From Piscinibacter caeni (GTDB taxonomy: Bacteria; Pseudomonadota; Gammaproteobacteria; Burkholderiales; Burkholderiaceae_C): a stretch of 47,755 bases of DNA. Below the pieces are notes generated by a model that worked only from the letters and a program-made list of their open reading frames with translations, made no database searches and was not told the origin of the DNA. A program made the translations under genes and the position numbers. Shown here piece by piece: positions 1 through 47,755 of this stretch; position 1 is the stretch's first letter; the number at the start of each line of letters is the position of its first letter. The DNA lies in contig QJOU01000074.1 in the NCBI GenBank assembly GCA_003265685.1, forward strand, positions 1-47,755. Reading direction: 5' to 3'.

Positions 1-1
1 G

Positions 2-421
2 GCGCCGGCCGCCCCGGTGGCGCGTGCCCCGGCGCCCGCGCCGGCACCGGCGGCCGCGCCGCGCGTCACCAACCCGAAGGTCTCGCAGGCGACCGATGCA
101 CGGGCCTACCGCGTCGACGGCGCCCGGGCCATCTACGCCACCTACCCGGAGCGCATCTTCAAGGGCAAGCTGCCGCCCCTGCTGTACGCGATCGTGGTCG
201 TCGAGACGGAGCTCGATTCGAACGGCAACGTGCGCGCCGTCAACATGCTGCGCACACCGAGCCACGCGCCCGAGGTCACGGTGCGCGTGCGCGACATGAT
301 CCGCCAGGCCTCGCCGCTGCCGGCGCCGGCGCGGCTCGGCTCGGTCAAGTACACCGACACCTGGCTGGTCGACAAGAGCGGGCGCTTCCAACTCGACACC
401 CTGACCGAGGGCCAGCTGTAG
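2..421 (+). CDS. TonB C-terminal-like protein, 5' truncated
   Basis: The reading frame is open to the left edge of the window, so the true start lies outside it; about 139 codons are visible, ending in TAG at 419-421. The visible part begins with an Ala/Pro-rich low-complexity stretch. A compact domain follows that reads like the C-terminal domain of TonB or a related periplasmic protein: a YP motif, a strand-rich VVVETELDSNGNV segment and then a helix with alternating hydrophobic residues. An Ala/Pro linker before such a domain is typical of envelope-spanning energy-transducer proteins, but no substrate or partner can be named. It lies 52 bp upstream of pgsA on the same strand. Function is inferred from domain style only. 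Confidence 0.6.
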   Translation, partial: APAAPVARAPAPAPAPAAAPRVTNPKVSQATDARAYRVDGARAIYATYPERIFKGKLPPLLYAIVVVETELDSNGNVRAVNMLRTPSHAPEVTVRVRDMIRQASPLPAPARLGSVKYTDTWLVDKSGRFQLDTLTEGQL

Positions 422-473
422 GCCAGCATCCCCGCGCTCGGCCGCGGCGGAGAACTTCGGCACAATCAGGCCG

Positions 474-1040
474 ATGTTCTTCAATCTCCCGACCCTGCTG
501 ACCTGGGCGCGCATCGTCGCGATTCCGCTGGTCGTCGGGGTCTTCTACCTGCAGCTCGAACCGGGGCTGCAGAACCTGCTGGCCACCGTGCTGTTCGTCG
601 TCGTCGCGCTGACCGACTGGGCCGACGGCTGGCTGGCGCGGCGCATGAACCTGACCTCGTCCTTCGGCGCCTTCCTCGACCCGGTGGCCGACAAGTTCCT
701 GGTCTGCGCCGCGCTGCTGGTGCTGGTGCACCTGAACCGGCTGCACGCACTGGTGGCGCTGGTCATCATCGGGCGCGAGATCGCGATCTCGGCGCTGCGC
801 GAGTGGATGGCGCAGATCGGCGCCTCGCGCAGCGTGGCCGTGCACATGCTCGGCAAGCTGAAGACCACGGTGCAGATGGTCGCGATCCCGTTCCTGCTGT
901 TCGACGGCCACCTGTTCGGCGTGATCGACACGCACTGGTGGGGCACGCTGCTGATCTACGCGGCCGCGGTGCTGACCATCTGGTCGATGGTGTACTACCT
1001 GCAGAAGGCGTTGCCGGAGATCCGGGCCAAGGTGCGTTGA
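474..1040 (+). CDS. pgsA: CDP-diacylglycerol--glycerol-3-phosphate 3-phosphatidyltransferase
   Basis: Inner-membrane enzyme that transfers the phosphatidyl group of CDP-diacylglycerol to glycerol-3-phosphate, the committed step towards phosphatidylglycerol and cardiolipin. The 188-residue protein has the complete CDP-alcohol phosphotransferase signature: D48, D51-G52, A55-R56, G65, D69 and D73, in the spacing D-x2-DG-x2-AR-x8-G-x3-D-x3-D. Several hydrophobic segments flank it, at about residues 12-27, 35-47, 80-92 and 155-175, as expected for this polytopic family. Length is normal for bacterial PgsA. The ATG at 474 follows directly after the upstream gene and the stop TGA (1038-1040) overlaps the probable start of the next gene. 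Confidence 0.95.
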   Translation: MFFNLPTLLTWARIVAIPLVVGVFYLQLEPGLQNLLATVLFVVVALTDWADGWLARRMNLTSSFGAFLDPVADKFLVCAALLVLVHLNRLHALVALVIIGREIAISALREWMAQIGASRSVAVHMLGKLKTTVQMVAIPFLLFDGHLFGVIDTHWWGTLLIYAAAVLTIWSMVYYLQKALPEIRAKVR

Positions 1041-1918
1041 GCTTGTCCGTGCCGACCTCGGCCCCGCTGCGGGCCATGCCCTGGGTGTTCGTGCTGATCT
1101 GGAGCACCGGCTTCATCGTCGCACGCTACGCGATGCCGCATGCGCCGCCGCTGTCCTTCCTGGCGCTGCGCTACGCGCTCTCGGTGCTGTGCTTCGGCGC
1201 CTGGCTCGCGCTGCTGCGCCCGGCCTGGCCGACGCGCCCCCAGTGGCTGCACCTGTCGGTCAGCGGCGTGCTGATGCACGCGGGTTATCTCGGCGGCGTG
1301 TGGGCCGCCGTCAAGCAGGGCATCGGCGCCGGCACCGTGGCGCTGCTGGTGGGCCTGCAGCCGGTGCTGACCGCGCTGTGGCTGAGCATGCGCGCGAGCC
1401 ACGGCGATGCGCGGGCGGTGAGCGCGCGCCAGTGGCTCGGCCTGCTGCTCGGGCTCGGCGGCCTGGCCCTGGTGGTCTGGCGCAAGCTCGGCACCGGCGA
1501 GGTGACGCCGCTGAACGTCGCGCTGGCCCTGTTCGCGCTGCTGAGCATCACCGTCGGCACGCTGTACCAGAAGGCCCATGTGCGTGTGGCCGACGTGCGC
1601 ATGGCCAACGTGGTGCAGCTGCTGGCCGCGTTTGCCGTCACGCTGCCGCTGGCGCTGCTCGAGACCGAGCCGATCACCTGGCATCCGGAGCTGATCGGCG
1701 CGCTGGCCTGGTCGGTGCTGGCGCTGACCCTGGGCGGCAGCTCGCTGCTGTACCTGCTGATCCAGCGCGGTGCGGCGACGCAGGTCACGAGCCTGCTCTA
1801 CCTCGTGCCGCCGTGCACTGCGCTGCTCGCCTGGCTGCTGTTCGGCGAGGCCTTCACCGGCATGATGCTGCTGGGCATGGCGATGACGGTGACGGGCGTC
1901 GCACTCGTCGTGCGCTGA
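1037..1918 (+). CDS. EamA/DMT superfamily transporter
   Basis: Inner-membrane protein of the drug/metabolite transporter superfamily with two EamA repeats and about ten predicted membrane helices, such as WVFVLIWSTGFIVARY near the N-terminus and LLGMAMTVTGVALVV at the C-terminus. The WSTGFIVARY segment is characteristic of the first helix of EamA exporters. Substrate is unknown; relatives export amino acids, metabolites or drugs. I chose the TTG at 1037, which overlaps the pgsA stop and has an AAGG about five bases upstream. TTG 1043, GTG 1049 or ATG 1076 are also possible, and ATG 1076 would begin directly at MPWVF. Probably co-transcribed with pgsA. Confidence 0.85.
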   Translation: MSLSVPTSAPLRAMPWVFVLIWSTGFIVARYAMPHAPPLSFLALRYALSVLCFGAWLALLRPAWPTRPQWLHLSVSGVLMHAGYLGGVWAAVKQGIGAGTVALLVGLQPVLTALWLSMRASHGDARAVSARQWLGLLLGLGGLALVVWRKLGTGEVTPLNVALALFALLSITVGTLYQKAHVRVADVRMANVVQLLAAFAVTLPLALLETEPITWHPELIGALAWSVLALTLGGSSLLYLLIQRGAATQVTSLLYLVPPCTALLAWLLFGEAFTGMMLLGMAMTVTGVALVVR

Positions 1919-1987
1919 TGCCGTCTTGCTGCAGCGCAGTGCGCTCCGTTGGATGCAAATGATTGCGCATAGAATCGCGCTCCTCGC

Positions 1988-2016
1988 TTGACAGTGGCAG
2001 GGGGCAGGGCTGTAAT
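1988..2016 (+). promoter_or_regulatory. Sigma-70 promoter for the HU gene
   Basis: TTGACA at 1988-1993 and TGTAAT at 2011-2016 are separated by exactly 17 bp: a perfect -35 and a -10 with five of six consensus bases. This is one of the strongest promoter matches in the window, fitting the high expression of HU. It lies about 90 bp upstream of the HU start, so the mRNA has a sizeable leader. The rest of the 1919-2102 gap shows nothing further that I can name. Confidence 0.8.
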
Positions 2017-2102
2017 GACCCGAGCCGGCTGCACCGGGACGGATGCAGTCCGATGCACCCAACCGAATTCCTTCGAGACACCTTTTGAGAGGGGGTAGAC
2101 CC

Positions 2103-2375
2103 GTGAACAAGTCGGAATTGATCGAGCACATCGCGCGTCAGGCAGACATCTCCAAGGCGGCGGCCACGCGCGCACTGGAGGCCATGATCGGCGGTGTGAA
2201 GGCGACGCTGAAGAAGAACAACAGTGTCTCGCTGGTCGGCTTCGGCACGTTCAGCGTCAGCAAGCGCGCTGCGCGCAGCGGACGCAACCCCCGCACCGGC
2301 GCCACGATCAAGATCAAGGCCGCCAAGGTGCCGAAGTTCCGCCCGGGCAAGGCGCTGCGCGACGCGCTGAACTGA
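2103..2375 (+). CDS. hupB: HU-family DNA-binding protein
   Basis: Small histone-like protein that bends and compacts DNA as a dimer. The 90-residue product has the full HU/IHF fold, including the GFGTF beta-hairpin base, the GRNPRTG motif at the tip of the DNA-binding arm and the [13 protein letters not shown]-terminal helix. I placed the start at GTG 2103, giving [11 protein letters not shown], because a strong Shine-Dalgarno (GAGAGGGGG, 2087-2095) sits seven bases upstream. An in-frame ATG at 2043 would add 20 residues unlike HU. The pair HU then tRNA-Val then ppiD recalls the E. coli hupB-ppiD neighbourhood. Confidence 0.95.
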
Positions 2376-2391
2376 TCCGGTCCCCTCACGC

Positions 2392-2467
2392 GGGTGCTTA
2401 GCTCAGCTGGCAGAGCGGCGCCCTTACAAGGCGTAGGTCGGGGGTTCGAACCCCTCAGCACCCACCA
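2392..2467 (+). tRNA. tRNA-Val (anticodon TAC)
   Basis: Complete cloverleaf. The acceptor arm GGGTGCT (2392-2398) pairs with AGCACCC (2457-2463), followed by an encoded ACCA (2464-2467). D-arm GCTCAGCTGG, anticodon loop CTTACAA with anticodon TAC at 2425-2427, and T-loop GGTTCGAACC are all present. It closely resembles E. coli tRNA-Val(UAC). It begins 16 bp after the HU stop and may be co-transcribed with HU. Confidence 0.97.
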
Positions 2468-2540
2468 CCCTCCGGCCCGGCCGGGAGCCGCCGGCAGCAC
2501 GCAGGCCGTGCGCTAGAATCCCGCCCGACCCAGAGAACAC

Positions 2541-2563
2541 AAGGCGAACCCAGGTTCGCCTTT
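2541..2563 (+). terminator. Hairpin between tRNA-Val and ppiD
   Basis: Perfect 10-bp inverted repeat AAGGCGAACC (2541-2550) and GGTTCGCCTT (2553-2562) around a nominal 2-base centre, followed by a short T run and TGTC. It lies 74 bp after tRNA-Val and 39 bp before ppiD. It can be read as a terminator for the HU-tRNA unit or as a structured 5' leader of ppiD; the T tract is short, so termination efficiency is uncertain. Confidence 0.5.
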
Positions 2564-2601
2564 GTCGCATCTGGACCCCGCATTTCCCGAGGCCTCCGGC
2601 A

Positions 2602-4521
2602 ATGTTCGATTTCGTCCGCAAGCACACCCGGCTGCTGCAGTTCGTGCTGGTGCTGCTGATCTTCCCGTCGTTCGTGTTCTTCGGCATCCAGGGCTACTCG
2701 CGCTTCACCGGCGGAGAGGCGGCCACGGTGGCCAAGGTCGACGGCCACAACATCACCAAGGCCGAGTGGGACGCCGCGCAGCGCGACCAGGTCGAACGGC
2801 TGCGGCGCCAGATGCCCGGGCTCGACCCGAAATTCCTCGACACCCCGGAGATGCGCCTGCAGGTGCTCGACGGGCTGGTGCGCGAGCGCACCATGCTGGC
2901 GGCGGCCGACAAGCTGCACCTCGTGACCACCGACGACCGGCTGCAGCGCATCTTCGCGACCGATCCGCAGTTCGCCCAGCTGCGCAACGCGGACGGCAGC
3001 GTCAGCAAGGAGTTCCTGGCCGCGCAGGGCATGTCGTCGGTGCAGTTCGCGCAGCGGCTGCGCCAGGAGCTGTCGATGCGCCAGGTGCTGCAGGGCATCA
3101 CGGGCACCGCGGTCGGCCCGGCCGGCAGCAGCGGTACGGCGCTCGATTCGCTGCTGCAGCAGCGCGAGATCCAGCTGCAGCGCTTCGAGCCCAAGGACTA
3201 CCTCGCCAAGGTCAGCCCGAGCGACGCCGACATCGAGGCCTACTACAAGAACCCGGCCCATGCCGCCGAGTTCGAGGCGCCCGAGCAGGCCGACATCGAG
3301 TACCTGGTGCTCGACCTGGAGGCGCTGAAGAAGGACATCAAGGTCCCCGAGGAGGACCTGAAGAAGTACTACACCGAGAACGAGGCCCGCTACAGCACGC
3401 CGGCCGAGCGCCGCGCCAGCCACATCCTCGTCAAGGCCGAGAAGAGCCTGCCCGAGGCCGAACGTGCCAAGGCGCGCGAGAAGGCCGAGAAGCTTCTCGC
3501 CGAGGTGAAGAAGAACCCGGCCTCGTTCGCCGAGCTGGCGCGCAAGAACAGCGACGACCCCGGCTCGAAGGAGCGCGGCGGCGACCTCGACTTCTTCGGC
3601 CGCGGCGCGATGGTCAAGCCCTTCGAGGATACCGCCTTCGGCCTGAAGCCGGGCGAGATCAGCGGCGTGGTGGAAAGCGACTTCGGCTTCCACATCATCC
3701 AGGTGACCGCGGCGCGCGGCGGCGACAAGAAGAGCTTCGAGGAGGTGCGCGCCGGCATCGAGGACGAGATCCGCAAGCAGCTCGCGCAGCGCAAGTTCTC
3801 GGAAGTGGCGGTGGAGTTCACCAACACGGTGTACGAGCAGTCCGACAGCCTCAAGCCGGCTGCCGACAAGTTCAAGCTCCAGCTGCGCACGGCCAGTGCC
3901 GTGCAGCGCGTGCCGCAGCCCGGCGCGACCGGCCCGCTGGCCAGCACCAAGTTCCTCGATGCGCTGTTCGGCAACGACGCCGTGCGCAACAAGCGCAACA
4001 CCGAGGCCGTCGAGACCGGTCCGAGCCAGATGGTGTCGGGCCGCATCGTCAAGCACGAGCCGGCTCGCCAGCGTGCCCTGGCCGAGGTGAAGGCGCAGGT
4101 GCGCGACCGGGTTGCCGCCGAGCAGGCTGCCGCCCTGGCGCGCAAGGAAGGCGAGGTGCGCCTGGCCGAGCTGCGCAAGGCGCCGGAGACCGCGCTCGCG
4201 GGCGCGGCGCTGACGGTCTCGCGGGCGCAGACCCGCGAGCTGCCGCGCGAAGTGGTCGATGCCACGCTGCGGGCGAGTGCCGAGAAGCTGCCGGCGATCG
4301 AAGGGGTCGATCTGGGTGCGCAGGGCTATGCGGTGATCCGGCTGCTGAAGGTGCTGCCGCGCGACCCGGCCACCGGCGACGCGGCGCGCCTGCAGCAGCA
4401 GTACGCGCAGGCCTGGGCCGATGCCGAGTCGCAGGCCTACTTCGCCGCGTTGAAGACGCGCCTCGGGGCCCGCACCACCGAAGCGGCCGCGGCGGCGGCC
4501 AGCTCGCCGGCCGCCAACTGA
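2602..4521 (+). CDS. ppiD: Periplasmic folding chaperone PpiD (SurA N-terminal and PPIC domains)
   Basis: Inner-membrane-anchored chaperone that works near the Sec translocon on outer-membrane and periplasmic proteins. The 639-residue protein has a short cytoplasmic N-terminus, one membrane helix (about residues 11-29), a SurA_N-like helical chaperone region (about 40-200), one parvulin/PPIC domain (about 271-372; RASHILV, GGDLDFFGRG, FGFHIIQV) and a long helical C-terminal part. This is the order and length of E. coli PpiD (623 residues). The start MFDFVRKHTR matches the family N-terminus. Whether the PPIC domain is catalytically active cannot be told; PpiD parvulin domains often are not. 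Confidence 0.93.
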   Translation: MFDFVRKHTRLLQFVLVLLIFPSFVFFGIQGYSRFTGGEAATVAKVDGHNITKAEWDAAQRDQVERLRRQMPGLDPKFLDTPEMRLQVLDGLVRERTMLAAADKLHLVTTDDRLQRIFATDPQFAQLRNADGSVSKEFLAAQGMSSVQFAQRLRQELSMRQVLQGITGTAVGPAGSSGTALDSLLQQREIQLQRFEPKDYLAKVSPSDADIEAYYKNPAHAAEFEAPEQADIEYLVLDLEALKKDIKVPEEDLKKYYTENEARYSTPAERRASHILVKAEKSLPEAERAKAREKAEKLLAEVKKNPASFAELARKNSDDPGSKERGGDLDFFGRGAMVKPFEDTAFGLKPGEISGVVESDFGFHIIQVTAARGGDKKSFEEVRAGIEDEIRKQLAQRKFSEVAVEFTNTVYEQSDSLKPAADKFKLQLRTASAVQRVPQPGATGPLASTKFLDALFGNDAVRNKRNTEAVETGPSQMVSGRIVKHEPARQRALAEVKAQVRDRVAAEQAAALARKEGEVRLAELRKAPETALAGAALTVSRAQTRELPREVVDATLRASAEKLPAIEGVDLGAQGYAVIRLLKVLPRDPATGDAARLQQQYAQAWADAESQAYFAALKTRLGARTTEAAAAAASSPAAN

Positions 4522-4544
4522 GCCGTCGCCGCATGGCTTGACGC

Positions 4545-4550
4545 TATAAT
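4545..4550 (+). promoter_or_regulatory. -10 element of tRNA-His
   Basis: Perfect TATAAT, 12 bases before the first base of the tRNA gene, right after the ppiD stop. A TTGAC lies only 2 bases upstream of it, too close to act as its -35; I see no good -35 at 17 bp, so only the -10 is supported. Confidence 0.55.
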
Positions 4551-4562
4551 TTGCGGCTCGGC

Positions 4563-4639
4563 GGTGGCTGTAGCTCAGTTGGTAGAGTCCCAGATTGTGA
4601 TTCTGGTCGTCGTGGGTTCGAGTCCCATCAGCCACCCCA
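4563..4639 (+). tRNA. tRNA-His (anticodon GTG)
   Basis: Acceptor GTGGCTG (4564-4570) pairs with CAGCCAC (4629-4635). The extra G at 4563 (G-1) opposite C at 4636, the hallmark of histidine tRNA, is encoded, followed by CCA (4637-4639). Anticodon GTG is at 4597-4599 in the loop ATTGTGA, and the T-loop GGTTCGAGTCC is intact. Confidence 0.97.
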
Positions 4640-4688
4640 CCGGTTTCCCTCGTACCGCACGCGCGGCCTGACCCGGCCGCTGCCCGCC

Positions 4689-4720
4689 AGGCCTCCTCGC
4701 ACCGCGCAGGAGGCCTTTTT
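4689..4720 (+). terminator. Rho-independent terminator after tRNA-His
   Basis: AGGCCTCCT (4689-4697) and AGGAGGCCT (4708-4716) form a 9-bp GC-rich stem with a 10-base loop, followed directly by a T run. It lies between tRNA-His and the convergent otnC gene and probably terminates the tRNA transcript. Confidence 0.85.
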
Positions 4721-4729
4721 GTTGCCCGC

Positions 4730-5380
4730 TCACCAGTGCGCGTCGAAGTGGCGGCGCAGTTCCTCGATCTGCGCGTCGCTCAGCGGCGCGGCCCGTGTCA
4801 TCAGCCACAGGCGGGCCGTCTCCTCGAGCTCCTCGAGCACCGCGCTGGCGGCCTGCGGGCTCTCGTGCCAGACGACCGGCCCGAGCCGCTCCAGCATGAC
4901 GGCACGGATCGGCGTGCCGTGGGCGCGCATCGACTCGATGCGCGCGGCCACGAGGTCGGCTGCTGCCGGGTCGCCGGGGCGGTGGTAGGGCACGAGCGGC
5001 ACATGGCCGACCTTCATCACGAAGTACGGCGTGATCGGCGGCACGATGTCGTCCGCGTGCCAGACGCCGGCCAGCGTGAGCGCGACCAGGTGCGTCGCAT
5101 GCGTGTGGATCACGCAGCGGGCCTGCGGGTCGGCGGCGTAGATGCGCCGGTGCAGCGCGAGCGTCTTGGAGGCCCGGTCGCCGCCGGTCTGCAGGCCCTG
5201 TGCATCGACGGCGGCCAGCCGCTCAGGCTGCAGCGTGCCGAGGCAGGCATCGGTGGGCGTGATCAGGAAACCGTCGCCGTGGCGCGCGCTGATGTTGCCG
5301 GCGGTGGCGTGGGCATAACCGCGGGCGTGCAGCGAGGCACCGACAAGGCAGATCGATTCGCGCAGCGCGGCGTCGCTCAT
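4730..5380 (-). CDS. otnC: 3-oxo-tetronate 4-phosphate decarboxylase (class II aldolase family)
   Basis: Class II aldolase/adducin-fold protein of 216 residues, last gene of an ltnD-otnK-otnC operon. By family and context it decarboxylates 3-oxo-tetronate 4-phosphate to dihydroxyacetone phosphate. The AGNIS phosphate-binding motif (about 28-32) and metal-binding H92 and H94 in IHTHATH are visible. The segment where fuculose-type aldolases carry a catalytic Glu reads ASKTLALH instead, which fits a decarboxylase better than an aldolase. I chose ATG 5380, whose ATGA overlaps the otnK stop; a GTG at 5386 is an alternative start. Confidence 0.85.
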   Translation of the reverse strand: MSDAALRESICLVGASLHARGYAHATAGNISARHGDGFLITPTDACLGTLQPERLAAVDAQGLQTGGDRASKTLALHRRIYAADPQARCVIHTHATHLVALTLAGVWHADDIVPPITPYFVMKVGHVPLVPYHRPGDPAAADLVAARIESMRAHGTPIRAVMLERLGPVVWHESPQAASAVLEELEETARLWLMTRAAPLSDAQIEELRRHFDAHW

Positions 5381-6666
5381 GAGCACAACCTGTCGAAGGC
5401 GTCGCTGAAGAAGTCGGTGCCGCCGAAGTTGCCCGACTTCAGGGCCAGGTGCAGCCAGTCGCCGCCGGCGCGTGGCGTGCGGGCGGCGGTCCAGGGCACG
5501 CCCGGATCGATCTGCGGGCCGATCGCCAGCTGGCGCACGCCCAGCGCCTGCACCACCGCGCCGCTGGTCTCGCCCCCGGCGACGATCAGCTGCCGCACGC
5601 CGGACTCCACCAGCCCGGCGGCGATGCGTGCCAGGGCCTGCTCGACCAGCGCGCCGGCGCGCTCGACACCGAGCTGCTGCTGCACCGCCAGCACCTGTTG
5701 CGGCTCGGCAGTGGCATAGGCCAGCACCGGCCGCTCGCCCAGGCGCGGAACGAGCGTGGCCAGCGCCTCGGCGGCCAGGTCGCGGCCCTGGGCGAGCGCG
5801 AGCGGGTCGATGGCGCAGGCCGTGCCGCCACGCGCCAGGAAGTCGCGCACCTGCGCGTTGGTGGCCACCGAACAGCTGCCCGAGACGATGGCCCGTGCGC
5901 CCGTGGCGGGGGGCAGCGTGTCCGCGCCGCCGGCTTCGCCGAGCAGGCCACGCGCGCGCCAGTTCTGCGGCAGCCCGATGGCGATGCCCGAGCCGGCGGT
6001 CACCAGCGGCATGCCGTCCAGTGCCGGGCCGATGCGGCGCAGGTCCTCGTCGGCGATGGCGTCGACGATCGCGATGCCGATGCCCTGCGCACGCATCGCC
6101 TCGAAGCGCTCGCGGATCGCCGCCGGCCCGCGCGCCACCACCTCCCAGGGCACCAGGCCGACGCGGCGGCGCGTCTGCGCCTGCAGCACGCGCACCAGGT
6201 TGGCGTCGGTCATCGGGGTCAGCGGGTGGTGGCGCATGCCGCTGTCGGACAGCAGCAGGTCGCCGACGAACAGGTGGCCGCGGAACACGCTGCGCTGGTT
6301 GGCGGGGAAGGCGGGGCAGGCGATCGTGAAATCGCTGCCGAGCGCATCGAGCAGCGCCTCGGTGACCGGGCCGATGTTGCCCTGCGGCGTCGAGTCGAAG
6401 GTCGAGCAGACCTTGAAGTAGACCTGCCGCACGCCACGCTCGCGCAGCCAGTGCAGCGCCTGCAGCGACTGCGCCACCGCCTCGGCGGCGGGGATGGTGC
6501 GCGACTTCAGCGCGACCACGATGGCATCGGCCGGCTCGTCCAGGCCGCCCTCCGGCACGCCGATGGTCTGCAGCGTGCGCATGCCCTCGCGCACCAGGTT
6601 GTTGGCCAGGTCGGTGGCGCCGGTGAAATCGTCGGCGATGCAGCCCAGGAGAGGGCGGTCGCTCAT
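5377..6666 (-). CDS. otnK: 3-oxo-tetronate kinase (DUF1537 four-carbon acid sugar kinase)
   Basis: Phosphorylates 3-oxo-tetronate at O4 before OtnC acts. The 429-residue product has both DUF1537 halves: an N-terminal substrate domain beginning near GCIADDFTGATDLANNL (about residues 8-24) and a C-terminal nucleotide-binding domain with VSGSCSVATNAQV and VAGGETSGAVVQALGV motifs. The ATG at 6666 overlaps the stop of ltnD by four bases (ATGA) and its own stop overlaps otnC, so the three genes are translationally coupled. Substrate (3-oxo-tetronate from L-threonate or D-erythronate) is inferred from neighbours; D-threonate-type kinases share the fold. Confidence 0.88.
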   Translation of the reverse strand: MSDRPLLGCIADDFTGATDLANNLVREGMRTLQTIGVPEGGLDEPADAIVVALKSRTIPAAEAVAQSLQALHWLRERGVRQVYFKVCSTFDSTPQGNIGPVTEALLDALGSDFTIACPAFPANQRSVFRGHLFVGDLLLSDSGMRHHPLTPMTDANLVRVLQAQTRRRVGLVPWEVVARGPAAIRERFEAMRAQGIGIAIVDAIADEDLRRIGPALDGMPLVTAGSGIAIGLPQNWRARGLLGEAGGADTLPPATGARAIVSGSCSVATNAQVRDFLARGGTACAIDPLALAQGRDLAAEALATLVPRLGERPVLAYATAEPQQVLAVQQQLGVERAGALVEQALARIAAGLVESGVRQLIVAGGETSGAVVQALGVRQLAIGPQIDPGVPWTAARTPRAGGDWLHLALKSGNFGGTDFFSDAFDRLCS

Positions 6667-7565
6667 GCCTTGCGCTCCGGCAGCGTGATGCCGGGGAAGA
6701 TCTTGATCACCGCGCTGTCGTCTTCCTGCGCGTGGCCGGCGGTGGAGGCCTGCATGAACATCTGGTGCGCGGTGGAGGCCAGCGGCAGCGGGAACTTGGT
6801 GGCGCGCGCGGTGTCGAGCACGAGGCCCAGGTCCTTGACGAAGATGTCCACCGCCGACAGCGGCGTGTAGTCGCCCGCCAGCACGTGCGCCATGCGGTTC
6901 TCGAACATCCAGCTGTTGCCGGCGCTGTGCGTGATGACCTCGTACAGCGCGGCCGCGTCCACGCCTTCGCGCAGGCCGAGCGCCATCGCCTCGGCCGCGG
7001 CGGCGATGTGCACGCCGGCCAGCAGCTGGTTGATGATCTTCACCTTGCTGCCGTTGCCGGCGCGCTCGCCAAGCCGGTAGACCTGCGCGGCCATCGCCTC
7101 GAGCGCGCCGCCCGCCTTGGCATAGGCCTCGGGTCGGCCGGCGGTCATCATCGTGATCTGACCGGCAGCGGCCTTGGCGGCGCCGCCGGAGATCGGCGCG
7201 TCGAGGTAGAGCAGGCCGCGCTCGGCCAGGCGCGCCTCGAGTGTGACCGACCAGTTCGGGTCCACCGTCGAGCACATCACGAACAGGCTGCCGGGGCGCA
7301 TGGCCGCGGCGGCGCCGTTCTCGCCGAACAGCACCGCCTCGGTCTGCGCCGCGTTGACCACCACGCTGACGATCACCTCGCAGTGGGCGGCCAGCGCGGC
7401 CGGGCTGGCGCAGGCGGTGCCGCCGTCTGCGGCGAAGGCCTCGGCCGCCGCGGCGCGCACGTCGTGCACGTGCACGTGGAAGCCAGCGCGGCGCAGCGAC
7501 GCCGCCATGCCGCGACCCATCGCCCCGAGGCCGATCAAGCCGATCGCACCGATCGCAGCACCCAT
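6663..7565 (-). CDS. ltnD: L-threonate dehydrogenase-type 3-hydroxyacid dehydrogenase
   Basis: NAD-dependent beta-hydroxyacid dehydrogenase of 300 residues, first gene of the operon. In the known pathway it oxidises L-threonate to 2-oxo-tetronate. The Rossmann motif GLGAMGRGM is at about residues 12-20. The DAPISGG segment (about 140-146) and the catalytic lysine motif GNGSKVKIINQLL (about 192-204) are intact. The C-terminal helical domain is full length. Neighbouring otnK and otnC support the substrate class over other HIBADH-like enzymes such as tartronate semialdehyde reductase. The isomerase OtnI usually needed between LtnD and OtnK is not in this window. Confidence 0.83.
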   Translation of the reverse strand: MGAAIGAIGLIGLGAMGRGMAASLRRAGFHVHVHDVRAAAAEAFAADGGTACASPAALAAHCEVIVSVVVNAAQTEAVLFGENGAAAAMRPGSLFVMCSTVDPNWSVTLEARLAERGLLYLDAPISGGAAKAAAGQITMMTAGRPEAYAKAGGALEAMAAQVYRLGERAGNGSKVKIINQLLAGVHIAAAAEAMALGLREGVDAAALYEVITHSAGNSWMFENRMAHVLAGDYTPLSAVDIFVKDLGLVLDTARATKFPLPLASTAHQMFMQASTAGHAQEDDSAVIKIFPGITLPERKA

Positions 7566-7626
7566 TGATCCTCCGCACGCGCCGTGTCGGGCGCAGTATC
7601 GCGCAAGCCCTGCGGGCCGTGCCGGC

Positions 7627-9915
7627 TCAGCCGCGCGCGGACAGGTCGCGGATCGTCACCCGGCAGCCGATGCCCTGCGGCGACACCTCGCGCCACTCGA
7701 CCTCGCCGCCGAGCTGCTTGACGCGCTTGCGCACGCCGCCCAGGCCGAGACCATGCGACCAGGCGCGCGGATTGCGGCCGGTGCCGTTGTCGGTGACGTG
7801 CAGGTCGAGCCGGTCGTGGTGCAGCTCGAAGGCCACGTCGACGCGCGTCGCGTGCGCATGCGCGATCGCATTGCTGACCAGCTCGCGCAGCACGCGCGTC
7901 AGCGCCGACCACTGCACCACGGTCAGCAGGATGTCCTGGTCGAACTCGAACGACCAGCCGAGTTCGACATGCGCGGCCGTCAGGCGCTGCGTCAGGTCGG
8001 CCTTCCATTCGGCGGCGGCGTGGGAGAGGCGGTGGTTGGGTGCCGCCAGGCCGCGCGTCAGCGTCTTGAGGTCCTGCAGCGTGTGGCGGACGTACTCCTC
8101 CATCTCGGGCGACTGGGCCTTGTACATCAGCGTCAGCAGCCGGGCGCCGATGTCGTCGTGCAGGTCCTGCGCGAGGCGCGCGCGCTCCTCGCTGCGGCCC
8201 TGCTCGACCGCCTTGTCGAAGGCGACCGCGCGGCGCAGCTGCTCGACGATGCGCTCGGTCAGGCGCACGTCCTCCGAGGTGAACAGGCGCCGCCCGCGCT
8301 GCGCGAAGCGGATCACGATCGAACCGCCCGGCGCTTCGCTGTCGGACAGTCGCGGCACCGGGATCATCAGCGTCGAGCCGTCGCCCGACACGCGGGTCTG
8401 CGAGGTGGCGCGTTCCACCAGCACCACCTCCATCGGCTCGAACAGCTCGCGCAGCAGCTGCGACAGCAGCGTGGCGGTGCGTTCCGGGTGTGCCTCGACC
8501 TCGCGCGCGATGCGGTAGAGCTGCTCGAACATGCGCTCGGTGGTCAGCATGCTGGAGCCCAGCAACTGGTCGAGGATCCACTGGCGCGCGCCGGAGTAGA
8601 CCGCCAGCGAGACGAACAGCGAGAGCGTCAGCGAGGCGAACTGCCCGAGCGAGAAGACCGCGACGAACAGCAGGTCCAGCGAGGTGGCCACGGTGCTGAC
8701 GGCGGCCAGCAGCGAGAACTCGCGCATGATCTGCTGCGAGCGCGACAGGAACGGCACCAGCAGCAGCAGCGAGGCGAAGAAGACGTACCAGATCATCGAG
8801 CCGATCGAGGCGATGTTCTGGTGCACGCCGGGGTTGCGCACCGCGGCAGCCAGCGAGAAGGTCAGCAGCAGCCAGGTGCCGATGGTGACGATGCCGAAGC
8901 GCCGCAGCACCGTGGCGAACGGGTGCGGCTCGATCTGGTAGGACCAGCTCATCAGCGAGACCATCACCAGCCCGTAGGCGACGATGGCCAGCTGCGTCCA
9001 CCACCAGCCGCGCTCGATCGAGCCGCTGCCCACCAGCAGCGCCAGCAAGGCGGCAATGCTCCAGGCGGCCAGCGCCATCGCGGTGGCGCCGGGCAGGCGG
9101 CGCGGGTGGAAACACGCCGCGTTGACGATCGCCGCCGCGGTGAACAGGTCGAAGGCCACGCGCAGCGGCATGTCGAAGCGCGCGAACAACCCGGGCAGGC
9201 GCAGATCGAGCGTCGACTCGACGGCGATGAACACCAGGTTGCCCGCCTGGCTGAGCGACATCAACGCATACAGCAGGTTGCGCCCGTTCGGCTTGGCCAT
9301 CAGCACCACCATGGCCACCAGGTGCAGCAGCAGCGCCACCGCGCACAGCACCCAGTAGGTGGGCGGCAGCCCGGTGAAGCCGCGGGGCATCGGGTGCAGT
9401 TCGACGCTGCGCCCGTCGGCGAAGGCGAAGCGCACGGCCGGCTCGGCGAAGGCGGCGTCGATCTGGCGGTGCAGGTCCTGCAGCCGCGCGCGCTCGCTGT
9501 CGTCGATCAGCCAGCGCGCCGAGCGCTGCAGCGGGAGTGCGTCAGGCAACTGCACGTCGCGCGCGCCGGCGCGCAAGCCTACGAGCACCTGCCCGGTCAG
9601 TGGCGCGAGCAGCGGATCGTTGCTGCGCGCCAGCACGATGCGGCCGGCCGCGTCGGCGCGCCACTGCGCGTCGACGGTGGGCACCGCGGCCATCTCGCGC
9701 GTCAGCAGGAACAGCCCGACGCACCCGATCAGCGCCGAGACCACCAGCATGCGCAGCCGCCAGCCCATCCAGCGCGTCGATACGCCGGCCGACAGGCCGA
9801 GCCGCTCGCCGAAGGTCGATTCGAGAAGGGAGTCGCCGCCGCCCAGGCTGCTGTTGGGGCCGGTCACCCCGCCGGCGGACGATGGGGCGCGGGAGGGGCC
9901 GGCATCGATTGCCAC
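7627..9915 (-). CDS. NarL-type sensor histidine kinase with multi-TM input region
   Basis: Membrane sensor kinase of about 762 residues. After a soluble Gly/Ser-rich N-terminus there is TM1 (about 55-71), an extracytoplasmic segment of about 110 residues, then roughly seven hydrophobic helices. A GAF-like cytosolic region precedes a HisKA_3 domain (RLAQDLHDDIGARLL, probable phospho-His 586) and a HATPase_c domain (N-box LRELVSNAIAHA about 676-687, DNGTG about 709-713, GLGLGG). The layout of an extracytoplasmic domain followed by several TMs recalls 7TMR-DISM receptors. The signal is unknown. It follows its response regulator by 16 bp. The GTG at 9915 is the most upstream start after the regulator stop; a GTG about 15 codons later or the ATG at TRWMGW are alternatives, with no clear Shine-Dalgarno to decide. 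Confidence 0.8.
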   Translation of the reverse strand: MAIDAGPSRAPSSAGGVTGPNSSLGGGDSLLESTFGERLGLSAGVSTRWMGWRLRMLVVSALIGCVGLFLLTREMAAVPTVDAQWRADAAGRIVLARSNDPLLAPLTGQVLVGLRAGARDVQLPDALPLQRSARWLIDDSERARLQDLHRQIDAAFAEPAVRFAFADGRSVELHPMPRGFTGLPPTYWVLCAVALLLHLVAMVVLMAKPNGRNLLYALMSLSQAGNLVFIAVESTLDLRLPGLFARFDMPLRVAFDLFTAAAIVNAACFHPRRLPGATAMALAAWSIAALLALLVGSGSIERGWWWTQLAIVAYGLVMVSLMSWSYQIEPHPFATVLRRFGIVTIGTWLLLTFSLAAAVRNPGVHQNIASIGSMIWYVFFASLLLLVPFLSRSQQIMREFSLLAAVSTVATSLDLLFVAVFSLGQFASLTLSLFVSLAVYSGARQWILDQLLGSSMLTTERMFEQLYRIAREVEAHPERTATLLSQLLRELFEPMEVVLVERATSQTRVSGDGSTLMIPVPRLSDSEAPGGSIVIRFAQRGRRLFTSEDVRLTERIVEQLRRAVAFDKAVEQGRSEERARLAQDLHDDIGARLLTLMYKAQSPEMEEYVRHTLQDLKTLTRGLAAPNHRLSHAAAEWKADLTQRLTAAHVELGWSFEFDQDILLTVVQWSALTRVLRELVSNAIAHAHATRVDVAFELHHDRLDLHVTDNGTGRNPRAWSHGLGLGGVRKRVKQLGGEVEWREVSPQGIGCRVTIRDLSARG

Positions 9916-9931
9916 GGCGGCCGGGACAGGC

Positions 9932-10654
9932 TCAGACCAGTCCCTGCTTGCTCGCCAGCACCGCCGCCTCGGCGCGGCTCGAGACGTTGAGCTTCTTGTA
10001 GATGGACTTGATGTGGTCGTTGACGGTGAACCACTTGATGCCCATGAGGTTCGCGATCTCCTTGATCGTGAAGCCCTTGCTGAGGTAGGTGAGGACCTCG
10101 CTCTCGCGCGGTGTGAGGCGCTCGTGGTCGAGCGGCGCACCGCGGCCCATCGGCACCGGGCGGCTGCTCTGGAAGCCGGAGTTCAGCGGCATCGGGCCGG
10201 AGTCGGTGCCGCCCTGGCGGAAGTGCGTCAGCAGGCGGCGCGCGATGGCCGGCGAGAGCGGCGGCTGGCCGCGCACGATCTTCTGCAGCTCCTCGACCAG
10301 CACCTCGAAGCGGTCTTCCTTCAGCAGGTAGCCGTCGGCACCGCACTGCAGGGCCGGGAAGAGGTGGTCATCGTCGGAGTACAGCGTGGTGACGATCTTG
10401 GTGGCCGGGTACTTGACCAGCTCACCGAGCAGCTCCATGCCGTTGCCGTCGGGCAGTTCGAGGTCGACCAGGATCAGCTTGAACGGGTCGGCCGGTTCGC
10501 GCTGCGGGTTCAGCGGGCCGATGTGCCGGCGCGCGGACTCGAGGTCACCCGCCTCGGTGATGGCGATCGCGTCGCTGAAGCTCTCGCGCACGACGCGGCA
10601 GAGGAAGCTGCGCGCCACCGGATTGTCTTCGACGATGAGTACCTTGACCGCCAT
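9932..10654 (-). CDS. NarL/FixJ-family response regulator
   Basis: Two-domain DNA-binding regulator of 240 residues. The receiver domain carries the acidic pocket E9/D10, phospho-acceptor D64 in LVDLELPDG, T89/T90 and K112 in YLLKED. A linker of about 45 residues, rich in Gly, Pro and Ser, leads to a LuxR-type helix-turn-helix (about 178-240) with LTPRESEVL and IKEIANLMGIKWFTVNDHIKSIY. It is transcribed just ahead of the kinase and is its likely partner. I chose ATG 10654, with an AAGG upstream; an ATG at 10678 would add eight residues without a ribosome-binding site. A TAACAT (10693-10698, minus strand) could be its -10. Confidence 0.9.
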   Translation of the reverse strand: MAVKVLIVEDNPVARSFLCRVVRESFSDAIAITEAGDLESARRHIGPLNPQREPADPFKLILVDLELPDGNGMELLGELVKYPATKIVTTLYSDDDHLFPALQCGADGYLLKEDRFEVLVEELQKIVRGQPPLSPAIARRLLTHFRQGGTDSGPMPLNSGFQSSRPVPMGRGAPLDHERLTPRESEVLTYLSKGFTIKEIANLMGIKWFTVNDHIKSIYKKLNVSSRAEAAVLASKQGLV

Positions 10655-10737
10655 GCGCCCAACCTTGCCAACCAGCATGAATTCTGCGTTGCATGTTAGC
10701 GCACTCCGTCACGGAAACCGTCCCCCTTCGGAACGGG

Positions 10738-11715
10738 TTACGCATTGACAAGCACGAGCTTGCCGAGCACCCGGCGGCTGCCCATCAGCGCGTAGGCCTG
10801 CGGCAGCTCGGTCATGGGCAAGCGCTGTCCGATGACCGGCTTCACCTTGCCCTCGCGGTACCACTGCAGCAGTTCGCCCAGCGCGCGGGCGTTGGCCTGC
10901 GGCTCGCGGCGCGCGTACTCGCCCCAGAACACCCCCACCAGCGAGGCGCCCTTCAGCAGCGGCAGGTTCAGCGGCAGGCTGGGAATCGCGCCCTGCGCGA
11001 AGCCGATCACGAGGTAGCGGCCGCGCCAGGCGATGGAGCGGAACACCGGCTCGGCCAGGTCGCCACCGACCGGGTCGTAGACCACGTCGGGCCCGCGGCC
11101 GCCGGTCAGCGCCTTCAGGCGCTCGCGCAGGTTCTCGCTGCTGTAATCGATGGTGGCGTCGGCGCCGATCGAGCGGCACAGCGCGCATTTCTCGGCACTC
11201 GAGGCTGCCGCGATCACGGTGGCGCCGACCGCCTTGCCGATCTGCACCGCCGCGGTGCCCACGCCGCCGGCCGCGCCCAGCACCAGCAGGGTTTCGCCGG
11301 CACGCAGTGCGCCGCGGTCCAGCAGCGCATGGTGGGTGGTGCCGTGGGTCAGCACGAAGGCGGCGGCATCGTCGAACGCAACGCCCGCCGGCAGCGGCAG
11401 CACGGCCGCCGCGCTCACGCAGGCTTGGGTCGCGAAGCCGCCGGTTCCTGAGAAGGCGGCGACCGCGTCGCCCGGCTTCAGGTGCGCCACGCCGGCGCCC
11501 ACCGCCTCGACCACGCCGGCGAACTCCGAGCCCGGCACGAAGGGCAGCGGCGGCTTGAGCTGGTAGCGGTTCTGCACGATCAGCAGGTCGGGGAAGTTCA
11601 GGCTCGCGGCCCGGATGGCCACGCGCACCTCGCCGTCGCGCGGCTCGGGCGTCGGCAGTTCCTTCCAGTTGACCGACTCGGGGCCGGTCGGGTTCTCGCA
11701 CAGCCAGGCAAACAT
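10738..11715 (-). CDS. Zinc-independent quinone oxidoreductase (MDR family)
   Basis: NADPH-dependent quinone oxidoreductase of the medium-chain dehydrogenase/reductase family, 325 residues. The N-terminal GroES-like domain has [12 protein letters not shown]. The Rossmann domain has the quinone-oxidoreductase signature [19 protein letters not shown]. No catalytic or structural zinc cysteine cluster is visible, consistent with Qor-like enzymes. Exact substrate is unknown. The ATG at 11715 is preceded by GAGGAG; in-frame codons further upstream overlap the surE promoter region and were rejected. Transcribed divergently from surE. Confidence 0.88.
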
Positions 11716-11776
11716 CGCGCGCTCCTCGGGTCGGGCAGCGCGCGATGATACGCAGGCGCTCCCTACAATGCGGCTC

Positions 11777-12553
11777 ATGCGCATCCTGATCGCCAACGAC
11801 GACGGTTACCTCGCGCCCGGCATCGCCGCGCTGATCCAGGCCTGCGAAGGTCTCGGCCAGCTCGACGTGGTGGCCCCGGAGCAGAACGCCAGCGGCACCT
11901 CGAACTCGCTGACGCTGAATCGGCCGCTCTCCGTCTACCCGGCCCGCCATCCGCACGGCGACCGGGTCGAGAGCTTCCGCTACGTGAACGGCACGCCCTC
12001 GGACTGCGTGCACGTCGCGCTGACCGGGCTGCTCGGGCACCGCCCGGACCTGGTCGTCTCGGGCATCAACAACGGCGCCAACATGGGCGACGACACGCTG
12101 TACTCCGGCACCGTCGCGGCGGCGATGGAGGGTTTCCTGTTCGGCGTGCCCTCGATCGCGTTCTCGCAGGTCGAGAAGGGCTGGGCCCACCTCGACGCCG
12201 CGGCACGCGTGGCGCGCTCGGTCATCGAGCAGGTGCTGCGCGATCCGCCGCCGGGCGCGGCCTGGCTGCTGAACGTGAACATCCCCAACCGGGCCGACGC
12301 GGATGCGCTGCCGCGCCGCGTGACCCGGCTCGGCCGGCGCCACGCGAGCGAGCCGGTGATCCGCCAGACCAATCCGCGCGGCGACACGATCTACTGGATC
12401 GGGCCCGCCGGCGATGCGCGCGAGGCGGGCGAGGGCACCGACTTCCACGCCACCGCGCGCGGCGAGGTGTCGATCACGCCGCTGCAGGTGGACCTGACGG
12501 ACCACGCGCAGCTGCCCGCCTGGCAGGCCTGGCTCGGCAAGGCCTCGACATGA
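11777..12553 (+). CDS. surE: 5'/3'-nucleotidase SurE
   Basis: Cytoplasmic metal-dependent nucleotidase acting on nucleoside 5'- and 3'-monophosphates, linked to stationary-phase survival. The 258-residue product starts [11 protein letters not shown], carrying the DD metal-binding pair, followed by [10 protein letters not shown] and [25 protein letters not shown], all diagnostic. The first gene of the conserved surE-pcm-nlpD-rpoS block. An ATG nine bases upstream (11768) is possible, but 11777 gives the family N-terminus. TACAAT at 11764-11769 is a plausible -10. The stop overlaps the pcm start (ATGA). Confidence 0.95.
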
Positions 12554-13365
12554 GCGGCGGCGACGGCCGCACGCCGCGCTTTCCGCTGCGGCTGGACAAG
12601 GTCGGGCCGGCCCGGCCGCGCGCGGCGCCGCTGTTGCGCCCGCAGGCGCCGGTGCAGCAGGCGCACGCCGATGCGGCGCGACGCAGCGCCCCCGCGGGCC
12701 TGGGGCTCGATTCGGCCGACGTGCGCGCCCGCATGGTGGCGCGGCTGCGCCGCGACGGCGTCACCTGCGCCGCCGTGCTCGACGCCTTCGCGGCGGTGCC
12801 GCGCCACGCCTTCGTCGACGCGGCGCTGGTGACGCAGGCCTACGAGGACACCAGCCTGCCGATCGGCCACGGCCAGACCATCTCCAAACCGTCCGTGGTG
12901 GCCCGCATGCTCGAGCTGCTGCATGCCGGCGCCAATGCGCGTGCGCACGGCCAGCTCGGCAGCGTGCTCGAGATCGGCACCGGCTGCGGCTACCAGGCCG
13001 CGCTGCTGGCGCAGCAGGCGCGCCGCGTGGTCTCGATCGAGCGACTGCGCGCGCTGCACGACAAGGCCCGCGAACTGCTGGGCCCGTTGCGACTCGACCG
13101 TGTGCGGCTGGTGTATGGTGACGGCATGCAGGGACATGCGCCGAACGCGCCGTACGACAGCATCATTGCCGCGGCCGGCGGCGAGGCCTTGCCGCAAGCG
13201 TGGCTGGACCAGCTCGCCGTCGGTGGCCGTCTGGTGGCGCCGCTGGCGCGCCCCGGCCAGCGCGACCAGGTGCTGGTGGTGGTCGATCGCCGCGCCGACG
13301 GCTACGTGCATCAGGTGCACGAGGCCGTCAAATTCGTCCCCCTAAAATCCGGACGCTCCGGATGA
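12550..13365 (+). CDS. pcm: Protein-L-isoaspartate O-methyltransferase
   Basis: SAM-dependent enzyme that repairs isoaspartyl damage in ageing proteins. The methyltransferase core is clear: GHGQTISKP (about 108-116) and motif [19 protein letters not shown] (about 139-156), then VSIERL and the LVAPL segment. At 271 residues it is longer than the usual 210-220. The extra is a basic, Pro/Ala-rich N-terminal extension of about 55 residues before the [12 protein letters not shown] region. Overlaps surE by four bases, so the two are coupled. Role with surE and rpoS in stationary phase is established for the family. Confidence 0.93.
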
Positions 13366-13368
13366 TCC

Positions 13369-14301
<933 letters not shown>

Positions 14302-14323
14302 CGATGCGGCGGGAAACCGGACC

Positions 14324-15370
14324 ATGCCCAGGAAGCGCACATCGCTCGACGGGAGTCCGGTTGGCCCGGGCGCGGGCCCGCTGATCAACGGCTCGCTGTC
14401 GGCCTCGCTGGAGTCCGACAGCGAGCCGATGCCGCTCGAGGAGCCGGCCGGCGAGGCCGATGCCGCGCCCGCCGACGGCCGGCCGATCGAACTGGCTGCT
14501 GGCGACGGCGAGGTCGGCAACACGCTGCAGACCTACCTGCGCGAGATCCGTCGCGCGCCGCTGCTGACGCCGCAGCAGGAGTACGACACCGCGATGCGCG
14601 CCCGCCAGGGCGACTTCGAGGCGCGCCAAATGATGATCGAGCACAACCTGCGGCTGGTCGTCAGCATCGCCAAGAACTACCTCGGCCGCGGTCTGCCGAT
14701 GACCGACCTGATCGAGGAGGGCAACCTCGGGCTGATGCACGCGATCGGCAAGTTCGAGCCCGAGCGCGGCTTCCGCTTCTCGACCTATGCCTCGTGGTGG
14801 ATTCGCCAGAACATCGAGCGGGCCATCATGCACCAGGCCCGCCTGGTGCGCCTGCCGGTGCACGTGGTGCGCGAGCTGAACCAGGTGCTGAAGGCGCGCC
14901 GCGCGCTGGAGTCGCAGGGCAACGACGGCCTCGACGGTGAACGCCCGGTGCGCGTGGAAGACGTGGCCGCGGCGGTCGGCCGCCCGGTGCGCGAAGTCAC
15001 CGAGCTGCTGCGCTTCGCCGAGCAGCCGACCTCGCTGGACGCGCCGCTGGAGCGGCACCCGTCGGACAACTCGTCCGAGTCGGTGCTCGACACGGTGGCC
15101 GACGACGGCTCGTCCGACCCGATGAGCCTGACCCTGTCCAACGAGGTCGAGCGGCTGCTCGAGAACGGGCTCGACGAGCTGAACGAGCGCGAGCGCGAGG
15201 TGCTGGCCGGCCGCTACGGCCTGCGCGACCGCGAGCCCGAGACGCTCGAGGTGCTGGCCGAGCGGCTCGGCCTGACGCGCGAGCGCATCCGCCAGATCCA
15301 GCAGGAGGCACTGCTCAAGCTGAAGCGGCGCATGATCCGCGCCGGCATCGACCGCGACTCGATCTTCTAG
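14324..15370 (+). CDS. rpoS: RNA polymerase sigma factor RpoS
   Basis: Stationary-phase and general-stress sigma factor, 348 residues. After an acidic variable N-terminus of about 68 residues come region 1.2 ([24 protein letters not shown]), region 2 ([55 protein letters not shown]), region 3 and region 4 with the helix-turn-helix [21 protein letters not shown]. Domain order and spacing are those of RpoS rather than RpoD (no long non-conserved region) or RpoH. Position directly after nlpD confirms the assignment. The stop is only 10 bp from the convergent dehydrogenase stop, with no obvious terminator between. Confidence 0.96.
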
Positions 15371-15380
15371 CCGCCGTGAC

Positions 15381-16529
15381 TCACATCGAGGCTTCGAGCA
15401 TCGCGCGGTAGTCCTCGCGCGTGGCCAGGCGCGGGTTGGTCTTGTGGCAGTGATCGGCCAGCGCGCCGTCGATGACGCGCTCGAACAGCTCCGGCGTCAC
15501 ACCCAGCGCGGCCAGGCCGCTGGGCAGCCCGAGGGCGGCGTTCCTCGCGCGGATCGCCTCGGCGATCGTGTCGCCGGCGTCGTCGCAGCCGGGCAGCCCC
15601 ATCGCATGCGCCAGGCGCGCCAGGCGGCGCTCCCGGATGATCGACTCGGCGCTCGCATTGAAGCGCACCACCGCCGGCAGGAACAGCGCGTTCAGCGTGC
15701 CGTGGTGCAGCTTCGGGTTCACGCCGCCCAGGCTGTGGCTGAGGCTGTGCACGCAGCCCAGGCCCTTCTGGAAGGCCATCGCGCCCTGCATGCTCGCGCT
15801 CATCATGTGCCAGCGCGCCTGGCGGTCGCCGCCGTCGCGCGTGGCGGCCTCGAGGTGGGCCCAGCCGCGCTCCAGGCCGTCGAGCGCGATGCCGTCGGCC
15901 GGTGGGTTGACGGCCGGCGCCATGAAGGTCTCCATGCAATGGGCGATCGCGTCCATGCCGGTGGCCGCGGTCAGCAGCGGCGGCAGGCCGAGCGTCAGCT
16001 CGGGGTCGCAGAGCGCCGCCTTGGGCAGCAGATGCCAGCTGTGGAAGCCGAGCTTGCGGCCGTCGTCGACGATCACGATCGCGCCGCGTGCCACCTCGCT
16101 GCCGGTGCCCGCGGTGGTGGGCACGGCGATCAGCGGCGCGACGCGCTCGGTGATCTTCGTGCTGCCGCCCTCGATGGTGGCGTAGCCGGCCAGCGGACCC
16201 TCGTGCGTGGCGGCGATCGCCACGCCCTTGGCGAGGTCGATGCTCGAGCCGCCGCCCACGGCCACCAGGCCGTCGCAGCGGTGCGCCTTGAACAGCTCGG
16301 TGGCCGCACGCACCGCCGCCTCGGTGGGGTTGGAGGGTGTCTGGTCGAACACCGCATAGGGCAGCTGCGCGAGCGGCTGCAGCGCCTGCGCCAGCACGCC
16401 GGCCGCCTTGACGCCGGCATCGCTGACGACCAGCGGACGCTTGATGCCGACACGCGCGCATTCCTGCGGCAGCAGGCGCACCGCGCCGAAGTCGAGCTGG
16501 ATCTGCGTGAGGTAGAGGATCAGGGCCAT
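15381..16529 (-). CDS. Iron-containing alcohol dehydrogenase
   Basis: Group III (Fe-dependent) alcohol dehydrogenase of 382 residues, normal for the family. The NAD-binding glycine motif GGGSSIDLAKGVA lies near residues 93-105. The first family signature spans PTTAGTGSEV, and the iron ligands lie in D-x3-H (GMDAIAHCMETF, about 196-207) and the HSLSHSLGG segment (about 264-272) with a later H in KLHHGTLNA. Substrate unknown; relatives act on primary alcohols, lactaldehyde, propanediol or maleylacetate. The ATG at 16529 lies only 17 bases from the palindromic element at 16547-16815, so that element must contain or border its promoter. A minus-strand TACACT (16538-16543) is a possible -10 but very close to the ATG. 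Confidence 0.88.
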   Translation of the reverse strand: MALILYLTQIQLDFGAVRLLPQECARVGIKRPLVVSDAGVKAAGVLAQALQPLAQLPYAVFDQTPSNPTEAAVRAATELFKAHRCDGLVAVGGGSSIDLAKGVAIAATHEGPLAGYATIEGGSTKITERVAPLIAVPTTAGTGSEVARGAIVIVDDGRKLGFHSWHLLPKAALCDPELTLGLPPLLTAATGMDAIAHCMETFMAPAVNPPADGIALDGLERGWAHLEAATRDGGDRQARWHMMSASMQGAMAFQKGLGCVHSLSHSLGGVNPKLHHGTLNALFLPAVVRFNASAESIIRERRLARLAHAMGLPGCDDAGDTIAEAIRARNAALGLPSGLAALGVTPELFERVIDGALADHCHKTNPRLATREDYRAMLEASM

Positions 16530-16546
16530 GGCGGGGCAGTGTAGTG

Positions 16547-16815
16547 AGAAGGTGCGAGAGAACCCAGCATGCCCGCGTTGCCCCCGGGAACGCGCCCAAT
16601 CGAGGCGCAAAGCACAGACGTGTCGGGTGACACGTCGAGCATTTGCAACGACGAGTGGGCGCGATCCCGGGGGCAACCCGTAGGGCCGGGGTACCCAAGG
16701 ACCCTGGGCCGCGTTGCGCCACTGGCCCAGACGGCCAGTCTGAGCGGCGTGCCGCGCCTTGCCCAGGGCCCTTGGCCACCCCGGCGCGGGCATGCTGGGT
16801 TCTCTCGCACCTTCT
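16547..16815. repeat. 269-bp palindromic element with 31-bp terminal inverted repeats (MITE-like)
   Basis: A perfect 31-bp inverted repeat bounds the element: 16547-16577 and 16785-16815. Inside are two further imperfect palindromes side by side. Arm 1 (16577-16677) pairs 16577-16598 with 16656-16677 at 21 of 22 positions, with an apical hairpin GACGTGTC / GACACGTC (16617-16636). Arm 2 (about 16687-16782) pairs GGGG..CCAAGG..CCTGGGC with GCCCAGG..CCTTGG..CCCC, with an apical hairpin ACTGGCC / GGCCAGT (16721-16739). As single-stranded DNA or RNA it would fold into a closed three-way junction. It encodes no credible protein. A 3-base GTG next to each end (16544-16546 is GTG, 16816-16818 is GTG) could be a target duplication but is too short to trust. 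It fills nearly all of the 312-bp gap between two divergent genes. Confidence 0.85.
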
Positions 16816-16841
16816 GTGCCTGTGGCAGACTGCGCGCCCCG

Positions 16842-17783
16842 ATGAACCCGCACGCCCACCTGCTGACCCCGCGCATGGCCGGCGTGCTCGAGCGCATCCG
16901 GCGCGCGAAGCGCCCGCCGTTCCACGCGCTCACCGTCGAACAGGCGCGCACCGCCTACGAGCTCGGTGCCGAGGTGCTGGACCTGCCGCGTGCGCCGCTG
17001 CACCGCGTCGACCGGCTCGAGCTGCCCGGCGCGGACGGCACGCTGCTCGCCGCGCGCCACTACCTGCCGGGCCCGGCACCCTGCGGCACCTTGCTGTACC
17101 TGCACGGCGGCGGCTTCACGATCGGCGGGCTCGCCACGCACGACAGCCTGTGCCGGCAGCTTGCGCTGCACAGCGGCGCGGGCGTGCTCTCGCTCGACTA
17201 CCGCCTCGCACCCGAACACCGCTTCCCCGCGGCCGTGGACGACACCTGGGCCGTGCTGCGCCGGCTCGCGCAGGGCGCGCTGCCGGGTGTGGACCCGCAG
17301 CGCCTGGCCATCGGCGGCGACAGCGCCGGCGGCACGCTGGCCGCCGTCGGCGCGCTGCTGGCGCGCGATGCCGGCCTGCCGCTGCGCGCGCAGCTGCTGA
17401 TCACGCCGGGCACCGCGGCGCAGGCCGACAGCGCCTCGCACCGCCTGTTCGCCAACGGCTTCCTGCTCGACGCGGCGACGATCGAGTGGTTCTTCGACCA
17501 CTACATCGACCGCGCGCAGCGCCACGACTGGCGCTTCGCGCCGCTCGAGGCGCCCGAGCTGGAGGGTGTCGCCGCGGCCGTCGTGATCCTGGCCGAATGC
17601 GACCCGGTGGTCGACGAGGGCCTGGCCTACGCCGACCGGCTGCGCGCCGCCGGCGTGCCGGTCGCGCTGGACCTGGTGCGCGGCGTCACGCACGATTTCA
17701 TCAAGATGGGGCGGGTGCTCGAGGAGGCCCGCGCCGCCCACGCCTTCGCCGGCGCGGCATTGAGGAGGGCCTTCGAGCCATGA
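16842..17783 (+). CDS. Alpha/beta hydrolase (HSL-type esterase)
   Basis: Hormone-sensitive-lipase-like carboxylesterase of 313 residues, cytoplasmic (no signal peptide). The oxyanion-hole motif HGGG is at 88-91. The nucleophile is S161 in GDSAGG, and the acid and base are probably D254 (AECDPVVDEG) and H284 (GVTHDF). Length and order match the Aes/Est family acting on short-chain esters. The ATG at 16842 lies 26 bases after the right end of the palindromic element. Its stop overlaps the start of the thioesterase-GNAT gene (ATGA), so the two are translationally coupled. Confidence 0.9.
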   Translation: MNPHAHLLTPRMAGVLERIRRAKRPPFHALTVEQARTAYELGAEVLDLPRAPLHRVDRLELPGADGTLLAARHYLPGPAPCGTLLYLHGGGFTIGGLATHDSLCRQLALHSGAGVLSLDYRLAPEHRFPAAVDDTWAVLRRLAQGALPGVDPQRLAIGGDSAGGTLAAVGALLARDAGLPLRAQLLITPGTAAQADSASHRLFANGFLLDAATIEWFFDHYIDRAQRHDWRFAPLEAPELEGVAAAVVILAECDPVVDEGLAYADRLRAAGVPVALDLVRGVTHDFIKMGRVLEEARAAHAFAGAALRRAFEP

Positions 17784-18637
17784 ACCGCAGCGAGTTCCGC
17801 TTCTTCGAGCGCCTGCGTGTGCGCTGGGCCGAGATCGACGCGCAGAAGATCGTCTTCAACGCGCACTATCTGATGTACCTGGACACGGCGATCGCCGGCT
17901 ACTGGCGCGCGCTGGCGCTGCCGTACGAGGCGACCATGCACGCGCTGGGCGGCGACCTGTACGTGCGCAAGGCTACGCTCGAGTACCACGGCTCGGCGCG
18001 CTACGACGACCAGATCGACGTCGGCCTGCGCTGCGAGCGCATCGGCAAGAGCTCGATCCTGTTTCGCGGTGGCGTGTTCCGTGCCGACGAGGCGCTGGTC
18101 GGCGGCGAGCTCGTCTACGTGTTCGCCGACCCGGCCAGCCAGACCGCGGTGCCGGTGCCGCCGGCGCTGCGCGAGGTGCTCACCGGCTTCGAGGCGGGCC
18201 GCCCGATGGTGGACGTGCGTGTCGGCGACTGGCGCGAGCTGGGCAGCGACGCGCAGGCGATCCGCACCGCGGTGTTCGTCGACGAGCAGAAGATCCCGGC
18301 CGAGCTGGAATGGGACGTGGCCGACGCCGGTGCGGTGCACGCGGTGGCCTACAACCGCATCGGCCATGCCGTGGGCACCGGGCGGCTGCTGCCGCACGTG
18401 CCCGGCGTGGCCAAGATCGGCCGCATGGCCGTGAGCCAGGCGGTGCGCGGCAGCGGCGTGGGCCGCGCCATGCTGGAGGCGCTGATGGCGCAGGCGAAGG
18501 CGCGCGGCGATCGCGAGGTGCTGCTGCATGCGCAGGCCAGCGCCGCGAGCTTCTACAGCCGTGCAGGCTTCAGCCCGCGCGGGCCGGTGTTCGAGGAGGC
18601 CGGCATCCCGCACGTCGAGATGGTCCGGCTCCTGTAG
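17780..18637 (+). CDS. Fusion: YbgC/4HBT acyl-CoA thioesterase plus GNAT acetyltransferase
   Basis: Single 285-residue frame with two enzyme domains. The first, about residues 1-135, is a hot-dog 4-hydroxybenzoyl-CoA thioesterase/YbgC domain: RVRWAEIDAQKIVFNAHYLMYLD with the conserved catalytic-position Asp (D20). The second, about 145-285, is a GNAT N-acetyltransferase with VFVDEQKIPAELEWD, motif A RMAVSQAVRGSGVGRAML for the acetyl-CoA pyrophosphate, and ASFYSRAGF. No stop or frameshift lies at the join, so this is a true fusion and not a misread. Coupled to the upstream esterase by a four-base overlap. One domain hydrolyses acyl-CoA, the other uses it, which suggests a linked acyl transaction, but the substrate is unknown. 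Confidence 0.9.
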   Translation: MNRSEFRFFERLRVRWAEIDAQKIVFNAHYLMYLDTAIAGYWRALALPYEATMHALGGDLYVRKATLEYHGSARYDDQIDVGLRCERIGKSSILFRGGVFRADEALVGGELVYVFADPASQTAVPVPPALREVLTGFEAGRPMVDVRVGDWRELGSDAQAIRTAVFVDEQKIPAELEWDVADAGAVHAVAYNRIGHAVGTGRLLPHVPGVAKIGRMAVSQAVRGSGVGRAMLEALMAQAKARGDREVLLHAQASAASFYSRAGFSPRGPVFEEAGIPHVEMVRLL

Positions 18638-18641
18638 CGGC

Positions 18642-19598
18642 TCAGGGATGCGATGCGCTGCCGCGCCGGCGGCGCGAATCCGGCCGCAGCAGGCTGCGCA
18701 CGCGGGTGCGGCGCATCGGCGCGGCACCCGGCTCGATCTCCGCCTCCGAGACGGCACCGGCCTGGGCCGGCTGGACCGGCTCGCCGGCCACGTAGCGCGG
18801 CGGCCAGTGGTTCAGCGTCGCCCGGCGCAGCAGCGCCACGCCGCCGTGCGGCGAATGGGTGCGCTCCAGCACATGCGTCACGTTGTGGCGGCCGGCGCGT
18901 TCGGTGATCACCAGCGTCGAGCAGCGCGTGCCGTAGCGGCCGTCGGGCGTGCGGATGAAGACCGGCGCGAGCTGCCGTTCGCGCTCCAGGCCGACGCCGG
19001 TGTCCGGCAGTTCGACGTCCGGCGGCAGTTCGCGGTCGGCCAGCGCGTCGAACAGCTCGCGCGCCAGTTGGTCCACCGAGTCGGCCTCGGAAAGCACCTC
19101 GCCGAGCTGGGACTTGAGCGTCTCCACCTTGGGCCAGGGCGTGTCCAGCCCGGCGTTGGACAGGCCGTACAGGCCGCGCTCGAGCCGCTGCGGGTGCGAG
19201 CCGTCGTTGCTGGCCCAGTAGCACTCGCCGAGGCGGAAGTCCGCGGCGATCAGGTTGAAGCCGTTGTAGCCGGCCAGCGCGGTGCGCATCCAGAAGCGGT
19301 CGACCGGTTCGCGCGCGGCCAGCCACTCGGGGACGATGCGCCCGCGCGAGGGTGCATCGGCGTCGTGGCGCTTCGGGTCGCGCACGTTGGTCAGCAGGCC
19401 GAGCCGGCCGGCCGCGGTCAGGCCGAGCCAGGTGCCACCGGCTTCCAGGTCGCGGCCGCCGAGGATGGCGGGCAGGTCCGGCGCCGGGCTCCACCAGGCC
19501 AGGCGCGCAGCGGCCCGGTCGAAGAACTCGTCTCGGTTGGCGGCGATGACCAGCGGGAAGCGCCGGTCCATGTCGATGGCCAGGGCTACCAGGCACAT
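18642..19598 (-). CDS. NRDE family protein (TANGO2-like)
   Basis: 318-residue protein with the NRDE signature: MCLVALAI at the N-terminus with Cys2, AANRDEFFDR at about 19-28, GGRDLEAGGTWLGL and TNVRDP. The family is widespread and includes the eukaryotic TANGO2 protein; an Ntn-type fold has been suggested and biochemical function is unsettled. The C-terminal 40 or so residues are Arg-rich and not conserved in style. The ATG at 19598 lies inside the end of the upstream gene (13-bp overlap). The stop lies only 4 bases past the convergent stop at 18637. Confidence 0.85.
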   Translation of the reverse strand: MCLVALAIDMDRRFPLVIAANRDEFFDRAAARLAWWSPAPDLPAILGGRDLEAGGTWLGLTAAGRLGLLTNVRDPKRHDADAPSRGRIVPEWLAAREPVDRFWMRTALAGYNGFNLIAADFRLGECYWASNDGSHPQRLERGLYGLSNAGLDTPWPKVETLKSQLGEVLSEADSVDQLARELFDALADRELPPDVELPDTGVGLERERQLAPVFIRTPDGRYGTRCSTLVITERAGRHNVTHVLERTHSPHGGVALLRRATLNHWPPRYVAGEPVQPAQAGAVSEAEIEPGAAPMRRTRVRSLLRPDSRRRRGSASHP

Positions 19599-19891
19599 GC
19601 GATGAACACCTCGGTGTGGCGTGCACCCTCGATGCAGTCCGCCAGGCTCGTGGCCTCGGCGTCGATCTCGCGCTGCAGTTCGGCACTGATGCCGTCGGGG
19701 CTGTGCATGGTGGGAAGGGCGTAGGTCTCCATCCAGGTGTGCCGGCCGTCGCGCAGTTCGGGCCGGCGCAGGAGCCGGGCCACGAGCTGCGGGTGCCGAC
19801 GGCATAGCCGCGCCTGGAACTGACGGACCCGCTCGACCACCTCGGCCTCGCGGTCCACAGGCGATCGATAGTAGATGAACAGCTCGCGCAT
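19586..19891 (-). CDS. DUF4936-like small protein
   Basis: 101-residue soluble protein, MRELFIYYRSPVDREAEVV..., with a conserved-looking VRQFQARLCRRHPQLVARLLRRPE helix and TWMETYA. It resembles DUF4936, a small ferredoxin-fold family found mainly in betaproteobacteria beside ygfZ and the NRDE gene; this is from memory of the family. No active-site motif can be named. The gene starts 52 bp after the ygfZ stop and its end overlaps the NRDE start by 13 bp, so the three are probably one transcript. Confidence 0.65.
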   Translation of the reverse strand: MRELFIYYRSPVDREAEVVERVRQFQARLCRRHPQLVARLLRRPELRDGRHTWMETYALPTMHSPDGISAELQREIDAEATSLADCIEGARHTEVFIACAW

Positions 19892-19943
19892 GCCGCTGGG
19901 TCGTCGGCAGGGCGTGAAGTCTTTCCGTGCCGTCTGCCGCGGC

Positions 19944-20873
19944 TCAGGCGGGCAAGGCGGCGTCCAGCGGCACGGCGTAGGGCAGCGCGCGGCGGCGCAG
20001 CATGGGGCCGCCGGGCGCGCCCAGGTGCAGGCTGCCGCCGTCGAGCGCCGCGAGCTTGACCTCGGCCAGCACCGAGCTGCCGCCGTCCGGGCGCGGCGCG
20101 GCATTGGCCACCAGGCCGGCCGGCTGGCCGGGATCGGCGCTGTGGAACAGCTCCTGCCCGGCCTGCGCGTCGGCATCGACGTCGAACAGGAAGGCGCGGC
20201 GCTTGAGCGTGCCGCGGTACTGGCTGCGCGCGACCACCTCCTGGCCCGGGTAGCAGCCCTTCTTGAAGTCGACGCCGCCGAGCAGTTCGAGATTGATCAT
20301 CTGCGGCACGAACTGGTCCACCGTGGCCGGCTCGATGAGCGGCACGCCGGACAGCACCTCCAGCCAGCGCCACGCGGCCTCGTCGAGCACGGGCAGGGCG
20401 GAGGTGTCGAGCGGCCCGGCGGCCAACGCCCGCGGCGTGCCGTCGACCTCGGGCAGGCGGATCAGCGTCGCGCCGCCGGACAGGCGGCATTGCCAGGGCG
20501 GCGTGTCGACCAGCAGGCCGGCCGCGGCGGGGCCGGCCAGGCCGTGCAGCGGCCACTCGGCGCTCGCGTCGTCGAGCTTGCACTTGGCACGCAGCACGAA
20601 CATCGACAACCGCTTCAGCGTCGCCGGCAGCACGCCGGCATGGCAGGCGAGCAGCACCTCGTCCGGGCCGGCGCGCCAGAGCAAGAAGCTGGCCTGCAGG
20701 CGCCCCTTGGCCGAGCAGAAGCCCGCCAGGCGCGCCTGCGACGGCCCGAGCTGGGCGACGTCGCTGGTCAGCTGCCCGTGCAGGAAGGCGGCGGCATCGG
20801 CGCCACGGGCGCGGATCACGCCCCAGCGCGGCAGGCGCAGCGCGCCGTCGAAGGGCGAAGAGGTCGTGTGCAT
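19944..20873 (-). CDS. ygfZ: Folate-binding protein YgfZ
   Basis: 309-residue GcvT-like tetrahydrofolate-binding protein needed for maintenance of certain iron-sulfur enzymes. The diagnostic motif K-G-C-Y-x-G-Q-E is present (KGCYPGQE, about 205-212; C207), as is the N-terminal FLHGQLTSDV. Length is close to E. coli YgfZ (326). I chose ATG 20873 (MHTTSSPFDGALRLP); an upstream ATG at 20898 would overlap the short divergent promoter region with mltG. A DNA segment of 60 bp separates it from the divergent mltG start. Confidence 0.92.
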   Translation of the reverse strand: MHTTSSPFDGALRLPRWGVIRARGADAAAFLHGQLTSDVAQLGPSQARLAGFCSAKGRLQASFLLWRAGPDEVLLACHAGVLPATLKRLSMFVLRAKCKLDDASAEWPLHGLAGPAAAGLLVDTPPWQCRLSGGATLIRLPEVDGTPRALAAGPLDTSALPVLDEAAWRWLEVLSGVPLIEPATVDQFVPQMINLELLGGVDFKKGCYPGQEVVARSQYRGTLKRRAFLFDVDADAQAGQELFHSADPGQPAGLVANAAPRPDGGSSVLAEVKLAALDGGSLHLGAPGGPMLRRRALPYAVPLDAALPA

Positions 20874-20933
20874 GCGGCCATTATCATCAGCGCCCATGTT
20901 CCGTGCCGTGCCCGGGCCGCTGCGCCGCCGCCG

Positions 20934-21926
20934 ATGAAGTGGTTGTTTCGGTTGCTGCTGCTCGTGGTGCTGCTGGCCGGGGCGGCCGCCGGTGCGGCGT
21001 GGTGGTGGCTGCAGCAGCCGCTGCCGCTGGCCGGCGAGAGCGCCGAGCTCTCCATCGAGCCCGGCACCTCGCCGCGCGACATCGCGCAGGGCTGGGTGGC
21101 CGCGGGCGTGCAGGCCTCGCCGCTGCTGCTGTACGAATGGTTCCGCTGGTCCGGCCAGGCGCGCCGCATCCGCGCCGGCAGCTACGAGATCACGGCCGGC
21201 ACCACGCCGCGCGCACTGCTGGAAAAGATGGTGCGCGGCGACGAGACGCTCGCCACCGTGCGCCTGATCGAAGGCTGGACCTTCCGCCAGTTCCGCGCCG
21301 AACTCGCCCGCGCCGAGGCCCTGAAGCCGACCACCGCCGGCATGAGCGATGCCGAGGTGATGGCCGCGCTCGGCCAGCCGGGCGTCGCGCCCGAGGGCCG
21401 ATTCCATCCGGACACTTACGCCTACAGCAAGGGCAGCCCCGACCTGGCGGTGCTGCGGCGCGCCGGGCGCGCGATGCAGCAGCGGCTCGAAGCCGCGTGG
21501 GCGCAGCGCGCGCCGGACACGCCGCTGAAGAGCGCCGACGAGGCGCTGATCCTGGCCTCGATCATCGAGAAGGAGACCGGCGCGGCGGCCGAACGCGGGC
21601 GCGTGGCGCAGGTGTTCATCAACCGCCTGCGCATCGGCATGCCGCTGCAGACCGACCCGACGGTGATCTACGGCCTGGGCGAGAGCTTCGACGGCAACCT
21701 GCGCAAGCGCGACCTGCAGACCGACGGCCCGTACAACACCTACCTGCGGGCCGGCCTGCCGCCGACGCCGATCGCGATGCCGGGCAAGGCAGCGCTGCTG
21801 GCGGCGGTGCGGCCGGACCCGGGCAAGGCGCTCTACTTCGTCGCGCGCGGCGACGGCACCAGCGAATTCAGCGACACCCTCGCCGAGCATAATCGGGCAG
21901 TGAACAAGTACCAGCGCAACCGCTGA
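20934..21926 (+). CDS. mltG: Endolytic murein transglycosylase MltG
   Basis: Inner-membrane lytic transglycosylase that cuts nascent peptidoglycan and sets glycan chain length. The 330-residue protein has an N-terminal membrane anchor (about 4-26), a LysM-like subdomain, and the YceG catalytic domain with [12 protein letters not shown], where E212 is the probable catalytic glutamate (equivalent to E. coli E218). The [11 protein letters not shown] and [14 protein letters not shown] motifs are intact. Its TGA overlaps the ATG of tmk (TGATG), the same pairing as yceG-tmk in E. coli. Confidence 0.94.
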
Positions 21927-22549
21927 TGGGCCCGGGCCGCGCGGGTCGCTTCATCACCTTCGAAGGCATCGACGGGGCCGGCAAGTCCACCCACCTGGAC
22001 ACGCTGGCGCAGCGGCTGCGCGCGCGCGGCGCCACGGTGCACTGCACCCGCGAGCCCGGCGGCACGCCGCTGGCCGAGCGCCTGCGCGAACGCGTGCTGG
22101 GCGATCCGATGGATGCGCTGACCGAGGCGCTGCTGGTGTTCGCCGCGCGCCGCGACCATGTCGTGACGCTGATCGAGCCGGCCCTGGCACGCGGCGAGAC
22201 CGTGGTCTGCGACCGCTTCACCGACGCGACCTTCGCCTACCAGGGTGGCGGGCGCGGCTTCGATGCGGCGGTGCTCGTGCAGCTCGAGGCCTGGGTGCAC
22301 GGCGCGTTGCAGCCCGACCTGACCCTGTGGCTCGACCTGCCGGCCGAGGAAGCCGCGCGGCGCCGCGCCGCAGCGCGTGCGGCCGACCGCTTCGAACGCG
22401 AGGACCTGGCCTTCTTCGAGCGCGTGCGCGCCGGCTATGCGGCGCGCCACGCCGCCGCGCGGCAGCGCATCGTGCGCATCGAGTCCGACCGGCCGCGCGA
22501 GCAGGTCTGGGCGCAGATCGAGGCCGCCCTGGAGGCGCGCGGATGGTAG
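21926..22549 (+). CDS. tmk: Thymidylate kinase
   Basis: Converts dTMP to dTDP with ATP. The 207-residue protein has P-loop [11 protein letters not shown] (about 12-22), the DRF motif [16 protein letters not shown] and a lid with [16 protein letters not shown]. The DRF rather than DRY form and the lid-located arginines are the class II (E. coli-type) pattern. Translationally coupled at both ends: its ATG shares the mltG TGA and its TAG overlaps the start of holB. Confidence 0.95.
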
Positions 22550-23592
22550 GCCCGGACGGCGTGCTCCCGCTGCCCTGGCTCGGGCCGTGGCTGACCCAGG
22601 CGCTGCAGACCCAGCGCGGCCACGCCGTCCTGCTGCAGGGGCCGGCGGGGGTGGGGCAGTGGCCCCTGGCCCTCACGCTGGCGCAGGCCTGGCTGTGCGA
22701 GGAGGGGTCCGCGGCGCGGCCCTGCGGGCGCTGCGCCAGCTGCCGCCTGGTGCAGGCACGTTCGCACCCCGACCTGCGCGTGCTGCTGCCCGAGGCGCTG
22801 CAGGCCGCGCTCGGCTGGAGCACCGAGGACGCGAACGGCGAGGGCGCCGAGGCCGCCGCCGGCGACAAGAAGCGCCAGCCGAGCAAGGAGATCAAGGTCG
22901 ATGCGGTGCGCGGCGCCGTCGGCTTCGCCCAGACGACGCCGGCCCGCGGGCGCGGCAAGGTGGTGGTGCTGCATCCGGCCGAGCGCATGAACGCGGTCGC
23001 CGCCAACGCACTGCTGAAGACACTCGAGGAGCCGGCCGGCGACGCCCGCTTCGTGCTGACCTGCGCGACGCCCGAGGCGCTGCTGCCGACCATCCGCAGC
23101 CGCTGCCAGGCGATGGCGCTGCCGCTGCCGCCCGCCGATCAGGCCACGGCCTGGCTGGCCGGGCAGGGCGTCGCGGGGGCCGAGGTGCTGCTGGCCGCCT
23201 GCGGCGGGCAGCCGCTCGAGGCGCTCGAGGCCGCACGCACCGGGCTGGACGCGGCCACCTGGACACGCCTGCCCCAGGCGCTCGCCCAGGGCGACGCGGC
23301 CGTGCTGGCCGGCTGGCCGCTGCCGCGGGCGATCGACGCGCTGCAGAAGCTCTGCCACGACCTGAGCGTGAACGCGCTCGGCGGCGTGCCGCGCTACTTT
23401 CCGGCGGCGTCGCTGCCGCGCGGGGCGTCGCTCGAGGGGCTGCTCGGCTGGTCGGCGGCGCTGCAGCGCGCGGCGCGCCATGCCGAGCACCCGCTCAACG
23501 CCGGCCTGGCGATCGAGGCACTCGTCACGCAGGGCGAGATGGCATGCGGACGCCGTGCTGTTCCGCGCACGGCCGGCGCGGCCGTTCGCTAA
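22543..23592 (+). CDS. holB: DNA polymerase III subunit delta'
   Basis: Clamp-loader delta' subunit, 349 residues. The AAA+ fold has a degenerate Walker A ([11 protein letters not shown], lacking the K-S/T), normal for delta'. The zinc module is C52, C61, C64 and C67. The sensor-1/SRC region reads [19 protein letters not shown]...IRSRCQ. Compared with E. coli there is a charged insert of about 30 residues (about 93-122, [18 protein letters not shown]) after the zinc module. Starts at ATG 22543 inside the end of tmk. Confidence 0.92.
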
Positions 23593-23602
23593 ACTGCACG
23601 CC

Positions 23603-23998
23603 ATGAGCGAGGCTCCCGGCCGTCCCCCCCTGTCCGGCGCCGCCCCATCGGCGGCCAGTGCCCGGCCGAGCGTCATCCAGCTGGTCTTCCGCGAGAAGGG
23701 TGCGCTGTACGCCGCCTACATGCCGGTGTTCTCCGACGGCGGCCTGTTCGTCCCGACCACGCGCGACTACAAGCTCGGCGAGGACATCTACCTGCTGCTG
23801 TCGCTGCCCGACGACCCGCAGCGCTACCCGGTGGCCGGCAAGGTCGGCTGGATCACCCCGGCCAATGCCTCGGGCGGCCGTACCCAGGGTGTCGGCGTGC
23901 GTTTCCCGACCGACGAAAAGACCCGTGTGCTGAAGCTGAAGATCGAGGAGATCCTCGGCACGTCGATCTCCTCGGCCAAGCCGACCCAGACGATCTGA
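23603..23998 (+). CDS. pilZ: PilZ domain protein
   Basis: 131-residue single-domain PilZ protein with GGLFVPTTRDYKLGEDIYLLLSLPDD and a GKVGWITPANASGGRTQGVGVRF core. It resembles the type IV pilus assembly PilZ, which sits next to holB in Pseudomonas and relatives. The arginine-rich RxxxR c-di-GMP-binding motif is not obvious at the N-terminus, as in Pseudomonas PilZ, so it may act through protein contacts and not as a c-di-GMP receptor. Begins 10 bp after holB. No pilus genes other than this one are in the window. Confidence 0.88.
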   Translation: MSEAPGRPPLSGAAPSAASARPSVIQLVFREKGALYAAYMPVFSDGGLFVPTTRDYKLGEDIYLLLSLPDDPQRYPVAGKVGWITPANASGGRTQGVGVRFPTDEKTRVLKLKIEEILGTSISSAKPTQTI

Positions 23999-24050
23999 GC
24001 CGGCGCGGCCCGCGGTTGGCGTGGCTGCCGTCTCCTTTCCTGCGTGTCCC

Positions 24051-24875
24051 ATGTACGTCGACTCCCACTGCCACCTGAGCTTTCCGGAACTGGCCGGCCG
24101 CCTGGCGGACATCCGCGCCGACATGGCTGCCGCGGGGGTGGACCGCGCGCTGTGCATCTGCACGACGCTCGAGGAATTCGACACCGTGCACGCCATGGCC
24201 GTCGCGCACGACAACTTCTGGTGCACGGTCGGCGTTCACCCGGACAACGAGGGTGTGGCCGAACCGACGCCGGGCGACCTGTGCGAGCGGGCCGCACGCG
24301 CCAAGGTGGTCGCCATCGGCGAGACCGGGCTCGACTACTACCGCCTCAACGGCCGCAGCGTCGCCGACATGGCGTGGCAGCGCGAGCGCTTCCGCGTGCA
24401 CATCGAGGCCGCCCGGGCCACCGGCCTGCCGCTCGTGATCCACACCCGTAGTGCCTCCGACGACACGCTGGCGATCCTGCGCGAGCACGGCGGGGCGCAG
24501 GCCGGCGGGGTGTTCCACTGCTTCACCGAGACCCTGGCCGTGGCGCGCGCCGCGCTGGACCAGGGCTTCTACATCTCCTTCTCCGGCATTCTCACCTTCC
24601 GCAACGCGGTCGAGCTGCAGGAGGTAGCCCGCTTCGTGCCGCTCGAGCGCTGCCTGATCGAGACCGACAGCCCGTACCTCGCACCGGTCCCGTTCCGCGG
24701 CAAGATCAACACGCCGGCGTATGTGCCCTACGTGGCCAAGCAGCTCGCCGCGCTGAAGGGCCTCGAGGTCGCCGAGGTGGCCGAGGCGACCAGCCGGAAC
24801 TTCGAGCGGCTGTTCCGCCGCACCCAGCCGGCCGTGCCCCCATCGATTGACCGAGACAAGCAATCCATCACATGA
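24051..24875 (+). CDS. tatD: TatD-family metal-dependent hydrolase (deoxyribonuclease)
   Basis: 274-residue TIM-barrel metallohydrolase of the TatD/YcfH family. Metal ligands are visible: H6 and H8 in DSHCHLS, E in IGETGLDYY (about 93), H in LVIHTR (about 130), H in VFHCF (about 155) and D in IETDSPYLAP (about 204). I chose ATG 24051, which gives MYVDSHCHL directly. In E. coli the homologue ycfH also follows holB. Its TGA overlaps the next ATG (ATGA). Confidence 0.93.
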   Translation: MYVDSHCHLSFPELAGRLADIRADMAAAGVDRALCICTTLEEFDTVHAMAVAHDNFWCTVGVHPDNEGVAEPTPGDLCERAARAKVVAIGETGLDYYRLNGRSVADMAWQRERFRVHIEAARATGLPLVIHTRSASDDTLAILREHGGAQAGGVFHCFTETLAVARAALDQGFYISFSGILTFRNAVELQEVARFVPLERCLIETDSPYLAPVPFRGKINTPAYVPYVAKQLAALKGLEVAEVAEATSRNFERLFRRTQPAVPPSIDRDKQSIT

Positions 24876-25495
24876 AGAAAATCGTCTATCTATTTGCTGC
24901 GATTTGCTTTTCTTCCGCCCAGGCGAGCGCCTACGACGACTTCTTCGTGGCGCTGATCCGGGACGACCCAGGCACGATCAAGTCGCTCATCGCGCAGGGT
25001 TTCGACGCGAACAGCGTCGATCCCCAGGGCCAGCCGGCCGCCAACGTGGCGATCCAGCGCGACTCGGCACGTGCCTTCACGGCGCTGGTCGAGACGCCCG
25101 GGCTGGACGTGAACCAGCTCAACAAGGCCGGGGAGAGCGCCTTGATGCTGGCCGCCATCAAGGGCCAGCTCGAGTGGTGCGAGAAGCTGCTGCAGCGCGG
25201 CGCCAGGGTGAACCAGCCCGGCTGGGCGCCGCTGCACTACGCCGCCACGGGGCCGAACCCGCGCATCGTCGAGCTGCTGCTGGCACGTGGCGCCGAGATC
25301 GAGGCAGCGTCGCCGAACGGGTCGACGCCGCTGATGATGGCGGCGCGCTACGGCAGCGAGGAATCGGTGCGCCTGCTGCTGGCCAAGGGCGCGGACACCA
25401 CGCGCCGCAACGAGCGCAACCTGAGCGCCGCGGATTTCGCCCGCCTGGCCGGCCGCGCCCAGCTCGCTGATGCCTTGCAGCGGACGGTGCGCTGA
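24872..25495 (+). CDS. Secreted ankyrin-repeat protein
   Basis: 207-residue protein with a cleavable signal peptide (about residues 1-20, ends SSAQASA) followed by about five ankyrin repeats from residue 25 onward, for example NKAGESALMLAAIKGQLEW, GWAPLHYAATGPNPRIVELLL and NGSTPLMMAARYGSEESVRLLL. Predicted periplasmic. Likely a protein-protein interaction module; partner unknown. The first 50 bases of the gene are clearly less GC-rich than their surroundings, as often seen in signal-peptide coding starts. Coupled to tatD by a four-base overlap. Confidence 0.88.
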   Translation: MKKIVYLFAAICFSSAQASAYDDFFVALIRDDPGTIKSLIAQGFDANSVDPQGQPAANVAIQRDSARAFTALVETPGLDVNQLNKAGESALMLAAIKGQLEWCEKLLQRGARVNQPGWAPLHYAATGPNPRIVELLLARGAEIEAASPNGSTPLMMAARYGSEESVRLLLAKGADTTRRNERNLSAADFARLAGRAQLADALQRTVR

Positions 25496-25630
25496 GACCT
25501 GCCAACTCGTTCACGCGATTCGCGTTTTGTCAGCGCGTTTCCGACACGCCGATTGGCGCTGCATCGTCTGTGCGCGCCAGTCCCGGCTGCGTAGATTGCG
25601 AGCCATCCCAGTGCCTCAGGGAGGCCGCCG

Positions 25631-25861
25631 ATGCAAACCGCTCAACTCGCGAACAATCCGTTTGCGCTCCTGCTAGATCCGTCGGCCGTGCTGGCGCAGG
25701 TCGAGCGCTCGGACCGCCTGAACCGGCTCGCCAGCCGCATCTGCCGTCCGCTGGACAAGCCGACGCCCGGCACCACCGCCGACGAGAAGCCGGCTGAGAC
25801 TCACGAATTCGAGACTTCCCTCCCGGAGTCTCTCGGCGACATCAGCGACATCGTCCGCTGA
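25631..25861 (+). CDS. Conserved small protein of unknown function (76 aa)
   Basis: Begins MQTAQLANNPFALLLDP and has a basic middle (RLNRLASRICRPLDKP) and an acidic, Pro/Thr-rich tail. No signal peptide or membrane helix. A good Shine-Dalgarno (GGGAGG) lies about 8 bases before the ATG, which supports translation. I recall similar 60-80-residue proteins with the same NNPFAL and CRPLDKP segments in other Burkholderiales, but their function is not known to me. It stands alone: 135 bp after the ankyrin gene and 66 bp before the convergent merR stop. Confidence 0.7.
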   Translation: MQTAQLANNPFALLLDPSAVLAQVERSDRLNRLASRICRPLDKPTPGTTADEKPAETHEFETSLPESLGDISDIVR

Positions 25862-25927
25862 CACCTGCCGCCGCGCACCGCGCGGCACTTGCGCGCCGGT
25901 CCGACGGGCCGGTGGCAAGGCCCTCCC

Positions 25928-26359
25928 TCAGCGACCCGGACGCCGCGGCGTGCGGCGTTGCGCCCCGGGCTCCAGCGCACCGCTGGCCGCCGCCTTCAGC
26001 AGGCGCTGGAAGGAGGGGCATTCGGCATGGCTGGGCGCCGGGCAGGCGGCCGCGTGCCGCAAGCCTTCGCTCATCGCCTGCAGCCGCCTCACCGTGCGGT
26101 CGAGTTCGTCGGCCTTGGCCGAGAGCAAGGCCCGGTCGATGCTCGGCGCCCCGCCGGGCGTGAACATGGCGCCGATCTCGTCGAGCGAGAAGCCGGCCGC
26201 CTGGCCGAGCGCGATGAGCGCCAGCTGATCGAGCACCGCGGGCGCGAACTTGCGCCGTGCGCCCTCGCGCTCGAGCGAGCGGATGAGGCCCTTGCGTTCG
26301 TAGTAGCGCAGCGCGGAGGCCGCGACGCCGGACCGCCGGGCCACCTCGGAGATGTCCAT
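25928..26359 (-). CDS. MerR-family transcriptional regulator
   Basis: 143-residue regulator with an N-terminal winged helix (MDISEVARRSGVAASALRYYERKGL, then RKFAPAVLDQLALIALGQAAGFSLDEI) and a coiled-coil dimerisation helix (about 80-110). The C-terminal effector part has a pair of cysteines, C-x7-C (CPAPSHAEC), unlike the four-cysteine [2Fe-2S] cluster of SoxR, so any redox or metal sensing would be different. Divergent from the DUF2938 gene across a classic MerR operator. An upstream in-frame start would run into that operator and was rejected; ATG 26359 gives the family N-terminus. Confidence 0.9.
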   Translation of the reverse strand: MDISEVARRSGVAASALRYYERKGLIRSLEREGARRKFAPAVLDQLALIALGQAAGFSLDEIGAMFTPGGAPSIDRALLSAKADELDRTVRRLQAMSEGLRHAAACPAPSHAECPSFQRLLKAAASGALEPGAQRRTPRRPGR

Positions 26360-26365
26360 GGGCGC

Positions 26366-26396
26366 TTGACTTGAAGTTGACTTCAACTTCTATAGT
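26366..26396 (+). promoter_or_regulatory. MerR-type promoter with 19-bp spacer and operator dyad
   Basis: TTGACT (-35, 26366-26371) and TATAGT (-10, 26391-26396) are separated by 19 bp, the over-long spacer typical of MerR-activated promoters. The spacer is almost entirely a perfect dyad: GAAGTTGA (26373-26380), CT, TCAACTTC (26383-26390). It lies between merR (minus) and the DUF2938 gene (plus), 40 bases before the latter's ATG. Almost certainly the target of the adjacent regulator. Confidence 0.85.
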
Positions 26397-26436
26397 GGTC
26401 CTCATTCGCCATCGCGTCAACCCATCGAGGACCCTC

Positions 26437-26931
26437 ATGCCCCTGTCCGACCTTCCCTTGCCCGCCGTGCTGCTCGGCATCGGCGCCACCGCCGTCATGG
26501 ATCTCTGGCTGCTGGCCCTGGCCCGGCTGGGCGTGCCGTCGTCCAGCTTCGCGCTCATCGGCCGCTGGGTCGGCCACATGGGGCGCGGCCGGTTCGTGCA
26601 CCCGGGCATCGCCACTGCGGCGCCGCTGCGGGCCGAGCTCGCGCTCGGCTGGGCCACCCACTACGCCATCGGCATCGCCTATGCCGCGCTGATGCTGGGC
26701 CTGGCCGGCAGCGACTGGCTTCAGCAGCCGACGCCGGCCCCCGCGCTGGCGTTCGGCCTGGCCACGCTGGCAGCGCCCTGGCTGGTGATGCAACCGGCCA
26801 TGGGGGCGGGCATCGCAGCGGCCAAGACGCCCGCGCCGTGGGCGAACCGCCTGCGCAGCGCCGCCAACCATGCCGTGTTCGGCCTTGGCCTCTACCTCGC
26901 CGCGGCGGCGCTGGCCGCGCTGCGCGGCTGA
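26437..26931 (+). CDS. DUF2938 membrane protein
   Basis: 164-residue protein with about four or five predicted membrane helices, for example VLLGIGATAVMDLWLLALA, THYAIGIAYAALMLGLA and HAVFGLGLYLAAAALAAL. The family match to DUF2938 is from the overall pattern (GRWVGHMGRGRFVH after the first helix); function is unknown. ATG 26437 has GAGG eight bases upstream. First gene downstream of the MerR-type promoter, with the flavodoxin gene 44 bp further on. Confidence 0.75.
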   Translation: MPLSDLPLPAVLLGIGATAVMDLWLLALARLGVPSSSFALIGRWVGHMGRGRFVHPGIATAAPLRAELALGWATHYAIGIAYAALMLGLAGSDWLQQPTPAPALAFGLATLAAPWLVMQPAMGAGIAAAKTPAPWANRLRSAANHAVFGLGLYLAAAALAALRG

Positions 26932-26975
26932 GCGCGCCCGCCAGCCATCAACTCCACCACCACGGACACCACACC

Positions 26976-27584
26976 ATGAAGAAGATCGCCATCGTCTACC
27001 ACAGTGCCCACGGGCACACCGAGTTCATCGCCCGACAGGTCTGCCAGGGCGCACGCAGCGTCGCCGGCGTCGAGGTCGGCCTGGTCCGCGCCGAGGCCAT
27101 CGCCGGATCCCCCGACGACCTGCTCGCCTACGACGGTTTCGTCCTGGGCTCGCCGACCTACCTCGGCGGCGTCTCCGCGCCGTTCAAGAGCTTCATGGAC
27201 GCCACCGGTCGCCTGTGGCGCACCCAGCGGCTCAAGGGCCGGCTGGCGGCCGGCTTCACCGTGTCATCGCTGCCGGCGGGCGACAAGCAGTCGACGCTGT
27301 TCTCCATGTTCGTCTTCAGCATGCAGCACGGCATGCTGTGGGTCGGCAACCCGATCCTGCCCGAGCAGCACGACGGCGTGCCCTACGACGAGGCGGCCAA
27401 CCGGCTGGGCTCCTGGTCGGGCCTGATGGCCCAGGCAGGACATTCGGCGCCTGCCGATGCCTTCGTGCCGGGCGACGTGAAGACCGCGCGCATGTTCGGC
27501 CGGCATGTGGCCGAGAGCCTGCTGCGCATGTCCGGGCCGGTGCCTGCTGCCAGGCCCCTGGCAGCACCGGTCTCACCGGTCTGA
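26976..27584 (+). CDS. Flavodoxin-like NAD(P)H:quinone oxidoreductase / FMN reductase
   Basis: 202-residue flavodoxin-fold protein. The FMN phosphate-binding loop is at the start (IVYHSAHGHTEFIA, about 5-18), followed by GFVLGSPTYLGGVSAPFKSFMD, the WrbA-style flavin-binding segment. WrbA-type proteins reduce quinones by two electrons and protect against oxidative stress. It differs from WrbA in the central region (KQSTLFSMFVFSMQHGMLWVG), so it is a relative and not WrbA itself. Second gene of the MerR-controlled group. Confidence 0.85.
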   Translation: MKKIAIVYHSAHGHTEFIARQVCQGARSVAGVEVGLVRAEAIAGSPDDLLAYDGFVLGSPTYLGGVSAPFKSFMDATGRLWRTQRLKGRLAAGFTVSSLPAGDKQSTLFSMFVFSMQHGMLWVGNPILPEQHDGVPYDEAANRLGSWSGLMAQAGHSAPADAFVPGDVKTARMFGRHVAESLLRMSGPVPAARPLAAPVSPV

Positions 27585-27599
27585 GCGGGAGGCCCGACC

Positions 27600-27827
27600 A
27601 TGTTTCCCCGCAAGTTCGGCCCCGTCCTGTTCGGGCTGCTGCTCTCCGGCCTGATGTCGCTGCTCGTCTCGGGCATCGCTACCGTGCGAGCGCTGGGCAT
27701 CGGCGCGGGCTTCGCGCTGGCCTGGGCCGGCGCCTGGCTCACCTCGTGGCTGCTGGCGTTCCCGGCCGTGCTGCTGGTCGCGCCGCTGGCCCGGCGGGCC
27801 GTGGCCCGGCTGGTGCGCGAGGACTGA
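27600..27827 (+). CDS. DUF2798 small membrane protein
   Basis: 75-residue protein with two predicted membrane helices (about 8-27 and 35-62) and short basic ends, consistent with DUF2798. Function unknown. ATG 27600 follows GGGAGG by eight bases and lies 15 bp after the flavodoxin stop, so it is probably the last gene of the MerR-controlled transcript. The convergent peroxidase gene ends 28 bp downstream. Confidence 0.7.
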   Translation: MFPRKFGPVLFGLLLSGLMSLLVSGIATVRALGIGAGFALAWAGAWLTSWLLAFPAVLLVAPLARRAVARLVRED

Positions 27828-27855
27828 TGCACCGCCCCCGGGGCCACGCCCGGTG

Positions 27856-29139
27856 CTACGGTGCCGGTGCCGGGCCGAGGGTGCGGAGGAATGCCACCAG
27901 GTCGCGCGCCTGCGTGTCCGTCAGGCGGATCGGGATCCGATCGGCGCGAGCGCTGCCGCCACGCACCAGCTCCGACTGCCCCGTCGCAGCCGCTGGCGCG
28001 CGACGGTAGTGCGCCACGACCTCCTCGAGCGTGCCGAACTGCCCGGCGTGCATGTAGGGCGCGCGGCCGGCGACGTGGCGCAGGCTGGGCGTCTTGAATG
28101 CGCCCTCCATAGCCGGGTCGTCGGTCGGCAGGAACTCCAGTTCCGAGCAGGATGCGCGCGGCGTGTCGCTGTAGATCCCACGGCAGTTGAACTCGTCGGC
28201 CAGCACAGCGGCCACGGCCTGGGCGCGGCCGCGGTCCGGCTGAGACGGATCGCGCGGCGGCACGCCGGTGTTGTGGAAGTGCTGGTCGGTCAGCAGCGGC
28301 CCGTTGTGGCAGGTGGCGCACTGGCCAGGGCCGATGAAGACGCGCAGGCCGTCCACTTCCTGGGCCGACAGCACCTGCTGCCCCGCGGTGTCGCCCCGCA
28401 GCACCGCGGCGACGTAGCGGTCGAAACGTGCGTCGGGGTAGCGGATGGTTCGCTCGTAGGCCGCGATCGACTTGCCCAGGTTCGCGAACACGCGGTTGAC
28501 GGCTTCGCGCTGCGCCGGCGGCATCGCCTGCCAGGCGAGGCGCTCGTCGCGGCTGCCGAGCGGGCTGGCGCGAGCGGGCAGCCCCTGCAGCGAGGGGAAG
28601 GGGCCGAACAGCGCCTCGTACTCGGCCCGGTAATGTGCCTGCAGCACGCGCACCAGCTGCACGCGGTTCGCGCCATGCTCGGCGGCGTCTTCCAGCGGAC
28701 CGAGCGCCTGCGACCACAGGCTGTCCTTGCGCCCGTCCCAGAACAGCCACGGTCCGTGCCCCGCGGCGGCGATCGGCATCGTGCGCCGGCGCCCCGTCGC
28801 CACGCCCTGGCCCACCGGCCGTCCGTCCTGGAACTCGCGGCCCGGGTCATGGCAGGTGGCACAGGCCACCTGGCCGTTGCTCGACAGCCGGGTGTCCGAA
28901 AAGAGGCGCCGGCCCAGCGCGACGGCCTCGGCACGCGCCTCGACCGCGTTCGACGGGTCGGCCGGCGGCTCGGCCAGGCGCGACAGCTGCATCGACGCGA
29001 GGGTGGCCTTCTCGGCTGCGGTCCAGCCGTCGTGGCGATGCTCGTCGGCCGGCCCCGACCAGGCCGCCGCCACCAGGCCCAGCACGCCGGCCACCAGCGC
29101 GAGCGCCGGGCCCGCCACCGCGGGCAGACGCGGCCTCAT
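27856..29139 (-). CDS. Di-haem cytochrome c peroxidase (CcpA/MauG superfamily)
   Basis: 427-residue periplasmic protein with an N-terminal membrane/signal segment (about 8-27) and two c-type haem motifs, CATCH at 93-97 and 274-278, in the bacterial cytochrome c peroxidase layout. Characteristic segments follow the haems: FQDGRPVGQGVATGRRRTMPI after the first, and FKTPSLRHVAGRAPYMHAGQFGTLEEVV, whose Met-His is near the distal haem ligand. Likely peroxide reduction with electrons from a cytochrome or cupredoxin; MauG-type oxidative modification is an alternative. Translationally coupled to the FixH-like gene by a four-base overlap. Confidence 0.9.
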   Translation of the reverse strand: MRPRLPAVAGPALALVAGVLGLVAAAWSGPADEHRHDGWTAAEKATLASMQLSRLAEPPADPSNAVEARAEAVALGRRLFSDTRLSSNGQVACATCHDPGREFQDGRPVGQGVATGRRRTMPIAAAGHGPWLFWDGRKDSLWSQALGPLEDAAEHGANRVQLVRVLQAHYRAEYEALFGPFPSLQGLPARASPLGSRDERLAWQAMPPAQREAVNRVFANLGKSIAAYERTIRYPDARFDRYVAAVLRGDTAGQQVLSAQEVDGLRVFIGPGQCATCHNGPLLTDQHFHNTGVPPRDPSQPDRGRAQAVAAVLADEFNCRGIYSDTPRASCSELEFLPTDDPAMEGAFKTPSLRHVAGRAPYMHAGQFGTLEEVVAHYRRAPAAATGQSELVRGGSARADRIPIRLTDTQARDLVAFLRTLGPAPAP

Positions 29140-29588
29140 GGCGCGACTGGGCGCTGTAGGCCGGCGTCGGTGAGGACGATGTTGAACACCGCCGTGTCGG
29201 CAACGCCGTCCGCCGCAATGGTCAGCCGCAGGTCCCACCAGCCGGTCATGCTGAACTTCATGCCTTCGAGGGCGTAGACCCCGGGGCCGAGTTCGCGCGT
29301 CACGCGTGGTCGGGTCGGCAGGCCGTGGCCGTGTTGCGGCATGCCGCCGTCGACGCTGACCGCCGCGTGCGACACCGGCGTGCCGTCGGGGGTCGTCACC
29401 CGCAGCTGCCAGGCATGCATCTGGTTGACCGCCGGACCGGTGGACGGGGGCTGCAGGCCGACCACGAACTTGCCTTGCGTGCTGGCGTGCTGCAGAGTCA
29501 GGTCGAGGTCCCGGGGGGCGGCGCAGGCCGTGGCGAGAAGGGTGGAGGCGAGGGCGGCGACGACCGCCGCGGGAATGCGAGGCAACAT
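29136..29588 (-). CDS. FixH/YtkA-like periplasmic protein
   Basis: 150-residue protein with a signal peptide ending LLATAC, a weak lipobox, so it may be a lipoprotein or a cleaved periplasmic protein. The rest is a small beta-sandwich: HAWQLRVTTPDGTPVSHAAVSVDGGMPQHGHG..., then GMKFSMTGWWDLRLTI. This resembles the YtkA/FixH-like Ig domains found with cytochromes and copper proteins. The H/M-rich segment MPQHGHG is a possible copper site. The neighbour is a di-haem peroxidase, which supports an electron-transfer or metal role. Assignment is by domain style. Confidence 0.6.
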   Translation of the reverse strand: MLPRIPAAVVAALASTLLATACAAPRDLDLTLQHASTQGKFVVGLQPPSTGPAVNQMHAWQLRVTTPDGTPVSHAAVSVDGGMPQHGHGLPTRPRVTRELGPGVYALEGMKFSMTGWWDLRLTIAADGVADTAVFNIVLTDAGLQRPVAP

Positions 29589-29659
29589 GGGAGCAGATCC
29601 GTTGTTGTGGCGAAGGGAAGGGCGGGCGGCCGCAGCGGTGGAGCGGCTTCGGGCCGGGG

Positions 29660-30025
29660 CTAGCGGCGCGCCAGGTCGATGAGGCGCTGCAGGTCCGGCG
29701 CGATCGGCATCGGCTCGAAGCCGCTGACATTGCTGCCGCCGGTGTTGCCGAGCGGCACCCAGAGCCAGGTCTTCGTGAAGGCGCCGACCATGCGCCAGGC
29801 CTGACCGATGGCTTCGACCGTCACCTGTTGCCGCAGAGCCCAGCAGAACATCGCCCAGTGCACGCGCACGTGCTCGACGGTCGACGCCTGGCCGAGCACA
29901 TGGGCACGCTCGAGGCGAACAAAGGCCGAGGCGAACTCGCCGCGGGACTCGTGGCGCGCGGCGGCGTCGAGCTCGTACTGGACGAAGGGGCGTATGCGCC
30001 GGGCGAATCGAAGGGAAAGGTTCAT
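29660..30025 (-). CDS. DUF3703-like protein
   Basis: 121-residue soluble, mostly helical protein. The conserved-looking segments are FASAFVRLERAHVLGQ (about 36-51), EHVRVHWAMFCWAL and PLGNTGGSNVSGFEPMPIAPDL near the end, which fit my memory of DUF3703. Unknown function; the family often sits with metal- or redox-related genes. ATG 30025 has GGAG eight bases upstream. First gene of the minus-strand group DUF3703-FixH-like-peroxidase (71-bp gap to the next), divergent from the AraC-type regulator. Confidence 0.6.
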   Translation of the reverse strand: MNLSLRFARRIRPFVQYELDAAARHESRGEFASAFVRLERAHVLGQASTVEHVRVHWAMFCWALRQQVTVEAIGQAWRMVGAFTKTWLWVPLGNTGGSNVSGFEPMPIAPDLQRLIDLARR

Positions 30026-30124
30026 CGTGCAACTCCGCAATCAAGCACTCGGGATGGGCAGGATTCTGTGGAGCCGGGCGCGCACGGACTTGAACGAAAC
30101 GGCTGACTTGCAGGGGGCGCCGCG

Positions 30125-30973
30125 GTGACGAAGCCGCGCGGCGGCAAGGCGCCCGAGGCGGGCGGCCCGGCAGGGTGGATGTCCCGTACCAATGCGTCGA
30201 CCGGGCGCATCTACTTCTGGCCGGGTGGCAGCCTCTGGATCGGCCGCGGGCAGGGGCGCACCGAATGGCATGAACACCATGCCCATCAACTCGTGGTGGT
30301 TCCCGCGGGCCGCTTCCGGTTCCGGACGGACGCCGACGGGCCCTGGCAGGCGTTCGATGCGGCCTTCGTGCCGAGCCACCGGCCACATCAGTTCGACACC
30401 GATCCCCAGCCGATGGCGCACCTGTTCGTGGAGCCGGAGAGCCGTGCCGGGCGCGCGCTGACCGGGCGCTTCGGCGCCGACGCCGTCGCCGCGCTGCCCG
30501 AGGCGGACGGCCGCGCAGCGGCGCACACCCTGTTCGATGCGTTCGATGCGACACCGCGGCGCGAGGCCATGGTCGACGTCGCGGCGCAGGTGCTGGCGCG
30601 GCTGTGCGGGGCCACGACGGAGGTCGACCGTTCGATCGACGAGCGCCTGGCGCGTGCGCTGGCGTTCATCCGCGCGCATGTCCGGGAGCGCATCACCCTC
30701 GGCGACGCCGCCGCGGCGGCGGCGCTGTCTGCCAGCCGGTTCCGCCATCTTTTCGCGGTTCGGACGGGCTGCTCGTTCCGCGCCTACGTGCTCTGGCAGC
30801 GCATCAATGTGGCCATCGAATCGGCGGCCGCCGGTGCCTCGTGGACCGAGGCCGCCCATGACGCAGGCTTCGCCGATTCGGCGCACCTGGCACGAACACA
30901 CAAGCGCATGTTCGGCATCGAGCCGACGGCGGTCCGGGTGCCGCCGTCGGAGGAAGCCCGCACAGGCTCCTGA
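30125..30973 (+). CDS. AraC-family transcriptional regulator
   Basis: 282-residue regulator. The N-terminal half is a cupin-like sensor (HEHHAHQLVVVPAGRFRFRTD... FVPSHRPHQFDT). The C-terminal half has two AraC helix-turn-helix motifs (about 185-265: ITLGDAAAAAALSASRFRHLF and WTEAAHDAGFADSAHLARTHKRMFGIEPT). The GTG at 30125 has a purine-rich AGGGGG upstream; ATG 30179 is an alternative that removes 18 residues. Divergent from the DUF3703/FixH-like/peroxidase genes across about 100 bp, so that group is its likely target. The cupin histidines hint at a small-molecule or metal ligand. Confidence 0.88.
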   Translation: MTKPRGGKAPEAGGPAGWMSRTNASTGRIYFWPGGSLWIGRGQGRTEWHEHHAHQLVVVPAGRFRFRTDADGPWQAFDAAFVPSHRPHQFDTDPQPMAHLFVEPESRAGRALTGRFGADAVAALPEADGRAAAHTLFDAFDATPRREAMVDVAAQVLARLCGATTEVDRSIDERLARALAFIRAHVRERITLGDAAAAAALSASRFRHLFAVRTGCSFRAYVLWQRINVAIESAAAGASWTEAAHDAGFADSAHLARTHKRMFGIEPTAVRVPPSEEARTGS

Positions 30974-31020
30974 GCTGTATGCGCTACGATGTATATTATG
31001 TAAACTCTTGCGGATAGCAA

Positions 31021-31190
31021 GAATCCTGGCCGAGCACCAGTTCGGCTAACGAGGCGCAGATCGTCGAAGCGCGCTGGGCCATGCCGATCGGGCGTAACTG
31101 GGCGACGCACCGTTCGACGATCGCATCGAGGACTTCCACATCCACGCGGGCGCGCTGAGCGCCTAGGAGATCGCCGCGTTGACGCAGTGA
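31021..31190 (+). pseudogene. Decayed LamG-type lectin domain fragment
   Basis: Within the 399-bp stretch 30974-31372, which has no intact gene, this segment translates as IGRNWATH (31087-31110) and, after a one-base frame change, PFDDRIEDFHIHAGALSA-stop-EIAALTQ-stop (to 31190). That is the typical C-terminal end of a LamG/concanavalin-like domain attached to secreted glycoside hydrolases, where the usual text is close to FDGRIDDFRIY..ALSA.EIAAL. At least one frameshift near 31110 and an in-frame TAG (31164-31166) show it is dead. No promoter or start is left. The rest of the stretch is an AT-richer patch near 30985-31020 with a short hairpin (CTTGC/GCAAG), and nothing else I can name. Confidence 0.5.
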
Positions 31191-31372
31191 CGGTGCTCGG
31201 AGCGCTGGCGCACGGTCGACGCCGGTTCGTGAACCGCTGCTCGGACGGACACGGCGCCTTACCCGCCGTCACCGAATCATCATGTTCTGCAGCAGGCGCG
31301 CATGTACGGTCGCGCCGGCACGACGAGCCTGCCCACCCTCTTCCCCCGGGCGATCGATGAAGCCCTGAACCG

Positions 31373-33682
31373 ATGAAACTGACGCGACGTTCGGCCGCAC
31401 TGGCCTCCCTCTCCGTGTTGTTCACCGCTTGCGGCGGCGGTGGGGGCGGCGGTGACACGCCACCGCCACCCGCGGGGGGCGGCGCCCCCGCGCCGGGACC
31501 GGGCACGCCTCCGCCGCCTCCGCCACCGCCGCCCCCTCCGCCGCCGCCGCCTCCGCCCGCGCCGGCCAACGGCTACCGCTGGAGCAACCTCGCGATGGGC
31601 GGCGGCGGTTACGTCACCGCGGTGATCGCGAGCCGCACGCAGCGCAACCTGTTCTACGCCCGCACCGATGTCGGCGGCGCGTACCGCTGGGAGCACGCCA
31701 CCGGCCGCTGGGTGCCGCTGCACGACTTCCTGTCGGAAGACGACGTCGGCCTGATGGGCATCGAGTCGCTCGCGCTCGACCCGAAGGACTCGGCGGTGCT
31801 GTACGTGCTCGCCGGCACGCCGTACTTCAGCAATGGCAAGACCGTCGTGATGCGCTCGACGGACTACGGCAAGACCTTCTCGCGCATCACCGACGTCAGC
31901 GCGCAGTTCCGCGTCAACGGCAACGGCATGGGCCGCGGCAACGGCGAGAAGCTGCAGGTCGACCCGGGCAACAGCAACGTCGTGTATGCGGGCTCGCGCA
32001 ACAACGGCCTGTTCCGGAGCACCGACGCGGGCGCGAGCTTCATGCGCCTCGCCTCGCTGCCGGTCACCACGACGCCGAACGAGGCCGGCATCGCCTTCGT
32101 GCTGCTGGACCCCACCAGCGTCGCGAACGGCGCGGCGCAGCGGCTGTTCGTCGGCGTCTCGCGCTACGGCTCGGTCGGCGCGAACCTCTACCGCAGCGAC
32201 GACGCCGGCACGACCTTCACGCCGGTGGCCAACGCGCCGGCGGACCTCCTGCCGCAGCGCGCCGTTTTCGCCGGCGACGGCAACCTGTTCATCACCTATG
32301 CGAACGGCGCCGGCCCGCACCCGGGCTCCGACAGCCTGAACCCGCCCGAGCCGATGAGCGAAGGCGCGGTGTGGAAGTACAACGTCGCCGCGGGCAGCTG
32401 GACCAAGGTGACGCCGGCCGGCGTCACGAACGGCTACTCCGGCGTGACGGTCGATCCGAACAACTCGCAGCGGATCCTTGTGTCGACGATCAACTGCTGG
32501 GCCTCGCAGGGCAGCGCCTACGGCGATCAGTTCCTGCTCAGCACGAACGGCGGCACGAGCTGGACCAACGTGGTGCAGCGCGGCTTCGCGCTCGACAACG
32601 ACGGCGTAACCTGGATCGGCCAGAACAGCATCCACTGGGCGAGCAGCATCGAGTTCGATCCGTTCGACACGAAGTCGGCCTGGGTCACCTCGGGCAACGG
32701 CGTCTTCCGGACGACCAACCTCGATGCGACGCCGACGACCTGGACCTTCGCGGTCCGCGGGCTGGAGGAAACCGTGCCGCTCGGCCTCGTCAGCGTGCCC
32801 GGCGGGCCGGTGCTGTCGACGATCGGCGACTACGACGGCTTCCGCCACACCGACATCGACGTCTACGCGCCGATCCACACGCCGCGCATCGGCTCGACCA
32901 GCGGGCTGACGGTGGCGGCGGCGAACACCAAGGTCGTCGTGCGCTCCGGAGGCGGCAAGATCTTCCGCTCGTCCGACACCGGACAGACCTGGTCGGCCGT
33001 TACCGCGCCGGCGACGACGAACAACTGGGTCATGCTGTCGGCCGACGGCGGCACCCTGCTGGTCACGACCGCCGTCAACAACGCCAACGTCAGCTACCGC
33101 TCGACGAACTTCACCGCCGCGAGCCCGACCTGGACGCAGGTGACGGGCCTGGGCAACAACGGCGCGCGGCCCGAGGCCGACCCGGTCAACCCGGCCAAGT
33201 TCTACGCCTACGACCCCGGGGCGGGACGGATGCTCGTCAGCACCGACGGCGGCGCGAGCTTCGCCGCCGCCGGCACGCTGGACAACTGGGGCGCGACGCT
33301 GATGCGCGCCGCCCCCGGCCGCGAGGGCGACGTGTGGGTCGCGCTGCGCGGCGGCGGCCTGGCGCGCTCGACGAACTCGGGCGCCTCGTTCAGCAAGCTG
33401 GCCAAGGTGAACTACTGCGCCGCAGTCGGCTTCGGCAAGACGATGAGCGGTGCGAGTTATCCGACCGTGTTCATCTGGGGCTCGGTCGACAGCGGCAAAC
33501 GCGGCATCTACCGCTCGACCGACGCGGGTGCGAGCTGGATCCGCATCAACGACGACACGCACCAGTTCGGCGGGCCCGGTAACGGGCAGTTCGTCGCCGG
33601 CGACATGAACACCGAAGGGGTGGTCTACATGAGCACCGTCGGGCGCGGCGTCGTCTACGGCGCGCCGGTGACGACGCCATGA
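31373..33682 (+). CDS. GH74-type xyloglucanase-like lipoprotein
   Basis: 769-residue secreted lipoprotein. The signal peptide ends in FTAC (C20), followed by a seven-Gly run, a Pro/Gly-rich spacer and an unbroken run of 17 prolines (about 46-62). The rest is two seven-bladed BNR-type beta-propellers of the GH74 family, with repeated RSTDAG/STNGG Asp-box motifs. Probable catalytic aspartates are D99 (YARTDVGGAYRW) and D486 (STIGDYDGFRH), the positions of the GH74 base and acid. Likely an outer-membrane-anchored endo-xyloglucanase or a related beta-glucanase, facing outward. It stands alone; no transporter or other carbohydrate enzyme is next to it. The ATG has no strong Shine-Dalgarno. Confidence 0.85.
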   Translation: MKLTRRSAALASLSVLFTACGGGGGGGDTPPPPAGGGAPAPGPGTPPPPPPPPPPPPPPPPPAPANGYRWSNLAMGGGGYVTAVIASRTQRNLFYARTDVGGAYRWEHATGRWVPLHDFLSEDDVGLMGIESLALDPKDSAVLYVLAGTPYFSNGKTVVMRSTDYGKTFSRITDVSAQFRVNGNGMGRGNGEKLQVDPGNSNVVYAGSRNNGLFRSTDAGASFMRLASLPVTTTPNEAGIAFVLLDPTSVANGAAQRLFVGVSRYGSVGANLYRSDDAGTTFTPVANAPADLLPQRAVFAGDGNLFITYANGAGPHPGSDSLNPPEPMSEGAVWKYNVAAGSWTKVTPAGVTNGYSGVTVDPNNSQRILVSTINCWASQGSAYGDQFLLSTNGGTSWTNVVQRGFALDNDGVTWIGQNSIHWASSIEFDPFDTKSAWVTSGNGVFRTTNLDATPTTWTFAVRGLEETVPLGLVSVPGGPVLSTIGDYDGFRHTDIDVYAPIHTPRIGSTSGLTVAAANTKVVVRSGGGKIFRSSDTGQTWSAVTAPATTNNWVMLSADGGTLLVTTAVNNANVSYRSTNFTAASPTWTQVTGLGNNGARPEADPVNPAKFYAYDPGAGRMLVSTDGGASFAAAGTLDNWGATLMRAAPGREGDVWVALRGGGLARSTNSGASFSKLAKVNYCAAVGFGKTMSGASYPTVFIWGSVDSGKRGIYRSTDAGASWIRINDDTHQFGGPGNGQFVAGDMNTEGVVYMSTVGRGVVYGAPVTTP

Positions 33683-33844
33683 TGGCGTGGCCGGCATGGC
33701 GTCGGCCGGCGGCACGTCGCCGGCGCCGTGCGAGGCGCGCTCACTGAGACGCTCGACCCCTGCGGCGACACGGCGCCGTCGGCCACCACCTGCGCGACGG
33801 CCCGCAGCGCGTGGACGCCCGACAAACGGGGAAGCGCAAACAGC

Positions 33845-33866
33845 GACGGGCCCCGAAGGGCCCGTC
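33845..33866 (-). terminator. GC-rich hairpin downstream of tRNA-Ser
   Basis: GACGGGCCC and GGGCCCGTC flank a 4-base loop on both strands. It lies 18 bases beyond the 3' end of the minus-strand tRNA-Ser and before the convergent GH74 gene, so it may end either transcript. No long T run follows, so terminator status is moderate. The remaining 33683-33844 holds nothing recognisable. Confidence 0.5.
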
Positions 33867-33884
33867 TTGAACTGCACAGCTGTG

Positions 33885-33977
33885 TGGCGGAGTCGGAGGG
33901 ATTCGAACCCTCGATGCAGGTTTTGCCCGCATACTCCCTTAGCAGGGGAGCACCTTCGGCCTCTCGGTCACGACTCC
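33885..33977 (-). tRNA. tRNA-Ser (anticodon GCT)
   Basis: On the minus strand the acceptor GGAGTCG (complement of 33971-33977) pairs with CGACTCC (complement of 33889-33895), with discriminator G and encoded CCA ending at 33885. Anticodon GCT (complement of 33941-33943) sits in the loop CTGCTAA. The long variable arm expected of class II tRNA-Ser and the T-loop GGTTCGAATCC are present. Confidence 0.96.
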
Positions 33978-34014
33978 GGCGAAGAGTGCGATTCTAGCGG
34001 TAATCGCTCCCGGC

Positions 34015-35286
34015 TCAGGCCGCGGCAGGCTGGTCCAGGTCGAAGGCCTTGTGCAGGGCGCGCACCGCCAGCTCCATGTACTTCTCGTCGATCACCACGC
34101 TGGTCTTGATCTCGCTGGTGGTGATCATCTGGATGTTGATGCCCTCGTTGCTGAGGGCCTGGAACATGCGGCTGGCCACGCCCACATGCGAGCGCATGCC
34201 GATGCCGACGATGCTGACCTTGCAGATTCGGGTGTCGCCCGTCACCTCCGCAGCGCCCGTCTTGGGCACCACCACCGACTTCAGCAGGTCCATCGTGCGC
34301 GCGTAGTCGTTGCGGTGCACGGTGAACGAGAAGTCGGTCTTGCCGTCGTGCGACACGTTCTGGATGATCACGTCGACGTCGATGTTGGCCTCGGCCACCG
34401 GCCCGAGGATCGAGAAGGCGATGCCCGGCCTGTCGGGCACGCCGAGCAGGCTGATCTTGGCCTCGTCGCGGTTGAAGGCGATGCCCGAGACAACGGCTTG
34501 TTCCATCTTGACGTCTTCCTCGAAGGTGATCAGGGTGCCGGACGAGGCTTCCTCGTCGATCGGGATATCCCACGGGGTGAAGCTCGAGAGCACGCGCAGC
34601 GGCACGCGGTACTTGCCGGCGAATTCGACCGAGCGGATCTGCAGCACCTTCGAGCCGAGGCTGGCCATCTCCAGCATCTCCTCGAAGCTGATGGTGTGCA
34701 GCCGGCGCGCCTGTTCGACGATGCGCGGGTCGGTGGTGTAGACGCCGTCCACGTCGGTGTAGATCAGGCACTCGTCGGCCTTCAGCGCCGCGGCCACCGC
34801 GACGGCCGAGGTGTCCGAGCCGCCGCGGCCGAGCGTGGTGATGTTGCTGCCGGCGTCCACGCCCTGGAAGCCGGTGATGATCACCACCCTGCCCGCCGCC
34901 AGGTCGGCGCGCACGCGCTGGTCGTCGATGCGCTGGATGCGTGCCTTCGTGAAGGCACTGTCGGTCTCGATCGGCACCTGCCAGCCGGTGTAGCTCACCG
35001 CGGGCATGCCCTCGGCCTGCAGCGCGATGGCCAGCAGGCCGACCGACACCTGCTCGCCGGTGGAGGCGATCATGTCCAGCTCGCGCTGCAGTTCGGGGGT
35101 GGTGGCGGCCGGCGAGAGCTCCTTCGCCAGGCCGAGCAGGCGGTTCGTCTCGCCGCTCATGGCCGAGGGCACCACCACCATCTGGTGCCCGGCGCGGGCC
35201 CATTTGGCGACGCGCTTGGCGACGTTGCGGATGCGCTCCGTCGAGCCCATCGAGGTGCCGCCGTACTTGTGAACGATCAATGCCAT
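34015..35286 (-). CDS. lysC: Aspartate kinase
   Basis: Phosphorylates aspartate, first step to lysine, methionine, threonine and diaminopimelate. The 423-residue protein has the kinase motif KYGGTSMG (7-14), the GRGGSDTSAVAVAAAL active-site segment (about 153-168) and TDVDGVYTTDPR, followed by two ACT domains (about 265-340 and 345-415) for allosteric control. No homoserine dehydrogenase is fused. No lysine riboswitch is visible; the gap to tilS is 84 bp and contains a hairpin (35313-35339). Confidence 0.95.
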   Translation of the reverse strand: MALIVHKYGGTSMGSTERIRNVAKRVAKWARAGHQMVVVPSAMSGETNRLLGLAKELSPAATTPELQRELDMIASTGEQVSVGLLAIALQAEGMPAVSYTGWQVPIETDSAFTKARIQRIDDQRVRADLAAGRVVIITGFQGVDAGSNITTLGRGGSDTSAVAVAAALKADECLIYTDVDGVYTTDPRIVEQARRLHTISFEEMLEMASLGSKVLQIRSVEFAGKYRVPLRVLSSFTPWDIPIDEEASSGTLITFEEDVKMEQAVVSGIAFNRDEAKISLLGVPDRPGIAFSILGPVAEANIDVDVIIQNVSHDGKTDFSFTVHRNDYARTMDLLKSVVVPKTGAAEVTGDTRICKVSIVGIGMRSHVGVASRMFQALSNEGINIQMITTSEIKTSVVIDEKYMELAVRALHKAFDLDQPAAA

Positions 35287-35312
35287 GGATGCTCGCGGTC
35301 CGGGGGTTGGAA

Positions 35313-35339
35313 GCGGTTCACGCCGCGTTCGTGAACCGC
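35313..35339 (-). repeat. Inverted repeat between tilS and lysC
   Basis: GCGGTTCAC (35313-35321) and GTGAACCGC (35331-35339) form a 9-bp perfect stem with a 9-base loop, 27 bases upstream of the lysC ATG on its sense strand. No T tract follows. Could be a weak terminator of the tilS transcript, a regulator site, or a structured leader of lysC. Confidence 0.5.
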
Positions 35340-35370
35340 GAATTCTAGCCGGCCGCGCCGATTCGCCGGC

Positions 35371-36669
35371 TCAGTGAAGCCGCTGCCAGTCGAGCAGCAC
35401 GCGCGGCTGGCCGGGGGCCTCGAGCGCGCGCCCGTCGAGGCCGAGGCCGGGCACGAACAGCAGCTGGCTGCCGCGGTAGAGCAGCGGGCCGACGCGCATC
35501 CAGGCCGGTACCCCGGCGGCCTGGTACTGCTTCTTCAGGCTGCGCGGCGGGCGACCCGGCCCGGCCTGGAAGCGCTCGGCGCCGATGCGTTCGCGCAGCT
35601 CGAGCCAGCCCAGCCACGCGAGCGGTACCCCGCCCTGCGGCGCGGGCCGGACCGACAATCCACCGCCCCACCCCGGCAACGGGTAGAAGCCGGGCGCATC
35701 CACGCACAGGGCGTGCTCGCGTGAGGCGACCGGGGCCTCGGTCGTGGCCGGTCCGGCATGGACCGCCAGGAGCCCGCGGTAGGCCCGCAGTTCACCCTGC
35801 GGCAATGGCCAGCTCGCCGAGGTGCGCGGGCCCAGCTCGCGCGCCAGGCGATCGATCAGCGAGGCCGGCGGGCGCACGCCGGTACGCTCGAGCAGCCAGT
35901 GGCGCAGCGCGTTGCTGCGGCGTGCGGCGCTGAGCGTGGCCAGCGCTTGCCAGGCGAGGCCGTCGCCGTCGCGCGCGGCGGCCAGGTCGAGCCGGGCGAG
36001 TTCATGGAGGCACTGCGCCGCCTCGCCGGACCAGGCGGCGCTGTCGGCCAGGGCGGCTTCCGCGCCCGGAAAGGCCGCACTGAGCGCCGGCCAGACCTGC
36101 AGGCGCAGCCGATTGCGGGCGTGGCGCGGATCGGCATTGCTGTCGTCCTCGACATGGCCCAGCCGGTAGCGCCGCACGTAGGCCGCGATCTGGGCATCGG
36201 TGTGGTCGAGCCACGGACGCAGCCAGAGCATCCCGTTGCGGTCGAGGCCGGCCGGCATCGCGGCCAGCCCGGCCACGCCGGCGCCGCGCAGCGCCTGCAG
36301 CAGGAAGGTCTCGGCCTGGTCGCGGCGGTGGTGCGCCAGCAGCACGATCCGGGCGCCCTGCTCCACCGCCAGGCGGCGCAAGGCCTGGTAGCGCTGCGCG
36401 CGGGCCCAGGCCTCGACACTCTCGCCGGCGGCCGGGGCACCCGACAGTCGCTCGACGCGCAGCAGCAGCGGCAGCCCGCGCCGGCGCCAGCGCCCGGCCT
36501 GCCGCTGGCAGGAGCGAACCCAGTCGTCCGCGTGCGGGCTCAGGCCGTGGTGGATGTGCAAGGCGGCGACGCGCACCCCGAGCAACGCGGCCGCCTTCAG
36601 CGTGGCGTGCAGCAGCGCCGTCGAGTCACGGCCTCCGCTCCAGGCGACGGCGACGCACCGATCGGTCAC
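35371..36669 (-). CDS. tilS: tRNA(Ile)-lysidine synthetase
   Basis: Converts the wobble C of tRNA-Ile(CAU) to lysidine so that it reads AUA and not AUG. The 432-residue protein has the PP-loop SGGRDST (11-17), then AHHRRDQAETFLLQALRG and the NADPRHARNRLR segment, which are signatures of TilS, plus the C-terminal TilS domain. Starts at GTG 36669, 15 bases after the accA stop. Confidence 0.93.
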   Translation of the reverse strand: MTDRCVAVAWSGGRDSTALLHATLKAAALLGVRVAALHIHHGLSPHADDWVRSCQRQAGRWRRRGLPLLLRVERLSGAPAAGESVEAWARAQRYQALRRLAVEQGARIVLLAHHRRDQAETFLLQALRGAGVAGLAAMPAGLDRNGMLWLRPWLDHTDAQIAAYVRRYRLGHVEDDSNADPRHARNRLRLQVWPALSAAFPGAEAALADSAAWSGEAAQCLHELARLDLAAARDGDGLAWQALATLSAARRSNALRHWLLERTGVRPPASLIDRLARELGPRTSASWPLPQGELRAYRGLLAVHAGPATTEAPVASREHALCVDAPGFYPLPGWGGGLSVRPAPQGGVPLAWLGWLELRERIGAERFQAGPGRPPRSLKKQYQAAGVPAWMRVGPLLYRGSQLLFVPGLGLDGRALEAPGQPRVLLDWQRLH

Positions 36670-36684
36670 CGTCGCGCGCGCGGA

Positions 36685-37656
<972 letters not shown>

Positions 37657-37688
37657 CGGCAACCCTCCGACCGTCTCTTATGGGGCAC

Positions 37689-38342
37689 TCAGTAGTCTAC
37701 CGGCAGCGGATCCAGGCTGCGCCAGATGTACCAGGTGGCGACCGAGCGGAACGGCGCCCAGGCGTCGCCCACCTCGCGCGCCTCGGCGCGCGACACCGGC
37801 TCGCCGCTGAAGTAGTTCAGGCTGATGCCCTTGAGCAGGCCCAGGTCGTCCAGCGGCAGCACGTTCGGGCGCATCAGGTGGAAGATCAGGAACATCTCGG
37901 CCGTCCAGCGGCCGATGCCGCGGATCGCCACCAGCTCCTCGACGATGGCCTCGTCGTCCATCTGCTGCCACTGGCGCACGTGCACGGTGCCGGCCTCGAA
38001 GTGCCGCGCCAGGTCGAGCAGGTACTCGACCTTGCGCGCCGACAGCCCGGCCGCGCGCGCGGCCGTCGCGTCCAGCGCCAGCACCGCGGCCGGCCGCAGC
38101 CGCGTCGACGGCTCGGGCATCAGCGCGGCGAAACGGTCCCACACCGACTGGGCGGCCTTCACCGAGATCTGCTGGCCGACGATCGAACGGGCCAGCGTCG
38201 TGAACGCATCGCCGCGGCTCTGCAGCCGGCCTTCGGGGAACCGGGGGATCAGCTTGCGCATCACGCGGTCGCGGCGCGCCAGGTGCTTGCACGCGTCGTC
38301 CCAGTAGTCGGGGGTGGCCCCCGGGCTCTTGGCGGCCGCCAC
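37689..38342 (-). CDS. DNA-3-methyladenine glycosylase (AlkA family)
   Basis: Base-excision repair enzyme removing alkylated purines. The 217-residue protein carries the HhH-GPD fold: TLARSIVGQQISVKAAQ, the helix-hairpin-helix IRGIGRWTAEMFLIF (about 140-154) and the catalytic Asp in PLDDLG (D166 probable). It lacks the N-terminal Ada/TBP-like domain of E. coli AlkA, so it is the short form. The start is a GTG at 38342, just 3 bases after the cysS stop, which suggests coupling. Confidence 0.9.
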   Translation of the reverse strand: MAAAKSPGATPDYWDDACKHLARRDRVMRKLIPRFPEGRLQSRGDAFTTLARSIVGQQISVKAAQSVWDRFAALMPEPSTRLRPAAVLALDATAARAAGLSARKVEYLLDLARHFEAGTVHVRQWQQMDDEAIVEELVAIRGIGRWTAEMFLIFHLMRPNVLPLDDLGLLKGISLNYFSGEPVSRAEAREVGDAWAPFRSVATWYIWRSLDPLPVDY

Positions 38343-38345
38343 CGC

Positions 38346-39722
<1,377 letters not shown>

Positions 39723-39838
39723 GGGCCGGTGGGCGGTCACGCACGCCGGGGCACGGCCTGCGTTCGGTGGGACGGAGAGGGGCGCTCCCGCGCTCGCGAA
39801 CCGGCCGTCGCCATGGCGGCCGGACGAGGGGGCTGGAC

Positions 39839-39857
39839 TACAATGCGAGCCAGTATA
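39839..39857. promoter_or_regulatory. Divergent -10 elements between cysS and the TPR gene
   Basis: In the 176-bp divergent gap (39723-39898), TACAAT (39839-39844, plus strand) faces the TPR gene and TATACT (complement of 39852-39857) faces cysS. Neither has a convincing -35 at 17 bp, so these are -10 candidates only. Confidence 0.4.
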
Positions 39858-39898
39858 GCGGCGCGGCCCCGCCGTGCCGGCCCGTGCAATCCCCCCCA

Positions 39899-40417
39899 AT
39901 GAAGTCACCCGTGCCCGCGCTGCTGCGCCTCGCATTGGCCGGCATGCTGGCCGTCGGCGTCGCCCATGCCGACGAGCTGGCCGAGGTGCAGCGCCTGCAG
40001 GCCGCCGGGCAGACCGGCCCCGCCCTCGCCCGCGCCGAGCAGTTTCTCGCCGCCAAGCCCAAGGATGCGCCGATGCGCTTCCTGCGCGGCGTGCTGCTGA
40101 CCGAAAGCCGGCGCGAGGCCGAGGCGAGCGAGGTGTTCCAGCGCCTGATCGAGGACTACCCCGAACTGCCCGAGCCGTACAACAACCTTGCCGCGCTGTA
40201 CGCCGCGGCGGGCGACTACGATCGCGCCAAGGCGGCGCTGGACCAGGCGGTGCGCGCCAATCCGTCGTTTGCCGCCGCGCACGAGAACCTCGGCGACGTG
40301 CTGGCGATGATGGCGCTGCGCGCCTACCAGCGCGCGCAGCAGCTTGAGCCGGCCAACGCCGCGCTGCCGGGCAAGCTGAAGCTGGTGCGCCAGCTGCTCG
40401 GCCGCCCCGCACCCTGA
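39899..40417 (+). CDS. Periplasmic TPR protein
   Basis: 172-residue protein with a signal peptide (about 1-24, ending GVAHA) followed by about three tetratricopeptide repeats ([69 protein letters not shown]; ...[21 protein letters not shown]). Likely a scaffold in the periplasm; partner unknown. A run of cytosines just before the ATG leaves no clear Shine-Dalgarno. It is followed by two cyclophilins 36 bp on, hinting at a role in envelope protein folding, which is inference. Confidence 0.85.
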
Positions 40418-40453
40418 CCTGCCCTCTCTCGTCTGCCTGCAAGGAGTGAACAC

Positions 40454-41029
40454 ATGAACCGATCCGTGACCCGCTGGGTCGCGCTCGCCGCCACCGCGCT
40501 GGCGCTCGGCGGCACCGGCCTGGCCGCGCACGCGCAGAAGGTCAAGCTGGCCACCTCGGCCGGCGACATCGTCGTCGAGCTCGATGCGGCCAAGGCGCCC
40601 AAGACCGTGGCCAACTTCGTCGAGTACGTCAAGGCCGGGCAGTACGACGGCACCGTGTTCCACCGCGTGATCAGCAACTTCATGATCCAGGGCGGCGGCA
40701 TGACTGCGGACATGAAGGAGAAGCCCACGCGCGCGCCGATCCCGCTGGAGAGCGGCAACGGGCTCGACAACCTGCGTGGCACGATCGCGATGGCGCGCAC
40801 GATGGACCCGAACTCGGCCACCGCGCAGTTCTTCATCAACGTGAAGGACAACGCCTTCCTGAACAAAGCGCAGTCGGCCGACGGCAACGGCTATGCGGTG
40901 TTCGGCAAGGTCGTCTCCGGCATGGACGTGGTCGACAAGATCCGCGCCGTGCCCACCGGCACCAAGGGCATGCACCGCGACGTGCCGCTCGAACCGGTCA
41001 CCATCAACAAGGCCACCCTGGAGAAATGA
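40454..41029 (+). CDS. ppiA: Periplasmic peptidyl-prolyl isomerase (cyclophilin A)
   Basis: Cyclophilin-type PPIase of 191 residues with a cleavable signal peptide (about 1-27, ends GLAAHA). The catalytic core has the bacterial cyclophilin motifs [19 protein letters not shown] (Arg in FHRV), IAMART and [12 protein letters not shown] 40454 has AAGGAG upstream. Directly followed by a cytoplasmic paralogue one base downstream. Confidence 0.93.
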
Positions 41030-41030
41030 C

Positions 41031-41531
41031 ATGAGCCAACGCGTCCAGTTGCAGACCAGCAAGGGCGACATCACGATCGAGCTCGACGACGACAAGGCGC
41101 CCGACACCGTGCGCAACTTCGTCGAGTACGTGCAAAGCGGCCACTACGACGGCACCGTGTTCCACCGCGTCATCCCGGGCTTCATGATCCAGGGCGGCGG
41201 CTTCGAGCCGGGCATGAAGCAGAAGCCCACGCGCGCCCCGATCCAGAACGAGTCGCACAACGGCCTGACGAACGAGCACTACACGATCGCGATGGCGCGC
41301 ACCTCGGCGCCGCACTCGGCGACGGCGCAGTTCTTCATCAACGCCACCAGCAACGGCTTCCTCAACAAGGCCCAGTCGCAGGACGGCTGGGGTTATGCGG
41401 TGTTCGGCAAGGTGGTGGCCGGCACCGAGGTGGTCGACGCGATCGAGGGCGTGAAGACCGGCCGCAGCGGTGGCCACGGCGACGTGCCGCTGGAGGACGT
41501 CGTCATCCGCAAGGCGGTGCTGCTCGACTGA
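41031..41531 (+). CDS. ppiB: Cytoplasmic peptidyl-prolyl isomerase (cyclophilin B)
   Basis: 166-residue cyclophilin without signal peptide. It shares motifs with the gene before it ([34 protein letters not shown]..., [19 protein letters not shown]), and the two look like a tandem duplicate with different destinations. Starts at ATG 41031, one base after the ppiA stop, with GGAGA upstream. The ppiB-lpxH order matches many proteobacteria. Confidence 0.94.
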
Positions 41532-41541
41532 CGCGGAGCCC

Positions 41542-42318
41542 ATGACCGAGACGCTGCCGCTGCCGTTCTTCTGGGAGCTCGAGGCGCCGGCCGACTGGTC
41601 GGCGATCGACTTCATCAGCGACCTGCACCTGGCCGAGGACACCCCCCGCACCTTCGAGGCCTGGGCGCACCACATGCGCCACAGCTCGGCCTCGGCGGTG
41701 ATCATCCTGGGCGACCTGTTCGAGCTCTGGATCGGCGACGACGACCGCCGTGCCGGTTTCGCCGCCCGCTGCGCCGACGTGCTGGCGGATGCCGCGACGC
41801 GGCGCAGCGTCGCCTTCATGGCCGGCAACCGCGACTTCCTCGTCGGCGGCGAGCTGCTGCAGGAATGCGGCGTGATGGCCCTGCCCGACCCGACCGTGCT
41901 GCTGGCCTTCGGCGAGCGCCTGCTGCTGGCGCACGGCGACGCGCTGTGCCTGGCCGACCGCCCGTACCAGGCCTTCCGCGCCCAGGTGCGCAGCCCGGCG
42001 TTCCAGCGCGACTTCCTCGCCCTGCCGCTGGAGGAGCGGCGTGCGCGGGCCCGGGCGATGCGCGACGGCAGCCAGGCGCGCAAGGAGGGCCACGGCATGC
42101 CCGACTGGGTCGACGTCGACCGCGCCACGGTCGTGCGCTGGCAGCACGAGGCGAATGCCCCGACGATGATCCACGGCCACACGCACCGCCCCGGCCACGA
42201 GGACCTCGCCCCCGGCTTCATGCGCGAGGTGCTGAGCGACTGGGACCTGGACCACGCCGACCGTGCCGAAGTGCTGCGCCTGCGCCGCTCGGGCCTGGTG
42301 CGCCTGCGCCCCGAGTGA
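41542..42318 (+). CDS. lpxH: UDP-2,3-diacylglucosamine diphosphatase
   Basis: Peripheral inner-membrane pyrophosphatase of lipid A synthesis that forms lipid X. The 258-residue calcineurin-like protein has the metal-binding blocks ISDLHL, GDLFELWIGDD, GNRDF, AHGDALC and HGHTHRPG in order. ATG 41542 has GGAG upstream. Its TGA overlaps the mtfA ATG (TGATG). Confidence 0.94.
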   Translation: MTETLPLPFFWELEAPADWSAIDFISDLHLAEDTPRTFEAWAHHMRHSSASAVIILGDLFELWIGDDDRRAGFAARCADVLADAATRRSVAFMAGNRDFLVGGELLQECGVMALPDPTVLLAFGERLLLAHGDALCLADRPYQAFRAQVRSPAFQRDFLALPLEERRARARAMRDGSQARKEGHGMPDWVDVDRATVVRWQHEANAPTMIHGHTHRPGHEDLAPGFMREVLSDWDLDHADRAEVLRLRRSGLVRLRPE

Positions 42319-43085
42319 TGCTCGAGCGCTGGCGCCGCTGGCGCGCGCAGCGCACGCTGGCGCGCCGGCCGATTCCCGATGCGCTGTGGGCCCTGACGCT
42401 GGCCCGCTACCCCTTCCTCGCGCGCCGCAGCGAGGCCGACCTGGCCGCGCTGCGCGAGCTCGCCACGCTGTTCCTGGCCGACAAGGAGTTCGCCGGCATG
42501 CAGGGCCTGGAGGTCGACGACGGCATGGCGGTGGCGATCGCCGCGCAGGCCTGCCTGCCGGTGCTGCGCCTCGGGCTGGCGTGCTACGACGCCTTCAAGG
42601 GCATCGTCGTGTACCCCGGCGCCGTCATGGCCCGGCGCGAGGTGATGGACGAGCACGGCGTGGTGCACGAGTACGAAGAGGAACTGCTGGGCGAGGCGAT
42701 GCCCGGCGGCCCGATGGCGTTGTCCTGGCCGGACGTCGACCTGGGCGGCGAGAGCACCACCTGGGTCTGCAACGTCGTCATCCACGAGTTCGCGCACGTG
42801 CTGGACATGCGTGACGGCATCCTGGACGGCATGCCTCCCCTGCCCGACCGGGCGGCACGCGAACACTGGCAGCTGGTGATGCAGGCCGAGTGGAGCCGCT
42901 TCTGCAGGCAGGTCGATGCCGCCCGCGGCACCTTGCTCGATCCGTACGGTGCCGAGTCGATCGACGAGTTCTTCGCCGTCGCCTCCGAGGTGTTCTTCGT
43001 CGACCCGGCGGCCTTGCGAGCCGACCATCCGGCGCTCTACGCGCTGCTGGCCGGCTACTACCGGCAGGACCCGGCCGCCGAATGA
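42318..43085 (+). CDS. mtfA: MtfA-like zinc peptidase
   Basis: 255-residue M90 zinc metallopeptidase. The HExxH motif is at 156-160 (HEFAH) in VVIHEFAHVLDM, and a downstream conserved Glu lies in DEFFAVASEVFF. In E. coli MtfA binds the repressor Mlc and regulates ptsG; whether that role holds here is unknown. Length matches the family (about 265). Coupled to lpxH. A clear terminator follows. Confidence 0.9.
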   Translation: MLERWRRWRAQRTLARRPIPDALWALTLARYPFLARRSEADLAALRELATLFLADKEFAGMQGLEVDDGMAVAIAAQACLPVLRLGLACYDAFKGIVVYPGAVMARREVMDEHGVVHEYEEELLGEAMPGGPMALSWPDVDLGGESTTWVCNVVIHEFAHVLDMRDGILDGMPPLPDRAAREHWQLVMQAEWSRFCRQVDAARGTLLDPYGAESIDEFFAVASEVFFVDPAALRADHPALYALLAGYYRQDPAAE

Positions 43086-43087
43086 GG

Positions 43088-43113
43088 CGAGGGGCCCGCA
43101 GGCCCCTCGTTCG
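43088..43113. terminator. Bidirectional hairpin between mtfA and clpA
   Basis: CGAGGGGCC (43088-43096) and GGCCCCTCG (43101-43109) form a 9-bp stem with a 4-base loop CGCA, directly after the mtfA stop and before the convergent clpA stop. The T run is short on both sides, but the position suggests it ends both transcripts. Confidence 0.65.
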
Positions 43114-45417
43114 TCATGCCGTGGCCGCCTCGGCCTTGGGCTTGTCGTTCTTCTTGATCGGCGTGATCTCCAGCACCGGCTGGCCCTCGGCGTCGATGTC
43201 CACCGAGAGTCGGCCACCGTCGACCAGCCGACCGAACAGCAGCTCGTCGGCCAGCGCACGGCGGATCGTGTCCTGGATCAGCCGCTGCATCGGCCGCGCG
43301 CCCATCAGCGGGTCGAAGCCCTTCTTGGCCAGGTGCTTGCGCAGCGCGTCGGTGAAGGTGACCTCGACCTTCTTCTCGCCGAGCTGGCTCTCGAGCTGCA
43401 GCAGGAACTTGTCGACCACGCGCAGGATGATCTCCTCGTCCAGCGCGCGGAACGACACGATCGCGTCGAGCCGGTTGCGGAACTCGGGCGTGAACAGCCG
43501 CTTGATATCGGCCATCTCGTCGCCCTGCTCGCGCGAGTTCAGGAAGCCGATGGTCGACTTGTTCATCGTCTCGGCGCCCGCGTTCGTCGTCATGATGATG
43601 ATGACGTTGCGGAAGTCGGCCTTGCGCCCGTTGTTGTCGGTCAGCGTGCCGTGGTCCATCACCTGCAGCAGCACGTTGAAGACGTCCGGATGCGCCTTCT
43701 CGATCTCGTCGAGCAGCAGCACGGCGTGCGGCTTCTTGGTGATCGCCTCGGTCAGCAGGCCGCCCTGGTCGAAGCCGACATAACCCGGCGGCGCGCCGAT
43801 CAGCCGGCTCACCGCATGGCGCTCCATGTACTCGGACATGTCGAAGCGGATCAGCTCGATGCCCAGGATGTAGGCGAGCTGCTTGGCGACCTCGGTCTTG
43901 CCGACGCCGGTCGGGCCGCTGAACAGGAACGAGCCGATCGGCTTGTCCGGCTTGCCCAGGCCCGAGCGCGCCATCTTGATGGCGGCGGCCAGCGCGTCGA
44001 TCGCCGGCTCCTGGCCGAACACCACGCTCTTCAGGTCGCGGTCGAGCGTCTTGAGCTTGCCGCGGTCGTCGCTCGACACGCTGGTCGGCGGGATGCGCGC
44101 GATCTTGGCGACGATGTCCTCGACCTCGGCGCGCGTGATGGTCTTCTTCTGCTTGCTCTTGGGCAGAATGCGCTGCGCCGCGCCGGCCTCGTCGATCACG
44201 TCGATCGCCTTGTCGGGCAGGTGGCGGTCGTTGATGTACTTGGCCGAGAGCTCCGCCGCGGCCTGCAGCGCGCCGAGCGCGTACTTGACGCTGTGGTGCT
44301 CCTCGAAGCGCGACTTCAGGCCCTTCAGGATCTCGATGGTCTGCTCGACCGAGGGCTCGACGACGTCGATCTTCTGGAAGCGCCGCGACAGCGCCGCGTC
44401 CTTCTCGAAGATGCCGCGGTACTCGGTGAAGGTGGTCGCGCCGATGCACTTCATCTGGCCCTGGCTGAGCGCAGGCTTGAGCAGGTTGCTCGCGTCCAGC
44501 GTGCCGCCCGAGGCGGCGCCGGCGCCGATCAGCGTGTGGATCTCGTCGATGAAGAGGATCGCGTTGGGCTGGTCCTTCAGGTGCTTGAGCACGCCCTTCA
44601 GGCGCTGCTCGAAGTCGCCCCGGTACTTGGTGCCGGCCAGCAGCGCGCCCATGTCGAGCGCATAGACGATCGAATTGGCCAGGATCTCCGGCACCTCGCC
44701 CTGCGTGATGCGCCAGGCCAGACCCTCGGCGATGGCGGTCTTGCCAACCCCGGCCTCGCCGACCAGCAGCGGGTTGTTCTTGCGCCGCCGGCACAGGATC
44801 TGGATGACGCGCTCGACCTCGTGCTCGCGGCCGATCAGCGGATCGATCTTGCCCTCGCGGGCGAGCTGGTTCAGGTTCTGGGTGAACTGGTCGATCGGCG
44901 AGCCCTTGCCCTCGCCCTCGTCCTTCTCGCCCTCGTTGTTCTGGCTGCTCTCGTTGGACTTGGCCGGCTCGGGCGGATCGCTCTTCTTGATGCCGTGGGC
45001 GATGAAGTTCACCACGTCCAGCCGCGTCACGCCCTGCTGGTGCAGGTAGTACACGGCGTGCGAGTCCTTCTCGCCGAAGATCGCCACCAGCACGTTCGCG
45101 CCGGTCACTTCCTTCTTGCCGCTGCCGGTGGACTGCACATGCATGATCGCGCGCTGGATCACTCGCTGGAAGCCGAGCGTCGGCTGCGTGTCGACCTCCT
45201 CGGTGCCGCCGACCGTCGGCGTGTTCTCCTTGATGAAGCCCGCCAGGCTCTTGCGCAGGTCGTCCAGGTTGGCCGAGCAGGCGCGCAGCACCTCGGCGGC
45301 GGACGGGTTGTCCAGCAGCGCCATGAGCAGGTGCTCGACCGTGATGAATTCGTGGCGCTGCTGGCGCGCCTCGACGAACGCCATGTGCAGGCTGACCTCT
45401 AGTTCCTGGGCAATCAT
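43114..45417 (-). CDS. clpA: ATP-dependent Clp protease ATP-binding subunit ClpA
   Basis: AAA+ unfoldase feeding ClpP, 767 residues. It has an N-terminal Clp_N repeat domain (about 1-145), an acidic linker, AAA-1 with Walker A GEAGVGKT and Walker B FIDEIHT, and AAA-2 with GPTGVGKT and [13 protein letters not shown]. The ClpP-docking IGF is present (STIGFLNS), and there is no ClpB-type coiled-coil middle domain. Starts [10 protein letters not shown] at ATG 45417, with GGAGG upstream; overlaps the end of clpS by four bases. Confidence 0.96.
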
Positions 45418-45770
45418 TGCGCCTCCATGATGCACTGCAACGGGTGACCGCCCCGGCGGGCAGCGGCCAACACCAGCTCAACCTTGGTCGCGGCGACATC
45501 CTTGGAGTAGACGCCGCAGACGCCTCGACCCTCATGATGAATCTTCAGCATGATCTGGGTCGCGGTTTCGAGGTCGCGTTTGAAGTATTCCTGCAGCACC
45601 ATCACGACGAACTCCATCGGCGTGTAGTCGTCGTTGAGCATGACCACCTGGTACATGCGCGGCGGCTGGGTGCGTTGAGTCCGGCGTTCGGCCACGACGG
45701 CGCCTTGCCCGTCGCCGGGCTTGTTCTGGCCCGGCGGAGCCGGTGGCTTCGACGGCGTGTTGTCGGACAT
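45414..45770 (-). CDS. clpS: ClpA adaptor protein ClpS
   Basis: N-end-rule adaptor that delivers substrates with destabilising N-terminal residues to ClpAP. The 118-residue product has a disordered Pro-rich N-terminus, then the ClpS core: [18 protein letters not shown] and the [19 protein letters not shown] segment that forms the binding pocket. ATG 45770 (MSDNTPSK) chosen; ATG 45779, three codons upstream, is possible. Neither has a strong Shine-Dalgarno. Divergent from the cold-shock gene across about 180 bp. Confidence 0.94.
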
Positions 45771-45890
45771 GCGAGGCATTCTATCGACTTGGGCAGTGCA
45801 CGATCCATGCCCAGGGATATGACGCCGCGGCAACTTTCCGCAAGACTGCCGCAGCGCGCGGTGGGGCCAGTCCGACTGGGGCGAACATCC

Positions 45891-45920
45891 TTGACACTTG
45901 CAAAGTCATTGCACAAGAAT
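45891..45920 (+). promoter_or_regulatory. Promoter of the cold-shock gene
   Basis: TTGACA at 45891-45896 is a perfect -35; AAGAAT at 45915-45920 (18-bp spacing) is the best -10, with four of six consensus bases. The mRNA start would be about 25 bases before the csp ATG, so there is no long cold-box leader of the E. coli cspA kind. Confidence 0.6.
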
Positions 45921-45948
45921 CGCTTTTCGATCCTCAGGAGAGACCACC

Positions 45949-46185
45949 ATGCCGATCGGCACCGTCAAGTGGTTCAATGACGCGAAGGGCTTCGGCTTCA
46001 TCGAGCCGGAGGGCGGGGGCGACGACGTGTTCGCCCATTTCTCCGCCATCCAGATGGAAGGGTTCCGCACGCTGAAGCAAGGCAGCAAGGTGAGCTTCGA
46101 CATCGTGCAGGGCCCCAAGGGCCAGCTGGCCCAGAACATCGTCGCGCTCGAGCAGGCTGCAGCCAAGGCCGCCGCCGCGCCCTGA
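45949..46185 (+). CDS. Cold-shock-domain protein (Csp family)
   Basis: 78-residue single cold-shock domain binding single-stranded RNA/DNA. RNP1 (KGFGFI, about 13-18) and RNP2 (VFAHF, about 27-31) are intact. The C-terminus is extended by an Ala-rich tail after the core, longer than the usual 67-70 residues. AGGAG at 45936-45940 gives a strong ribosome-binding site. Confidence 0.95.
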
Positions 46186-46208
46186 AATCCGGTCCCGCGC
46201 AGGAAGAG

Positions 46209-46237
46209 GGGCCCGCCGAGCGGGCCCTTGTTGTTTG
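46209..46237 (+). terminator. Terminator after the cold-shock gene
   Basis: GGGCCCG (46209-46215) and CGGGCCC (46221-46227) with a 5-base loop, followed by TTGTTGTTT. Convergent with the RTX gene, which ends 18 bases further on. Confidence 0.75.
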
Positions 46238-46254
46238 ACGCCGTCGGCGGCCGG

Positions 46255-47755
46255 TCAGGACACGAACAGGTAGTCGCTCGGAGCGGTCGTCGCGACGTTG
46301 GCGAGCACGCCCAGCCACTGAAGCTCGGCAGCGCTCACAGCCGCGTCGGCATTAGACGCGCTGAAGTAGAAGATCCCGCTGTCCGTTCCGTTGTCGACGA
46401 CGAACAGGGTGGATGCACCAATCGCGTAGGCTGAACTGGCCGATCCGATCGCGGCGGCGGCCTTGGCAGCCGTGATCGGGCCGGTGATGTTGCCGGTCAC
46501 GATCACGAGTTCGGCATCGGGGCCGAAACCGCCCGGACCGACGACGACCGTCGCGCCTTCCACCACGAGGTCGCCATCGCCGACCGGTAGTGCGGTCTGC
46601 GCGAGCCGCACCTTGTCGACGCCGCTGACGAAATCGACCACTCGATCCGTGCCCACGCGGTTGGCGAACAGGAATGCGTCGGCGCCACCTCCGCCCGTGA
46701 GCGTATCGTTCCCGGCTTGGCCGCTCAGGGTGTCGTTGCCTGCACCGCCACTCAGTGTGTCCGCGCCACTGCCGCCGGTGAGAACGTTGGCGGCGGCGTT
46801 GCCGGTAAGGCGATTGGCCAAGGTGTTGCCGGTGCCGTTGATCGCGACGGACCCGGTGAGTTCGAGATTCTCGACTTGGTCACCGAGGCGGTGGGTCACG
46901 CTCGAACGCACCAGGTCGGTCCCTCCGCCTGCGGCCTCGAGTACGGTCACGGCCGCGTTCGTGACGAGATAGACGTCGTTGCCGGCGCCACCGTCGAGCG
47001 TGTCAGCCCCGCCGCCCCCGGAGAGCGTGTCGTTGCCTGCCAGCCCGCGCAGCAGGTTCGCGCCGGTGTTGCCGGTCAATCGGTTCGCACCGGCATTGCC
47101 GATGCCGGTCAATGGAGCGCTGCCCGTGAGCGTCAGGTTCTCGAGGGCCGACGCCAGCGTGTAGTCGATCGACGAGATTACGAGGTCGGTGCCGCCACCA
47201 GGGTTCTCGACGATGCGGTCCGTCGTGGCGCCGACCCGGTACACGTCGTCACTGATGCCGTAGCTCATCACCTTCACGCCGGCCGTGTCATCGTCCTCGA
47301 TGGTGATGGTCGCGAAGGGCGTGCCCACGCCAGCGTTGACGGCCGACACCAGCTCGAAGCGGAAGCTTTCGAGCGCCTCGACGGCCTGCGTCTCCGACAA
47401 CTCGATGCGCACGACCTTTGTCGTTTCCCCCGCTGCAAAGTACAGCGTACGCGTGCCCAATCCTTCAAAGTCGTAGCCGTTGGAATCAGCGGCGCCGTCG
47501 GCAGTGCCCTCTACAGTGCGATAGGTCACCGTCACCGGCGAACTGCTGGCGCCATTGAGCCTGACCACCACGTCCAGGTACCCGTCGCCCTCGGAAACCA
47601 GCATGTTTTCCACCGACACCATTGGTGCCACGTTCGTCGAGTCGCTCGCACCGATAACCGCCACGGCGTTCCCGTCAACGATTCCGGCCCCGACCGGGTT
47701 GCTCAGCACGAGGTTCAGTCGCTCCTGGCCTTCGGCTGCGCCGTCGTCGACCAGG
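46255..47755 (-). CDS. Calx-beta / RTX-repeat secreted protein, 5' truncated by window edge
   Basis: The minus-strand frame is open to position 47755, so the N-terminus is outside the window; about 500 codons are visible. In order: the end of one Calx-beta domain, a complete Calx-beta domain (NMLVSEGDGYLDVVVRL ... VEALESFRFELVSA ... ATITIEDDD), then two units of about 90 residues with VGATTDRIVENPGGGTDLV or VLEAAGGGTDLV, (L)ENL.LTGS and GN..ANRLTGN, joined to RTX nonapeptide runs (GGAGNDTLSG type). A C-terminal VVDF.SGVDKVRL segment and an aliphatic end (DYLFVS) fit type I secretion signals. Calcium-binding, secreted; adhesin or enzyme is unknown. Internal repeat structure is clear; the assignment of function is open. 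Confidence 0.88.
   Translation of the reverse strand, partial: LVDDGAAEGQERLNLVLSNPVGAGIVDGNAVAVIGASDSTNVAPMVSVENMLVSEGDGYLDVVVRLNGASSSPVTVTYRTVEGTADGAADSNGYDFEGLGTRTLYFAAGETTKVVRIELSETQAVEALESFRFELVSAVNAGVGTPFATITIEDDDTAGVKVMSYGISDDVYRVGATTDRIVENPGGGTDLVISSIDYTLASALENLTLTGSAPLTGIGNAGANRLTGNTGANLLRGLAGNDTLSGGGGADTLDGGAGNDVYLVTNAAVTVLEAAGGGTDLVRSSVTHRLGDQVENLELTGSVAINGTGNTLANRLTGNAAANVLTGGSGADTLSGGAGNDTLSGQAGNDTLTGGGGADAFLFANRVGTDRVVDFVSGVDKVRLAQTALPVGDGDLVVEGATVVVGPGGFGPDAELVIVTGNITGPITAAKAAAAIGSASSAYAIGASTLFVVDNGTDSGIFYFSASNADAAVSAAELQWLGVLANVATTAPSDYLFVS

Follow-up and report, generated by a model that had tools for sequence, protein, structure and literature searches.

A probable MITE of Piscinibacter caeni carries a two-armed folded module that recurs across Burkholderiales

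Results

The stretch of DNA analysed as a whole, hereafter the window, comprises 47,755 nucleotides of Piscinibacter caeni (assembly GCA_003265685.1, contig QJOU01000074.1, positions 1 to 47,755). A 269-base palindrome at 16547 to 16815 lies between two divergent gene starts and not at a stop codon: an iron-containing alcohol dehydrogenase on the minus strand (15384..16529, Pfam PF00465) and an alpha/beta hydrolase on the plus strand (16842..17780, PF07859) both begin towards it. Complementarity between its terminal 31-nt arms (16547-16577 and 16785-16815) is 100%, in agreement with the position and the perfect inverted repeat given by an earlier, sequence-only reading of this DNA. We count the outermost A/T pair as part of the target triplet and accordingly take the element proper to be 16548..16814 (267 bp, plus strand), a two-armed element of the type inserted at TNA targets. 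The inverted repeat, an empty site in P. defluvii and the fact that 267 bp is the commonest length of two-armed TNA elements back this delimitation. The left copy of the target triplet is TGA (16545..16547), the right one has decayed to TGT (16815..16817), both read on the plus strand. The element is too small to hold a transposase gene; an open frame (16569-17783) crosses it and continues into the downstream hydrolase.

The terminal inverted repeats form an outer stem, whose 5' strand (16548..16577, plus) has an IS5-like outer part and a lineage-specific inner part and whose 3' strand occupies 16785..16814 (minus). Within it, the arm covariance model R1 detects a left arm module at 16577..16675 (plus strand, 81.7 bits) and an inverted right one at 16687..16785 (minus strand, 83.1 bits). 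The left inner palindrome (16574-16602/16652-16680) is 90% complementary, and both arm cores bear an internal-loop motif that is also present in relatives, GAGGCGC...GCAACGA on the left (16601..16651, plus) and AAGGCGC...GCAACGC on the right (16711..16761, minus). The enclosed long palindromes reported before are thus found again as two quasi-palindromic arms. Folded as RNA, the 269 nucleotides reach −214.2 kcal/mol (z −17.8, with none of 200 shuffles equally good); folded as DNA, they give z −18.0. The arms are separated by a linker mini-hairpin, CCC-GTA-GGG (16677..16685), of a class also seen in relatives and forming two or three pairs in the folds. Because of this mini-hairpin a four-way drawing suits the junction better than a three-way one, which refines the closed fold proposed from the sequence.

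Copies, empty site and target duplications

BLAST gave many matches to the element within the 6.87 Mb (310 contigs) of its own genome. Two-armed copies number at least 21, of which 17 were aligned near full length (about 269 bp) and four more were found with the arm model; the alignment covers 17 of 18 places, the omitted one (L024) being a zero-armed form. The palindrome is therefore not the single-copy sequence that would have spoken against a mobile family. Exact pattern matches in named records numbered 13, nine from P. defluvii SH-1 (two assemblies), three from other Piscinibacter and one from an unclassed Pseudomonadota bin. P. defluvii has a short spacer between the same two gene starts and there provides an empty site, GTAGTGAGGCTGTGG, to be compared with GTAGTGA-(267 bp)-TGTGCCTGTGG in the window. 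The element is likewise missing there from five more species, so that six relatives in all have no copy at this locus, the one locus that the comparison covers. In two of these five (orthologous loci L174 and L176, both of the same genus), the dehydrogenase/hydrolase spacer holds another insertion, which looks palindromic by eye.

From 198 candidates in the fetched loci, an inverted-repeat filter kept 142 elements. The target duplication was intact in 86 of these, 43 with a 3-bp TNA and 43 with a 2-bp TA duplication, and was not intact in the other 56. Lengths cluster at 159 bp for one-armed elements and at 266 or 267 bp for two-armed ones: TNA elements were most often 159 (20/43) or 267 bp long (14/43), TA elements 266 bp (20/43). 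A few were much longer, up to 421 bp. In oversized elements of 296, 323 and 344 bp (L042, L107 and L184), one arm was extended or carried extra sequence. Zero-armed forms, made of the outer stem and a few bases, were seen at L024:4840-4901, L091 near 5336, L093 near 3046 and L185:895-922, as well as in C31 and C144, and look as though their arms had been deleted. Further long palindromes of other sequence, with arms of 57 and 38 nt, lie within 3.5 kb of the L107 element (L107:1632-1842 and L107:2866-2953, genome G012). The 269-bp query had no match among plasmids and phages; when three other elements were compared with plasmids, two had none and the third gave three weak, unannotated matches in Variovorax and Cupriavidus.

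Small size (159, 266/267 bp), terminal inverted repeats (31/31 bp in the window and likewise present in relatives), target duplications and dispersed copies are the attributes of a MITE. Taken with the empty site and with the ends that TA-type elements have in common with an IS5-family insertion sequence (see below), they support the view, one of several that the sequence-only reading had offered, that the window palindrome is a copy of such an element.

Insertion sites and orientation

The stop codon of an open reading frame of at least 100 codons lay at the edge of 33 of the 43 TNA elements, as compared to 93 of 300 control CTNAG sites (p 1e-8). TA-type sites showed no such excess (16/22 against 37/52 CTAG controls; 36/43 in the larger set). 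Both control sets were drawn from the loci of the first, smaller element set, and the tests of stop codons and gene direction rest on reading-frame length and codon-position GC rather than on annotated genes.

The arm of one-armed TNA elements was opposite the TGA strand in 22 of 23 cases. Where a coding-like gene ended at the edge, the arm was opposite that gene in 18 of 18 cases; by reading-frame length alone, 21 were opposite, one was on the same strand and one was unclear. Two-armed TNA elements were oriented 12:3 (the 15 with a gene direction), whereas the 23 two-armed TA elements were unbiased (14:9), a contrast that sets two-armed TA against mostly one-armed TNA elements (only three TA elements were one-armed) and in which elements were labelled two-armed by means of a similarity graph, weak where members are distant. 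Since the one-armed TNA elements are biased and the two-armed TA elements are not, orientation seems to be set by the target, and the simplest reading of these sequences would be that target asymmetry determines the orientation of insertion. Selection at the RNA level, considered as a cause of the bias, was set back by the unbiased two-armed TA elements.

Ends and a candidate IS5-family partner

TA-type ends, searched with TAGGGYCTGTTNRCRC in 12 genomes, gave matches in 11. In genomes G106 and G061, end pairs spanning 827 bp (flanking TAs counted) enclose a frameshifted transposase that scores above the NCBIfam IS5_3 (NF033580) cut-off in both; the G061 copy stops at a contig end. The sequence TAGGGCCTGTTAACAC stands at both ends of this 827-bp insertion sequence (IS) and of a two-armed element (L150) in the same G106 genome. 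The common end amounts to 16-18 nt including the TA, and the stem of the element continues to 30-31 bp with sequence of its own. The covariance model found no arm module in the G106 copy of the IS (L180). A third copy of this type, in G022, has kept one such end while the other has decayed. The same genome has four IS copies with GARCCTGT ends bordered by TAA, TTA or TCA on both sides; it is a complete and transposase-rich relative genome, with 20 Y1-type and 27 IS5_3 matches.

For the TNA type, E. coli IS5A starts with GGAAGGTGCGAA, similar to GAAGGTGCGAG in the window copy. The elements thus combine IS5-like ends with a TNA or a CTAG-type target, both of which are presumably filed under IS5 subgroups. 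A search of the own genome by end patterns and transposase families yielded no partner with the GAAGGTGYGAGAGAACCC ends of the window: candidates with GAAGGTG- and GGGCCTG-type ends were element ends, single ends or chance matches, and candidates from the transposase families were unrelated or partial transposases. No intact IS5_3 transposase was present either, one partial match (E 3e-7) lying below the cut-off. With regard to a cognate transposase with similar ends, for which a search had been suggested, the outcome is mixed: one was found for TA-type ends in G106 and G061, none for window-type ends in the own genome.

Elsewhere, the IS5_3 profile scored above its cut-off in five of 19 genomes searched and gave no match whatever in eight. 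G014 and G138 had 17 and 21 TA-type end matches yet no IS5_3 match, and PF01609 was absent from G003, G004, G012, G001, G010, G014, G024 and G028. Several genomes rich in elements thus have no IS5_3 match, and a partner is shown, by its end sequences, for TA-type ends in two genomes only. Two other candidates were dropped: CTGTTCACGGTG in L089 turned out to be a chance match within a transposase gene, and in L127 a one-armed element adjoins a PF01609 transposase instead of lying within it. L117:933-3366 (G011) is a 2.4-kb stretch in which a PF01609 transposase match lies between near-perfect inverted ends of 99 nt.

Pairing, loop letters and linker of the module

Model R1 was trained on 27 arms kept at less than 88% identity; cores whose length differed and matches that were probably coding were dropped. 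A further arm set (A3) held the best 150 of 173 matches, from 100 loci. Among 139 distinct arms, 88.7% of cells were paired, against 58.9% after shuffling, the apical helix being weaker (68.5% paired). Covariation reached 0.697 compared to 0.171 in shuffled arms and at most 0.191 when partners were slid. The covariation that had been named as a test for a structured RNA is hence strongly positive, and it does not separate RNA from single-stranded DNA. Pairing also holds in the outer stem, where sequences are unrelated between copies yet still complementary: 92% of positions were paired in 18 divergent two-armed elements (of 57) against 43% after shuffling, 86% against 38% in the same 18 beyond the IS-like part, and 84% against 56% in 11 one-armed elements (of 26).

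The unpaired letters are nearly constant. The AGGCG and CAAC columns were invariant in 87 arms of less than 90% identity, these being regex-picked arms; the regex that chose the R1 training arms fixes AGGC and AACG, so that part of the invariance at these letters is built in. Among 56 distinct two-armed elements, which were included on a single regex match each, 51 had AGGCG and 46 had CAACG in both arms. Of the same 56, 47 had the linker CCC-GNA-GGG or the complementary form CCC-TNC-GGG (0.5% expected in random high-GC 40-mers). Loops of the GNA kind are known for high stability in DNA, those of the UNCG kind for high stability in RNA; since the two forms are complements here, the linker cannot tell which strand matters.

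GU outnumbered AC mismatches by 155 to 58 over 185 arms, a figure that shared ancestry inflates, and by 49 to 31 among changes between nearest-neighbour arms, which is marginal (p 0.057). This excess may hint, weakly, at RNA or at a preference for one strand. GU and AC also differed in the outer stem when read along the strand of the gene (20 to 56), an asymmetry given no weight, as ancestry and orientation are common to the copies. Rfam had no match over the element at the gathering threshold, and matches at a permissive threshold were far below the cut-offs. Taken as sequence comparisons, the conserved features point to a DNA transposon in which a single strand is constrained in its folded form.

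Range across Burkholderiales

The arm model matched 80 of 120 evenly drawn genomes of the same family (119 genera) and 65 of 150 genomes of the order under 36 family labels, a number counted by hand and including some labels with one weak match. Copy counts per genome are lower bounds, as 27-34 candidates per genome were scored. R1 proved specific: over 206,538 bases of 48 loci, no score fell between 17.3 and 38.6 bits, two matches at 38.6 and 39.4 bits came from G032 loci, and 50 kb of E. coli gave none. At three loci of other families the geometry was kept, with 263-268 bp within the duplications (counted by hand). To judge from these matches, one geometry, maintained within a few bases in most intact elements, recurs order-wide despite near-total sequence turnover.

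Discussion

We consider it probable, at roughly 70%, that the palindrome is a MITE moved in trans by DDE transposases of the IS5 family and containing a conserved folded module. The transposase would recognise the outer end, about 14-16 bp, and insertion would take place at C-TNA-G with a 3-bp or at C-TA-G with a 2-bp duplication. The window copy is of the TNA type, and similarity of target and ends suggests that this type, too, is moved by IS5-type enzymes. The interior would consist of one or two mirrored hairpin arms, joined by the mini-hairpin if there are two, in which shape and length are kept while sequence turns over. The form in use is presumably a folded single strand, either RNA from read-out of a neighbouring gene or a DNA hairpin or cruciform, and the fold would most likely serve the spread or survival of the element itself via a putative factor that reads the AGGCG/CAAC internal loop. 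As TNA and CTAG targets are potential stop codons on one strand, many insertions would come to lie exactly on stop codons, and such sites would spare the gene. A bolder version, which we regard as possible but would not favour, sees an order-wide, mobile four-way-junction lineage in which the folded strand is the conserved unit, with mirrored loop sites, borrowed IS5-type ends and a putative fold-reading factor.

Palindromy might instead be kept by a DNA process alone, template switching or gene conversion between the arms, acting on ordinary MITEs with a functionless fold. Both strands are indeed palindromic, and G-U pairs make up only 3.5% of helix-1 cells (106/3055, 139 distinct arms), where RNA helices are expected to have a higher share; in the closest arm pairs (at least 95% identity), GU mismatches hardly outnumber AC mismatches (22 vs 18). 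Such a process does not, however, predict near-invariant unpaired letters, fixed lengths or a conserved linker hairpin, and the 155 to 58 excess of GU over AC, with the reservations on ancestry and on the recent-change test given above, runs against it as well. We therefore judge it unlikely. An equally doubtful proposal has the module as a structured RNA that benefits the host, for instance a mobile 3' UTR stabiliser or an RNase III substrate. The arm covariation, the many insertions directly after stop codons and the one-armed TNA arms opposite an edge-ending gene (18/18) would all suit this proposal. It is at odds with the window copy, which sits between divergent gene starts, with the absence of the copy at the tested locus from six relatives and with the lack of an Rfam match. 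Two-armed TA elements at symmetric CTAG-type targets are moreover unbiased with respect to the gene (14:9), and the orientation bias may therefore follow the TNA target.

RAYT-type enzymes read hairpins with conserved unpaired letters, and the arms resemble the substrates of such enzymes. It is nevertheless very improbable that the palindrome is of REP/REPIN type and owes its movement to a RAYT (Y1/HUH) transposase working on single-stranded hairpins: PF01797 was found in 58 of 80 genomes with the module and in 29 of 40 without it (odds ratio 1.0), no PF01797 gene is present in the own genome, and the element has terminal repeats and target duplications. The earlier judgement that this is not a REP element is borne out by this lack of association. 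REP/REPIN/BIME palindromes are GTAG/CGTC-tagged with units of 20-40 bp (PMC3733652); like the present element they are described there as extragenic palindromes in many copies that often touch stop codons, and unlike them the element has target duplications and no RAYT association. Five genus or motif terms were looked for in that paper without a match.

With the prokaryotic MITEs presented in the available text of a review (PMC10969869), including Correia, ERIC, MITEAba12 and QMITE2, the Piscinibacter element shares short length, terminal inverted repeats, target duplications, dispersal and a strong fold, some of them being located in 3' UTRs. Each example in that text has a range no wider than one or two families, in some cases a single genus or species, whereas the Piscinibacter-type geometry spans an order, and the element differs from the MITEs named there in the compensated turnover of its stems, in at least two IS5-type end classes (TNA, TA) and in its near-invariant loop letters. 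The 827-bp IS of G106 and G061 resembles the TA-type element of G106 in both ends and in the TA duplication; unlike the element, it carries a frameshifted transposase, shares only the terminal 16-18 nt and, in its G106 copy, has no arm module. Polaromonas is a genus that we take to belong to the same bacterial order as the host. MITEs have been reported in Polaromonas sp. JS666 (Mattes 2008, cited in PMC10969869) and may belong to this arm-module family. In the literature searched by titles, abstract openings and oligonucleotide text, with the Polaromonas report (Mattes 2008) outside the comparison, no description of this family was found.

Conclusions

MITEs are usually viewed as decaying leftovers of one insertion sequence. 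In the family described here, sequence turns over with compensation at constant geometry, as is characteristic of a folded nucleic acid with a function. The covariance model now allows the module to be annotated in genomes, and the question is raised as to what reads the AGGCG/CAAC loop in a family through which large hairpins of one kind have come to stand at numerous gene ends and in spacers.
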